Of a stretch of 49,537 bases of DNA, positions 1 through 49,537 are shown in pieces. Both the position numbers and the translations under genes were made by a program. Position 1 is the stretch's first letter; each line of letters starts with the position of its first letter. The DNA is taken from NCBI RefSeq assembly GCF_016863275.1, contig NZ_BOOO01000054.1, positions 1 through 49,537 on the forward strand, in the 5' to 3' direction. Source of the DNA: Planotetraspora mira. GTDB taxonomy: Bacteria > Actinomycetota > Actinomycetes > Streptosporangiales > Streptosporangiaceae. Below the pieces are notes generated by a model. It had not been told where the DNA came from. It worked only from the letters and a program-made list of their open reading frames with translations, and searched no databases.

Positions 1-18
1 GAAACGGGGGCGCCGGCG

Positions 19-324
19 ATGTCCATCTATGTCGTCGAGAGCGAGTTCGGCTATATCGATGCCCGCACACCAGCCGGCGTGGCCTGGTGGGGCTATCTCA
101 ACCCGGAAACCGCGGTCCGCGACTACGAAGCGCCGGATCCACCGGCACCGGTAGCGTCCATCGCCGACCGAGCTGTCGCGTGGGCTGCGGAAGCGGACCG
201 AAACGCCATCCGAGCCGACGTTGCCGCCGCGTTGTGCGAACGAGTGGGACCGTTCGGCGAGGGGGTGGACACGCTCATGCTCGCCCTCGGTTTCCGGTTC
301 GGAGATCAGTTGCTACGCGATTGA
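19..324 (+). CDS. Hypothetical protein, possibly 5'-truncated by the window edge
   Basis: I do not recognise this 101-residue protein. The reading frame stays open to base 1, so the ATG used here may be an internal methionine of a longer gene. No Shine-Dalgarno is visible in the 18 bases before it. The product has a Trp-Trp pair near residue 23, an Ala-rich middle and no membrane segment or signal peptide. Its codon use fits a GC-rich actinobacterium, which favours a real gene. It sits in a thinly coding edge beside a gene remnant, so it may belong to an accessory patch. Confidence 0.45.
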   Translation: MSIYVVESEFGYIDARTPAGVAWWGYLNPETAVRDYEAPDPPAPVASIADRAVAWAAEADRNAIRADVAAALCERVGPFGEGVDTLMLALGFRFGDQLLRD

Positions 325-536
325 GTACCAGCTGTCTGGGCCTGATCGACCGTTCGGTCGAGGCTTGCGCTCATCGGCATGAGCGGAAAGTGTCGCCGGG
401 CGCCATGATGGTCAGTTTGGGTTGGTTAACCGCGTCCTGATCATGTACAGCATCACCCGAGACAATCAGTCAGGCATCAACCGAGGTCCGACGGAGATCG
501 CGCGACGGTGCCGCCCGCTTCTGCTGGGGTCGTCCC
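325..536. other. Intergenic stretch, no gene seen
   Basis: About 210 bases without a convincing coding frame. A small inverted repeat, CGACC-GTTC-GGTCG (346-359), lies shortly after the upstream stop codon and could be a weak terminator or an operator half; it has no T-run. Confidence 0.4.
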
Positions 537-1022
537 TCAGAGTCGGCGCAGATCATGAATGGCGAAGTGCAGGTCCATCTCATCGCCGGGTTCGAACCAC
601 AGACCTTCGGCGGCCAGCACATCAGCGGCGATGATCCTGGCCTGCGCCATCGGCTTCTGCTCCGCACGGAAGCTCGGCCAGACCAATATGGGGAAGTCGT
701 GTTCTTCGCCGTAGCGGCGCACGGAGGTGATGTCCCCGAGCACGATCTGGGGCAAAGAGTCGTTTGCCCACGACCACAACCACGTCTGCTGGGCGTGGTC
801 CGTGCTTCCGATCACAGTGATTCGGCCGCGGAGGAAATCCCGGCCGCCGCGCGACCAGACGATGCTGGCATCGTCCATCGACCAGTGGTATTGCACATCG
901 CCGCTGAGCCCATGCTCGGAAACCATCCGCGCCTGCTGCTGCCCGACCCTGTCACGAGCCTCCGAGACGAACGACTCCCACAACTCATGGTCATGCGCGA
1001 CTGGTTGATCCACGTGATCCAT
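537..1022 (-). CDS. DUF6882-family protein
   Basis: A 161-residue soluble protein that I assign to DUF6882 from its overall pattern: an N-terminal LWESFVSEA helix, a YHWSMDDASI segment, a Trp-rich core (TWLWSWAN) and a C-terminal FEPGDEMDLHFAIHDL segment. The function of the family is not established. I chose the ATG at 1022 over an upstream in-frame start at 1103 because GAGGG lies about 10 nt before it and the extra N-terminus would run into the TPR remnant. There is no signal peptide or membrane segment. It is not in an operon with anything recognisable here. Confidence 0.7.
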   Translation of the reverse strand: MDHVDQPVAHDHELWESFVSEARDRVGQQQARMVSEHGLSGDVQYHWSMDDASIVWSRGGRDFLRGRITVIGSTDHAQQTWLWSWANDSLPQIVLGDITSVRRYGEEHDFPILVWPSFRAEQKPMAQARIIAADVLAAEGLWFEPGDEMDLHFAIHDLRRL

Positions 1023-1043
1023 TACCGTCCCACCCTCGCGGGA

Positions 1044-1223
1044 CAACCTCGGCGTCTGTTCTCGGAACTGGGCCGCCCCGCCGACGCCCTGCCCCACATC
1101 CAAGAAGCCATCACCATCTACCGCGACCTATCTAGCCGTGATCCCAAACGCTTCCGAGCGTCCTACGAAAGGGTCTCCGGGAAACTCCTGCGCATGAAAA
1201 TGAACATGGAGGACAGATCGTGA
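1044..1223 (+). pseudogene. C-terminal remnant of a TPR-repeat protein
   Basis: The plus frame encodes about 59 residues ending in a stop, with a typical actinobacterial tetratricopeptide segment: an ELGRPADALPHIQEAITIYR helix pair, then DLSSRDPKRFRASYERVSGKL. Proteins with NB-ARC/TPR architecture end in such repeats. No start codon with a ribosome-binding site, and no N-terminal domain, precedes it; the frame runs back through the antisense of the DUF6882 gene. I read it as the 3' scar of a gene that was deleted or displaced. Confidence 0.5.
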
Positions 1224-1412
1224 CATGTGGCCCCGGACCCCGAGTAGAGCCGGGCGGTCATCTCCTCGTCGGACAGCGTGGCCATGCCGGGCCCGTACAC
1301 CTATCTGCGCTTCGCTGGGCGCAGTGTAGATCGGCGCCTTGCCCTGCGGCCCACTCAGCCCGACGGCGGCGACTGAGGACGTTGCTGTACACAGACGCTG
1401 TACGGAGATCGA
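1224..1412. other. Intergenic stretch between TPR remnant and terminator
   Basis: No supported gene. A minus-strand frame (1128-1436) is open but has no ribosome-binding site and reads like non-coding or decayed sequence. Confidence 0.4.
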
Positions 1413-1445
1413 AAAGGCCCCTCGCGTAGATCGCAAGGGGCCTTT
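1413..1445 (-). terminator. Rho-independent terminator after tRNA-Thr
   Basis: A GC-rich hairpin with arms AAAGGCCCCT (1413-1422) and AGGGGCCTTT (1436-1445) around a 13-nt loop. Read on the minus strand it lies just past the 3' end of the tRNA and ends in a short T-run. Confidence 0.75.
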
Positions 1446-1453
1446 GCCATGGG

Positions 1454-1526
1454 AGCCGCCTTGGGGAATCGAACCCCAGACCTTCTGTTTACAAGACAGA
1501 TGCTCTGCCGATTGAGCTAAGGCGGC
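1454..1526 (-). tRNA. tRNA-Thr (anticodon TGT)
   Basis: A 73-nt cloverleaf on the minus strand. The acceptor arm GCCGCCT pairs with AGGCGGC, the T-arm contains GGTTCGATTCC, and the anticodon loop CTTGTAA gives TGT, which decodes ACA and related Thr codons. The discriminator base is T and no CCA is encoded. A TAGACT hexamer on the minus strand (plus positions 1538-1543) lies about 12 nt before the mature 5' end and is a plausible -10 box. The gene follows rlmB and cysS on the same strand but appears to have its own promoter. Confidence 0.95.
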
Positions 1527-1574
1527 GTATCGGCACGAGTCTAGTGGCCGGTAGGCCTTACCGTCACCGCAGAA

Positions 1575-2534
1575 TCACCGCCGACGGTGCTGCGCGACCT
1601 CGTAGAGTGCGATCCCCGCGGCCACTCCGGCGTTGAGGGACTCCGCTGCGGCGAACATGGGAATCCGCGCCACCTGATCACACGATTCGCGGACCAGACG
1701 CGACAGGCCCTTGCCCTCCGAGCCGACGACCACGACGAGCGGCTCGGTCACCAGGTCGACCTGCGCGATGTCCAGCGTGGCGGTGCCGTCCAGTCCGACG
1801 ACGAACAGCCCCTCCTCCCGGTACGCCTGGAGGGTCTGGGTCAGGTTCGCCGCCCGCGCGACCCGCAGGTGGGCGAGGGTCCCCGCCGAGGTCTTCCACG
1901 CTCCGGCCGTGACTCCAGCTGAGCGGCGCGATGGGATCAGGAGGCCGTGGGCGCCGAACGCCGTCGCCGACCGCGCGATCGCACCCAGGTTGCGCGGGTC
2001 CGTCACACCGTCCAGAGCGATGATCAGCGGCACCTCCGCCGCGTCGCGCGCCCTCTCGACGAGCTCCTCCGGATGGGCGTAGTCGTACGCGGGGATCTGC
2101 AGGCCCACACCCTGGTGGACCCCACCCTCGGTCAGGCGGTCGAGCTTGTCGCGAGAGACCTCAAGCAGTGCGATTCCATGATCCGCCGCGATCCTGATCG
2201 ACTCACGTACCCGGTCGTCGCTTTCGATCCGCTGCGCCACGTAGAGCGCGTTCGCGGGCACTCCGGCACGCAGCGCCTCCAGCACGGGGTTGCGCCCGCC
2301 GATGACCTCCGGCGCATCGTCCCTGCGCGGCCTGGTCGCGGCACGTGTGGGACGGCCAGGACGCCCGGCGGCCTCGCGATCGATCCGCTCGGCCCGCGCC
2401 TTGTCCTTGTACCAGTGCCGCATGTGCGCAGGAGGCGTCGCCCCCTTGCCCTCCAGGGAGCCCCGGACCTTGCCACCCGTGCCCCTGGTGGGACCCTGCC
2501 TCTTCGAGGACTTCCCTGAAGCCTTACCAGCCAT
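1575..2534 (-). CDS. rlmB: 23S rRNA (guanosine-2'-O-)-methyltransferase, TrmH/SpoU family
   Basis: A 319-residue rRNA 2'-O-ribose methyltransferase of the SPOUT superfamily, expected to use SAM on 23S rRNA in the cytoplasm. A basic Lys/Arg/Gly-rich N-terminal extension (about residues 1-70), common in actinobacteria, precedes the substrate-binding domain (VIGGRNPVLEALRAG). The three SPOUT motifs are visible: DPRNLGAIARSA, VVVVGSEGKGLSRL and IPMFAAAESLNAGVAAGIAL, which form the trefoil-knot SAM site. The ATG at 2534 has AGGGA close upstream and a TACCCT hexamer (plus 2542-2547) 7 nt before it. It follows cysS by 23 bp, so it is probably co-transcribed with it and may also have its own promoter. 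The longer open frame upstream is a shadow of cysS. Confidence 0.93.
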   Translation of the reverse strand: MAGKASGKSSKRQGPTRGTGGKVRGSLEGKGATPPAHMRHWYKDKARAERIDREAAGRPGRPTRAATRPRRDDAPEVIGGRNPVLEALRAGVPANALYVAQRIESDDRVRESIRIAADHGIALLEVSRDKLDRLTEGGVHQGVGLQIPAYDYAHPEELVERARDAAEVPLIIALDGVTDPRNLGAIARSATAFGAHGLLIPSRRSAGVTAGAWKTSAGTLAHLRVARAANLTQTLQAYREEGLFVVGLDGTATLDIAQVDLVTEPLVVVVGSEGKGLSRLVRESCDQVARIPMFAAAESLNAGVAAGIALYEVAQHRRR

Positions 2535-2557
2535 GGTCCCTAGGGTACCGGCCCCGC

Positions 2558-3952
<1,395 letters not shown>

Positions 3953-3959
3953 GAAGGCA

Positions 3960-3965
3960 AGGCTA
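3960..3965 (-). promoter_or_regulatory. -10 box of cysS
   Basis: TAGCCT on the minus strand, 7 nt before the chosen GTG of cysS. I see no good -35. Its position supports the shorter cysS start. Confidence 0.45.
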
Positions 3966-4320
3966 ACGCCTAATGCCACAGCACAGAGCTACTTGCGTGC
4001 CGGTGAGCGGTCCACGAGTCGCCTTTCCACCATGGACGGCCACCACTTCAGACTCATAAGTCACGTTATAAGCGGAGATAACTCCGTTAGAACAGATTTA
4101 GCTTCTCCCAAAGTCGCCCGAACGATCACACACTCGGTGTCCGGCTGCGGCTTCTCGTGGCGTCGGCGGCCCGGAATCCCATCGGGGACGGACCCTCCCG
4201 GCCGGGCGAGGAGACCGCCGATCGAGGGCGCTCCACCCGATATGACCCACCATTTCAGGAGACATCAGCCCTCACAGAGCTGGTCAAACGGTCGGCATGA
4301 TTCTGTAGGCTCAGAACGCC
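3966..4320. other. Divergent intergenic region between cysS and the DUF2637-type gene
   Basis: About 350 bases without a supported gene. It contains a markedly AT-richer island (about 4055-4115) with a small hairpin, CGGAG-ATAA-CTCCG, near 4073-4086. A TAGGCT hexamer at 4306-4311 ends 9 nt before the ATG of the plus-strand gene and is its likely -10. I found no T-box signature. Confidence 0.4.
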
Positions 4321-5676
4321 ATGGACGCGAACCCCCCCGGAGCGGCAGGCACCACCTCCCGCCCGTCCACATCGACATCCGCCGGAATCCCGCCGGTGCT
4401 GCGCCGCCTCGCGATCGGCCTCGCCGGCCTCATCGTGGCGGTGCTCGCGGGCGCGGCCTGCGCGCTCTCCTTCGACGATCTCCGAGCCCTCGCCATCATC
4501 GGTCGGGCGGAGCCCCGGCTCGCCTACCTGTACCCGACGGCTTTCGACGCCCTCCTGGCGCTCTCCCTGGTCAGCGTCCCGTTGCTGCGCGGCGGCCGCT
4601 TCCTGGTCAGGGCACAGGCCGCCCTCGTCCTGCTCGCCCTGTTCGCGGCGGCCGCGGCGGCGACCGTGGCGACGGCCATGGAGATGACCTTCGACCCCGA
4701 GAGCGCCGCGATCGTGGTCGCGCTGCTGCCCTGGGTGTTGCTCGCGATCGGGCTCTGGTTGCTGCTCCTCCTTCTGAAGCACGCGCGGGCGTCCCGGACC
4801 GCTCTGGACGGCCTCGTCGAAGAAAGTGACATCGTGCCCTTCGCCGAGGAGCGCGGTTCACGCGGCCATGGTGAGGCCGAGATGCCGACCGCGCCCTATG
4901 CCGTCGTCCCCGCGATCGCGACATCGCCCGAACAGGCTCCGCCGCTTCCGGCGTCACCGCTTCCCGAGAATGCGGACGCCATCCCTGACGCCTTCTCCTC
5001 CTCCGACGCGGCGGAGGAGCCCGAGGCCCTGCCGGTGGTCCAGCCCACGGCCGCACCCCAGACGCCGGAGGTCACCGAGCTTCCCGCTCCACCGGAGCCC
5101 GTCTCGCCCCGGCGCAACCGGCCCAACCGGCCCATCAAGTGGGGCGACTTCGTCCGTCCCTCCACAGGCGACGTGCTCGTCCACCCCCGCCTTCCGCAGC
5201 CGGGTGCCGCCCAGGCGGCCGACGAGCCCCTCGCCGAGAGAGTCCAGGCCGCGGAGGCGCCCGCGCCGAAACACGCGGCGCCGGCGTTCCCCGAAGACGC
5301 TCGCGAAACGTCCTCCCCGGTCATCTGGGAGGCCGCGGCGCTCCCGAGTGAGCAGAGCACACCCGTGACCGGACAGGAGGCGCCTGCGCCGACACCGGCC
5401 GATCAGGTCACGCAGGACATCGCCCCGGCCGACCTCACCGAGGCCGACGCGGCTGAGGTCGAAGACGCCGATGTGGACACGCAACCGTTGCACCACATCA
5501 AGGATGATCCCGACCCCGCCCACACGGCCGAGCTCGCCGACCCGGAGGAACACTCCGCGACGCGGCGACAGCCGTACAGCGCGGAGACCGGAACCGGGGA
5601 GGGCACCGTCCCCCTCGCGCCTCCCTCCGGGCGGATGCGGAGCACCCCGATTCCGCCCGACGAGGAAACAGACTGA
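4321..5676 (+). CDS. DUF2637-type membrane protein with long Pro/Ala/Glu-rich cytoplasmic tail
   Basis: A 451-residue protein with four predicted membrane helices (about residues 31-50, 71-90, 99-120 and 131-152), in a pattern I associate with DUF2637. That family is common in actinomycetes and related to plasmid spread (Spd-like) proteins. After LLKHARASRTALDG comes about 290 residues of low-complexity sequence rich in Ala, Pro, Glu and Asp, with one conserved-looking island (RPIKWGDFVRP). The tail is probably cytoplasmic and disordered. The function is unknown. The -10 TAGGCT at 4306-4311 makes a very short or absent leader likely. It is monocistronic and closed by a strong hairpin. Confidence 0.7.
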   Translation: MDANPPGAAGTTSRPSTSTSAGIPPVLRRLAIGLAGLIVAVLAGAACALSFDDLRALAIIGRAEPRLAYLYPTAFDALLALSLVSVPLLRGGRFLVRAQAALVLLALFAAAAAATVATAMEMTFDPESAAIVVALLPWVLLAIGLWLLLLLLKHARASRTALDGLVEESDIVPFAEERGSRGHGEAEMPTAPYAVVPAIATSPEQAPPLPASPLPENADAIPDAFSSSDAAEEPEALPVVQPTAAPQTPEVTELPAPPEPVSPRRNRPNRPIKWGDFVRPSTGDVLVHPRLPQPGAAQAADEPLAERVQAAEAPAPKHAAPAFPEDARETSSPVIWEAAALPSEQSTPVTGQEAPAPTPADQVTQDIAPADLTEADAAEVEDADVDTQPLHHIKDDPDPAHTAELADPEEHSATRRQPYSAETGTGEGTVPLAPPSGRMRSTPIPPDEETD

Positions 5677-5684
5677 GAAACGAC

Positions 5685-5736
5685 ACGTGAAAGGCCCCAT
5701 TCGGAGTCCCAAAACTCCGAATGGGGCCTTTCACGT
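5685..5736. terminator. Very strong bidirectional terminator hairpin
   Basis: A perfect 23-bp stem, 5685-5707 with 5714-5736, around a 6-nt loop. Its core is AAAGGCCCCATT paired with AATGGGGCCTTT. It stands between convergent genes (the DUF2637-type gene and the GlsB-type gene) and can act on both. Confidence 0.9.
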
Positions 5737-5779
5737 TTGTCATGCCACGAGCGGCGGGGCAAACCCGCCTGCGGCGGTC

Positions 5780-6049
5780 CTACACGCGTGTCCTGCCACG
5801 GATGCCGGCGACGAGGCCGACACCGACGACCGCCAGCACCACCTGCATGATCAGTTCGATCCAGTCGATGCCCTTGGTGGTCGCCACGCCCAGGTGCTGG
5901 GCGATGAATGTGCCGATCAGCGCCGCCACGATGCCGACGACGATGGTCAGGATCCAGCCGATCGGCTGCCTGCCCGGCAGGAACAGACGGCCCAGGGCCC
6001 CGATGACCGCTCCGATGACGATGGCGCCGAGGATGGACTCGATTGTCAT
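5780..6049 (-). CDS. GlsB/YeaQ/YmgE-family small membrane protein
   Basis: An 89-residue, very hydrophobic protein of the transglycosylase-associated/GlsB-YeaQ family: an N-terminal helix (ILGAIVIGAVIGALGRLFLPG), the family turn RQPIGWILTIVVGIVAALIG, and a third helix near the C-terminus ending in basic residues. Members are linked to general stress responses, but their biochemical role is unclear. The ATG at 6049 has an excellent GGGAGG 6 nt upstream; an upstream in-frame start at 6082 lacks one. It stands alone on the minus strand. Confidence 0.88.
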   Translation of the reverse strand: MTIESILGAIVIGAVIGALGRLFLPGRQPIGWILTIVVGIVAALIGTFIAQHLGVATTKGIDWIELIMQVVLAVVGVGLVAGIRGRTRV

Positions 6050-6240
6050 ATCGACCTCCCGTTGGGGGGTTGCCCCCTTCACTCTCAGAAGGTGGGCTAC
6101 CCTGCCCCGGCGAAATATGCGCTCACAGAGGAGAAAAAGAGGACGGCGACTCTTACCGCGCCTGGTTTGAGTCGCCGCCCACGTGCTAATGAGACGCTGC
6201 TAGCCCAATTCCGGTTGACATGTCCGATTAGGCAAGCCGT

Positions 6241-6696
6241 TCAACGAAAAACGATGGCGTTGGCGATCGCCGCGATGCCCTCTCCACGACCGGTGAGGCC
6301 GAGTCCGTCCGTGGTGGTCGCGCTCACGCTCACAGGAGCGCCTACAGCGGCCTCAAGGACTTTCTCCGCCTCCGTACGGCGGGGCGCCAGCTTGGGCCGG
6401 TTTCCGATGATCTGAACCGCCACGTTGCCGATCTCGAAGCCTGCGGCCCGGACCTGACGCGCCGTCTCCTCAAGGAGGACGACACCCGAGGCGCCGGCCC
6501 ATCGGGGATCCGACGTACCGAAGAGCCCGCCGATGTCACCCAGACCTGCCGCCGAAAGGAGGGCGTCACAACATGCGTGCGCGGCGGCGTCCCCATCCGA
6601 ATGTCCAGCGAGACCGGTTTCATCTGGCCAGTGGAGCCCCGCCAGATGAAGTTCCCTGCCAAACGCAAAAGGGTGGACATCGATACCGACGCCCAC
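6241..6696 (-). CDS. ispF: 2-C-methyl-D-erythritol 2,4-cyclodiphosphate synthase
   Basis: A 151-residue enzyme of the MEP isoprenoid pathway. It converts CDP-methylerythritol 2-phosphate to the cyclic diphosphate with release of CMP, as a homotrimer using a divalent metal. Metal and active-site signatures are present: GIDVHPF (Asp and His ligands), [34 protein letters not shown] and the C-terminal [17 protein letters not shown]. It starts with GTG at 6696, 17 bp after the carD stop codon, so the two are probably co-transcribed. In many actinobacteria ispD lies between carD and ispF; here it is absent. Confidence 0.95.
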
Positions 6697-6713
6697 CCTT
6701 GGCGATGTCGTGT

Positions 6714-7196
6714 TCAGGAGTTCAGCACCTCGTCGAGCAAAGCCTCAGCCTTGTCCTCGTTGGTCTTCTCCGCCAGCGCAAGCTCACTGACCAGTATCTG
6801 CCGCGCCTTGGCGAGCATTCGCTTCTCACCCGCGGAAAGGCCGCGTTCCTTGTCGCGTCGCCACAGGTCGCGGACGACCTCGGCCACCTTGTTGACGTCG
6901 CCGGACGCCAGCTTCTCGAGGTTGGCCTTGTAGCGGCGGGACCAGTTGGTGGGCTCCTCCGTGTGCGGCATGCGCAGCACGTCGAAAACTCGCTCGAGCC
7001 CTTCTTGACCGACGACGTCGCGTACACCGACGAGTTCGGCATTTTCAGCTGGCACTTGGACGGTGAGGTCGCCCTTGTCAACCTTCAGCACCAAGTAGGT
7101 CTTTTCCTCACCCTTGATGGCCCGGGTAGTGATTGCCTCGATCCGAGCAGCCCCATGGTGGGGGTAGACGACAGTGTCGCCGACCTGGAAAGTCAT
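6714..7196 (-). CDS. carD: CarD-family RNA polymerase-binding transcription regulator
   Basis: A 160-residue global regulator that binds the RNA polymerase beta subunit and stabilises open promoter complexes, notably at rRNA promoters. The N-terminal Tudor-like RNAP-interacting domain begins [20 protein letters not shown]. The helical C-terminal half carries the [17 protein letters not shown] segment, whose Trp wedges into the upstream edge of the bubble in characterised homologues. Length equals that of the mycobacterial protein. It reads into ispF. Upstream on the minus strand, a GTACT-CTTA-AGTAC inverted repeat (plus 7218-7231) may be part of its promoter or an operator. Confidence 0.95.
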
Positions 7197-7453
7197 GTGA
7201 CGAGTACCCCTTCCGCTGTACTTAAGAGTACCACGCGATTACAGCCTCCCGGAACAGTGAAATGAACATAACTGCAGGTCAAAGCCCCGTTTTGGGACTT
7301 GACAACCGGTCGACTCTGTGAATGGCATTCCCGACATACCGGGTGACCTGCGTCGCAGCCGGTCCGGCAGCGGGGTACCGAGTGAGGACCGTTGGAGTGC
7401 GCAGATAGGCTGATTCCCGCCCATATACGTGCGCACCAAGGAGAACTCGAACC

Positions 7454-8065
7454 GTGACCAGCACCAGCCACCGCAGGGCGATCGCCGTTGCGGCGGTCCT
7501 CGCCTCCATCCCTGCTCTGGCCGCGTGTGGCGCCGGGGTCGACGCCAACACCAACAGGGCCTACGCGCCGACCGAGGCGGGCGTCCTCATCCAGGACGAC
7601 GGCTCGACCAGGAGCTACGGCGAGAACGGCATCATGATCAGCCAGGCGTTCATCCTCGGGCCCGACTCGGGTGGACAGATCGCCGCCGGAGGCTCGGCAC
7701 CGCTTTACCTCAGCATCGTGAACCGGGCGAGCACCCCGGACACCCTCACCGGCGTCGTCTCCGACGGCAAGGAGGTCACCTCCGTCAAGCTGCCGGCCCC
7801 GGTGCCGCTGGCGTCCGACCAGCTCGCCAAGGCGCCTCAGGCCACGGTCGACGGCCTCAAGACCCCTCTGCTGGGCGGCGAGAGCGTGCGGCTGACGTTC
7901 CAGTTCACGAACGCGGGTGACGTCACCATGTGGGTGCCCGTCATCGCCCGGAGCCGGGAGTACGCCACGCTGCCGCCCGCTCCCCAGCCGGTTCCGACTC
8001 CCGTCACCTCGGCCAGCCCTTCGGCGACGCCCACCCCGGTCACCACGGAGACCCCGCAGACCTGA
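7454..8065 (+). CDS. Exported lipoprotein, possibly copper-chaperone-like
   Basis: A 203-residue protein with a lipoprotein signal peptide: basic N-terminus (SHRRAIAV), hydrophobic stretch, and lipobox LAAC with Cys25 as the modified residue. The mature part is a probable beta-sandwich (ISQAFILGPD, APLYLSIVNRASTPDTLTGV, GESVRLTFQFTNAGDVTMWVPV). Its layout resembles PCu(A)C-type copper chaperones, but I do not see their full Met/His copper motif, so the function is open. The C-terminus is Pro/Thr/Ser-rich. The GTG start has AAGGAG (7439-7444) upstream. It faces away from carD and ends at a strong hairpin. Confidence 0.75.
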   Translation: MTSTSHRRAIAVAAVLASIPALAACGAGVDANTNRAYAPTEAGVLIQDDGSTRSYGENGIMISQAFILGPDSGGQIAAGGSAPLYLSIVNRASTPDTLTGVVSDGKEVTSVKLPAPVPLASDQLAKAPQATVDGLKTPLLGGESVRLTFQFTNAGDVTMWVPVIARSREYATLPPAPQPVPTPVTSASPSATPTPVTTETPQT

Positions 8066-8080
8066 CATCCGCGAACGTCT

Positions 8081-8122
8081 GAGGCCCTGTCCGGTACGGC
8101 ATGCCGTACCGGACAGGGCCTC
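8081..8122. terminator. Bidirectional terminator hairpin between lipoprotein gene and regX3
   Basis: A perfect palindrome: GAGGCCCTGTCCGGTACGG (8081-8099) pairs with its complement at 8104-8122 around CATG. It serves the lipoprotein gene and the convergent regX3. Confidence 0.9.
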
Positions 8123-8138
8123 TAACGTTTCAGGCGAT

Positions 8139-8828
8139 CTATTCCTCAGTGGGGTCGAACTTGTAGCCGAGGCCCCGCACGGTGAGGATGCAGCGGGGGT
8201 TCGACGGGTCGGCCTCGACCTTGGCCCGCAACCGCTTCACATGGACGTCGAGCGTCTTGGTGTCACCGACATAGTCCGCACCCCAGACGCGGTCGATCAG
8301 CTGGCCACGGGTCAGCACCCGGCCGGCGTTGCGCAGAAGCACCTCGAGCAGCTCGAACTCCTTCAGGGGGAGCTGCACGTGCTCACCGCGCACGGCCACG
8401 ATGTGCCGGTCGACGTCCATCCGCACCGGTCCCGCGGCGAGAATCGCGGACTCGAGCTCTTCGACATCGCCCTGACGGCGCAGGACGGCCCTGATACGGG
8501 CCACCAGCTCACGCGACGAGAAGGGCTTGGTCACATAGTCGTCGGCGCCGAGTTCGAGCCCCACGACCTTGTCGATCTCACTGTCCTTCGCGGTCAGCAT
8601 GATCACCGGGACCTTGGACCGCTGACGGAGCGAGCGGCACACCTCCGTGCCCGGCAGGCCCGGCAGCATCAGGTCGAGCAACACGAGGTCGGCACCGTTG
8701 CGGTCAAAGGTGTCCAATGCCTCGGGCCCGGTGGCCGCGACCGCGACCTCGAACCCTTCCTTGCGCAGCATGTAGGACAAGGCGTCGGAAAACGACTCCT
8801 CGTCCTCCACGACGAGTACTCGAGTCAC
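8139..8828 (-). CDS. regX3: Response regulator of the phosphate two-component system (RegX3/PhoP type)
   Basis: A 229-residue OmpR/PhoB-family regulator. The receiver domain (residues 1-120) has the acidic pair EDE near the N-terminus, phospho-acceptor Asp52 in LVLLDLMLPG, Thr in VIMLTAK and Lys in DDYVTKPF. The C-terminal winged helix includes VLTRGQLIDRVWG and LDVHVKRLRAKVE. It activates or represses phosphate-regulated genes by binding direct repeats. Its GTG start overlaps the senX3 stop by 4 nt, so the pair is translationally coupled. Streptomyces literature calls this pair PhoP/PhoR; mycobacterial literature RegX3/SenX3. Confidence 0.92.
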   Translation of the reverse strand: MTRVLVVEDEESFSDALSYMLRKEGFEVAVAATGPEALDTFDRNGADLVLLDLMLPGLPGTEVCRSLRQRSKVPVIMLTAKDSEIDKVVGLELGADDYVTKPFSSRELVARIRAVLRRQGDVEELESAILAAGPVRMDVDRHIVAVRGEHVQLPLKEFELLEVLLRNAGRVLTRGQLIDRVWGADYVGDTKTLDVHVKRLRAKVEADPSNPRCILTVRGLGYKFDPTEE

Positions 8829-9994
8829 TTCGTGGCCTCCAGGGGGCTGGTAGTGCGTGGTGCGGCGATCGCCGTCCCGCCGAATGCGGGAAGGCGGAGT
8901 GTGAAGGTCGACCCGGAGCCTTCCTTGCTCCAGACGGTCACCTCGCCACCATGGGCGACGGCGACGTGCTTCACGATGGCGAGCCCGAGCCCCGTGCCAC
9001 CGGTAGCTCGGGACCGGGCCGCGTCGACCCGGAAGAATCGTTCGAAGATGCGCTCCTGGGCACTCTCGGGAATCCCGATGCCCTGGTCGCTGACGCTCAC
9101 CTCGACCGAGCGCCCGGCGGGCCTGGCGCTCACCACGACACGGGTGTGCTCCGGGCTGTAGGCCACGGCGTTGTCGATGAGGTTGCGCAGCGCGGTGACG
9201 AGGAGTTCGTCGTCACCCCAGATCTTCAGGCCCTCGGCGCCGCCGGCCACCAGCGTGATGTCCTTCGCGGACGCCTTGGTGTTGCACCGGTCGATGGCCT
9301 CGTGAACGGCCTCGTCGATCGGCACAGGACCAGGAGTGGGGACGGGCTCCCCGCCCTGGATCCGGGACAGGGTGATCAGGTCCTGCACCAGGTAGGTGAG
9401 CCGCGCCGCCTCGTGTTGCATGCGGCCGGCGAACCGGGTGACGGCCTCGGGATCGTCGGCGGCGTCCTGAATCGTCTCGGCGAGCAGGCTCAACGCGCCG
9501 ACCGGCGTCTTCAGCTCGTGACTGACGTTGGCGACGAAGTCCCTGCGGACCGCCTCGACCCGTCGGCGCTCGGTCTGGTCCTCGGCGAGCACGAGCACCT
9601 GCCCGGTGGAGCCCAGCGGCGCGACCCGTACGGCGAAGGTGGTCGACTCCTGGCCGAACTTGCGGCCGGCCGTCTCGATCTCGCTCTCTCGGATCTCGCC
9701 GTCCCGGCGGACCTTCCTGGCGAGGGCGAGCAACTCGGCGGCCATGAGGGAGTCCCCGCGCACCAGCCCGAAGGCCCGGGCGGCGGAGCTGGCTCGAAGG
9801 ACGCGGTCGTCCCGGTCCAGGACGACGGCGGAGGATGGAAGGACGGCGAGGACGGACGCCACGCCCGGCGACAACATGTCGTCGACGGGCTCGGGATCCT
9901 TGTCCTTGTCGGTCTGACGACGAATGGCCAGCATGACGAAGGAGCCGAGGACGAATCCGCCCATCGCAGCCAAGCTCGCCAGCAACTCGTTCAC
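8825..9994 (-). CDS. senX3: Sensor histidine kinase of the phosphate two-component system (SenX3/PhoR type)
   Basis: A 389-residue membrane kinase. One clear membrane helix lies at residues 5-24, followed by a PAS-like domain (about 45-145). The dimerisation/phosphotransfer helix carries His159 in NVSHELKTP. The HATPase domain shows the N box LRNLIDNAVAYSP, G1 SDQGIGIP, F box RFFRVD and G2 TGGTGLGLAIVKH. It phosphorylates the adjacent response regulator, and PhoU, encoded divergently, normally restrains signalling. Mycobacterial SenX3 has two membrane helices; here I see only one. The start is GTG. Confidence 0.92.
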   Translation of the reverse strand: MNELLASLAAMGGFVLGSFVMLAIRRQTDKDKDPEPVDDMLSPGVASVLAVLPSSAVVLDRDDRVLRASSAARAFGLVRGDSLMAAELLALARKVRRDGEIRESEIETAGRKFGQESTTFAVRVAPLGSTGQVLVLAEDQTERRRVEAVRRDFVANVSHELKTPVGALSLLAETIQDAADDPEAVTRFAGRMQHEAARLTYLVQDLITLSRIQGGEPVPTPGPVPIDEAVHEAIDRCNTKASAKDITLVAGGAEGLKIWGDDELLVTALRNLIDNAVAYSPEHTRVVVSARPAGRSVEVSVSDQGIGIPESAQERIFERFFRVDAARSRATGGTGLGLAIVKHVAVAHGGEVTVWSKEGSGSTFTLRLPAFGGTAIAAPRTTSPLEATK

Positions 9995-10054
9995 GCTTGA
10001 ATGCTAGGCGGCCTTTCCCGTTATCTGACCAGTGGGATAGCCCATGACCATGGT

Positions 10055-10111
10055 GTTTCCAGGAATGTTCATTTTACGGCAGGGATTCGTTCACGAAATC
10101 CCGCGTAGCGT
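10055..10111 (+). promoter_or_regulatory. phoU promoter with candidate PHO box repeats
   Basis: A -10 hexamer TAGCGT (10106-10111) lies 6 nt before the phoU ATG. GTTCA occurs at 10067 and again at 10089, exactly 22 bp (two 11-bp turns) apart. GTTTCC lies about one unit further upstream (10055), and the intervening unit at 10078 is poorly conserved. PhoP/RegX3 boxes are 11-bp direct repeats of GTTCACC type. The last repeat overlaps the -35 position, as expected of an activated promoter. Confidence 0.5.
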
Positions 10112-10117
10112 GGCCGC

Positions 10118-10777
10118 ATGCGCGACTCCTATCACGATGAGCTGGAATCCCTGACGGATCGGCTGGTGGAGATGACCCGGCTGGTCAGGTCGGCCATGTC
10201 CCGGGGCACCACCGCACTCCTTGACGCCGACCTGCAGCTCGCGGAGAGTGTGATCTCCCAGGACGCCGAGGTCGACCGGATCTACAACGAGCTCGAGTCC
10301 TCCATTTACGAGTTGATGGCGCTGCAGCAGCCTGTCGCCGTCGACCTGCGCACCGTGGTGACGGCCCTGCGGATGGCATCCGACTTGGAGCGCATGGGCG
10401 ACCTGGCCGAGCACATCGCCAAGATCGCACGGATGCGCCACCCCGTATCGGCCATCCCCGCCGAGCTCCGCGACACCATCGTGGAGATGGGCGCGATCGC
10501 CGAGAACTTGATCACGAAGACCGGCAGCTGCATCGCCTCCCGCGACATCGAGCTCGCCAAGGAGCTCGAGGAGGACGACGACGCGATGGACCGCCTGCAC
10601 CGGCGGCTGTTCCGCGTCCTGCTCTCCGACGACTGGTCGCACGGCGTCGAGGCCGCGATCGACGTGACGCTGGCCGGCCGCTACTACGAGCGCTACGCCG
10701 ACCACGCCGTCCGGGTCGCCCGCGACGTGGTCTACCTGGTGACCGGATCGCGTACGGACGAAGTCGCCGCCGACTGA
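10118..10777 (+). CDS. phoU: PhoU-family phosphate signalling protein
   Basis: A 219-residue all-helical protein with two PhoU three-helix bundles. Each carries the metal-binding E/D-rich signature: LRMASDLERMGDLAEHIAKIA near residues 86-106 and AGRYYERYADHAVRVARDV near 185-203. PhoU links the Pst transporter to the phosphate histidine kinase and dampens phosphate-starvation signalling. It is divergent from senX3-regX3 with a PHO-box-like region between them. A -10 hexamer 6 nt before the ATG suggests a leaderless mRNA. A strong hairpin follows. Confidence 0.94.
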   Translation: MRDSYHDELESLTDRLVEMTRLVRSAMSRGTTALLDADLQLAESVISQDAEVDRIYNELESSIYELMALQQPVAVDLRTVVTALRMASDLERMGDLAEHIAKIARMRHPVSAIPAELRDTIVEMGAIAENLITKTGSCIASRDIELAKELEEDDDAMDRLHRRLFRVLLSDDWSHGVEAAIDVTLAGRYYERYADHAVRVARDVVYLVTGSRTDEVAAD

Positions 10778-10794
10778 CCATTCCTCACGGGCTC

Positions 10795-10827
10795 GAAAGC
10801 CCCGGTCCTCGGGGGGCCGGGGCTTTC
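10795..10827 (+). terminator. Terminator of phoU
   Basis: The hairpin GAAAGCCCCGG (10795-10805) with CCGGGGCTTTC (10817-10827) lies 17 nt after the phoU stop codon. Confidence 0.85.
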
Positions 10828-10968
10828 GCGTGCTTATTGGCGCTCGCTCCGCTCACGCGGGCTCGGGGCGCCTTAGAGGCGATGCCTTCCCTCGTCGCGT
10901 GCTCGCTCGTTCCTCCCTGCGCGCGCTCCTCAGTCCAGGCACCGCCGCGCCCCTCGCATCCACCCTGG
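10828..10968. repeat. GC-rich spacer with internally repetitive GCTCGCTC units
   Basis: About 140 bases between two terminators, with variants of GCTCGCTCCGCTC, GTGCTCGCTCGTTCCTCC and GCGCGCTCCTC, and no supported gene. Such repetitive extragenic spacers are frequent in actinomycetes. I cannot tell from one copy whether it is a dispersed element. Confidence 0.35.
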
Positions 10969-11001
10969 CCCTCGCGGGACCGGTTGGGGGTCCCGCGAGG
11001 G
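10969..11001 (-). terminator. Terminator of gpmA
   Basis: A 13-bp stem, CCCTCGCGGGACC (10969-10981) with GGTCCCGCGAGGG (10989-11001), just past the gpmA stop codon on the minus strand. Confidence 0.75.
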
Positions 11002-11008
11002 GGGCGGG

Positions 11009-11752
11009 TTACTTCTTGCCCTGGTTGGCGACGGCTTCGATGGCGGCCTCGGCCGCCGTGGGGTCGAGGTACTCCCCCGGGCCCGTCGGGCGGAAGTCGG
11101 CGTCCAGCTCGTAGCGGAGCGGAATCCCGGTCGGGATGTTCAGCCCCGCGATGTCGGCGTCGCTGATCCCTTCCAGGTGCTTGACCAGCGCCCGCAGGGA
11201 GTTCCCGTGAGCCACGACGAGCACGGTCTTCCCGGCCGCGAGATCCGGCACGATCTGGTCGTACCAGTACGGCAGCATGCGGTCGACGACGTCCTTCAGG
11301 CACTCCGTCCTGGGCATCAGCTCGGAGGGCAGCTCGGCGTATCGGGCATCGCCGTACTGGGAGTACTCGTCGTCGTCCGCGATCGGCGGCGGGGGCACGT
11401 CGTAGGAGCGGCGCCACAGCATGAACTGCTCGTCGCCGAACTCCGCGCGGGTCTGGGCCTTGTCCTTGCCCTGGAGGGCGCCGTAGTGCCGCTCGTTCAG
11501 CCGCCACGAGCGGCGCACCGGCAGCCACAGCAGACCGGCGGCCTCCAGCGCGAGGTTGGCCGTCTTGATCGCACGGGTGAGCACCGACGTGTGCACCACC
11601 TCGGGGCTGATGCCCGCATCGAGCAGCAGTTGCCCGCCGCGCCGCGCCTCGTCCTCACCAGTCGGCGAAAGGGTCACGTCCACCCAGCCCGTGAACAGGC
11701 CCTTGACGTTCCATTCGCTCTCGCCATGCCTCAGCAGCACCAAAGTAGCCAT
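11009..11752 (-). CDS. gpmA: 2,3-bisphosphoglycerate-dependent phosphoglycerate mutase
   Basis: A 247-residue glycolytic/gluconeogenic enzyme interconverting 3- and 2-phosphoglycerate through a phosphohistidine. The family signature [12 protein letters not shown] holds the phosphorylated His9. Other active-site segments are [20 protein letters not shown] and the second His in [19 protein letters not shown]. Length matches dPGM enzymes. A TAGGAT hexamer (minus; plus 11760-11765) 7 nt before the ATG suggests a leaderless transcript. In M. tuberculosis gpm1 lies next to senX3-regX3, as here. Confidence 0.96.
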
Positions 11753-11813
11753 GCCGGCAATCCTATCGGCGCATGGCTTTCGTCCCTCTTTACGCTCGTA
11801 AGAGAGCAGCCGG

Positions 11814-12299
11814 TCAGGACTCGATCACCCGGGCGAAGGGCCGCAGGTTCGCGAGGGACTCGCCCCGCTTGACCCGCCAGTCCCACTCGCGGCGGATCGA
11901 GGACGCGAAGCCCAGCTCCAGTGCCCGGTCGAACGACTCGTCGGAGTAGGTCAGCACACACCCGAGCACCCGGTCGATCTCCTCCTCGGTCACGGCGTCG
12001 AGGGGCAGGCGGCCGACCAGGTGGACGTCGCCGATGGGATCGATCGCGAAGTGCACGCCGTACATCGAGCCGTTCTTGAGCAGCAGCCATCGGTAGAACT
12101 CGGCGTGGTTCTCGTCGGGCTGACGGCAGAAGAACGCCTCGACGTTGAGCGCCTGGTCGCCGATGACGAGCCAGGTGAGCGTGGCGAGCTTGTGCTGGCC
12201 CGGCAGCTTGACGAGGAACGAGCCCGGCTTGGGCCGTTCGTAGGAGAGCTCCGCGGACTCGAGCGCGGACGCCACCACGCCTTCCAGATCGGGTCTCAT
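11814..12299 (-). CDS. YbjN-domain protein
   Basis: A 161-residue soluble protein with the YbjN fold, related to type III secretion chaperones but of unknown role in actinobacteria. Recognisable pieces are [70 protein letters not shown] and a C-terminal [20 protein letters not shown], split here only for description. It sits between mshA and gpmA, the arrangement I recall for Rv0486-Rv0489. A TAGGCT -10 (minus; plus 12306-12311) 6 nt before the ATG overlaps the mshA stop codon, so it may be transcribed separately from mshA. Confidence 0.85.
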
Positions 12300-12308
12300 G
12301 GTCCCAGC

Positions 12309-13592
12309 CTACGAGTTGACCGCGACGGGCGCCCATTGCCGCTTGGCCATGGCGCCCGCGTACACGTCGGCGAGGCGGGCGGCCGTCTCCGACCAGCCGA
12401 AGCCGACGGCGTGCTGTACGGCGTTGGCGGACAGGAAGTCCAGCCACCCCGGCCGGTCGACCAGGCGGCCCAGGGCCCGTGCCCAGGCTTCCGGCTCGTG
12501 GCCGTCGACAAGGAGACCGGACAGGCCGTCCCGCACGGCCGTGCGCAGGCCGCCGACGGACGCGGCGACGACAGGCGTGCCGCAGGCCTGCGACTCCAGT
12601 GCGACCAGGCCGAACGACTCGTTGTACGAAGGCACCACGGTCATGTCGGCCGCGCGGTACCAGTCGGCCAGCTCGTCCTGGGGAGCCGGGGGCGCGAGCC
12701 GGACGATGTCGCTGATGCCCAGCTCGGCGGCGAGGTCGCTCAGCAGGGAGGGGCGGGCGAGCCCGTTGCCGCTGGGACCGCCGACGCAGGCCACGATCAG
12801 GCGCGACCGCAGGGCCGGATCGTGCTCGACCATCCGGGCCGCGGCCTTGAGCAGGATGTCAGGGGCCTTCAGGGGTTGGATGCGGCCGACGAACAGCAGC
12901 ACGCGGGCGTCCTGCGGGAGCCCGAGCCTGTGCCTGGCGGCCCCCTTGGACGCGGGCTGGAAGACCTTCAGGTTCACCCCGGGGTTGACCACGGCCACCC
13001 GGTCGGCGGGCGCGTCATAGAGATCGATCAGCTCCTGGGCCTCGGCGGCGGTGTTGGCCACGAGCCGGTCGGCCACCTCCACGACCTGCTCCTCGCCGAG
13101 GACGCGGAGCTTCGGCTCGGGCTTGTCTCCCGTCGCCAGCAGTGCGTTCTTGACCTTGGCCATGGTGTGCATGGTGTGCACCAGCGGCACGCCCCATCGC
13201 TCCTTGGCGAGCCACCCGACCTGGCCGGAGAGCCAGTAGTGGGAGTGGATGACGTCGTAGCGTCCGGGGTCGTACATCGCCTCGGTGCGCAGCACGCCGG
13301 ACAGGAAGCCGCAGAGCTGACCGGGGAGGTCGGCGCGGTCCAGTTCCTCGTACGGCCCGGCCGTGACATGACGGACCATGACGCCGGGAGCGAGCTCCGC
13401 CACGGGAGGCAGGTCACGGGCCGTCTGGCGGGTGAAGACCTCCACCTCGATGCCGAGCTCGGCCAGCCGTTTCGCGACCTCCACAATGTAGACATTCATC
13501 CCGCCCGCGTCGCCGGTGCCCGGCTGGTCGAGCGGTGATGTGTGGACACTGATCGTCGCGACCCGGTTGATCCGACGCCGTCTGCGCGTCAC
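12309..13592 (-). CDS. mshA: D-inositol-3-phosphate glycosyltransferase (mycothiol biosynthesis)
   Basis: A 427-residue GT-B (GT4) glycosyltransferase that makes GlcNAc-inositol phosphate from UDP-GlcNAc and 1L-inositol 1-phosphate, the first step of mycothiol synthesis. The N-terminal acceptor domain starts [20 protein letters not shown] and contains [19 protein letters not shown]. The C-terminal donor domain has [14 protein letters not shown] and the E-x7-E motif in [21 protein letters not shown] set the GTG start at 13592 because GGAGG lies 8 nt upstream; the longer open frame to 14117 is a shadow of the divergent SDR gene. mshD of the same pathway is at 44 kb. Confidence 0.95.
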
Positions 13593-13728
13593 CCCAACCA
13601 CCTCCGAGATCGTTATAACCGAAAGGATCTCAGCGAGATTCCCTGGCCCCTCAGCGACCGTCTCCGGGACGCGCTCCTGAGAGAATGTCGGCCTCTTAAC
13701 GGGTTTTTCCATGGGGCGCGGAGGAATC

Positions 13729-14478
13729 ATGACGAAGACCGCAGTGGTGACCGGTGCGAGCAGCGGCATCGGCGAGGCGACGGCCCGCCGCCTGGCGGCT
13801 GAGGGGTTCGACGTCGTCGCGGCGGCGCGACGACGTGACCGGCTCGACAAACTGGCCGCCGAGGTCCCCTCGATCCGCTCCGCCACGCTGGACGTGACCT
13901 CTGAGGAGTCCGTGGCCGCGTTCGCCTCCTCGCTGGACCGTTGCGACGTGCTGATCAACAACGCGGGCGGCGCCTTCGGCCTGGAGCCGGTGGCGCAGGG
14001 GCGGGTGGACGACTGGCAGCGCATGTACGACGTGAACGTGCTCGGCTCGCTGCGGATGACGCAGGCGCTCCTGCCCAGGCTGATCGAATCGGGCGACGGC
14101 GTCCTGCTGATGCTCACCTCGGTGGCCGGGCTCGTCTCCTACGAAGGGGGCGGCGGCTACTGCGCGGCCAAGCACGCCCAGACGTCGATGACCGAGACGC
14201 TCAGGCTGGAGCTCGTCGGCGAGCCGGTGCGGATCATCGAGGTGGCGCCGGGGATGGTGCAGACCGAGGAGTTCTCGCTGACCCGCTTCCGCGGCGACGC
14301 CGAGAAGGCCGCCAAGATCTACGAAGGCGTCCCGAACCCGCTGACCGCCGACGACATCGCCGATGTGATCGCTTTCGCCGTCACCCGGCCCTCTCACGTG
14401 AACATCGACCGGCTGGTCGTCCGGCCACGCGCGCAGGCGGCGCAGCACAAGGTGCACCGCGTCCCAGAAGGCGCGTGA
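13729..14478 (+). CDS. Short-chain dehydrogenase/reductase
   Basis: A 249-residue classical SDR. The NAD(P)-binding motif TGASSGIG is at the N-terminus, with NNAG in the middle. The catalytic Ser is in LTSVAGL and the Tyr/Lys pair in GYCAAKHA. Basic residues after the second strand ([10 protein letters not shown]) suggest NADP. It resembles the serine 3-dehydrogenase/YdfG subgroup, but the substrate cannot be read from sequence. The ATG at 13729 has GGAGG 4 nt upstream; an earlier ATG at 13711 lacks one. The stop codon overlaps the GTG of the following methyltransferase gene. Confidence 0.9.
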
Positions 14479-15284
14479 CGGCGCGGCCGGCCCGGCGGCC
14501 GATCGGGGCGATCACCCGCGGGACCACGGGCCACAACAGACTGCGGCGGTCCGACCGATGGATCTCCGCCGTCTGCGGCCCGCTGCTCAGGTCGTCGGCG
14601 GACGCGCGGCCGCTGGTGGTGGACCTCGGCTACGGCGCCTCGCACATCACGACGTATGAGCTCTTCACCAGGCTGCGGCGGGTGCACCCGGCCGTCGAGG
14701 TCGTCGGCGTGGAGATCGACCCCGAGCGGGTCGCCGCGGCGAAGCCGTACGAGCGGGAGGGGTTGTCGTTCAGGAGGGGCGGCTTCGAGTTGCCGGTCGC
14801 GCGGTCCCCGCTGGTCGTGCGGGCGTTCAACGTGCTCCGGCAGTACGCGGAGGCCGAGGCCTGGGAGCACTGGGACCTGATGCGGTCGAGGATCGCCCCC
14901 GACGGAGTGATCGTCGAGGGGACCTGCTCGGAAGTGGGCCACCGCGCGGTGTGGGCCGCTCTCGGGGCGGAGGGTCCGAGGACGCTCACCTTCGCCGCCC
15001 GTTTCACCGGCTTCGAGCGGCCTTCCGACCTCGCGGAGCGGCTGCCCAAGACCCTCATCCACCGCAACGTGCCCGGTGAGCGCGTGCACGCGTTCCTGAC
15101 CGACTGGGACCGCGCCTGGGCGGCGTGCGCCCCCTACGGCTCGTACGGCTCCCGCCAGCGCTGGATCAGGACGGCCGAGGCGCTGGCCCGTGACTGGCCG
15201 ATCGTCACGGCGCCGCCGGCCGGGGGTCCCGCGCGATGGCGGCTCGGCGAGCTCACCCTGCCCTGGACCGCCGTCGGCCCGTAG
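14475..15284 (+). CDS. Class I SAM-dependent methyltransferase-like protein
   Basis: A 269-residue protein with a Rossmann SAM-binding core. Motif I is VVDLGYGASHITTYELF, the acidic residue ending strand 2 is in VVGVEIDPERVAAAKPY, and FNVLRQYAEAEAWEHW follows the expected motif IV region (RSPLVVRAFNVLRQY). The substrate is unknown. The GTG start overlaps the SDR stop by 4 nt (GTGA), so the two genes are coupled. The N-terminus is basic ([10 protein letters not shown]) and has no signal peptide. Confidence 0.78.
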   Translation: MTARPARRPIGAITRGTTGHNRLRRSDRWISAVCGPLLRSSADARPLVVDLGYGASHITTYELFTRLRRVHPAVEVVGVEIDPERVAAAKPYEREGLSFRRGGFELPVARSPLVVRAFNVLRQYAEAEAWEHWDLMRSRIAPDGVIVEGTCSEVGHRAVWAALGAEGPRTLTFAARFTGFERPSDLAERLPKTLIHRNVPGERVHAFLTDWDRAWAACAPYGSYGSRQRWIRTAEALARDWPIVTAPPAGGPARWRLGELTLPWTAVGP

Positions 15285-15319
15285 TTCGCCGTTCACCGGC
15301 GATTGGTAACGTCCGACTC

Positions 15320-15823
15320 ATGCGTTTCGTCCTCGCCCCCGAGATGACCACCGAGTTGTTCGAGGAGCTCCTCGACTGCTGGACCGAGGTCACCAACGCG
15401 GGCGGCGCCGTCGGATTCGTCCCTCCCGTGACACCGGACGACATCAGGCCGACGGCCGAGAGGGCCTTCGGCCGGGCCTCCGACGACCTGCTGGTCGGCT
15501 TCGACGAAGAGGACCGCGTGGCCTGCTGGCTCATCCTCTCGGACAACGGGTCGGGCCTGCGGGCACACTGGCGGTGGGTCGTGCGGGTCATGGTCCACCC
15601 CAAGCACCAGGGCAAGGGCTACGGCAGGGCTCTCATGCTGGCGGCGGACGACGCCGCGAAGCGGCTCGGGCTGGAGGCGCTCCAGCTCACCTGCCGGGGT
15701 GGCACGGGCGTGGACGCCTTCTACGCGAGTGTGGGCTACCACGAGACCGGCCGGGTCCCGCGCTCCATCCGTCTGTCCCCCGGCGAGGAACGCGATGAGA
15801 TCTACCTGATCAAGTGGCTCTGA
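15320..15823 (+). CDS. GNAT-family N-acetyltransferase
   Basis: A 167-residue acetyltransferase with the acetyl-CoA binding motif A in VVRVMVHPKHQGKGYGRALM (the Q/RxxGxG/A signature appears as QGKGYG) and a C-terminal DAFYASVGYHETGRVP strand-helix. The substrate is unknown. The ATG at 15320 is 7 nt after a TAACGT hexamer (15307-15312), suggesting its own leaderless promoter despite following the methyltransferase by only 35 bp. Confidence 0.87.
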   Translation: MRFVLAPEMTTELFEELLDCWTEVTNAGGAVGFVPPVTPDDIRPTAERAFGRASDDLLVGFDEEDRVACWLILSDNGSGLRAHWRWVVRVMVHPKHQGKGYGRALMLAADDAAKRLGLEALQLTCRGGTGVDAFYASVGYHETGRVPRSIRLSPGEERDEIYLIKWL

Positions 15824-15860
15824 CTGTTTCGATACCCGAAGACGAGACTTGGCCGAACGC

Positions 15861-16376
15861 TTACCCCATGTCCCCCAAGGCCTGCTCAAACTCCGCATAA
15901 GCTGCGGGACTGAACAGCACGAAACGGACCTCGGTGACACTGGATCCGGCCTGCCGTATCGCTGCCAGGGCGATGCGGGCGGCGTCCGCCATCGGCCATC
16001 GGTAGATCCCGGTCGAGACGGCGGGAAATGCCACGGTCGAGGCACCCAGCGAGTCCGCGACGTGCAGCGACTCCCGATAGCAGGAGGCCAGCAGATGGGA
16101 CCGGTCCTCGCTCCGCGAGTACACGGGCCCGACGGTGTGGATCACCCACTGGGCCGGAAGACGGCCGGCCGTGGTGGCCACCGCCGCGCCCACGGGAAGC
16201 CCGCGTCCGTACCGCGAGGCACGCAGCGCCCGGCACTCCTCCAGGATCTCCGGACCGCCGCGCCTGTGGATCGCGCCGTCGACCCCGCCGCCCCCCATCA
16301 ACGAGGAGTTGGCGGCGTTGACGATCGCGTCCACGCGCTGCTCGGTGATGTCTCCCTCGACCAGAACGAGCTTCAT
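15861..16376 (-). CDS. Macro-domain protein, probable O-acetyl-ADP-ribose deacetylase
   Basis: A 171-residue single macro domain of the MacroD/YmdB type, expected to hydrolyse O-acetyl-ADP-ribose or mono-ADP-ribose on acidic residues. Key motifs: VEGDITEQRVDAIVNAANSS (adenine and distal ribose contacts), the Gly-rich loop MGGGGVDGAIHRRGG, the second loop FPAVSTGIYRWPM and the surrounding VIHTVGPVYS. GAGAGG precedes the ATG at 16376. It is divergent from blaI, and a palindrome between them could affect both. Confidence 0.92.
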   Translation of the reverse strand: MKLVLVEGDITEQRVDAIVNAANSSLMGGGGVDGAIHRRGGPEILEECRALRASRYGRGLPVGAAVATTAGRLPAQWVIHTVGPVYSRSEDRSHLLASCYRESLHVADSLGASTVAFPAVSTGIYRWPMADAARIALAAIRQAGSSVTEVRFVLFSPAAYAEFEQALGDMG

Positions 16377-16390
16377 CTGTCTCACCTCTC

Positions 16391-16420
16391 TACGGGACGT
16401 AGTACTACCCCGGGTAGGCT
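16391..16420 (+). promoter_or_regulatory. blaI promoter with embedded palindromic operator
   Basis: TAGGCT (16415-16420) ends 7 nt before the GTG of blaI. The perfect palindrome GTAGTACTAC (16399-16408) lies in the spacer between this -10 and the -35 position. BlaI-family repressors bind TAC/GTA-rich dyads, so autorepression is likely. The same site lies about 20 nt before the divergent macro-domain gene. Confidence 0.5.
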
Positions 16421-16427
16421 GAACGAC

Positions 16428-16784
16428 GTGAAGGGTCTCGGCGAGCTTGAACGCAGCATCATGGACATCCTCTGGGCGGAGAACGCCCCGCTGACCGCCC
16501 GCGAGGTGGGTCGCATGATCGAGGACCGCGATCTCGCACCGACCACGGTGATGACCGTACTCGACCGGCTCTCCCGCAAGGGGTTCCTCACCCGCACCAG
16601 GGACGGGCGCGCCTGGCGCTACCAGCCCGCCGCGAGCCGCGACGCCTACGTCGCCGAGCTCATGCTCGAGGCCCTGGAAATGACCGGTGACCGCGACGCG
16701 GCGCTGACGCGCTTCGCGCAGGCCGTCTCCGGTTCCGAGGCCGAGATCCTGCGAAAAGCCCTCACGGAGCTGGAGGAGGAGTGA
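16428..16784 (+). CDS. BlaI/MecI/CopY-family transcriptional repressor
   Basis: A 118-residue winged-helix repressor. Family pattern: LGELERSIMDILWAENAPLTAREV, then the recognition helix region TTVMTVLDRLSRKGFLTRTRDGRAWRYQP (about residues 38-66), and a C-terminal dimerisation helix. In the paradigm systems a membrane M56 protease cleaves the repressor on signal, and such a protease is encoded immediately downstream with a GTGA overlap. I chose the GTG at 16428 for the family N-terminus and the TAGGCT hexamer 7 nt upstream; a much longer upstream frame is antisense to the macro-domain gene. Confidence 0.92.
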   Translation: MKGLGELERSIMDILWAENAPLTAREVGRMIEDRDLAPTTVMTVLDRLSRKGFLTRTRDGRAWRYQPAASRDAYVAELMLEALEMTGDRDAALTRFAQAVSGSEAEILRKALTELEEE

Positions 16785-17698
16785 TCGCGGCGGCGGTCTT
16801 AGCGGCCCTGGCCACGATCTGCGCCCTGGCCGCCTGGCGGCTGACGTCGGCGCGCTGGACGTGGCGTGCCCCGCGCACGGCCATTCTCCTGTGGCAGTCG
16901 CTCGGGGTGACCTGGGGACTCGCCTCCACGGGGGCCCTGCTGGCATACGCGCTCGAGCCGTACCGGCGGGGCGTCGTCCACGGTCTCGCCGCCCTGCTCA
17001 CCACTCTGGAGTACGGCACCCGCGAGCCGCACGACGTGGTCAGGCTCGGCTCCCTCATCGCGGGGCTGGCACTGCTCGCCGGGTTGGTGGCGGTGTTGCT
17101 CGCCGCCGGCGCCCAGACGCTGCGTGCCCGGCACCGGCACCGTGTGCTGCTCTCGCTGATCGCCAGGGACGAGCCCGCCGTCCCCGGAGTCCGTGTCGTG
17201 GACTTCCCCGCCGCCGCCGCCTACTGCCTTCCGGGGCTCAAGAAGTCACACGTGGTGATCAGCGACGGGACGCTGAGCCTGCTGTCGGCCGACGAACTCG
17301 ACGCCGTGCTCGCGCACGAGGCCGCGCATGTGCGGGAGCGGCACGATCTGGTGCTGTTGCCGTTCACCGCGCTTCGCCGTGCGCTGCCCTGGTCGGCGGT
17401 CGTCCGCGACGCCCACGCGTCCGTGAGCCTGCTGATCGAGATGGCGGCCGACGACCGCGCCCTGCGCCACTGTTGCGCCAAGCCCCTGGCGACGGCCCTG
17501 CTCCGTTTCGGCTCCGCCGCCGCGCTTCCCACGCCGCAGGGGGCCCTGGGCGCCTCCGCGGTGTCGAACGTGATGGCCCGCGTCAACCGCCTCGTCCATC
17601 CGGCGGTGGAGCTTCCCGCCCACGCCCGGTTCCTGATCCTTTTCGGCTCCGTCCTGCTGACCGCGTCGGCCCCGCTGCTTTGGCTGATTCCTGGCTGA
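16781..17698 (+). CDS. M56-family membrane metallopeptidase (BlaR1/MecR1-like, no sensor domain)
   Basis: A 305-residue membrane zinc protease. Predicted helices lie near residues 1-20, 35-57, 85-110 and at the C-terminus (FLILFGSVLLTASAPLLWLI). The zinc site is HEAAH in DAVLAHEAAHVRERHD, with the distal glutamate likely in LIEMAADDRAL. It lacks the extracellular penicillin-binding domain of BlaR1, so it probably senses another signal or acts constitutively. Its GTG overlaps the blaI stop codon, a strong sign of a repressor-protease pair. No beta-lactamase gene is adjacent. Confidence 0.9.
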   Translation: MIAAAVLAALATICALAAWRLTSARWTWRAPRTAILLWQSLGVTWGLASTGALLAYALEPYRRGVVHGLAALLTTLEYGTREPHDVVRLGSLIAGLALLAGLVAVLLAAGAQTLRARHRHRVLLSLIARDEPAVPGVRVVDFPAAAAYCLPGLKKSHVVISDGTLSLLSADELDAVLAHEAAHVRERHDLVLLPFTALRRALPWSAVVRDAHASVSLLIEMAADDRALRHCCAKPLATALLRFGSAAALPTPQGALGASAVSNVMARVNRLVHPAVELPAHARFLILFGSVLLTASAPLLWLIPG

Positions 17699-17729
17699 CC
17701 GTTGGGTGCTAGCTGGCGTTTATCGCCTA

Positions 17730-17760
17730 GCTTGCAATTGCAAGCACCATGCGGCAGACT
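17730..17760 (+). promoter_or_regulatory. XRE-gene promoter with 16-bp palindrome
   Basis: GCTTGCAATTGCAAGC (17730-17745) is a perfect 16-bp palindrome. It contains the -35-like TTGCAA (17732-17737), which is 17 nt before CAGACT (17755-17760); the ATG follows 6 nt later. This layout suggests an autoregulated promoter. Confidence 0.55.
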
Positions 17761-17766
17761 TGGGGT

Positions 17767-18201
17767 ATGGAACTGCCCAAAGTCGGCTCGCTCGGTGAGT
17801 ACATCCGCCAGCAGCGGCAGCAGGCGAAGATCTCTCTCCGTCAGCTCGCCGCCCAGGCAGGGGTGTCGAATCCCTACCTGAGCCAGGTCGAAAGAGGCCT
17901 GCGCAAGCCGAGCGCGGAGATCCTGAACCAGATCGCCAAGGGGCTGCACATCTCGGCCCAGGCGCTGTACGTCCAGGCCGGGCTCATCGAGGACCGCGAG
18001 CCCCACAGTGACGTGCTCGCGGCGATCCGTGCCGACGTCACACTCACCGGGCGGCAACGCCAGGTGCTCATCGATATCTACGAATCGTTCCACAAGGAGA
18101 ACCGGGCCGCTGATTCCGCCCGGCCGCCGCAATCGGCCGATGATCTCGGGGACGACCCGGTTCCCCCACGTAACGGCATCACGCCGGAGAAGGAAGGATA
18201 G
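17767..18201 (+). CDS. XRE-family helix-turn-helix regulator
   Basis: A 144-residue regulator with an N-terminal Cro/CI-type HTH (about residues 10-65: SLGEYIRQQRQQAKISLRQL, then AGVSNPYLSQVERGLRKPSA) and a C-terminal half ending in a disordered acidic and Pro-rich tail. It matches the Rv0474-type regulator that precedes hbhA in mycobacteria, from memory. The ATG at 17767 is 6 nt from a -10-like CAGACT. A 16-bp palindrome over the -35 is the obvious binding site. The hbhA-like gene starts 3 bp after its stop codon. Confidence 0.88.
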   Translation: MELPKVGSLGEYIRQQRQQAKISLRQLAAQAGVSNPYLSQVERGLRKPSAEILNQIAKGLHISAQALYVQAGLIEDREPHSDVLAAIRADVTLTGRQRQVLIDIYESFHKENRAADSARPPQSADDLGDDPVPPRNGITPEKEG

Positions 18202-18204
18202 TCC

Positions 18205-18666
18205 ATGACCCTCGCGACCGAGGTCAAGAAGATCACCGAGTCCAAGCCCTTCTACGCGCTGACCGGCGCCGGGGACTTCGCCGTAGAGAAGCTCCGCGAG
18301 CTGCCCGAGCAGCTGCAGAAGATCCAGTCCCGCCAGGACGACCTGCGTGAGACGGCCAAGGACCTCCCCGTCAAGGCGCGGGAGTACGCCACCACCGTGC
18401 AGGGCAGGGCCGAGGCCGCCGCCAAGGACTTCCCCGAGAAGGCCCGGGCGTACGCCGACACCGCCGCCGCCAGGTTCACCGAGCTCTACGAGGAGTTCGC
18501 CCTCCGCGGCCGCAAGATCGTGAGCAAGGTGAGCGGCGAGGCCGCCCACGAGCTCGCCGAGGTCTCCGAGTCCGCCGGCACGACCAACGGCGCGACCAAC
18601 GGCTCCGCCAAGCGGACCACCACGGGAACCACCAGGAAGTCCGGCGCCAAGCGCTCGCACTCCTGA
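18205..18666 (+). CDS. HbhA-like (heparin-binding haemagglutinin family) protein
   Basis: A 153-residue, highly helical, charged protein resembling mycobacterial HbhA. A long amphipathic coiled coil starts near residue 20 (FAVEKLRELPEQLQKIQSRQ) and continues through repeated KDLPVKAREYA/KDFPEKARAYA units; the tail is Thr/Gly/Lys-rich and basic (TRKSGAKRSHS). In mycobacteria HbhA binds sulfated sugars and also lipid bodies and membranes; the role in a non-pathogen is not known. SD AAGGAAGG precedes the ATG. It is coupled to the XRE gene and followed by a hairpin. Confidence 0.82.
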   Translation: MTLATEVKKITESKPFYALTGAGDFAVEKLRELPEQLQKIQSRQDDLRETAKDLPVKAREYATTVQGRAEAAAKDFPEKARAYADTAAARFTELYEEFALRGRKIVSKVSGEAAHELAEVSESAGTTNGATNGSAKRTTTGTTRKSGAKRSHS

Positions 18667-18694
18667 CGACGACTCCGCGATGCGACGCGTCGCC

Positions 18695-18726
18695 CGGCCC
18701 GTCCCCGCTGATCCGGGGACGGGCCG
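18695..18726 (+). terminator. Terminator after the HbhA-like gene
   Basis: A stem of CGGCCCGTCCCCG (18695-18707) with CGGGGACGGGCCG (18714-18726) and a 6-nt loop. Confidence 0.8.
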
Positions 18727-18828
18727 TTCGCCGTTTCAGGGTGATACGCCTCTCGCGCTCGCGACACAGGTTGCCCCCGCGCATTAGTGTGGAGGCGACA
18801 CCCACCGAATGACCGTCTGGGAGAGTTC

Positions 18829-19173
18829 ATGTTCGGGCCTGTGAACGGCGTCCTGGATCTCATCTTCTGGCTGATCAGCATCGCGGCGTTCATCATGTCC
18901 GCATGGGCGTTGATCCATGCGATCCGCATCCCCACGAAGGCGTTCCCCGCCGCGGGCAAGCAGACCAAGCCGCTCTGGCTCGTCATCCTGGGGTTCGCGA
19001 CGCTCTTCACCTTCGCCGCCGCGGTCAACTACCAGAACATGGGCGTAGGCCTGCCGGGCATCTTCACGATCGCCGCGGTCATCGCCGCGGGCATCTACCT
19101 GGCCGACGTCAAGCCCGCGGTGAACGGCTACCGCAGGGGCGGCGGCAACCAGGGCCCCTACGGTCCCTGGTAG
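18829..19173 (+). CDS. DUF2516-family small membrane protein
   Basis: A 114-residue protein with three predicted helices (about residues 6-30, 46-64 and 71-92) and a Gly-rich hydrophilic C-terminus. Family features include DLIFWLISIAAFIMSAWALIHA and TKPLWLVILGFATLFTFAA. The function is unknown. GGGAGAG precedes the ATG at 18829. In mycobacteria the same family gene (Rv0476, from memory) follows hbhA, so its position here is conserved context. A hairpin separates it from the HbhA-like gene, and TAGTGT near 18785-18790 may be its own -10. Confidence 0.85.
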   Translation: MFGPVNGVLDLIFWLISIAAFIMSAWALIHAIRIPTKAFPAAGKQTKPLWLVILGFATLFTFAAAVNYQNMGVGLPGIFTIAAVIAAGIYLADVKPAVNGYRRGGGNQGPYGPW

Positions 19174-19220
19174 GCCCCGGCGGGCGCCGGAACCCGGGGG
19201 GTGGCCCTAGGCTGCCAACC

Positions 19221-19955
19221 ATGGGAACCGATGTCCTCGGGCGCACCGAACGCCTCGAACTCGCCGACCAGAGCCTGCGTGACTGGGAGGCGGTCGTTCT
19301 CGCCTCCTCGCCTGACGGGATCGTGCTCGACCGCTCGGCGTTCTACCCGGGAGGCGGCGGCCAGCCGGCCGACGAAGGCACCCTCCTCTGGCAGGGGGTG
19401 GAGACCCGCATCGCGGGTGTGCGCAAGGGCGACGACCTCTACCTGATCCCGGCCGAGGGTGAGCCGCTGCCCGTTCCCGGCACCGTGGTCACGGCCGCCG
19501 TCGCCGACGACAGGCGCTCGGCGCTGATGCGCACGCACTCCGCGCTCCATGTGCTCTGCGGGGTCGTGTTCCGGGACTTCGGCGCGCTCGTCACCGGCGG
19601 CAACATGGAGCCTCTGGTCGCCCGGATGGACTTCAACCTGACGGAGGTGCCGCCCGGCTTCAAGGAGGCCGTCGAGGCGGCCTGCAACACCGAGGTGTCG
19701 GCCGACCGGCGCATCGACGTCCGGGTGTTGCCGCGCGAGCAGGCCTTCGCCATCCCGGACATCATCCGCACCGCGACGAACCTGGTGCCCGAGTCCGTCC
19801 AGGAGGTCAGGATCGTGGACATCGTCGGTCTCGACTGCCAGGCCGACGGCGGCACCCACGTGGCCTCCACCCGGCAGATCGGCAGGATCCGGGTCGCCAA
19901 GATCGAGAACAAGGGCAAGGGCTTCCGGCGGCTCAGGATCGCCGTGGAGGAGTGA
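19221..19955 (+). CDS. Alanyl-tRNA editing protein (AlaX type)
   Basis: A 244-residue stand-alone relative of the AlaRS editing domain, expected to deacylate Ser- or Gly-mischarged tRNA-Ala. The zinc-binding motif HxxxH is in RTHSALHVLCGV, and the second set (C and H) in LDCQADGGTHVASTRQIG. The N-terminal substrate loop FYPGGGGQPADEGTL is typical. The ATG at 19221 lies 7 nt after TAGGCT (19208-19213), favouring a leaderless transcript. It converges with corA. Confidence 0.92.
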   Translation: MGTDVLGRTERLELADQSLRDWEAVVLASSPDGIVLDRSAFYPGGGGQPADEGTLLWQGVETRIAGVRKGDDLYLIPAEGEPLPVPGTVVTAAVADDRRSALMRTHSALHVLCGVVFRDFGALVTGGNMEPLVARMDFNLTEVPPGFKEAVEAACNTEVSADRRIDVRVLPREQAFAIPDIIRTATNLVPESVQEVRIVDIVGLDCQADGGTHVASTRQIGRIRVAKIENKGKGFRRLRIAVEE

Positions 19956-19968
19956 GGTCCGCGACCGA

Positions 19969-20940
19969 TCAGAGCCAGTCACGCTTGCGGAACGACCGGT
20001 ACAACACCGCCGACACGACCACGATGGCGACGCTGGACGTCCAGAACCCCCAGGAGTGTTCGAACCCGGGGAACGGGATGTTCTGCCCGTAGAAACCGGT
20101 GATCAGGGTGGGGACGGCGATGATGGCCGCCCAGCTCGTCACCCGCTTCATGATCAGGTTCATCTTGTTGCTCTGCATCGTGAGATGCGCCTCACGGATG
20201 TTGCTCAGCAGGTCGCGCAGGGACTCGGTCCACTCCGTGGCGCGCAACACCTGGTCGTACACGTCCTGGTAGTACGGGGCCATCGCCCCGTCCCCGATCT
20301 CGTCGTTCCTGCGGATGAGCGTGTTGACGACTTCGCGCATCGGCATGACGACGCGGCGCAGGGTCACCAGGCTCTTGCGGATCTCGAACGTCCGGCGCTG
20401 GTCGCCCTGGGTGATGGGCCGCTCCCCGAAGACGCTCTCCTCCAGGATCTCGATCTGCTCGTCGATCGCCTCGACGGTTTCGAAGTGGGTGTCCACGACG
20501 TAGTCGAGCAGGCCGTGCAGCAGGAAGGCGATGCCGTGCTCGGTCAGGGCCGGTGCGTCGTCCCACCGCCTGACGACCTCGCCGATGTCGAAGTGGTCGG
20601 AGTTCCGTACGGTGACCAGCGCGTTGGACGTGATGAACGCCGCGGCCTCGGCGACGTCCAGCCGGCCCGAGTCGGGGTCGAACCTCACGGAGTAGACGTT
20701 GAGGAACTTGTGGCTGTCGTAGACGTCCAGCTTCGGGCGCTGCTTGTGCTGCAGGGCGTCCTCGACGGCGAGTTCGTGGATCCCCAGTTCCTCGCTGATC
20801 GCCCGAAGGTCCTCCTCGGTCGGCTCGCACATGTCGAACCACACGACCGCGGACGGGTCCTTCACGTGCTCCGACACATCGGCGACGGGGAAGCCCTCGG
20901 CCTCGAGCTTCCCGTTCCGATACAGACGCGTGCGTCCCAT
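19969..20940 (-). CDS. corA: CorA-family divalent cation transporter
   Basis: A 323-residue magnesium/cobalt transporter of the CorA/MIT family, pentameric in the inner membrane. The large N-terminal cytoplasmic domain ends in the long stalk helix (about residues 190-260), followed by two C-terminal membrane helices. The pore-loop signature after the first helix reads [10 protein letters not shown], with GQN where most CorA proteins have GMN. The ATG at 20940 is preceded by TAGGCT (minus; plus 20949-20954) 8 nt upstream. A basic C-terminus (SFRKRDWL) is as expected. Confidence 0.92.
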
Positions 20941-20998
20941 GTCCAGCAAGCCTAGTCAGTGCGCCTGGCCGTACAAGATGGGTCTTTCGGGGCGACTG

Positions 20999-21946
20999 TC
21001 ATGCGGAGGCCGGTCGAACCCGGATCTCGCCCACCGGCTCTCCCCCGCCGGTCACCGGCGTGGTGGCGAGCCGGTCCAGCTCAGGGGCGTCGAGGCCGAG
21101 GGCGCGCAGAGCGGCGACGGTGACGGGGACGCGGGCGCGCGAACCACCGTCGTCGACCTTCACGGCGCCGCCGCTTCCGTCCGCGAAGGCGAAGGCGTCG
21201 AACGCCTCGGCCCCCGCCTTGACCATCAGTCCGGGGATCGCGCGCATCAGCACGGCCTCGGGCCGCGCCGTTCCGCTGGTCCACTCGGGGAAGGCGCGCA
21301 TCGCGTCGGCGATGCGGCGCTCCGGGCTGCCCGGGTCCGCCAGGGTGAAGCGGCGGAAGGCCCGCACGACACCGGCCATCGACACGAAGAACAGCGGGGC
21401 GCCGCACCCGTCGACCCCGGTGGCCGCGACGCGCTCCCCGGTGAGCTCCTCGACCGTGGACCTGATCGCCCGCTGCAGAGGATGGCCCGGATGCAGGTAG
21501 CCGTCCACGGGCCACGCGTTCACCACGCAGGTGGCGAGCATGGCCGCGTGCTTGCCCGAACAGTTCATCAGGATCCGGCTGGGCCCGCCATGCTCGCGGA
21601 AGACCTGGTGGAGCGCCTCGGTGTCCAGGGGCAGGTCCTCGGGGCAGCGCAGGGCGGACTCGTCCAGCCCGGCCCCGGCCAGGATCTTCCGTACCCCGTC
21701 GACGTGGAACCGTTCCCCGCCGTGGCTGCCGCAGGCCAGCGCGAGCAGTTCGTCCTCCACGGGCAGGCCGGCCCGGACCATGGCGAGCGCTTGCAGCGGC
21801 TTCATCGACGAACGGGGGGATACCAGGCTCGAGGTGTCACCGTGGACCATGACGGGCGAGCCGTGCGCGTCCACCGCGTACACCCGGACCCGGTGGACGG
21901 ACTCGACGAACCCGGAGCGGACCACTTCGACGATCAGTTCGGACAT
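20999..21946 (-). CDS. Asparaginase (Rhizobium-type / asparaginase II family)
   Basis: A 315-residue protein of the Asparaginase_II family, the R. etli AnsA-like class unrelated to E. coli AnsB. Family signatures: the N-terminal [15 protein letters not shown], the Ser-rich [14 protein letters not shown] with the probable nucleophile, [30 protein letters not shown] and [15 protein letters not shown] with conserved cysteines. It should hydrolyse L-asparagine to aspartate and ammonia in the cytoplasm. It is divergent from dtd; its -10 TAGACT (minus; plus 21954-21959) lies 7 nt before the ATG. Confidence 0.9.
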
Positions 21947-21953
21947 AGCGGGC

Positions 21954-21983
21954 AGTCTACGAAGCGGCCGGACGTGGCAGAAT
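21954..21983. promoter_or_regulatory. Back-to-back promoters of the asparaginase gene and dtd
   Basis: Minus-strand TAGACT (21954-21959) and plus-strand CAGAAT (21978-21983) each lie 7-8 nt before their start codons. The two promoters must overlap within about 45 bp. Confidence 0.45.
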
Positions 21984-21991
21984 GCGGGGCC

Positions 21992-22426
21992 ATGCGTGCG
22001 GTGGTCCAGCGAGTCAGCTCAGCGTCGGTGACGGTGGACGGCAAAGTGGTCGGGGAGATCGATGAGCCCGGCCTCCTCGTCCTGGTGGGCGTCACCCACT
22101 CCGACGGGCCCGCCGAGGCCGCAAGGCTTGCCGGCAAGCTGTGGGGGTTGCGCATCCTCCACGGTGAGAAGTCCTGCTCGGACGTCGGCGCCCCCTTGCT
22201 CGTGATCAGCCAGTTCACGCTGTACGGCGACGCCCGCAAGGGCCGCCGTCCCACCTGGCAGTCGGCGGCCCCGGGACCTGTCGCCGAGCCTCTGGTGGAC
22301 GCCGTCGTCGCCGAGCTCAGGTCGCAGGGGGCACATGTCGAGACCGGCGTGTTCGGGGCCGACATGCAGGTCTCCCTGACCAACGACGGCCCCATCACGC
22401 TCGTGCTGGACGTTCCCGGCGTCTAG
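21992..22426 (+). CDS. dtd: D-aminoacyl-tRNA deacylase
   Basis: A 144-residue DTD that hydrolyses D-aminoacyl-tRNA (and Gly-tRNA-Ala), recycling tRNA. Conserved active-site motifs: [17 protein letters not shown] and the Gly-cisPro motif in [10 protein letters not shown]. The N-terminal [17 protein letters not shown] is canonical. Full length. The stop codon overlaps that of ygfZ on the other strand by 4 nt. With the AlaX-type gene 2 kb away, this locus holds two separate tRNA proofreading enzymes. Confidence 0.96.
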
Positions 22427-23466
22427 CGGAGACGGCGCCGCAGAGCCGGGTCGATCGTCACGTTGCGGCCGGCGTCCGGCGGCACGATGACCTCCTGCGT
22501 CGCCGCGACGCCTCCGGCGAGCAGTTCGACGTCGACGGGCACGGTCCGCTTAACGACGGCGAGGGCGATCGGGCCGAGTTCGTGGTGCCGCGCGGAAGAG
22601 CCGACGAAGCCGATCTGGCCGGGCTCGGCGGCCGCCTCCGGGTCCCCCTCGGCCTGCGTCGCGGCGCCGAGCGTGACCGGAGCACCGTGCGGGGGCAACG
22701 TGTCCACACTGCCGTCGAGATGCAGGAACACCAGGCGCCGCGGCGGGTGGCCCAGGTTGTGGACCCGAGCGACGGTCTCCTGCCCGCGGTAGCAGCCCTT
22801 GCTCAGGTGGAGCGCCTCGCCGATCCAGCCGACCTCGTGCGGGATCGTCTTGTGGTCGGTCTCGAAGCCCAGCCGCGGCGCGTGCGCCTCGATGCGGAGC
22901 GCCTCGTACGCCCAGATCCCGGCGAGTCTCAGGCCCAGCTCGGCCGGGACGTCCGCCAGCGCGCCCCGCGGCACCAGGAAGTCGCCGCCGATGGCGATCG
23001 TCCCCTCGGCGGGTGCGACCGCGGGAACGGCCCCGGAGGCGGCGACCGAGACCACGGCGTAGTCGGCGGTGACGTCGGCCACCTCGACCCGCAACATGAA
23101 CCGCATCTTGTCCAGGAACGCGACGAGCTGGGCCGAGGTCCCCGGCTCCACGTGCGCCCACACCGCGTCGCCGTCGTCCACGAGCGTGAGGTGGTGCTCG
23201 ACGCGGCCCTGGGCATCGAGCAGCAGCGTCTGGGTGGGAACGCCCGGTGCGAGGGTGTCAAGCTTCTGCGAGCTCAGGTCGTTCAGCCAGGTCAGCCGAT
23301 CGGGCCCGGAGACCCGGATGATCTCCCGGTTGCTCCGGTCGACCAGTGCCTGGCCGGCCGCGAGCGCACGTTGTTCGGCGTAGGGCTCCCCGTAGTGGGC
23401 TGCGATCGTCTCGTCCGGCGCCACAGCGGCGACCGCTCCCGGGGTGTCAAGCAATGGGCTCCGCAT
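22423..23466 (-). CDS. ygfZ: Folate-binding YgfZ/GcvT-like protein
   Basis: A 347-residue tetrahydrofolate-binding protein of the YgfZ/IBA57 class, which supports assembly or repair of Fe-S enzymes. The diagnostic motif KGCYRGQE is at about residues 223-230. The GcvT-like folate domain includes [16 protein letters not shown]. The -10 TAGCCT (minus; plus 23473-23478) lies 6 nt before the ATG. It is next to a Fur-family gene on the same strand, a sensible metal/Fe-S neighbourhood. Confidence 0.93.
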
Positions 23467-23530
23467 GCCTCAAGGCTATTCGGTCCCGTACGGACCTCGT
23501 CCGCGCGCGGTGACGGCGCGGACCCGTGGG

Positions 23531-23941
23531 TCAGCGGCAGTCTCCGCAGCGGCCGAAGACGGTGAGGTGGCGGACGTCGGTCGCGAAGCCCAGCCGGTCG
23601 TCGAGCACGTCCACCAGACCGTTGACGAGCTCCGGGGCGACCTCCGTCACCTTGCTGCACGAACGGCAGACGAGATGGACGTGATCCGCCTCCGAGGCGA
23701 GGTGATAGGTGGGCGCGCCGTGACCGAGGTGGGTGTGGGAGACGAGGCCCAGCTCCTCCAACAGCTCCACGGTGCGGTAGACGGTGGAGATGTTCACCCC
23801 GCGGGCGGTCTCCTGGACGCGCGAGCAGATGTCCTCGGGCGTGGCATGCCCGAGCTGGGTGATCGCTTCCAGCACCAGCTGGCGCTGAGGAGTGATCCGG
23901 TAGCCGCGCGAACGCAGCTCCTCATGCCAGGTCTCAGCCAT
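23531..23941 (-). CDS. Fur-family metalloregulator
   Basis: A 136-residue ferric-uptake-regulator family repressor. The N-terminal winged helix (YRITPQRQLVLEAI to STVYRTVELLEELGLV) is followed by the metal-binding/dimer domain with HVHLVCRSCSKV (structural CxxC) and a C-terminal CGDC, the second structural zinc pair. The metal (Fe, Zn or Mn) cannot be assigned from sequence alone. The -10 TAGACT (minus; plus 23948-23953) lies 6 nt before the ATG. It is divergent from the small RNA described at 24.0-24.3 kb. Confidence 0.93.
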   Translation of the reverse strand: MAETWHEELRSRGYRITPQRQLVLEAITQLGHATPEDICSRVQETARGVNISTVYRTVELLEELGLVSHTHLGHGAPTYHLASEADHVHLVCRSCSKVTEVAPELVNGLVDVLDDRLGFATDVRHLTVFGRCGDCR

Positions 23942-24009
23942 GAACAGAGTCTACGAGGCGTCACAGGCAAGTAGGTCTCGCTGTGATTTCGGCCTCCCCG
24001 GTTAATCGC

Positions 24010-24039
24010 TTGCCGCTGCCTCTGGGGCTCGCATAACGT
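24010..24039 (+). promoter_or_regulatory. Promoter of the structured small RNA
   Basis: TTGCCG (24010-24015), an 18-nt spacer and TAACGT (24034-24039) form one of the best sigma-70-type matches in the window. Transcription should begin near 24045-24047, just before the Shine-Dalgarno of the 13-codon ORF. Confidence 0.6.
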
Positions 24040-24070
24040 ACAAGCACGCAGAAGGGAGGTGGTCCGAACA

Positions 24071-24112
24071 ATGGTTGATCATTATTGGACTAGCGAGGTG
24101 GCTGTCCGCTAG
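24071..24112 (+). CDS. 13-residue ORF MVDHYWTSEVAVR
   Basis: ATG at 24071 to TAG at 24110-24112, preceded by an unusually strong AAGGGAGGTGG (24052-24062) about 10 nt upstream. The peptide is not Cys-, Trp- or Arg-run rich like classic attenuator peptides; it has one Trp and one Tyr next to each other. I do not recognise it. The strong ribosome-binding site and the fitted promoter argue that it is translated. Confidence 0.45.
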   Translation: MVDHYWTSEVAVR

Positions 24113-24181
24113 GACGTCGTCCATTCGGACCTTCCGTCTGGATGTCTTTGACGTCCTGGCGAAATCCTCAAACAGACACCG

Positions 24182-24283
24182 GAACCCCGGGCTGCCGGCG
24201 GCCGAGGAGCATCCTCGGCCATGGTCCAGCCGGCCCGCCTCATTGTGAGGCGGAGGCCGCCCGGGGTTCTTTTTCTTTCTCTT
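24182..24283 (+). terminator. Branched terminator of the small RNA
   Basis: The outer stem GAACCCCGGGC (24182-24192) pairs perfectly with GCCCGGGGTTC (24259-24269). Inside are two hairpins with 3-nt loops: GGCCGAGGA/TCCTCGGCC (24200-24220) and CCGCCTCA/TGAGGCGG (24235-24253). GCCGGC (24194-24199 with 24229-24234) can close the first. TTTTTCTTTC follows from 24270. Confidence 0.85.
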
Positions 24284-24383
24284 GAGACTTCTCCTGGAAC
24301 GACCGTCTCCTGGGTGATCCCGGCTCAACGGTCGCCTGCCCGGCCTTCAGCTCTCGGTCCTGGGCCCCTGGCCTTGCGACCGC

Positions 24384-24881
24384 TCAGTCCTCCGGCTGGA
24401 AGTCCGCCACCTTCTTGAGCTCCGCGGATGCGTGCGACTGCAGGGGCTGACCCATCGCCGCCATGTCATAGGCGTACATCAGGCTGCCGCCCACCAGGCC
24501 GTACAGACGGTGGCCCGCCGTGTACTCCTTGGCACTGGCCGTACGGGCGACGATGTCGGTCTGCAGCTCGATCTTGTGGAAGACGACCTCCCCCACGTAG
24601 ATCTCCACGATGCCCGTGGGGTGGGCGAGGCAGACCTCGAGTTGGCGTCCGGGCTGGATCCGCCAGAAACCGGTCTCCGTGGCGAGCGGGCGGACCTTGG
24701 CGCCCTCGGCGTCGAGCAGCCAGGAGCGGCTCCGGTAGGTCAGGAACGGCTTGCCGTTGTGCCCGAACTCCACCTCCTGGCCGAAGTTGGCGCTCTCCAT
24801 GGTGGGGTAGCCGATCACGCCGGCCCCCTCCCAACGGCCCAGGAGGAAGGCGATCGGTTCGAGGTCGGGATGTGCGTCCAT
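24384..24881 (-). CDS. Nitrobindin-like / FABP-like beta-barrel protein (DUF1794)
   Basis: A 165-residue protein of the nitrobindin/THAP4 heme-binding beta-barrel family (formerly DUF1794). The N-terminal signature GRWEGAG is at residues 15-21, followed by alternating strands (EVEFGHNGKPFLTYRSRSWL, TETGFWRIQPGRQLEVCLAH). Homologues bind heme and react with nitric oxide or peroxynitrite. M. tuberculosis Rv0813c is, from memory, the same family. The ATG at 24881 lies 8 nt after TAAGCT (minus; plus 24890-24895). An upstream frame to 24926 has no support. Confidence 0.88.
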   Translation of the reverse strand: MDAHPDLEPIAFLLGRWEGAGVIGYPTMESANFGQEVEFGHNGKPFLTYRSRSWLLDAEGAKVRPLATETGFWRIQPGRQLEVCLAHPTGIVEIYVGEVVFHKIELQTDIVARTASAKEYTAGHRLYGLVGGSLMYAYDMAAMGQPLQSHASAELKKVADFQPED

Positions 24882-25004
24882 GGGATACGAGCTTAGATGC
24901 CCCGGGCGGGCCGGACAGCAGGCCAACCGGCAGCCGCAGGACTTGTGGCGACTTATCCGGTATGCGGCGACGCGGGCCCATCGGTCTCCGACTAGGCTGC
25001 CAGC

Positions 25005-25367
25005 ATGGCACGATCACTGGTGATCAAGGTGACGGCCGGCGCGGACGCGCCGGAGCGATGCAACCAGGCGTTCACCGTCGCGGCGGCGGCCCTGGTCAGC
25101 GGCGTACCGGTGTCTGTCTGGCTCACCGGAGAATCCGCGTGGTTCGCGCTCCCCGGTCGCGCGAAGGAGTTCGTCCTGCCCGAGGCCGCACCGCTGGCGG
25201 ATCTACTCGACGCCGTCCTCGCGGCCGGACGTGTGACCCTCTGCACCCAGTGCGCCGCACGGCGCGGGATCACCGTCGACGACATCATCGACGGCGTCCG
25301 CATCGCGGGAGCCTCCACGTTCGTCGAAGAGGTGCTCGCCGAGGGCGTCCAGGCCCTGGTCTACTAG
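25005..25367 (+). CDS. DsrE-family protein
   Basis: A 120-residue protein of the DsrE/DsrF-like fold. It begins RSLVIKVTAGADAPERCNQAF and contains the family cysteines in VTLCTQCAARRG, then GVRIAGASTFVEEV. Members take part in sulfur relay or sulfane-sulfur binding; the CxxC here is compatible with that, but no partner is adjacent. TAGGCT (24993-24998) is 6 nt before the ATG, so the mRNA is probably leaderless. It is divergent from the nitrobindin-like gene. Confidence 0.85.
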   Translation: MARSLVIKVTAGADAPERCNQAFTVAAAALVSGVPVSVWLTGESAWFALPGRAKEFVLPEAAPLADLLDAVLAAGRVTLCTQCAARRGITVDDIIDGVRIAGASTFVEEVLAEGVQALVY

Positions 25368-25401
25368 CCGGCGAGAGCCGTACCGGCTGGATCGCGCTCC
25401 A

Positions 25402-26115
25402 TCAGGCCTGGTCACCCAGAACGGCCGAGAGCCGCTCGTCGCGCAGCCGCTGATACCACTCGTCGTTCACCGGCGGCAGCGGCCCGATCGCCCACGAGAG
25501 CAGCAGGTCGGCCAGGGCGGGATTGCGCGCCAGAGCCGGGCCGTGCAGGTAGGTGCCGATGATCTTTCCTGCGACGCAGCCCTCGGTGCCGTCTCCGTTG
25601 CCCGTGCCGACGATCGTCCGCGACAGCGGCCGCACGCCCGGGCCCAGCCGGGTGACGCCCATGTGGTTCTCGAAGCCCGTCAGAGTGGGCAGGCGCAACG
25701 CGGGATCGACCTCCGCGGCCAGTTCGCCGACCGCTCGCCGCTCGCCGCGGCTCGAACTGATGTCGAGCAACTCGAGGCCGGGCACGGGCTGCCCCTCCTC
25801 ACCGCCGAACACCGAGCCCATGATCTGGTAACCCGCGCAGACCGCCAGCATGGCGGCGCCGCGGGCGATCGCCGACTGCAGCCCGCCGTCCTTGCGCAGC
25901 CGCTCGGCGCCGAGGATCTGCGGCCGGTCCTCACCGCCGCCGATGAGGTAGATGTCGCCCTGCTGCGGCACCGGGTCGGACGACCGGACGTGATGGATCC
26001 GGGTCGGGACGCCCCGGGCGCGGGCCCGCTGCTCCAGGACCAGCGCGTTGCCCTGGTCGCCGTAGGTGCTGAGCAGGTCCGGATAGATCCAGACGATTGA
26101 CAATTCAGACTGCAC
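25402..26115 (-). CDS. gatD: Lipid II isoglutaminyl synthase, glutaminase subunit GatD
   Basis: A 237-residue class I glutamine amidotransferase-like subunit. It releases ammonia from glutamine for amidation of the D-Glu alpha-carboxyl of the lipid II stem peptide. The nucleophile Cys93 lies in MLAVCAGYQIMG, and the catalytic His in IGTYLHGPALARNP. The N-terminus (SIVWIYPDLLSTYGDQGNAL) is diagnostic for GatD/CobQ-like proteins. Its start overlaps the murT stop by 11 nt, so MurT and GatD are coupled, as expected for a heterodimer. Confidence 0.94.
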   Translation of the reverse strand: MQSELSIVWIYPDLLSTYGDQGNALVLEQRARARGVPTRIHHVRSSDPVPQQGDIYLIGGGEDRPQILGAERLRKDGGLQSAIARGAAMLAVCAGYQIMGSVFGGEEGQPVPGLELLDISSSRGERRAVGELAAEVDPALRLPTLTGFENHMGVTRLGPGVRPLSRTIVGTGNGDGTEGCVAGKIIGTYLHGPALARNPALADLLLSWAIGPLPPVNDEWYQRLRDERLSAVLGDQA

Positions 26116-27361
26116 GACCGAACTCCGTCCGGATCTGCTGGAACGCGGTGTAGTTGGCGATCACGTCGATCCTGCCCAGCGGCAGCGCGGCCACCGCCTG
26201 GTCGAACGAATCGCAGAGCTGGAACGGGATGCCGGCGACGTCGAGCCGCAACGCAAGGTCGAGACGCCGCTCACCGGTCACGTAGACGGGCCGCCCCCGG
26301 AGGATGCGGTAGTCGACGTCCCAGAGCCACGAGGTGTCCCGGCCGTCCGGCCCCTGGGCGTTGACCGACAAGATGATCGGAAGCCTCGGGTCGGAGACCT
26401 CGAAGGCCTCCAGCCAGCCCGCCGGGTTCTTGGCCAGCAGGAGTCGCAGGGCGCGCCCGTCGCGCTCCACTGTGGTGTAGCGGCCCGCCACCGACGTGAC
26501 CGTCCGCAACCTCGGCAGGGCTCTGGCCGGGTCGAGCCCGAACGCGTCCACCGTGGCCAGCGCGATCGCGGCGTTGGACCGGTTGGCCTCGCCGGGAAGC
26601 TGCAGATCGAGCCGCCAGCGCCGGCCGTGCGGGTCGATCACGTCCTCACCGTCGAGGACCCAGTCGGGCTCGGGGCGATGGAAGGTGCACTCGCGGCAGG
26701 CCCAGTGGACCGACCCCTGCTGCCCCATCTCCCTGGAACCGCCGCGGTCGAGGGGGCCGCCGCACTCGGGGCAGCACCACGAGTCCTCACGCCAGCGCTG
26801 CCCGCCCGACACCCAGGTCACCCGGGCCGCCGTGGACGCGCCCCACGTCACCAGGGGGTCGTCACAGTTGGCGATCACGTGCGCCGGCTTGCCCGCCAGC
26901 GCACGGCGCCACTTCTGCGCAAGCAGCCAGATCTCGGCCGCACGGTCCATCTGGTCGCGGCTGAGGTTCATGAGGGTGACGATCCCGGCGTTGGTCGTGT
27001 CGAGCACCTCGGGGAGGTACTTCTCGTCGACCTCGAGCACGGCGAACGGCGCGTGCTTCGCCCCAGACAACGCCGACACGTGGCCTGCCGGCATGTTCGC
27101 ACCGAAGGCGTTGGTGGCCACCTCGCCCAACTCCATGAGCGCCGAGGCGATCAGACGCGTCGTCGTGGTCTTGCCGTTGGTGGCGCTGACCAGGGCGAGC
27201 TTGCGATCTGTGGCGAGCTTGCGGAGCAGATCAGGCTCCAGCATGAGCCCGACCCTGCCGCCGATGACCGACCCGTCGCCGCGTCCGGTGGCCCTGGACA
27301 GCGTCGCGGCCGTGCGGCCCAAGGCACTGGCGAGCTGCGCCCGCAACGGAAGCTGACTCAT
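26105..27361 (-). CDS. murT: Lipid II isoglutaminyl synthase, Mur-ligase subunit MurT
   Basis: A 418-residue Mur-ligase-like ATPase that activates the D-Glu carboxylate of lipid II for amidation with GatD ammonia. The P-loop is in VSATNGKTTTTRLI. The MurT-specific zinc ribbon inserted in the middle domain is visible as CCPECGGPL and ACRECTF. The C-terminal DUF1727 region includes LLLAKNPAGWLEAFEV. The ATG at 27361 is chosen over 27391 because TAGGAT (minus; plus 27369-27374) lies 7 nt upstream and the protein then starts SQLPLRAQLA. Confidence 0.94.
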   Translation of the reverse strand: MSQLPLRAQLASALGRTAATLSRATGRGDGSVIGGRVGLMLEPDLLRKLATDRKLALVSATNGKTTTTRLIASALMELGEVATNAFGANMPAGHVSALSGAKHAPFAVLEVDEKYLPEVLDTTNAGIVTLMNLSRDQMDRAAEIWLLAQKWRRALAGKPAHVIANCDDPLVTWGASTAARVTWVSGGQRWREDSWCCPECGGPLDRGGSREMGQQGSVHWACRECTFHRPEPDWVLDGEDVIDPHGRRWRLDLQLPGEANRSNAAIALATVDAFGLDPARALPRLRTVTSVAGRYTTVERDGRALRLLLAKNPAGWLEAFEVSDPRLPIILSVNAQGPDGRDTSWLWDVDYRILRGRPVYVTGERRLDLALRLDVAGIPFQLCDSFDQAVAALPLGRIDVIANYTAFQQIRTEFGRAV

Positions 27362-27423
27362 GCCCGAGATCCTATCCGCGCTCCCCACCACCGGCCGCCT
27401 CGCGGCTCGGAGCCGTACGGCCC

Positions 27424-27593
27424 TGCATGATCACAAACCGTGAAGACGTAGGCAGGAGGCGACTTTTGCGAACCTGTGCATGATCACGAGTTGTGAAGGT
27501 GCAGGTGAATGTGGTTTCCCCGAACCTGTGCATGATCACGCCCAAGGTTTGGGCAGGTCGGTGGGGGTGTTGCCGAACCTGTGCATGATCACG
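27424..27593. repeat. Regular array of a 20-bp repeat at a 52-53 bp period
   Basis: CGAACCTGTGCATGATCACG occurs exactly three times (27469-27488, 27521-27540, 27574-27593), and a partial copy TGCATGATCAC lies at 27424-27434. Starts are spaced 53, 52 and 53 bp. The 32-34 bp between copies differ but share a CCTGC-like block (minus strand) at similar positions, so the unit is probably a decayed 53-bp tandem repeat. The last copy contains the stop codon of the HerA-like gene. No cas gene is nearby. Confidence 0.8.
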
Positions 27594-30500
27594 CGGGGGG
27601 GATGAAGGACAACTCCGGGGGGGTGTCTCCGTCGAAGGGGAGGACGAACCGGCGGGGCCAGGACAGGACCGTCTCCAGCCAGCCTGCGCCCATCGTCTGG
27701 GCGACGTGCTTGACCCGGTCCTTCGGCTCCACGCCGATCGCGACGGTCCCCACGTCCCGCTGGATGCCCTCGTGCTCGTCGTCTCCGAGGATGACCCGCC
27801 ACGCGAGAGCGCGGTTGCGGTCCACCTCCATCGACAGGGGGTGGTGGCGCAGGGCCTTGGCCCGGTGGCCGAGCAACTCGGTCCTGACCCCCACCGCGAC
27901 GGCCCCCTCACCGGCGGCCGCGGACCCGTTGACCCCCTGGTGCGCGTACGGCCGGCCGACCGGATCGGTGCCGAACAGGGTGTACTCCATCGCCGGGGCG
28001 GCGCTGCGCAAATCGGGTGCGGAATGGCCGAACGGGAACAACCGATCCACTTCGTGCAGCCAGCGGACCTGCGGGATGACCCAGGCCGCCCCCGGGCGCT
28101 CCCCCGCCTGCATCGGCTGCTCCCTGTCCTCCGGGTCCAGCAGTCCCGCGGCGACCTCGGACGCCTTCTCCGTGAGCAGCGTGGGGTCGAACCAGGTCCG
28201 CAGCGACCACGACCTGCGGGCGACGCCGCGCTCGGTGAGGGTCGCGAGCAGGCACTCCCGGCGCTTGACCGGCAACTCGGCCCAGATGTCGGCGAGGACG
28301 CGCGGCACACCGGGCAGAGAGCGGTTCGTCACGAACGACAGAATCACCGTGTCGGTCCAGATCCGCAGCCATGCCCATTCCGGCGCCACGGCGAGCAGGT
28401 CGGCCTCGCGCAGCTCGACCAGCGTGCAGGCCTTGCCCGTACGGCACTCGCGGCCGCAGGCGGCCGAGCGGCGGCCGCAGATGGGCGGGACCGGGCTCAG
28501 CATGGCGCGTTCGCGGTCCTCCCCCAGCGGCACCTGGATGCGCAGCGGGCGGTCCATCCCGTCGGCGAAGACCGCCGCGTAGCCGGGCTGGAGCGAGACG
28601 ACCTGGCGGGACTGGTCCTCGCTCAGGTTCATCGCCGCGCCGACGAGCCGGCGGTCGTCCTCCGCGGGCAGACGGTGGACGACCTTCAGCGCGGTGTTCT
28701 TCACGACGTCGGAGACCAGCTTCGTGGGGATCTGCTCAGCCACGATGATGCCCTCGCCGTACGCCCTGATCTCGGCGAGCATCCCGGCCAGCAGCTCGAC
28801 CGCGTGGGTCGAGGCCCGTTGCGAACCGCGGTCCCTGAGCAGACGGTGGGCCTCCTCGATCACGATGACGTGGCGGAGTCCGGCCGGGCCGTCCTCGTTA
28901 CGCGGGTCCTGCCGGGCACGCATCCGCAGGTGCTCGACGATGCGGATGATGAGCGTGCCCATGAGGAACGCCTTGTCCTCGTCGTTGGCCACGTCCTCGA
29001 TGGCGAGCACCACGTTGCGCTGGAGCAGGCCGCCGATGTCGGCCGGATGACCGCCCTCGAAGAACCGGCCTGCGCTGCCCACCCGCAGGCTGCGCAGCCG
29101 GAGGCTGATGAACCCCTCGACGTCGGCCTGCACCTCGTTGCCGTAGCCGATCTCCTGGATGACCTCCAGGGCGTGCTGCTGCAGCTGCTCGAGGGTCGGT
29201 ACGGCCGGCTGCACCGCCGCGCCGGGGATCCCGCCTCCGGTGACGACGTCCCAGCCGTTGGCCTCGTAGACCCGCTGGAGGGCCAGCGACATGATCTGCG
29301 GGAACGGCTCCTCGGCGTCGAAGGCCGCCATGAAGAGCGCGCGGACCATGTCGATGTGCGCCTGCACCGGATAGCCCGGCTCGGGAGCGAGCGGGTTCAC
29401 GCTGAACGGCACGTTGTCCGGCGCGGACGGGTTGATGACGGTCAGCGGCGCGAGGTTCTCGACCCGGCCCGCCATCGCGGCGTACTCCGACTTGGCCGGC
29501 TCGATGGCCAGCCACGGGATCCCGGCCTTGGTGAGCTCCTCCAGCAGGTGCCTGACCGTCTGCGACTTGCCCGAGCCGGTGGCGCCGGTGATGAAGGCGT
29601 GGCGGTTCAGCGTGGCCAGCGGCACCCGGAACGCGCCCACCGCCCGGTCCTGGCCGTCCACGATCGCCCCGAGGTCGATCAGCTCGGAGGAACCCTCGAT
29701 CTCGGCCTCGCTCGTCACGTCGAAGTAGCCCGCGTCGACCACCCGCACGCCCGGGACCTCCCGGCGCGGCAGTCCCGCGAGAGCGGCGAGCGCGCCCGCC
29801 GTGGCGGCGAACGGCGCGCCCGCCCCGTCGGCGGAGTCCTGCAGGTTGACGGCCAGCGCCTCGGCGAAGCCGTACACGGACTCGCCGGCGGCGATGCCGC
29901 GCTCGGCTCCGGACAGGGCCGGCACGGACATGGCGCTGCGGAGCCGGTAGGGATGGTGGCTCATCTCGACCGAGCCGACCAGCACGGGGGCGAGTTGCCG
30001 CAGTTCGTCGGGGCCCGCGGCGCCCGCGAGCACACGGACGTTCCACAGACCGGCCTCGCGGAACGCGTCGAGCTCCTGCATCCTGCGCTCGGCGCGCTCG
30101 GCGTCGAATCGGGACCTCTCCGAGGCGTCGCCGTACTGGCGCAGGACGTTGAGCTGGGTGCGCAGGTGGGCGACCTCGGTGTCGAGGAGGTCGGTCGGCT
30201 CGGCGACCACCACCCAGCCGAACGGTCGCGACATCAGCGTGACCAGCGTCGACTCGAACAGCGTCGGCCGCTTGTGCTCGTCGGGCTCGGGCTCGCGCCT
30301 GCCGTACAGCGGAGGCGCCTGCCTGCCGGGGCAGGGCGTCCAGACCAGGTCGGCCAGGTCGGCGATCCACTCCTCGCCGATCTCGACCCCGCGGGCACCG
30401 CCGGGGAAGAGCAGCGGCTGAGGACCCGTGACGGGCGCCTCGTCACTCGCGACCGCGCGCTTGGGCGGCCGCGGCGGCGTGAGCGGCCCCGCGTTGGTGA

Positions 30501-30684
30501 TGAGCTCGAGCGGCGCCCCCGAACCACGCGACAACCAGCCGATGACGAACGGGCGGTTGCGCTGTGCGGCGGACAGAACGGCCGGGAGAACGGTGACGAA
30601 GTCCCATTCCGCAGACGAACTCCGCGACGGGGCGGCGATCGCCTGGATCCGGTACCACGGCCCGCTCAGGGGGAACGGATGCAT
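27589..30684 (-). CDS. HerA/FtsK-type ATPase (DUF87-like)
   Basis: A 1031-residue P-loop ATPase. The N-terminal about 340 residues are unassigned and include a helical stretch (165-215). Walker A GATGSGKS is at 367-374, Walker B VIVIEEAH at 606-613 and the HerA-type sensor AEQIPTKLVSDVVKNTALK at 649-667. A four-cysteine cluster follows at about 736, 743, 747 and 753, possibly a zinc site, then a unique C-terminal about 270 residues. HerA/FtsK ATPases are hexameric motors moving DNA or protein; the substrate here is unknown. No membrane helix is seen. The ATG at 30684 has GAGGGG just upstream. It lies 96 bp downstream of its membrane-anchored relative, in one probable operon. Confidence 0.85.
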   Translation of the reverse strand: MHPFPLSGPWYRIQAIAAPSRSSSAEWDFVTVLPAVLSAAQRNRPFVIGWLSRGSGAPLELITNAGPLTPPRPPKRAVASDEAPVTGPQPLLFPGGARGVEIGEEWIADLADLVWTPCPGRQAPPLYGRREPEPDEHKRPTLFESTLVTLMSRPFGWVVVAEPTDLLDTEVAHLRTQLNVLRQYGDASERSRFDAERAERRMQELDAFREAGLWNVRVLAGAAGPDELRQLAPVLVGSVEMSHHPYRLRSAMSVPALSGAERGIAAGESVYGFAEALAVNLQDSADGAGAPFAATAGALAALAGLPRREVPGVRVVDAGYFDVTSEAEIEGSSELIDLGAIVDGQDRAVGAFRVPLATLNRHAFITGATGSGKSQTVRHLLEELTKAGIPWLAIEPAKSEYAAMAGRVENLAPLTVINPSAPDNVPFSVNPLAPEPGYPVQAHIDMVRALFMAAFDAEEPFPQIMSLALQRVYEANGWDVVTGGGIPGAAVQPAVPTLEQLQQHALEVIQEIGYGNEVQADVEGFISLRLRSLRVGSAGRFFEGGHPADIGGLLQRNVVLAIEDVANDEDKAFLMGTLIIRIVEHLRMRARQDPRNEDGPAGLRHVIVIEEAHRLLRDRGSQRASTHAVELLAGMLAEIRAYGEGIIVAEQIPTKLVSDVVKNTALKVVHRLPAEDDRRLVGAAMNLSEDQSRQVVSLQPGYAAVFADGMDRPLRIQVPLGEDRERAMLSPVPPICGRRSAACGRECRTGKACTLVELREADLLAVAPEWAWLRIWTDTVILSFVTNRSLPGVPRVLADIWAELPVKRRECLLATLTERGVARRSWSLRTWFDPTLLTEKASEVAAGLLDPEDREQPMQAGERPGAAWVIPQVRWLHEVDRLFPFGHSAPDLRSAAPAMEYTLFGTDPVGRPYAHQGVNGSAAAGEGAVAVGVRTELLGHRAKALRHHPLSMEVDRNRALAWRVILGDDEHEGIQRDVGTVAIGVEPKDRVKHVAQTMGAGWLETVLSWPRRFVLPFDGDTPPELSFIPPA

Positions 30685-30780
30685 GAGACCCCTCACTTGA
30701 CGACGAACAGGGGAGAGACTCCTTCAACGATCAAGTGCTCACATCCCTGTTGACGATGCCCTTACCGGATCCGGACGGTG

Positions 30781-32709
30781 TCATGGCCGCTTGCGCCAGT
30801 CGAGCCGGGGCGGCGGAGGACCGAGATTCGGCGGCGGCGCGTCCTCGTCGAGCTCGAGCGGCTCGGGCTCCTCGGAGCGCAGCGCGACCCGCCTCAGCTC
30901 CTGGAACTCGCCCAGCGTCGTCTTGGGGAAGGTGAGGATCGCGGGGTTGGCGTCCGCGAGCCTGACCTGCCGCCCCTCGGCGGTCGCATGGGTGACGATG
31001 ACCGACGTGGTGGGGAGTTGCTGCAGTTGGTGCGGCTCGACGAGGAACTCCCGCGAGCGCTGCAGCACGCCCTCGGCGACCTGGGGAGCGGTGCGCCCCC
31101 ACTCGGTCGACTCGGTGATGTCCTCCTTGAGGTCGCCCTCCCCCTTCTCCTCCGGGCCGGTACGGCCTTCGCCGACGGTGGAGGTGTAGAACCCGCTCGG
31201 GGGATGGACGGACGAGCTGAACGTCTCGGTGAGCTGGGCCAGTTCGAGACGGTGCTCGGTGCCGACGTGCTCGCTCGCGACCCTGGCGTCCTCTGCGTTG
31301 CCCAGGCGCATGAACGCGACGGCGGCGTGGCCCCTGCCGAGCCGTTCCCTGACCGTGGGGGTGAGGCTGCGGTAGGTCAGCACGAGCCCCGTACGGGACG
31401 TCTCACAGGCGTCCATGAGCCGGTCGAGCACGTCGCCGCGCAGCTTGTCCGCCCCGGCCACGATGATCGTGTGATACCAGGGCCGCTCGCTCGCCGGAGA
31501 CTGGCGCAGGATGTGCGTGAGCGCCGTGGCCACGTAGGTGCCGAGCACCCGGTTGCCGAAGACGCCCGCCTGGCGGTCCATGCTGACCACGCGCAACCGT
31601 GCCGGCGGCAGCCGTACGGCCTCGGAGCCGAGCGTCTCCAGCTTGCGTAATTGCGACTCCAGCGCCCAGGCCCGCTCGATCACGACGCGGTCGGCGACGC
31701 CCCGGCCGAACAGGGTGCCGATGCGTTCGAGCTGGGTCGCGGTCAGCAGGCCGTACTTCATGTCGTCGCGCGGGTCACCCACCTGGGCGAGTGCCCGGAG
31801 CGCCGCGGTGACCTGGCTGATCGTGGCGTTCTCCCCGAGGACCTCGAGGACCCGCTCCAGGATGGCGTTGTCGAACCCGATGTCCCTGCTGGTCTCCTCG
31901 CTCACGCTCACGACGTGGGCGAGCACGTCGGCGAAGGCCTCCGGCTTGAGCGTGGCACCCAGGTCGAGCCGCGGCAGGTCCACCGGAAGCACCCACACCA
32001 GCGGGTCGTCGCCGCCCCTCTTCGCCAGCTCGATGAGGTCCTTGGCGATGGCCCCCTCGGACAGGTCGAGCACGGTGAGGTGACCGCCGCTGTAGAGCCG
32101 GGTCGCGCCGATCAGGGTGATCAGGGCCGACCAGCCCGCGAGCGTCCCGCCTGCGACGTCGACGCGGTCGATCTCGTCGGGCACGGCCACCGCGTACCAG
32201 TTCAGCTGCTTGTCGAACGTGGTCTTCTTCTCGGCCCAGGCACGGTACTCGGCGGCGTGCTCCTCCTGGGCCGTCATGATCTCGCGCTCGCGCCGCTCCT
32301 GCGTCCGCTGCTCCCGAGCGAGGCGCTCGTTCACCCGTACGCCGACCGCGCGGTTGCCCTGGACGATCGCATAGGTGCAGATCCCGGCCACACCGCCCGC
32401 CGCGACCAGTCCGAGCAGCACGAACGACCACGCGAGCATCTGCGTCACCCCGAGGGCGAAGATGCCGACCGCGACGACGGCCATGAAACGGCGGAAGATC
32501 CGGACCGGGCGGTTGAGCATGTCCTCCTGGAGCCGCTCCCGCTGGGCCCATTCCGCCTCGGCGGGCGCTTGGGCGTCCGCCTCTTCGATGTCCTCCCGGG
32601 CGGGACGTTTGGGTGGGGGCCCCGGATCTGAATGCAGCAGGGCGTACTGCCAGCCCAGGTAGATACGGTCCGCCTGAAGCTGAGCATGCTCCGGGTGCGG
32701 GTCGCCCAC
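30781..32709 (-). CDS. Membrane-anchored TraG/HerA-like protein with degenerate ATPase motifs
   Basis: A 642-residue protein. A cytoplasmic N-terminus is followed by two adjacent membrane helices (about 74-113), a charged helical linker and a P-loop-like domain. Where Walker A is expected I see GGTLAGWSAL (187-196), without the catalytic Lys. Where Walker B is expected I see TIIVAGADKL (414-423), without the Asp-Glu pair. The following GLVLTYRSL and RLGNAEDARVASEHVGTEHR segments resemble the C-terminus of TraG/VirD4-type coupling proteins. It is probably a pseudo-ATPase anchoring the HerA-like motor to the membrane. The GTG start has GGAGGG upstream. Confidence 0.7.
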   Translation of the reverse strand: MGDPHPEHAQLQADRIYLGWQYALLHSDPGPPPKRPAREDIEEADAQAPAEAEWAQRERLQEDMLNRPVRIFRRFMAVVAVGIFALGVTQMLAWSFVLLGLVAAGGVAGICTYAIVQGNRAVGVRVNERLAREQRTQERREREIMTAQEEHAAEYRAWAEKKTTFDKQLNWYAVAVPDEIDRVDVAGGTLAGWSALITLIGATRLYSGGHLTVLDLSEGAIAKDLIELAKRGGDDPLVWVLPVDLPRLDLGATLKPEAFADVLAHVVSVSEETSRDIGFDNAILERVLEVLGENATISQVTAALRALAQVGDPRDDMKYGLLTATQLERIGTLFGRGVADRVVIERAWALESQLRKLETLGSEAVRLPPARLRVVSMDRQAGVFGNRVLGTYVATALTHILRQSPASERPWYHTIIVAGADKLRGDVLDRLMDACETSRTGLVLTYRSLTPTVRERLGRGHAAVAFMRLGNAEDARVASEHVGTEHRLELAQLTETFSSSVHPPSGFYTSTVGEGRTGPEEKGEGDLKEDITESTEWGRTAPQVAEGVLQRSREFLVEPHQLQQLPTTSVIVTHATAEGRQVRLADANPAILTFPKTTLGEFQELRRVALRSEEPEPLELDEDAPPPNLGPPPPRLDWRKRP

Positions 32710-32853
32710 AAGCCCTCCATGTCCGCCTGGGTCACAGCGTAGGAGCTATAAGCCCTATCAGGACGGGCTTCTCGGCATTCGGACGCAATTCCGGCCAGCG
32801 ATGGGACGAATGCGGCTAATGGTTCGACTGCGGGCGTACTACCATCCGGTGCC

Positions 32854-33507
32854 ATGATGTCATCCCCCCGCGGCAGCCGCCGTCGACGTCCGGTCCTGGT
32901 TCCGGTCGCCTCCGCGGTGCTGGCGGCGGGCATCGGCGTGACCGCCGTCTCCGGCGGCTTCGCCCAGGCGGCCGACGATCCACCCCCGAAGGTCGCTCCA
33001 GGCAAGATGATCGACCAGGGCCAGTTCCGCACGCAGTTCGTCAAGGCGGCCGACACCACCCAGCCGGGCACCTTCGGCGATCTCAAGCGTTACCTGGTGC
33101 TCACTCTCAAGGTCACCAACCTGGGCGATGAGACCACAGGCATCGGCCTCCTCCCGGAGGCTGACAAGATCGGGTCGATGCCCCTCAACTTCGCGGGTTC
33201 CATCCTCCGCATGCGACCGGAGATCAAGACGAAGTACGGACCCGAGGTCTACGGGACGGATTTCGGGGTCAAGACCGGGCTTCTGCAGCCTGGTGTGGCG
33301 ACGACCGTGCTCGTGAAGTTCGAACTCGAGCCCACGGCCACGGCTCCCACCTCAGTCACTCTGGACGTCGGCAGCTTCGTCTACGAGCCGCTCGGACTAC
33401 GGGACCAGACGCATTACTGGCAACTCGTCGGTGACGATGACGACGACGGGTTCGTCCCCACGGTGGCCGCGGAGGTCACCCTCCCAGTGACGCGGGAGCG
33501 CGGGTGA
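32854..33507 (+). CDS. Exported or membrane-anchored protein with probable Ig/telokin-like domain
   Basis: A 217-residue protein. A basic N-terminus (RGSRRRRP) and one hydrophobic segment (VLVPVASAVLAAGIGVTAVSG) form a signal peptide or anchor. The rest is strand-rich (RYLVLTLKVTNLGDETTGIGL, TTVLVKFELEP), like DUF4352-type beta sandwiches. The function is unknown. ATG ATG at 32854, 8 nt after TACCAT (32840-32845). It is the first of three plus-strand genes divergent from the ATPase pair, with a 4-nt GTGA overlap to the next gene. Confidence 0.7.
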   Translation: MMSSPRGSRRRRPVLVPVASAVLAAGIGVTAVSGGFAQAADDPPPKVAPGKMIDQGQFRTQFVKAADTTQPGTFGDLKRYLVLTLKVTNLGDETTGIGLLPEADKIGSMPLNFAGSILRMRPEIKTKYGPEVYGTDFGVKTGLLQPGVATTVLVKFELEPTATAPTSVTLDVGSFVYEPLGLRDQTHYWQLVGDDDDDGFVPTVAAEVTLPVTRERG

Positions 33508-34181
33508 TGACGATGACGCGACAGGAACCGGGAACCACCCCGCGGCAGGCACGCAGACCCGTGGAGCGGCGGAGCGTCGTCGGCCGCGTCGCGGCGATGG
33601 TCGCCGGGATCGCCCTGGCGGCGGCCGCGGTGTGGGCCCAGTCGAACGCCATGCCGTACGAGCAGCGCGGCTCCTTCCTCACCACCAAGGGCGAGATCGG
33701 CCGGCCCGTGGAGACGAACCGCTACACCGTGCAGGTGACGTCGGTGACGGCGGCACACATGGTGGATACGCGGAACTTCTCCAGCGAGACCGTGAAGGTC
33801 GCGACCCGCTACCTGTTCCTTCTGGTGAACCTCAGGGCGACCACCCGCAGCGAGCCCATGCAGCTGAGCAAGCTGGGGCCGCCCGAGCTTCTCACCGCGG
33901 ACGGCAAGCGATACAAGCCCACCGACAAGGTGGATGAGTCGCTCACCTTCTTCGCCAAGCAGGTCCAGCCGGGGCTCTGGTCCGCCGGAACCCTCGTCTA
34001 CGAGGTTCCCGCCGCCGCCATACCGGGCGTCCGCTTCGTCTTCATCCCGCCCGTCGCCGCGATAGTCGTGGACAACTCCGCGCCAGAAGCGGAGATCGAC
34101 CTGGGCCTCACCAGCGCGGACGCCGCCCGGCTGATCTCACGGGCAGAGGCGTACCACCCCCTGGTGACCAAGACCTCATGA
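33504..34181 (+). CDS. Single-pass membrane protein with probable beta-sandwich domain
   Basis: A 225-residue protein. A short basic cytoplasmic N-terminus (RQARRPVERRSVVGR) and one membrane helix (about residues 28-45) precede an extracytoplasmic domain (GEIGRPVETNRYTVQVTSVT, RYLFLLVNLRATTRSEPMQL, GTLVYEVP). The arrangement parallels the preceding protein, and both look like DUF4352-type folds. The function is unknown. The GTG start overlaps the upstream stop by 4 nt. Confidence 0.7.
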   Translation: MMTMTRQEPGTTPRQARRPVERRSVVGRVAAMVAGIALAAAAVWAQSNAMPYEQRGSFLTTKGEIGRPVETNRYTVQVTSVTAAHMVDTRNFSSETVKVATRYLFLLVNLRATTRSEPMQLSKLGPPELLTADGKRYKPTDKVDESLTFFAKQVQPGLWSAGTLVYEVPAAAIPGVRFVFIPPVAAIVVDNSAPEAEIDLGLTSADAARLISRAEAYHPLVTKTS

Positions 34182-34215
34182 GCCGAAGAATCGGGAAGAC
34201 GTGCGAGGTTCTGAC

Positions 34216-35103
34216 GTGAGCGAGACGCCGATGGGCGGAGACCGGCAGGACCCCGGCTCTCCCGACTCCCGGGACTGGTTCGCCCCGCCTTTGGACCAGC
34301 CGGCGGACATGGACATCACCTACACGGGCCCACCGCCCCAGCCTCCCTCGATACCCATTCCGGGGACGCTCCGGCCGGTCGGGGACCTGCGGGTCTGGCC
34401 GGCCCTGTCGGAGGAGGAGCACACCATGACGGTGCCCTTCCCCGCCGTCCCCGGCACCCGCGTCGAGTTGCCCGCCCACTACAGGCGGCCCTCGCCGCCG
34501 GCGCCGCCGCCTCCTCCCGCGCGCAAGAAGATGTCACGCGGTCGGCGGCGCGTCCTGCTGGGGTCGGGCGCGTTCCTCTCCGTGGCCGCCGCCATCGCGT
34601 TTCCGCTCTGGTTCGCCCGAGGCGTCTACGAGTACGGCCGGCCAAGCGACCACATCCACATCGTCAAGCCCAAACAAGCCGCAACCTGGCAACACGTGTC
34701 GTGGCGGGTGGCCTTGTGGCCCATAGCCGATCCGGGTCCGAGCGCGAAGCCGGACCCCTCACGTCAGTGGATGAAGGTCGTCGTCACCAGGACGGCTCTG
34801 GACGGTGAGGGCGCCATCCGGCACGGCACCCCCGACGTGAAGCTGACGGACGGGTCAGGCCGCACCTGGCTCGCGCAGCTCGTCAACGACACCACTCCCT
34901 CGGCCACGGCCGAGAACAAGGTCGGGACGCTGTACAAGATCGAGCTGATGGGCGTGGTCCCGACGTCCGTCGCCGACAAGATCGAGGTCCTGGTACGGCC
35001 CAGCATCACCCGCGACGTGCCCGGCCAGTCGTTCGACGACTCGATGAAGGCGTCGGTCACGACCGAGGAGAAGCAAGACCAGGTGCTCAGGTTCACCCGG
35101 TGA
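34216..35103 (+). CDS. Single-pass membrane protein with Pro-rich cytoplasmic domain
   Basis: A 295-residue protein. Its Pro-rich N-terminus of about 105 residues ends in PSPPAPPPPPARKK, followed by one membrane helix (about 113-132) and an extracytoplasmic domain of about 160 residues with strand-like segments (HVSWRVALWPIA, WMKVVVTRTALDGEG, TLYKIELMGVVP). The start is uncertain between GTG 34216 and GTG 34201. It is the third gene of the plus-strand set; its end overlaps the convergent polytopic gene by 11 nt. The function is unknown. Confidence 0.65.
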   Translation: MSETPMGGDRQDPGSPDSRDWFAPPLDQPADMDITYTGPPPQPPSIPIPGTLRPVGDLRVWPALSEEEHTMTVPFPAVPGTRVELPAHYRRPSPPAPPPPPARKKMSRGRRRVLLGSGAFLSVAAAIAFPLWFARGVYEYGRPSDHIHIVKPKQAATWQHVSWRVALWPIADPGPSAKPDPSRQWMKVVVTRTALDGEGAIRHGTPDVKLTDGSGRTWLAQLVNDTTPSATAENKVGTLYKIELMGVVPTSVADKIEVLVRPSITRDVPGQSFDDSMKASVTTEEKQDQVLRFTR

Positions 35104-36385
35104 CCCGGGGCCGGCGCAGCCGGTCACGGGTGGCCGCCAGATCGAAGGTCGCGGCGATGAGGCACATGGTCAGGGTCGTGACCACGAACTCGGAGACGAA
35201 GAAGACCGGGACGTCGGTGATGAACCAGAAGTACGGCTTGTCGCTGGCGACCAGGTACTGACCCGCCCTGGTGAGATAGTCGCCGCCGATGTGCAGACCG
35301 ACGTAGCAGAGCGCGAACAGCCCGAACAGCGGCGCCCCTCCCCTGGCCGTCAGCCGGAGGGAGTTGAGCAGTGGGATCCAGCGCTCGGTCCATCCCGCGG
35401 TGAGTTTGGAGAGGGCCCGCCGGGTCAGGCTGTGCGTGTCCTGCAGCCGGGCGGCGGCCACCTCGAGGGGCGTGCCCCTGATCGTGGTCTGCGTGTCCTC
35501 CGCGTAGGCCCCGTAGACGAGGATGCCGATGGTCAGCCACGCCAGCGGAAGGGCGAGTCCGGAGATCACATTCGGCCAGATGTCCGACCAGAACGTCTCC
35601 CATCCGGGGATCGCACTCTGCGCGTCCGTCGCCAACTTCTCCCCACCCGCGACCACGGCCCGGTCACCGATCCAGGCCGAGCGGACGCCCACCGCGGCCC
35701 CGATGGCGTTGAGCCCGTAGAAGACGAACGCGAGCTCCCCGAAGGTCGCCACGATCCCCGAGAACCGGCCCTGTCCCGCCTCGTGCCGCCGGCCGAAGAT
35801 GGTCTTCACCCCGTAGGCCACGACGGCCGTCACGAGCGAGACCTTCCAGTCGAGACTGATCAGGCCCCCCATCACCGTGCTCTCCCGGCCGGCCATGACG
35901 TCGACGAGGATCCCGTCCGGCTGGCGGAACAGGTCGATGTTCAAGAAATCGCGGAGGTCCTGGTCGACGAAGCCCCAGGTCATGTAAATACCTGAGAAGA
36001 CCAGTGCCGTCCGGTTGAGCGCCCCGAACAGGCCCTCCTGCGCCTCGCTCGCGTTCCTGCGGGCCCGGGTCTCCATCAGAGCGCCCCGGATCACGTACAA
36101 CATGCCCACCGTGGTCGCGAGAGAGATCATCACGACGAGCGTGAAGAGGAACAGGACCACGACCAGGCGGGCCTGATACCACGACCCGTGTGAGAGGGTC
36201 GCCGCCAGCAGCAGCAACGCCCACCGCACGAGTCGCCCGGCGGAGAACCAGATGATCAGCGGCAGTGCGCACTGCGCGGCGATGCGGAAGGTGTGCAACG
36301 GGAGCGCGTACGGCGACAGCGTCCAGGTCGCCTTGGGGGCAGCGGCAGCCTGGATCGGGGCAGGGAGCGCGGACGTTCCGGACAT
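35093..36385 (-). CDS. Polytopic membrane protein of unknown function
   Basis: A 430-residue protein with about seven to eight predicted membrane helices (for example ARLVVVLFLFTLVVMISLAT, WKVSLVTAVVAYGVKTIFG, LALPLAWLTIGILVYGAYA, LFGLFALCYVGLHIGG and a last one before the basic C-terminus RDRLRRPRVTG). No transporter or enzyme motif is recognisable. A GATAAC hexamer (minus; plus 36395-36400) directly precedes an ATG at 36394 and is 9 nt from the ATG at 36385, so I prefer the latter as a leaderless start. Its position suggests it belongs with the ATPase cluster. Confidence 0.65.
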   Translation of the reverse strand: MSGTSALPAPIQAAAAPKATWTLSPYALPLHTFRIAAQCALPLIIWFSAGRLVRWALLLLAATLSHGSWYQARLVVVLFLFTLVVMISLATTVGMLYVIRGALMETRARRNASEAQEGLFGALNRTALVFSGIYMTWGFVDQDLRDFLNIDLFRQPDGILVDVMAGRESTVMGGLISLDWKVSLVTAVVAYGVKTIFGRRHEAGQGRFSGIVATFGELAFVFYGLNAIGAAVGVRSAWIGDRAVVAGGEKLATDAQSAIPGWETFWSDIWPNVISGLALPLAWLTIGILVYGAYAEDTQTTIRGTPLEVAAARLQDTHSLTRRALSKLTAGWTERWIPLLNSLRLTARGGAPLFGLFALCYVGLHIGGDYLTRAGQYLVASDKPYFWFITDVPVFFVSEFVVTTLTMCLIAATFDLAATRDRLRRPRVTG

Positions 36386-36467
36386 CTGCCGCATGTTATC
36401 GGGTTCGAGGCGCCATCACCCCGCCATCGCGGCGAGATCGTCACGGTGCGGCACGGGCGAGAAAGCA

Positions 36468-36500
36468 AAAGGCCGGCACTCGGTGAGAGTGCCGGCCTTT
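36468..36500. terminator. Terminator at the end of the sulfurtransferase operon
   Basis: A perfect 13-bp stem, AAAGGCCGGCACT (36468-36480) with AGTGCCGGCCTTT (36488-36500), and a 7-nt loop. It lies 18 nt past the stop codon of the DUF1416 gene on the minus strand. Confidence 0.88.
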
Positions 36501-36518
36501 CGGTGGTGCGTGCGTAGG

Positions 36519-36824
36519 TCAGACGGCGACGGCGAGCTGGGAGACCTCGCCGAGCTTCGCCTCGACCGAGACGTCCTTCGTGACGCCCCCGCCCGCGATG
36601 ATGCGGACGGTCCACTGGCCCGGGGCCGCGAAGAAGCGGAAGATGCCCTCGTCGGAGACGACGACCTCACCGGTGAACTCGCCGGAGTGGTCGAGCAGGC
36701 GCGCGTAGGCCGTGCCGGCGCCGGAGACGACACCCTGGATCACGGCCTGCGTCGACAGGTCGATGCCGGCCGGCAGCGCGACGGTCTGCTCCGGAGCTGC
36801 GCAACCTTGTGCTTGAACGGTCAT
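36519..36824 (-). CDS. DUF1416 protein, SseC-like
   Basis: A 101-residue protein of the DUF1416 family, called SseC in mycobacteria, where it is paired with thiosulfate sulfurtransferase CysA. It is strand-rich (STQAVIQGVVSGAGTAYARL, GEVVVSDEGIFRFFAAPGQW) and probably a transthyretin-like small beta sandwich. Its role in sulfur metabolism is inferred from gene pairing. The ATG overlaps the sulfurtransferase stop codon (TGATG). Confidence 0.87.
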   Translation of the reverse strand: MTVQAQGCAAPEQTVALPAGIDLSTQAVIQGVVSGAGTAYARLLDHSGEFTGEVVVSDEGIFRFFAAPGQWTVRIIAGGGVTKDVSVEAKLGEVSQLAVAV

Positions 36825-37663
36825 CAGCGGGCCTCCCCCAACTCGATCGGCACGCCCACGAGCGAGCCGTACTCGGTCCACGAACCGTCGTAGTTCTTGA
36901 CGTTCGCCTGGTCGAGGATCTCGTGCAGCACGAACCACGAGTGCGCCGAGCGCTCCCCGATGCGGCAGTAGGCGATGGTGTCCTTGCCGAAGTCGACGCC
37001 CTCACCGGAGTAGAGGTCCTTCAGCTCGTCGTCGGAGCGGAAGGTGCCGTCGTCGTTGGCCGCCTTCGACCACGGGATGTTGCGGGCCGTGGGCACGTGG
37101 CCCGCACGCTGGGCCTGCTCCTGCGGAAGGTGGGCGGGGGCGAGCAGCTTGCCGGTGAACTCGTCGGGCGAGCGGACGTCGACCAGGTTCTGCTTGCCGA
37201 TCGCGGCGACGACGTCGTCACGGAAGGCGCGGATCGACAGGTCCTGCTCGGAGGCGGTGTAGGTGGTGGCGGAACGGGCCGCCACGTCCTCGACCAGCTC
37301 GCGGGAGTCGAGCTCCCACTTCTTGCGGCCACCGTCGAGCAGCTTGACGTTCTCGTGGCCGTAAAGCTTGAAGTACCAGTACGCGTAGGCGGCGAACCAG
37401 TTGTTGTTGCCGCCGTAGAGGACGACGGTGTCGTCGTTGGCGATGCCACGGGCCGACAGGAGGGCCTCGAAGCCCGCCTTGTCGACGAAGTCACGGCGGA
37501 CCGGGTCCTGCAGGTCCTGCCTCCAGTCGATCTTCACGGCACCGCGGATGTGGCCCTTGGCGTAGGCGCTGGTGTCCTCGTCGACCTCGACGAGCACGAC
37601 ACCGGGCGTGTCGAGGTTGGCCTCGACCCAGTCGGCATCCACCAGGACGGCGGAGCGGCTCAT
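36824..37663 (-). CDS. Thiosulfate sulfurtransferase (double-rhodanese)
   Basis: A 279-residue two-domain rhodanese that transfers sulfane sulfur from thiosulfate to cyanide or thiol acceptors. The inactive N-terminal rhodanese domain is about residues 5-130. The C-terminal domain holds the active-site loop CRIGERS in IAYCRIGERSAHSW. The motif after LVDVRSPDEF is conserved. It corresponds to mycobacterial CysA2/CysA3 (from memory). It overlaps the upstream DUF4395 gene by 4 nt (ATGA) and the downstream SseC-like gene by 1 nt, giving a tightly coupled three-gene operon. Confidence 0.94.
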   Translation of the reverse strand: MSRSAVLVDADWVEANLDTPGVVLVEVDEDTSAYAKGHIRGAVKIDWRQDLQDPVRRDFVDKAGFEALLSARGIANDDTVVLYGGNNNWFAAYAYWYFKLYGHENVKLLDGGRKKWELDSRELVEDVAARSATTYTASEQDLSIRAFRDDVVAAIGKQNLVDVRSPDEFTGKLLAPAHLPQEQAQRAGHVPTARNIPWSKAANDDGTFRSDDELKDLYSGEGVDFGKDTIAYCRIGERSAHSWFVLHEILDQANVKNYDGSWTEYGSLVGVPIELGEAR

Positions 37664-38070
37664 TGTGTTCTCCCAGGTTGTAGACGGCGGATGATCAGGT
37701 ACATCTCGCAGCCCAGGCAGAGGCCGAAGGCGGCGTTGAGAAAGGCGGCCAGCAGTGCCGCTGCTGTCGCACCCAGAGCCAGCGGAGTGATTCCTGCCGC
37801 GAACCCGATCAACCCCACGATCGCGAACCCAAGCCCGACGCCCTGCGCGAAGCGCGGTGGTGCCGCGTCCTCCAACTCGCTCGGCGGTCCCAGCCGCGGC
37901 CGCACGAGTCTCCGGAACAGGAGGCCGTACGGGGAGGCGTCGAAAGCACCGAACGCGAACACGACCGCCTGCAGGGCGAGCAGCCAGGGGCTGCGCGTCA
38001 CCAGGGTGATCGCGAGAATCAGAGTCGTGACGGCCGCACCGAACCGGGGGCCTCGAGGGTCGATTTGCAT
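37660..38070 (-). CDS. DUF4395 membrane protein
   Basis: A 136-residue protein with about three to four membrane helices and a conserved cysteine pair in FGLCLGCEMYLII near the C-terminus, the hallmark of DUF4395. It often precedes thiosulfate sulfurtransferase in actinobacteria and may handle sulfur or thiol transfer at the membrane; this is inference. AGGAG lies about 10 nt before the ATG. It is the first structural gene after the leader peptide. Confidence 0.85.
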   Translation of the reverse strand: MQIDPRGPRFGAAVTTLILAITLVTRSPWLLALQAVVFAFGAFDASPYGLLFRRLVRPRLGPPSELEDAAPPRFAQGVGLGFAIVGLIGFAAGITPLALGATAAALLAAFLNAAFGLCLGCEMYLIIRRLQPGRTQ

Positions 38071-38125
38071 CGTGGGATGCTCCTGAACGATTCACGGAAT
38101 GCGGCGAAAGCCGCGGGAATCACCC

Positions 38126-38209
38126 TCAGGCCATGCGACAGAGCGAGGTGGCCACGCGGCAGAAGTCCACCGCGCGCCGCTTCGTGAGCAGCTCTGTCGT
38201 GGGAGTCAT
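38126..38209 (-). CDS. Putative attenuator leader peptide (27 residues)
   Basis: A 27-residue ORF whose second half reads RRAVDFCRVATSLCRMA. I recall this type of short actinobacterial leader (R-x-x-V-D-x-x-R-x-x-x-x-x-C-R) upstream of sulfur-assimilation and sulfurtransferase genes. It has two Cys codons near its end, suited to sensing Cys-tRNA supply by ribosome stalling. It ends 55 bp before the DUF4395 gene. A short inverted repeat, GCGG-CGAAAG-CCGC, lies at 38102-38115. Confidence 0.7.
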   Translation of the reverse strand: MTPTTELLTKRRAVDFCRVATSLCRMA

Positions 38210-38241
38210 GACCACGACAGTACCTGCCGTCTCGCCATCTG

Positions 38242-38706
38242 TCACACGCTGTCCGATTGATGAGACGATTCGTGAGACGGACCGTCGACCGCCACGCCGA
38301 CGGCCGCGATGACGTCGGCCTTCCTGGGCAGGCCGGACGCCCGCTTCACGACGTTGCCGGCGACGTCCACGACGAGGACCGTCGGCGTCCGCATCACATC
38401 GAAGCGCCTGACGAGATCGAGCCGCGACTCGGCGTCGATCTCGACATGCCGCACACCGGGCACCATCTCCGCGACGTCGTGGAGGATCCGCCTGGTCGCC
38501 CGGCAGGGCTGGCAGAAGGCGGTGGAGAACTGCACGAGGGTCACGCGCTCGCCCAGCTCCACGCCGAGATCGTCGCTCGTCACCACCGCGCGGGCGTCGG
38601 AGACCACCTGCTTCACGGCACGCACCTTCCCGTCGCGGCGCCTCACGGCGAATCCGATGATCACGCCCACGACGAGCGTCACACCAAGAACCACGATTCC
38701 GACCAT
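38242..38706 (-). CDS. Membrane-anchored thioredoxin-like protein
   Basis: A 154-residue protein. The N-terminal membrane helix (about residues 2-20, VGIVVLGVTLVVGVIIGFAV) is followed by a thioredoxin fold with the active site CQPC in FSTAFCQPCRATRRIL and the cis-Pro in RTPTVLVVD. It is a likely ThiX homologue (Rv0816c, from memory), linked to sulfur/thiol redox with the adjacent sulfurtransferase operon. The ATG at 38706 places the helix at the N-terminus; an upstream GTG at 38718 is possible. Confidence 0.87.
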   Translation of the reverse strand: MVGIVVLGVTLVVGVIIGFAVRRRDGKVRAVKQVVSDARAVVTSDDLGVELGERVTLVQFSTAFCQPCRATRRILHDVAEMVPGVRHVEIDAESRLDLVRRFDVMRTPTVLVVDVAGNVVKRASGLPRKADVIAAVGVAVDGPSHESSHQSDSV

Positions 38707-38807
38707 CGTGCTGTGCAACCCGCCTTCCGCGCGGATTCATTCCCGTCATGCCTACCCGAGAAGGCACACCCATCACAGCGGTTCCGTCACAGGAACGGGT
38801 CGAGCGG

Positions 38808-39590
38808 TCACACGGGCAGGGTCACGAGCCCTCCGTCGGAGGTGGACAGTTCGAAGCGCGTGATCTCCCCGATCGGGAGCTCGATCGAGCCGTCGTACCA
38901 CTGGCCGGGGCGGTAGCCCCCCTTGGGCACCTTCCAGCTTCCGGCCGGCGACCTCGTGCCGTCCCTGCCGATGGCCCACAACCGGCACACCGTGCCCGCG
39001 GGGACACCGCGAACCCAGGACACGACCTTCGTACCGCTCGTCTCGGCCGTGAGGCGGACGCCGAGCCGCACGTCGCCGTCCGTGACCTCCCGCCTCATCG
39101 TCCCCGCCCTGTCGGGCGCCGCCTGCGGACTACTGGAAAGGATCTTGGGGGCCGCGGTGGGGGCCGCGGCGTCGGCGCCGTCCTCGGCCGCGACGGCCGG
39201 GGTGCCCGGCTTCGCCGCGGCGATCTCACTTTGCGATGTCGCGGTCGGCGAGTCTCCGGCTCCGCGGCTGACCGTCAGCCATGCCGTACCGCCGAGCGCC
39301 GCGACCACCACGGACGCGGCCAGGGCGAGGAAGGCCCGCGACCAGCGGCTGCGCCGGACGGACGTGGCCACCAGCCGGTCGAGCACGGCCCGCGGCGGAC
39401 CCTCGGCGTGCCGAATGTCGTCCTCGGAGACGAGCGCGAGCGCGCGCGGCAGCCCGGACAGCTCCGCCAGCTCGGCCCGGCACTCGGGACATCCGTCCAG
39501 GTGGGCCTCGACCTCGGCGATCTCGTCGTCCTCCAGCGCGCCGAGGATGTAGACCCCGAGCGACATGCGCACCTCGTCGTCGCAGGTCAT
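38808..39590 (-). CDS. Anti-sigma factor with zinc-finger (ZAS) domain
   Basis: A 260-residue membrane anti-sigma factor. The ZAS zinc site H-x3-C-x2-C is His30, Cys34 and Cys37 in EAHLDGCPECRAEL. One membrane helix lies at about 84-106, followed by a Pro/Ala linker and an extracytoplasmic RskA/anti-sigma-K-like domain ending in GLVTLPV. It should sequester the sigma factor encoded just upstream; a 4-nt ATGA overlap couples them. The zinc-cysteine motif and nearby thiol genes make a redox signal plausible (inference). Confidence 0.9.
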   Translation of the reverse strand: MTCDDEVRMSLGVYILGALEDDEIAEVEAHLDGCPECRAELAELSGLPRALALVSEDDIRHAEGPPRAVLDRLVATSVRRSRWSRAFLALAASVVVAALGGTAWLTVSRGAGDSPTATSQSEIAAAKPGTPAVAAEDGADAAAPTAAPKILSSSPQAAPDRAGTMRREVTDGDVRLGVRLTAETSGTKVVSWVRGVPAGTVCRLWAIGRDGTRSPAGSWKVPKGGYRPGQWYDGSIELPIGEITRFELSTSDGGLVTLPV

Positions 39591-40165
39591 GGCGCAAGCC
39601 CCCGTTCCTCCAGGGCGAGCTTCAGCGCTCGGAGCGCATAGTAGGTCCGCGACTTGACCGTGCCTGCCGGTATGCCGAGGACCTCTGACGCCTCCTTCAC
39701 CGATCTCCCCCGGTAGTACGTCTCCAGGAGCACCTCGCGATGCTCCGGCCTGAGCGAGGCCAGCGCCTCCGCCACCGCCCACGACTCGACGGCCTTTTCC
39801 AGCTCGTCGTCCGCGGGGACCACGGCCAGGGCCTCGTCACCCGTCTCCTGCGGCCGGGCCTGGCGGGCCCGATGCTGGTCGACGACGAGGTTGCGGGCGA
39901 CGGTGAACAACCACGCGCGCACAGGGCGCGCCCCGAGAACGGACGGATGGCGCCAGGCTCGCAGCAGCGTCTCCTGCACGACGTCCTCCGCCCTTCCCGG
40001 ATCTCCGGTCAGGCGGAGCACATAGCCGTACAGCGGCCCACCGTGCTCCTCCACCAGCGCGCGCATGAGCTCGTCGGCGGCGGTTGCGGCTGGACTCACA
40101 CCCTCATCACGTACGGCCGGGCCGTCGGGTTCAGGAGTGTGGCCCAGGTCACCGGAGGGGGACAT
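39587..40165 (-). CDS. ECF-type RNA polymerase sigma factor
   Basis: A 192-residue group 4 sigma factor, similar to mycobacterial SigL or SigK. Region 2 spans LVEEHGGPLYGYVLRLTGDP, then AEDVVQETLLRAWRHPSVL and ARPVRAWLFTVARNLVVD. Region 4 has LRPEHREVLLETYYRGRSVK, the helix-turn-helix ASEVLGIPAGTVKSRTYYAL and the C-terminal LKLALEERG. Its start lies inside the end of the LmeA-like gene (17-nt overlap). I cannot identify its promoter targets. Confidence 0.92.
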   Translation of the reverse strand: MSPSGDLGHTPEPDGPAVRDEGVSPAATAADELMRALVEEHGGPLYGYVLRLTGDPGRAEDVVQETLLRAWRHPSVLGARPVRAWLFTVARNLVVDQHRARQARPQETGDEALAVVPADDELEKAVESWAVAEALASLRPEHREVLLETYYRGRSVKEASEVLGIPAGTVKSRTYYALRALKLALEERGLAP

Positions 40166-40826
40166 CGCTGGCGGTGCCCTCGACCGCGAGCCCATCGGGG
40201 GTCGTCTTCACGCTGGTGATTTTAAGGCCGAGCGGCAGGTCCTTGACAGGCACAGTGAAGGTGATGAACCTCTCCGGGTTGGGGACGGAGAAACCGCCCG
40301 CGACCTTCACGCCGACCGGGGTCAGCTTCACGGCGCCGGAGACGACGTTGATCTTCATGTCGGCGGTGACCGGGAGGGAGCGCCCCAGCGCCTTGACGGT
40401 GCCGGACACCCGCACCTTGTCCCCCGCGCCGTCGATCTCGATGCCACGCGGAGCACGGGCGGCGATGGTCTCCCAGGGGATCACCACGGTGCCGGTCACG
40501 TGTTCGGCCCGGATGTCGGCCTTCGAGGGGTCCTGGATCAGGTCGCCCAGGGGGGCCGTCACGCCGGTCAGCGTGGCGTCGATCTTCGACAGCTCGACGT
40601 CCTCGACGGTCATCGGCCCGATCCCGACGGCTATCTCGTCATAACGTCCGAGGAGTGCCTGGGTGAGGAAGGGGATGCCCTTGATCTCCACCGTGGGAGG
40701 CGTCGTGAGGTCGTACTTCGCCGCGACCTGCTTGGCGATCTCGCGCTGGACGCCGGCGACCGCGACCCTGTCCACGACGGCGAGCAGGACGGCAAGCACG
40801 ATCAGAGTGACGATCAGCTTGCGCAT
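40149..40826 (-). CDS. DUF2993 protein, LmeA-like
   Basis: A 225-residue exported or membrane-anchored protein: one N-terminal hydrophobic segment (KLIVTLIVLAVLLAVVDRVA), then a strand-rich lipid-binding-type domain of DUF2993 (PTVEIKGIPFLTQALLGRYD, VSGAVKLTPVGVKVAGGF). In M. tuberculosis the family member Rv0817c (LmeA) is a periplasmic phospholipase affecting lipomannan; whether that applies here is unknown. SD GGAGG precedes the ATG. Confidence 0.85.
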   Translation of the reverse strand: MRKLIVTLIVLAVLLAVVDRVAVAGVQREIAKQVAAKYDLTTPPTVEIKGIPFLTQALLGRYDEIAVGIGPMTVEDVELSKIDATLTGVTAPLGDLIQDPSKADIRAEHVTGTVVIPWETIAARAPRGIEIDGAGDKVRVSGTVKALGRSLPVTADMKINVVSGAVKLTPVGVKVAGGFSVPNPERFITFTVPVKDLPLGLKITSVKTTPDGLAVEGTASDVPLR

Positions 40827-40867
40827 CCGGGTTCCTCCAGGGCTGGCCTGCCGTTGAGACTAGCGCC

Positions 40868-41116
40868 TCATCCCCCGGCAAAAGGCGGTAAAACCTCGAC
40901 AACGGCACCCTCAGGGAGGAGTACGACACTCGGATCGCGCGTGCCCGCCGGATGACCGTCGATCAAGAAGGACGAGCGCCGCAGCACCCGCTCCAGGTCC
41001 GGGTTCCCTCCGATCGCGGCGAGCAGGTCTTTCAAGGTTTCCGCGTCGAACGGTTCTTCCGCGACTCCGGCGGCTTCCTTGGCCGCGGCCCAGTAGCGGA
41101 CCGTCCCGGTTGCCAT
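40868..41116 (-). CDS. MoaD/ThiS-family sulfur-carrier-like protein
   Basis: An 82-residue ubiquitin-fold protein with the hydrophobic C-terminus VVEVLPPFAGG. The terminal Gly-Gly is the site activated as thiocarboxylate in MoaD/ThiS. The partner pathway (molybdopterin, thiamine or other thiolation) cannot be told from this locus, as no ThiG/MoaE/ThiF gene is present. The ATG at 41116 has GGGAGA close upstream. Confidence 0.85.
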   Translation of the reverse strand: MATGTVRYWAAAKEAAGVAEEPFDAETLKDLLAAIGGNPDLERVLRRSSFLIDGHPAGTRDPSVVLLPEGAVVEVLPPFAGG

Positions 41117-41359
41117 CGGTCTCCCAGCCCCCTTCCGCCACACGGGCGACCACTCAATGTGAGCAAGAGGTTACGGTGTTAATCCACGTGACCTGGTGTT
41201 CACACGATGGACCCACATTGGACCTCAACATGCTGTGAGCTACCCTACGGACTAATGGACCTGGGCAGCGTCGCCCCCGGGTCCTTCCGTGTTTGTACGG
41301 CTGGCGCAGTTTTCATCCGAAGCGGCGGACAAGCCGACGAGGTGGCAAGGAGGCGGAAA

Positions 41360-42073
41360 TTGAGCAACCTGCTCCTGCTGACCAATGCTTTGGAGCCCTC
41401 CGCGGAGGTACTTCCCGCGCTCGGACTTCTCCTGCACTCGGTGCGGGTCGCGCCCTCCGAGGCGTCCGCGTTGATCGACACTCCACCCGCCGACGCCATC
41501 CTGGTCGACGCCCGCCGTGAGCTCGTCCAGGCGAAGAGCCTGTGCCGGCTGCTGCGGACCACCGGGATCGACTGCCCGCTCATGGTGATCGTCACCGAGG
41601 GCGGCCTGGCCGCGATGACGGCCGAATGGGGTCTCGACGACGTGATCCTCGACACGGCCGGCCCCGCCGAGGTCGAGGCCCGGCTCCGCATGGCCGTCGG
41701 CAAGCGGTCGCTCGCGGCGGCCGAGGAGGTCCCGGACGAGATCCGCAGCGGCGAGCTGTCGATCGACGAGGCGACCTACACGGCCCGGCTCCGCGGCCGC
41801 GCGCTCGACCTGACGTTCAAGGAGTTCGAGCTGCTCAAGTACCTCGCCCAGCACCCCGGCCGGGTCTTCACCCGGGCCCAGCTGCTGCAGGAGGTCTGGG
41901 GCTACGACTACTTCGGCGGCACCCGCACCGTCGACGTCCACGTCCGCCGTCTGCGGGCGAAGCTCGGCGCGGAGTACGAGGCCCTCATCGGCACCGTCCG
42001 CAACGTCGGCTACCGGTTCGTCCCCGACCGCGGCGGTGAGCAGGCCGAGGCCGCCGAGACCGCCAGGCGATAG
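41360..42073 (+). CDS. glnR: GlnR-type orphan response regulator
   Basis: A 237-residue OmpR-family regulator matching actinobacterial GlnR, the activator/repressor of nitrogen assimilation genes. The atypical receiver domain starts [20 protein letters not shown], with the conserved Asp in [11 protein letters not shown], and lacks a cognate kinase gene. The winged helix contains [20 protein letters not shown] and [16 protein letters not shown] set the start at TTG 41360 because AAGGAGG (41346-41352) precedes it and the N-terminus then aligns with Streptomyces GlnR; the frame upstream to 41207 lacks support. Confidence 0.93.
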
Positions 42074-42126
42074 CCGTACCGGCCCGATCCCCGCACGGGT
42101 GACGGCACCAGGCCACGAGACGAGAA

Positions 42127-42153
42127 GGCCCGCCCCGGACTCCGGGGCGGGCC
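42127..42153. terminator. Terminator between glnR and the 5'-nucleotidase gene
   Basis: A 12-bp stem, GGCCCGCCCCGG (42127-42138) with CCGGGGCGGGCC (42142-42153), between convergent genes. The plus strand continues TGTTTCG. Confidence 0.82.
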
Positions 42154-42178
42154 TGTTTCGTGATGGCGGATCTGATCC

Positions 42179-43915
42179 CTACTGGATGACGGTGAGGCGA
42201 TCGGTCACCGGAGGAGCGATCGGCGAGTGGGCGCCCATGTAGGCGACGAACGCGTCGATGTCCAGCGGGCCGCTCCACAGGTCGGTGCCCTGGGTGAAGA
42301 CCGTGAAGCCGTCACCTCCGCCGACCAGGAAGTTGTTCGCCGCCACCCGGATCTGCTGGGTGTCGGTCACGGCCACACCGTTGACCTTGATGCCGGAGAC
42401 CCGGGACCCGAACGGCTGCGTCAGGTCGGCCGTGTAGGTCAGCGTGGCCGACGGCTGAAGCACCCGGGTCGCCGCGGCGCTCCACTGCTGCTCGAGGAGC
42501 GCGTCGAGCTGGGCGCCGGTGAGCGTGACGGCCTGCATGAGGTTGTTGAACGGCTGCACCGTGAAGGCCTCGCCGTACGTCACGACGCCGTCGCCCTCGG
42601 AACCGCTCTGCGCGAAGGTCAGATCGGCGCGGATGCCGCCGGGGTTCATCAGCGCGATCTCGGCGTTGCCGCCCACCTTCGTCGCCTCCAGCTGAGCGTC
42701 GGCGATGACGTCGCCCAGCGCGGACTCCCCGCCGTTGGTCGAGTTGCGACCGAGGTTGGCGGTGATGGAGCCGATCGGCTTGTTCGCGACGGTCGAGACC
42801 CGGTCCTTCCAGGTCTGCACGAAGGCGGTGATCTCGGGGTCGGGGGTGACCGTGCGGGTCACCACGTGGTTGTCCGGGACGACGGACGAACGGACGATGT
42901 CGTCGGTCTTCTTGTCGACCTGGAAGTCGATCTGGGTGATGACACGGCCGAAGGACGAGCCCTGGGTGAAGTACCGGTCATGCCCGGCCGGGTCCTTGGT
43001 CTTGCAGATGTAGGCCTGGTGCGAGTGGCCGCTGATGACCAGGTCGACCTGCGCGTCGAGGCCCTGGGCGATCCGGGAGCCGGCGCCGGGGACGTTGGGG
43101 CAGGCGTCCGGGCTCTGGTTGGGGGCGACGTTGTCACCCTCGTGCATGAGCACGACCTGGGCCTTCACACCCTGGCGGGCGAGGAGCTTGGACACCTTGT
43201 TGGCGGCGGCCACCTCTTCGGTGAACTTCAGCCCCTTGATGCCCGCGGCCGTGACGATGGTCGGGGTCGTCTGGGTGACGAGCCCGATGAAGCCCACCTT
43301 CACGCCGTTGATCTTCTTGACGTAGAACGGCGGGAGCGCGTAGTCGCCGTTCTTCTCCTTGAGGACGTTCGCCGCGAGGTAGTCGAAGCTGGAGCCCTTC
43401 CACTTGCCCGCGGGCGAGCAGCCGTCGACCGGGTGGCATCCGCCCTTCATGATGCGGTTGAGCTCGTCGATGCCCTCGTCGAACTCGTGGTTGCCCACGG
43501 CGGAGGTCGCGAGGCCGAGCTTGTCCAGCAGGGCGACCGTCGGCTCGTCGTGGTAGGCGGCGGAGATCAGCGGCGAGGCGCCGATGAGGTCGCCGGCGGC
43601 GACCACCACGGTGTTCTTGTCGCGCATCTGCTTGAGATGCGTGGCGAGGTAGGCGGCGCCGCCCGCGTCGACCAGGGTTCCGGTCTCGTCGGCGATGCGG
43701 CCGCCCGAGCCGGTCGGAGGCTCCAGGTTGCCGTGGAAGTCGTTGATGGACAGCAGGCGCACGGGAACCGTCTTGGGCTCGGGGTGATGCTGCGACGGCT
43801 GGTTGTGCGACGGGTGATGGGATGAGGTCGCGCCGGCCGGACCGATGGCGAGCGCTGTGAGGCTCACCGCGGCGACTCCTACGAGGGCCAGACGCGTGAG
43901 AGATGCAGGGGTCAT
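42179..43915 (-). CDS. Exported bifunctional metallophosphatase/5'-nucleotidase
   Basis: A 578-residue secreted enzyme of the UshA/5'-nucleotidase family. A signal peptide (about residues 1-29, ending AGATS) and a His-rich linker precede the metallophosphatase domain with NDFHGNL, GDLIGASP, GNHEFDEG and GHSHQAY metal motifs. The C-terminal 5'-nucleotidase domain has NPGGIRADL and FNNLM. It should release phosphate from external nucleotides. TACTGT (minus; plus 43923-43928) is 7 nt before the ATG. Its location near phosphate genes fits phosphate scavenging. Confidence 0.92.
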   Translation of the reverse strand: MTPASLTRLALVGVAAVSLTALAIGPAGATSSHHPSHNQPSQHHPEPKTVPVRLLSINDFHGNLEPPTGSGGRIADETGTLVDAGGAAYLATHLKQMRDKNTVVVAAGDLIGASPLISAAYHDEPTVALLDKLGLATSAVGNHEFDEGIDELNRIMKGGCHPVDGCSPAGKWKGSSFDYLAANVLKEKNGDYALPPFYVKKINGVKVGFIGLVTQTTPTIVTAAGIKGLKFTEEVAAANKVSKLLARQGVKAQVVLMHEGDNVAPNQSPDACPNVPGAGSRIAQGLDAQVDLVISGHSHQAYICKTKDPAGHDRYFTQGSSFGRVITQIDFQVDKKTDDIVRSSVVPDNHVVTRTVTPDPEITAFVQTWKDRVSTVANKPIGSITANLGRNSTNGGESALGDVIADAQLEATKVGGNAEIALMNPGGIRADLTFAQSGSEGDGVVTYGEAFTVQPFNNLMQAVTLTGAQLDALLEQQWSAAATRVLQPSATLTYTADLTQPFGSRVSGIKVNGVAVTDTQQIRVAANNFLVGGGDGFTVFTQGTDLWSGPLDIDAFVAYMGAHSPIAPPVTDRLTVIQ

Positions 43916-44045
43916 GGCCCCGACAGTAAAGCCGTGATCTAAGCATCAAATGGCTGGAACGTAACGATTCATGGGGCTCCGAGATGGCGAACATTGCCAG
44001 AACCCGAGCGTGCTGAGATCTCGGCGGTCACTTAACGTTCAAGGC

Positions 44046-44963
44046 ATGAACGTGCGCGTGGATGTCGTGGAACGGCTGAACGAAGATCAGGTGACGGCCG
44101 TGCGGTCCCTTGTGGAGGCGGCGACGGAGACGGACGGCGTCCGCCCGCTCAACGAGCAGGCGATGTTGCGCCTGCGCCACGGGGGCGCGCCGGGGGCGAG
44201 GGCCGTACTGATCCATGAAGGCGCGGACCTCGCCGGATTCGCGCAACTGGACCCACCGGACCCGGCCGGCCAGGGCGAGGGGCCGAGCGGCGAACTGGTG
44301 GTCCACCCGGCGTTCCGCGGCCGCGGCCTGGGACGGCGACTGCTGGAGGCGGTCCTCGAGGAGAGCGGCGGCCGGATCCGGCTGTGGGCGCACGGCGACC
44401 ACCCCGCCGCGTCCCGGCTGGCGGCATCGACGGGGCTGAGCCGCAGCCGGTCGTTGTGGCAGATGCGCCGCTCGCTGGAGACGCCGACGCCCGATCCGGT
44501 CCTGCCCGGCGATGTACGGCTGCGCACGTTCGAGACCGGCAAGGACGAGCACGCCTGGGTGGCGCTCAACGCGCTCGCCTTCGCCGCGCACCCCGAGCAG
44601 GGTGCGTGGACGATCGACGACGTCGAGCAGAGGGAACGGGAGTCCTGGTTCGACCCGGCCGGCTTCTTCCTCGCCGTACGGCGGGACGGCACACTGGCGG
44701 GCTTCCACTGGACGAAGGTCCACCGTGACGGCGAGGACGGCGGGCACGAGCCCGTCGGTGAGGTCTACGTGGTAGGGGTGGACCCCGCCGAGCAGGGGAC
44801 GGGGCTGGGCCGGGCCCTGACGCTCGCCGGGCTCGTGCACCTGCGCGCGCTCGGACTGCCGCAGGTGATGCTCTACGTGGACGAGGAGAACCACGCGGCG
44901 GTCAGGCTCTACGAGTCGCTGGGGTTCAGCCGGTGGAAGACCGACGTCATGTATCGCCGGTGA
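44046..44963 (+). CDS. mshD: Mycothiol synthase
   Basis: A 305-residue double-GNAT acetyltransferase performing the last step of mycothiol synthesis, acetylation of Cys-GlcN-Ins. The N-terminal GNAT half includes GELVVHPAFRGRGLGRRLLE. The C-terminal half includes GEVYVVGVDPAEQGTGLGRA, then LYVDEENHAAVRLYESLGF. The ATG at 44046 follows TAACGT (44033-44038) by 7 nt. It is next to glnR and the phosphate genes, as in M. tuberculosis Rv0818-Rv0819. Confidence 0.95.
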   Translation: MNVRVDVVERLNEDQVTAVRSLVEAATETDGVRPLNEQAMLRLRHGGAPGARAVLIHEGADLAGFAQLDPPDPAGQGEGPSGELVVHPAFRGRGLGRRLLEAVLEESGGRIRLWAHGDHPAASRLAASTGLSRSRSLWQMRRSLETPTPDPVLPGDVRLRTFETGKDEHAWVALNALAFAAHPEQGAWTIDDVEQRERESWFDPAGFFLAVRRDGTLAGFHWTKVHRDGEDGGHEPVGEVYVVGVDPAEQGTGLGRALTLAGLVHLRALGLPQVMLYVDEENHAAVRLYESLGFSRWKTDVMYRR

Positions 44964-45962
44964 CTAACCGATGATCAGGTTCAGGATGTAGTAGGCGAGC
45001 GCGGCGACCAGGGCGGCCGCCGGAATCGTGAGGACCCACGCGGTGATGATGTTTCCGGCGACGCCCCACCGCACCGCCGACAGGCGCCTGGTGGCCCCCA
45101 CACCCATGATCGCGGTGGTGACCGTGTGCGTCGTCGAGATCGGCGCGCCGTACGCGATCGCCGCCGTGTAGAGGACGGTCGCCGCGGCGGACTCGGCCGC
45201 GAAGCCCCGCGGCGGGTCCAGATGGATGATGCGGCGGCCGAGAGTGCGCATGATGCGCCAGCCGCCGGCGTAGGTGCCCAGCGAGATCGCCGCCGCCGAC
45301 GCGGTGATGACCCACTCCGGGATGTCGGCCGTGGGCGAGATGTGCCCCCCGACGACCAGGGCGAGGAAGATCACACCCATCGTCTTCTGGGCGTCCTGCA
45401 GACCGTGCCCGAGGGCCATCGCGGCCGCCGAGACCGTCTGGGCGTATCGGAACCCGCGGCTGGTCTTGTGCGGATTCGACCGGCGGAAGATCCATAAAAT
45501 GGCGATCATGATGATCCCGCCCAGCAGGAAGCCGACCACCGGCGAAAGGATCATGGGGATGACGACCTTGTCGAGCACGCCCTTCCAGTGCACCGACACG
45601 CTCGCCGCCAGGGCGGAGCCCACCAGCCCGCCGATCAGGGCGTGGCTGCTGGAGGACGGAAGCCCGAAGTACCAGGTGATGAGGTTCCAGGCGATGGCGC
45701 CGGTCAGCGCGCCCCCCACGACCACCAGGCCATGCCTGCCCTGAGGGGCGTCGATGATCCCGCTGCCGACCGTCTGAGCCACCGACAGGCCGAGATGCGC
45801 ACCGATGAAGTTCATCACCGCGGCCATGAGAAGCGCGATCCGGGGCGTCAGGGCCCGCGTCGACACCGAGGTCGCGATCGCGTTGGCGGCATCGTGGAAG
45901 CCGTTGGTGTAGTCGAACGCCAAGGCGATGACGATGACGCCGATGACAATAGCGAGATCCAC
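44964..45962 (-). CDS. pit: Low-affinity inorganic phosphate transporter (Pit family)
   Basis: A 332-residue PiT-family permease with about ten membrane helices. The duplicated family motif is seen as FDYTNGFHDAANAIATSVSTR near the N-terminus (residues 16-36) and GAPISTTHTVTTAIMGVG near the C-terminus; GLPSSSSHALIGGLVG is also typical. It imports metal-phosphate with protons. The GTG start immediately follows the stop codon of the DUF47 gene, so the two are one operon. Confidence 0.94.
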   Translation of the reverse strand: MDLAIVIGVIVIALAFDYTNGFHDAANAIATSVSTRALTPRIALLMAAVMNFIGAHLGLSVAQTVGSGIIDAPQGRHGLVVVGGALTGAIAWNLITWYFGLPSSSSHALIGGLVGSALAASVSVHWKGVLDKVVIPMILSPVVGFLLGGIIMIAILWIFRRSNPHKTSRGFRYAQTVSAAAMALGHGLQDAQKTMGVIFLALVVGGHISPTADIPEWVITASAAAISLGTYAGGWRIMRTLGRRIIHLDPPRGFAAESAAATVLYTAAIAYGAPISTTHTVTTAIMGVGATRRLSAVRWGVAGNIITAWVLTIPAAALVAALAYYILNLIIG

Positions 45963-46580
45963 TTAGCTTTCCTTGACCGCGATCGACTCGATCGTGTTCG
46001 CCACGTGCTCGAAGGCGTCGGCGGCCAACTCCAGCTGCTCGATCACCTCACGCATCTTCATGACGGTGAGCGTGTCGAACTCCCCACTGAACAGCTTGGC
46101 GAGCAGCCGTCGGTAGATCTGGTCGGCCTGGTTCTCCAGGCGGTTGATCTCGATCCAGTACTCGTTGAGGTGTTGCATCGACCGCAGCCGCGGCATGGCG
46201 TCCGCCGTCAGCTCGGCGGCCCTCTCGAGGACCTCGACCTGGCGGACGACCTCCTTCGGCAGGTGGTCGATCTGGTAGAGCACGATCAGATCGGCGGCTG
46301 CCTCCATGAAATCCATCACGTCGTCGAGGTTCGAGGCGAGGCGATAAATGTCCTCGCGATCAAACGGCGTGATGAAGCTCTCATTCAGACGATTCATGAT
46401 CGCGTGAGTACGCTCGTCGCCCGCGTGTTCGCAGGCTCGCATCTTCTCGGCCAGGGCTTCCCTGTCCGAGTCGTCGCCGATGATCTCAACCAGCAGACGG
46501 GACGCGGTGACGAGGTTGTTCGCGGAGTCTGCGAACAACTCGTAGTAGCTGTCCTCACGGGGCGTGAGACGCAGTCGCAC
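45963..46580 (-). CDS. DUF47 PhoU-like Pit accessory protein
   Basis: A 205-residue all-helical protein of the DUF47 (PhoU-like) family, which commonly pairs with Pit and modulates it. Signatures: DSYYELFADSANNLVTASRL, EHAGDERTHAIMNRLNESFI, TPFDREDIYRLASNLDDVMD and the helix LVEIIGD between them. I chose the GTG at 46580 because GGAGAA precedes it and the longer open frame upstream shows no homology. It is coupled to pit. Confidence 0.92.
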   Translation of the reverse strand: MRLRLTPREDSYYELFADSANNLVTASRLLVEIIGDDSDREALAEKMRACEHAGDERTHAIMNRLNESFITPFDREDIYRLASNLDDVMDFMEAAADLIVLYQIDHLPKEVVRQVEVLERAAELTADAMPRLRSMQHLNEYWIEINRLENQADQIYRRLLAKLFSGEFDTLTVMKMREVIEQLELAADAFEHVANTIESIAVKES

Positions 46581-46737
46581 GTCGTTTCTCCAGATGTGCG
46601 GGAATGGTCCGCAGAGAAGAGTACGGCCTACCTGTAGAAATGCGAACTTAAGGCATCGCACACCCACTTGTAACCTGCTCTTCCCCTTGTGGTTGCCCTC
46701 CTGTCCCCTGTTGACACGCTGCCGGGCCCTCGACCGC

Positions 46738-47313
46738 TCAGATCGACGTGCGGTGGAAGTTGAGGTACGACCTGCTCGGCGTGGGACCACGCTGCCCTTG
46801 GTAGCGGGAGCCGTACCGGTCGGAACCGTAGGGGAACTCCGCCGGCGAGCTGAGCCGGAACATGCAGAGCTGACCGATCTTCATGCCGGGCCACAGTTTG
46901 ATCGGGAGGGTGGCCACGTTGGAAAGCTCGAGGGTGACGTGTCCCTGGAACCCGGGATCGATGAAGCCGGCCGTGGAATGGGTGAGCAGGCCCAGCCGGC
47001 CGAGGCTCGACTTGCCCTCGAGCCGCGACGCGATGTCGTCCGGCAGGCTGATCACCTCGTACGTGCTGGCCAGCACGAACTCGCCGGGGTGGAGGATGAA
47101 CGGCTCCTCGCCCTGCGGCTCGACCTCCCGGGTGAGGTCAGGCTGCTCCGTGGCCGGATCGATGTGCGGGTAGCGGTGGTTCTCGAAGACCCGGAAGTAC
47201 CGGTCCAGACGCACATCGACACTGGACGGCTGGATCATCTCGGGGTCGTAGGGGTCCAGCTTGACCCGTCCCGACTCGATCTCTGTACGGATGTCACGAT
47301 CGGAAAGCAGCAC
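46738..47313 (-). CDS. dcd: dCTP deaminase
   Basis: A 191-residue trimeric enzyme of pyrimidine deoxynucleotide metabolism that deaminates dCTP. The actinobacterial type can be bifunctional and also hydrolyse dUTP to dUMP. Motifs: [32 protein letters not shown] and [16 protein letters not shown] with the catalytic Glu. The GTG start is 6 nt from TAGCCT (minus; plus 47320-47325), so it is probably leaderless. Confidence 0.95.
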
Positions 47314-47479
47314 GGTGCAAGGCTAATGGTCGCTGACACGGCGGCCACGCCTCCCCGTGCGTCTTCATCAAGTCGGCCGCACGGTGGGCCCGAAGTGAAG
47401 ATCGGGAGTCCGGGGACTGCAGGAGTGGGTCGAGTTTCCGCTACAGTAGGGACGCGGTCGGCGTACACGGTCGGCCCAC

Positions 47480-47553
47480 GCGGGTGTAGTTCAATGGCAG
47501 AACATCAGCTTCCCAAGCTGACAGCGCGGGTTCGATTCCCGTCACCCGCTCCA
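47480..47553 (+). tRNA. tRNA-Gly (anticodon CCC)
   Basis: A cloverleaf with acceptor GCGGGTG pairing CACCCGC, anticodon stem-loop CAGCTTCCCAAGCTG (anticodon CCC, decoding GGG) and T-arm GGTTCGATTCCC. The discriminator is T and the CCA end is encoded (47551-47553). TACAGT (47442-47447) may be its -10. The downstream integrase remnant suggests its 3' end served as an attachment site. Confidence 0.95.
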
Positions 47554-47559
47554 CACACA

Positions 47560-47597
47560 AAGGCCCAGGTCAGAGGATGATTCCCGACCCGGGCCTT
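47560..47597 (+). terminator. Hairpin after tRNA-Gly
   Basis: AAGGCCC (47560-47566) pairs with GGGCCTT (47591-47597), extended by AGGTC/GACCC near the loop, shortly after the tRNA. Confidence 0.6.
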
Positions 47598-47625
47598 GAT
47601 CTTTGTTGAGGTTGCTTCTCACTCG

Positions 47626-47646
47626 CGTGCCAGATTCGTGCCAGAT
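47626..47646. repeat. Tandem 10-bp direct repeat beside the integrase remnant
   Basis: CGTGCCAGAT occurs twice (47626-47635 and 47637-47646) between tRNA-Gly and the integrase stop codon. It may be an arm-type integrase site or simply repetitive 3' sequence. Confidence 0.4.
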
Positions 47647-48071
47647 CAGTGGATCTTGGTTTCGGTGAGGGGCGGATCATCGCGGTCATCCTTCGCGCCG
47701 AGTCCCTGCTTGACGATCTCACCCATGGCGTCAGCGATCGCCCGATCCCTGTCCCTGGCGGCGTGCAAATAGACCGTGGCTGCTTTCGTGCTGGAGTGGC
47801 CCATGCGAGTCATCAGCTCCTTGAGCGTCGCGCCAGTCGCCGCCGCGAGCGTGTTACCCGTGTGCCGAAGGTCATGGACGTGAATCTTCGGGAGCCCCGC
47901 CTTGGCCAGTGCCTTCGCCCAGACCTTCGTGAAATTGCTGCGCCGCAGCTGGGCGCCCTTCTCCCCCACGAACACGAGACCATCGGGTGCCGGCTCGCTG
48001 AACCGCTGGAGGTGCCAGGCGAGATCACCCATGATGACCTCCGGAAGCGCGACCACCCGAGCGCCGGCTGG
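47646..48071 (-). pseudogene. C-terminal fragment of a tyrosine recombinase (phage/ICE integrase)
   Basis: About 141 residues of the catalytic domain, with no N-terminal arm or core-binding domain. Visible motifs: VVALPEVIMGDLAWHLQRF, VHDLRHTGNTLAAATGATLK (H-x-x-R box), MTRMGHSSTKAATVYLHA (second His and the nucleophilic Tyr). The 5' part has been lost, and the frame changes at 48072 to transposase sequence on the opposite strand. It is the scar of an element integrated at tRNA-Gly. Confidence 0.85.
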
Positions 48072-48437
48072 CTCGTATGGGCATCGCCGGCACTGCCCGG
48101 CTCGGCGCACGAACTGAGCGCTGCCCGCACTCACGGCATCATCGACGCGCTGGCCAACGCAAACGTGATGGCCTTCGCCGACAAGGGCTACCAAGGTGCC
48201 AGCGGCAGCGTGCGCACTCCGTTCCAGACGGCACCGATACCGGCCGAAGCTGTCACAGCAGCAGAAGGCGGTGAACAAGGCGCACGCGAGAATCCGTGCC
48301 CGTGGCGAACGAGCCATCGCCACGCTAAAGACCTGGAAACTCCTGCCAAGCTGCGCTGCTGTCCACGCCGCTCCACCGCGATCGTGCAGGCCATCCTCGT
48401 CCTACACCGCGTCGAAACCGACCGCTACGCAGGATGA
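48072..48437 (+). pseudogene. C-terminal fragment of an IS5-like DDE transposase, frameshifted
   Basis: The sequence LPGSAHELSAARTHGIIDAL, then NVMAFADKGYQGASGSVRTP, matches the C-terminal half of an IS5-type/DDE_Tnp_4 transposase. Near 48222 the frame must shift to read RRHRYRPKLSQQQKAVNKAH, then ARIRARGERAIATLKTWK, and near 48340 it shifts back to KLRCCPRRSTAIVQAILVLH. The N-terminal half is missing. It directly abuts the integrase fragment and cannot encode an active enzyme. Confidence 0.8.
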
Positions 48438-48474
48438 AAAGGCTCAGTGGTATTGAGCGCAAATGTCAGGATTT

Positions 48475-49347
48475 CTAGGCGTTCTCGTCGTTCGGCGGGC
48501 GGGGGTCGTTGGCCTTGGCCCACTCGGCGAGGAGCCGGAGGGCGGAGGCGGAGGGCGACCCGGATTTGGCGGTGTAGGCGCACAGATTCTGGTCGGGGGA
48601 CGTGGTGAGCGCCAACACCTGGAAGCTGAGCATGAAATCGCCGGCGACGTGATGGTGATATCGCTTGGGTGCGCACATGAGCTTGTACACGTGATGTTGG
48701 CCCCACACCCGCCTGAAGTCCTCGCCGCTCATCAGCTCGCCGATCAGCTGGGAGATCCTCCTGTCGTCGGGGTAGCGCCCGGCGGTGAAACGGAGCATGG
48801 CGGTCGCGTCGGCTGCCACGAGGTTCCAGTCCAGATACAGGTCACGGGCTCGCGGATTGCGGAACGCGAACTTCACGAGGTTCCGCTCCGGCGTCATCGT
48901 GGGGTCGTCCCACATCATCAAGGCTCGGAACACCCGGTTGGCCGCCAGGACGTCTGTGTATTGGTCGATCACACACGACGGGGTCTCGGCGCGCTCCAGC
49001 GTGTCGAGCATCTCGTATGTTTCCGGCCGCACATTCTGCGAGGTGCGCGGCTGTCCGCGGCCGGGGCTGAGAAGAGGGCTGGCCAGGGAGACCAGATGTT
49101 CGCGTTCGGCCTCGTCGAGCCTGAGGGCGCGGGCGATGGCGTCGAGTACCGCTGGGGAGGCGTTCTTGCTGCGGCCCTGTTCCAGCCGGGTGTAGTAGTC
49201 GACGCTGAGACCGGCGAGCCGGGCGAGTTCCTCGCGTCGCAGCCCCGGGACGCGTCTGCGCCCGCGAGTGACCGTCCCCGCCTCCACGGGCTGGAGGCGG
49301 GCGCGGCGTGAGCGGAGGAAGTCGCCCAGCCTCACAAGGCGGTCCAT
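48475..49347 (-). CDS. XRE-family regulator with MmyB-like ligand-binding domain
   Basis: A 290-residue regulator. An N-terminal HTH (about residues 8-85) contains PGLRREELARLAGLSVDYYT and RLEQGRSKNASPAVLDAIAR. It is followed by the MmyB-like PAS-type domain (SCVIDQYTDVLAANRVFRAL to KRYHHHVAGDFMLSFQVLAL). This class is abundant in actinomycetes and often sits next to the oxidoreductase or SnoaL-like gene it controls. Here the 5' end of a SnoaL-like gene lies immediately upstream on the same strand. Confidence 0.88.
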   Translation of the reverse strand: MDRLVRLGDFLRSRRARLQPVEAGTVTRGRRRVPGLRREELARLAGLSVDYYTRLEQGRSKNASPAVLDAIARALRLDEAEREHLVSLASPLLSPGRGQPRTSQNVRPETYEMLDTLERAETPSCVIDQYTDVLAANRVFRALMMWDDPTMTPERNLVKFAFRNPRARDLYLDWNLVAADATAMLRFTAGRYPDDRRISQLIGELMSGEDFRRVWGQHHVYKLMCAPKRYHHHVAGDFMLSFQVLALTTSPDQNLCAYTAKSGSPSASALRLLAEWAKANDPRPPNDENA

Positions 49348-49350
49348 GTA

Positions 49351-49512
49351 TCACCCTTGTTCGACGGAAGGGTGGTCCTGTGCCCTGCTCCCCCAGCTTC
49401 GACACATTCTCGGGACACCGGAGGTGTCAGTCTGGTGCTTGTCGACGGCGACCTTCCAACCGTCGAGGACGCCGCGCAGGATCGTCTCGCTGTCCGCGGT
49501 GTTCTGGTTCAT
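49351..49512 (-). pseudogene. 5' remnant of a SnoaL/SgcJ-like gene
   Basis: The ATG at 49512 with GGGAGC upstream opens a frame starting NQNTADSETILRGVLDGWKV, then AVDKHQTD, the typical first helix of SgcJ/EcaC/SnoaL-like proteins. After about 30 residues the homology stops, and an unrelated tail reaches a stop 3 bp before the XRE gene. The rest of the gene was probably deleted. Confidence 0.55.
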
Positions 49513-49537
49513 GGTGGTGCTCCCGGAAGGAGTGGGT

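Follow-up and report, generated by a model that had tools for sequence, protein, structure and literature searches.

A HerA-type ATPase and its membrane partner form a candidate polymorphic-toxin delivery module of actinobacteria, with a toxin-free copy in Planotetraspora mira

We analysed a stretch of 49,537 nucleotides from Planotetraspora mira (the window), in which the gene of a HerA-type ATPase (P1) lies next to the gene of a membrane partner (P2). In distant relatives, P1 is directly followed by a gene, here called X, that often encodes a toxin-type protein. We lean slightly towards the explanation that the P2-P1 family delivers polymorphic toxins, that the window copy has kept the translocation activity for other cargo, and that the adjoining genes P3-P6 belong to a separate module.

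Methods

We examined 54 distant P1 loci. The reading frame following P1 was accepted as X when its N-terminus passed a composition rule, which was the case for 24 loci. Three of these were dropped, namely L121 and L136, in which the stretch ends within the gene, and L145, which belongs to a sister family without P2 and gave only a weak GIY-YIG match; 21 X genes were thus counted. The 30 loci that failed the rule include the window-type loci and the f19 g64 clade. As background, the same loci yielded 414 called genes of 290 aa or more, of which 25 passed, some of them being X genes themselves. The toxin domains, the match of head to motor and the following genes are independent of this selection rule. 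Genes were called with a simple gene caller and their starts are approximate. Some X genes (e.g. those of L130 and L134) were recovered by a plain reading-frame scan, and the P2 gene of L140, absent from the gene calls, by tblastn.

Results

The genes of the block are listed in Table 1. The six reading frames P1-P6, which an earlier note on this DNA had described as one system, are all present, each with coding-type GC3. The block is real, yet it consists of two conserved modules: P2-P1 (module I) and P3-P4-P5 together with P6 (module II). Downstream of P1 lie murT and gatD, which were absent from the earlier account; the best NCBIfam matches of the gatD product were GatD models, all below their own cut-offs.

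Table 1. Genes of the P2-P1 block and its neighbours in the window
Gene	Product	Position	Strand	Remarks
gatD	lipid II isoglutaminyl synthase amidotransferase subunit	25402..26115	-	GATase_3 117.6 bits; overlaps murT
murT	lipid II isoglutaminyl synthase ligase subunit	26105..27391	-	MurT_C 62.4 bits
P1	HerA-type ATPase motor, 1031-1035 aa	27589..30696	-	HerA_C and DUF87 matches
P2	membrane partner, 642 aa, two predicted transmembrane helices	30781..32709	-	
P3	small protein, probably exported, module II	32854..33507	+	overlaps P4
P4	DUF4352 protein, N-terminal hydrophobic segment, module II	33504..34181	+	DUF4352 34.6 bits
P5	Pro-rich tail, one transmembrane segment, extracytoplasmic domain, module II	34201..35103	+	predicted transmembrane segment at ~113
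P6	polytopic membrane protein, module II, convergent with P5	35093..36394	-	hydropathy

P1 had been described as a HerA-like ATPase of about 1031 residues with intact Walker motifs, and our searches bear this out. It matched the Pfam families HerA_C with 37.2 bits (cut-off 22) and DUF87 with 30.0 bits (cut-off 23.2). Walker A (GxTGxGKS, residues ~371-378) and Walker B (EEAH, ~612-617) were intact in all 28 aligned P1 proteins, the window's own among them. Judged by these profile matches and both Walker motifs, P1 belongs to the HerA/FtsK superfamily. A Cys cluster at residues ~740-758 is lost in L107 and L116. P1 was found in 45 of 394 genomes of the class at E<=1e-25. The solved chains nearest to it by sequence were HerA-named ATPases, as judged by their names, and its best PADLOC matches were mad8 (67.8 bits) and HerA models. 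Among DNA-transfer ATPases, the match to CedD reached 64.9 bits against a cut-off of 600 and that to TrwB 21.2 bits (cut-off 20.5), the latter over 33 residues only, and VirB4/TraG-type models stayed below cut-off.

P2 has predicted transmembrane segments at about residues 75 and 97 and a GGTxxGW-type motif, from which some relatives deviate; an alignment of 33 sequences showed no intact Walker motifs. The earlier view that P2 is an ATPase relative with decayed motifs found no backing: P2 had no match in Pfam, NCBIfam or PADLOC, and profile comparison with P1 (hhalign) gave a probability of 0.2% and an E-value of 0.26. The best alignment set P2 IVAGADKL against P1 VIEEAHRL, i.e. the Walker B regions. 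Given these values, we dropped P2 as a proven pseudo-ATPase. The P2 and P6 profiles gave no useful match to solved structures; a 22-bit ABC exporter match of the near-family P2 profile covered only a helical stretch (profile positions 51-214) and was not reproduced with a wider P2 profile. No membrane channel was recognised, and the two predicted transmembrane segments of P2 may be too few for one. P2 was detected in 69 of 394 genomes of the class at E<=1e-10. Within the family, it occurred in 41/41 genomes sampled and P1 in 20/41 (counts from match tables, as judged by the misses listed, which are ordered by kinship), and P2 therefore has to serve some function even where P1 is absent. In L113, from another family, P2 has neither P1 nor murT nearby.

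In 79 of the 80 near loci, i.e. those of the Streptosporangiaceae, P2 precedes P1 by 33-265 bp; in 40 of the 54 distant loci by gene calls, plus L140 by tblastn, it is on the same stretch as P1. Because of this linkage we take P2-P1 as a unit, and the part of the earlier proposal that joined a motor to a membrane partner is supported. murT is present in 75 of the 80 near loci, at most 300 bp from P1 in 58 of these 75; it is a conserved neighbour of P1 and possibly an operon partner. The window's P1 clade sits on a long branch, beside murT-gatD in the Streptosporangiaceae.

This neighbourhood suggests another reading of the window copy, in which P2, together with P1 where present, serves peptidoglycan synthesis by positioning or controlling MurT-GatD, or else an envelope factor, at the membrane, and the protein-export ancestry is only history. 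In nine family loci without P1, P2 directly precedes murT-gatD, and in the other toxin-free clade (f19 g64) the single locus that was scanned has an adjacent YkuD L,D-transpeptidase-like gene (24.3 bits against a cut-off of 23.4). However, the evidence for such a role is conserved neighbourhood throughout, four near loci with at least 8.6 kb after P1 have no murT there, and MurT-GatD works without P1 or P2 in other bacteria. We regard this reading as unlikely. By eye, sister loci of the f19 g64 clade carry genes whose ends resemble that of the YkuD-like gene.

The earlier note had found no toxin gene. This holds for the window and its 80 near relatives, where no convincing linked toxin gene was found beside P1, one doubtful frame aside; it does not hold for the distant relatives. 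The doubtful frame (308 aa, in L054) was the only one to pass the composition rule in the 22 near loci without murT within 300 bp of P1, and was rejected as a hidden toxin gene as it lies opposite a called 460-aa gene. Other genes inserted between P1 and murT were likewise rejected, being of other kinds, e.g. a large ATPase in L085. Since 80 loci hold no convincing linked X, the window clade may do something else, and the window copy is probably a fixed, repurposed member of a toxin-free clade.

Twenty-one distant loci have, after P1, an X gene whose product has a variable C-terminus and a disordered acidic or Pro-rich head, the latter partly by selection because X was picked by N-terminal composition. 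The gap between P1 and X was -43 to +48 bp in 20 of the 21 loci. P2 was at most 4 kb from P1 in all 21 and at most 0.8 kb in 14; in seven it lay 1.7-3.9 kb away, on the other strand in two. Eight X proteins carried a toxin-type C-terminal domain above the Pfam cut-off (YwqJ deaminase in four, ADP-ribosyltransferase in two, EndoU and calpain in one each), and three more gave weak toxin-type matches (Ribonuclease, RelA/SpoT and lipase); the Pfam scan recognised no domain in the other ten. Nineteen of the 21 lack any predicted transmembrane segment. Eleven of the 21 X proteins had the motif PPP among their first 35 residues, as against 11 of 414 called genes, some X among the latter. Two further loci, L107 and L150, have P2 and no accepted X (L150 falls just under the rule), and neither P2 nor X was found in L119, L146, L148 and L149.

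The two ends of X behave differently, the heads going with the P1 phylogeny and the tails being exchanged between clades. Between L098 and L132, P1 and P2 are each 97% identical and the first 60 aa of X 96%, whereas the C-termini of X are unrelated. Conversely, the X tails of L103 and L133 are 76% alike and their heads are not shared. Over the whole set, X heads track P1 (Mantel r 0.71, 0/2000 permutations) and X tails do so much less (r 0.21, 53/2000 permutations). These relatives combine a constant N-terminus with swapped C-terminal toxin domains, the hallmark of polymorphic toxins. Toxin-linked loci are scattered over the P1 tree, and some loci are on plasmids. The sampled toxin loci are related to one another and not independent.

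We also scanned nine genes that follow X. One matched Barstar, one ankyrin, two MORN and one DUF6406, and four had no match; for five of the nine, no known immunity type was matched. The Barstar gene (68.4 bits) follows a barnase-type X and the ankyrin protein gene a lipase-like X. That the MORN proteins are immunity proteins is a guess. Because toxin-type genes with swapped tails follow P1 in relatives and have some immunity-type neighbours, and because P2 is near P1 in 21/21 X loci, P2-P1 appears to be a toxin delivery module.

The known roles of HerA-named ATPases, the nearest solved relatives of P1, are DNA repair or defence, not protein export, which counts against this interpretation. 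The same loci might serve intracellular defence or abortive infection, with P1 working together with exchangeable effectors in the cytoplasm and the small genes nearby encoding antitoxins. Consistent with this are the best PADLOC matches of P1 and its nearest solved chains, several of which presumably act in defence, as well as the plasmid location of some loci. HerA-DUF4297, moreover, is described as a two-component anti-phage complex in the available parts of PMC12198126 and PMC11291478. However, a membrane partner near P1 in every X locus speaks against defence, eight non-P1 proteins scanned from X loci had no PADLOC match, and exported polymorphic toxins better account for the Barstar neighbour and for the long disordered heads, which correspond to the clade of the motor. 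We therefore find a defence function somewhat unlikely.

HerA/FtsK-type motors are classically DNA pumps, and P1 could also be a DNA translocase that carries chromosomal or plasmid DNA through septa or from one hypha to another, in the manner of TraB or Streptomyces Cmd, the toxins of its relatives being addiction or competition cargo. The weak matches to CedD and TrwB point in this direction, and the cmd cluster affects sporulation and chromosome segregation, according to the available part of PMC2782261. Yet no relaxase or mating-pore family of type IV or conjugation systems was matched among the block genes scanned (Pfam, NCBIfam), toxin-type genes with constant heads coupled to P1 are hard to square with DNA transport, and the ATPase domain of CmdB, placed at residues 44-427 in that part of PMC2782261, is unlike P1. 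This makes DNA translocation quite improbable.

The products of module II agree with the earlier description of coupled genes for exported or single-pass proteins beside a polytopic membrane protein: P3 and P4 overlap, P4 is a DUF4352 protein, a Pro-rich stretch of P5 precedes its single predicted transmembrane segment, and P6 is polytopic by hydropathy. P6 had no Pfam match above cut-off and occurred in 42 of 388 genomes of the class at E<=1e-5. Most of eight relatives share motifs of the P5 tail, e.g. DWFAPP and VWPP. The tail was rejected as a docking signal specific to P1 loci: similar Pro-rich stretches, preceding the gene that corresponds to P5, occur in L163 and L164, which lack P1.

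The earlier note had assembled all six products into one envelope machine, with P1 as motor, P2 as anchor, P6 as channel and P3-P5 as external subunits. In line with this, P3 and P4 share a stretch with P2-P1 in 74 of the 80 near loci (tblastn), mostly directly beside P2. However, in 18-kb stretches without P1 or P2, relatives of P6 have a P4-like neighbour in 9/9 and a P3-like neighbour in 7/9 cases. P2-P1 occurs without P3-P6 in the near loci L029 and L059 and, when profiles were run against the called genes, in all distant loci searched except L118, which is a locus of the window's own type. In addition, a duplication in L034, L035 and L044 takes in P6, P4 and P3 without P2-P1, and in L039, L043 and L049 the modules are separated by other genes. 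We therefore reject the single machine, now very improbable, as far as it counts channel and external subunits in with the motor. P3-P6 are best explained as an independent envelope cluster adjoining P2-P1.

Discussion

We propose that P2-P1 is a two-gene, ATP-driven membrane module. P2 would hold the motor P1 at the membrane, as anchor or channel. P1 would recognise the disordered acidic or Pro-rich N-terminus of the toxin encoded directly downstream and push the toxin out of the cell across the membrane, and an immunity protein encoded next to the toxin would protect the producer. In the window copy, the protein-translocating activity would most likely have been kept for unlinked or envelope-related cargo. 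We also offer, tentatively and as a possibility, that P2-P1 is the core of an actinobacterial secretion system that exports toxins via the head, the toxin having been lost twice and the core fixed beside peptidoglycan genes. The head would be pulled or pushed, the losses would be those of the Streptosporangiaceae and of a second family, and a competition weapon would have turned into envelope housekeeping.

The relatives resemble the polymorphic toxin systems described in 2012 (PMC3482391) in their constant N-terminus and exchangeable toxin-type C-terminus and, in some loci, in an immunity-type gene after the toxin. In the available part of that source, FtsK/HerA-type ATPases are named for type VII toxin delivery and, as relatives of FtsK, for that of type IV; that part contains no stand-alone HerA and P2 module, and the window copy differs further in having no linked toxin. 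In type VII secretion (ESX/Yuk), EccC/EssC is likewise a motor of the FtsK-HerA superfamily that exports toxins in Gram-positive bacteria, but P1 is one P-loop unit without a predicted transmembrane segment, no WXG/LXG was found in X, and no Ecc/Ess family among the block genes scanned. Anti-phage systems such as HerA-DUF4297 also pair a HerA ATPase with interchangeable effectors; P2-P1-X differs from these HerA-effector systems by its membrane partner, disordered toxin heads and some immunity-type genes. PADLOC matched no HerA effector (Sir2, DUF4297, NurA or similar) among nine other window proteins and eight proteins of relatives, and, beyond mad8 for P1, no Mad protein of the MADS defence system among the nine. 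Ced DNA import does not apply, the CedD match of P1 being far below the curated cut-off. The cmdABCDEF cluster of Streptomyces coelicolor likewise joins a membrane-located ATP-binding protein with membrane proteins; as described in the available part of PMC2782261, it is set apart by another gene set and ATPase layout. The open literature searched, including the available parts of PMC3482391, PMC7159879 and PMC12857230, contained no description of a HerA and P2 toxin module, a weak negative with subscription papers and preprints outside its scope.

If our explanation is true, P2-P1 would add a minimal ATP-driven machine for polymorphic-toxin delivery in actinobacteria to the type VII and contractile systems. 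Its motor would be clear and its cargo signal likely, and particular loci can be named, e.g. on pSCL4 of Streptomyces clavuligerus. Much of a bacterial family would then have kept such a machine beside its lipid II amidation genes.

Neighbourhood of the P2-P1 pair

A single 49.5-kb contig makes up the whole window; the genome measures 9.0 Mb. The genes around P1 are listed in the table. Judged by P1, the closest named relatives were Planotetraspora species (Streptosporangiaceae). Of 223 related loci in named genomes, the best 80 were retained as near loci, and we examined every one of them. P2, the membrane partner, lay 33-265 bp before P1 in 79/80, the exception (L020) being a short contig; the motor-anchor pair proposed in the earlier note is thus real, and P2-P1 almost certainly forms a unit. 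The murT-gatD genes were present in 75/80 near loci. They were absent from L024 and L052-L054 despite at least 8.6 kb of sequence after P1, and L020 was too short to show them.

Genes of the window around P1
Gene	Position	Strand	Remark
gatD	25402-26115	minus
murT	26105-27391	minus
P1	27589-30696	minus	HerA-type ATPase by profile
P2	30781-32709	minus
P3, P4, P5	32854-35103	plus
P6	35093-36394		convergent with P5
Sulfurtransferase (rhodanese) and DUF1416 gene	36519-38095		upstream of P6; neighbours conserved in many relatives

Other genes were seen beside the pair in two loci. In L085 (13462-15354), P1 and murT are separated by an inserted gene for a large ATPase and a small partner gene, together resembling a defence pair. 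In L095 (13965-15923), an arabinofuranosyltransferase-like gene (AftA_N, 58.9 bits) adjoins P2.

The P1 motifs were intact in 28/28 aligned sequences, and the nearest solved relatives by sequence were HerA-named ATPases and related helicase or ATP-binding chains. A second HerA-like gene in the same genome (504 aa; L114, G000:C30) matched P1 weakly (41 bits). P2 has two predicted membrane helices and, in alignments, a GGTxxGW-type stretch at the expected Walker A place, which varies in some relatives. None of three family libraries gave a match to P2, and its profile comparison with P1 was not significant; the two Walker B regions nevertheless aligned. The earlier note's view of P2 as a relative with decayed motifs is therefore possible yet unproven.

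P3-P6 as a probable separate cluster

P3 and P4 were present in 74/80 near loci, the upstream sequence of L020, L045, L078 and L088 being too short to judge. By tblastn, the P3-P6 block was absent from L029 and L059, both with full flanks; despite this, L029 carries two short genes apparently of P3-P6 clusters. P6, P4 and P3 were doubled beside a single P2-P1 in three loci (L034, L035, L044), and other genes separated the block from P2 in three more (L039, L043, L049).

P6 relatives (24-31% identity) occur in actinobacterial families besides this one and, within it, at further genomic sites. In nine such loci (L161-L169; L170 and L171, from one genome with contigs ending inside the region, were uninformative), profiles detected a P4-like gene beside the P6 relative in 9/9 and a P3-like gene in 7/9, and neither P1 nor P2 was found in the surrounding 18 kb. 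Some have a third small exported protein at the place of P5, with at best weak similarity to it. Since these genes recur together without P1 and P2, the best reading of P3-P6 is that of an envelope cluster in its own right, which the earlier note had grouped with the P2-P1 pair.

In the class sample, P2 was found in 41/41 genomes of the family (E≤1e-10) versus 20/41 for P1 (E≤1e-25). Ten loci with P2 and without P1 were read: murT-gatD directly followed P2 in all nine from the family, and the tenth (L113, another family) had neither P1 nor murT near P2.

Toxin-type genes beside distant P1 relatives

More distant P1 proteins (identity about 40-56%) occur both outside the family of the window and elsewhere within it. 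P2 was on the same stretch in 40/54 of these loci by gene calls and in L140 by tblastn; eight of the 13 left without P2 belong to a sister group that is more distant again. In 21/54, P1 is followed by a complete gene, X, with a disordered, mostly acidic, proline-rich start. The X start is -43 to +48 bp from the stop codon of P1 in 20/21 (4-bp overlap in eight) and 283 bp away in L105. The distance between P2 and P1 stays below 4 kb in 21/21 and below 0.8 kb in 14; P2 follows X in the L098 group and is on the other strand in L105 and L106.

The C-terminus of X exceeded the Pfam cut-off for toxin-type families in 8/21: YwqJ deaminase (L103, L130, L131, L133), ADP-ribosyltransferase (L106, L115), EndoU (L102) and calpain-type protease (L105). 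Weak matches were to ribonuclease (L132; 23.9 bits, cut-off 24), RelA/SpoT (L117; 22.8, cut-off 27) and lipase (L116; 14.4, cut-off 22), and Pfam gave no useful match for 10/21. Nine genes following X were scanned and comprised one Barstar gene, behind a barnase-type X, two MORN-repeat genes, both behind a deaminase X, one ankyrin, one DUF6406 and four unrecognised genes. Named plasmid loci were from Streptomyces clavuligerus (P2, ATP-binding protein, ADP-ribosyltransferase, small protein), Nocardia sp. NBC_01377 and Streptomyces antimycoticus. A toxin link in P1 relatives is very probable; the earlier note, made from the window alone, could not see it.

Other arrangements were observed. L103 (9580-14351) has tandem P2 genes before a single P1, and L109 (G182:C1:344000-363500) is a second P1 copy (34% identical) near a bacterial dynamin-like gene. 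A sister P1 family (L120, L144, L145; about 36-42% identical over part of the length) showed no P2 and instead a small one-TM protein upstream, with a disordered gene downstream in some, one having a weak GIY-YIG match. On a Streptomyces plasmid (L172, CP108998.1), a partial P1-like match lies inside a gene whose annotation, zeta toxin family protein, may be wrong.

Constant heads and swapped tails

L098 and L132 share 97% identity in both P1 and P2 and 96% in the first 60 residues of X, with unrelated C-termini. In L103 and L133, P1 is only 54% identical and the heads are unrelated, with C-termini 76% identical over 153 residues. A constant head with a swapped tail is the pattern of polymorphic toxins. 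Across the 21 X, similarity of the first 30 residues rose with P1 identity (Mantel r 0.71, 0/2000 permutations as high; rank correlation only 0.22), a signal mostly from close relatives; for the last 160 residues, r was 0.21 (53/2000 permutations; rank correlation 0.11). This pattern points to a match between head and motor module. Because the tails are swapped, the head tracks P1 and 19/21 X have no predicted membrane helix, we infer, with moderate confidence, export of X by P2-P1 as the most economical reading; head recognition and the role of P2 are inferred as well.

P2-P1 fails a tested defining feature of each of type VII secretion, conjugation, MADS defence, Ced and the named HerA-effector defences, and our searches of the available literature found no description of the module. 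For delivery by type VII and type IV systems, a published account names FtsK/HerA-type ATPases (PMC3482391).

Place of the window copy

In the P1 tree (63 sequences), toxin-linked loci are scattered across the part that contains P2. X is absent from two clades: one is the window's own, in Streptosporangiaceae and on a long branch, and the other comes from a genus of another family (g64 of f19) that also has X-linked P1 copies. Support for the deep branches is poor (below 0.3 in several), which leaves the direction of change uncertain. In 58/80 near loci murT starts at most 300 bp from P1, too close for an X to fit between them. A reading-frame scan of the remaining 22 gave a single frame passing the N-terminal composition criterion for X; it is in L054 and lies opposite a called gene.

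For the window copy, protein export is a tentative proposition, somewhat less probable than its opposite. The second toxin-free clade adjoins a YkuD L,D-transpeptidase-like gene (L122, 24.3 bits, cut-off 23.4; its sister loci also show genes that resemble it at the C-terminus), and the window clade adjoins the lipid II amidation genes murT-gatD. With both clades beside envelope genes, one may fairly speculate, but not claim, that a toxin-delivery module took on an envelope role.
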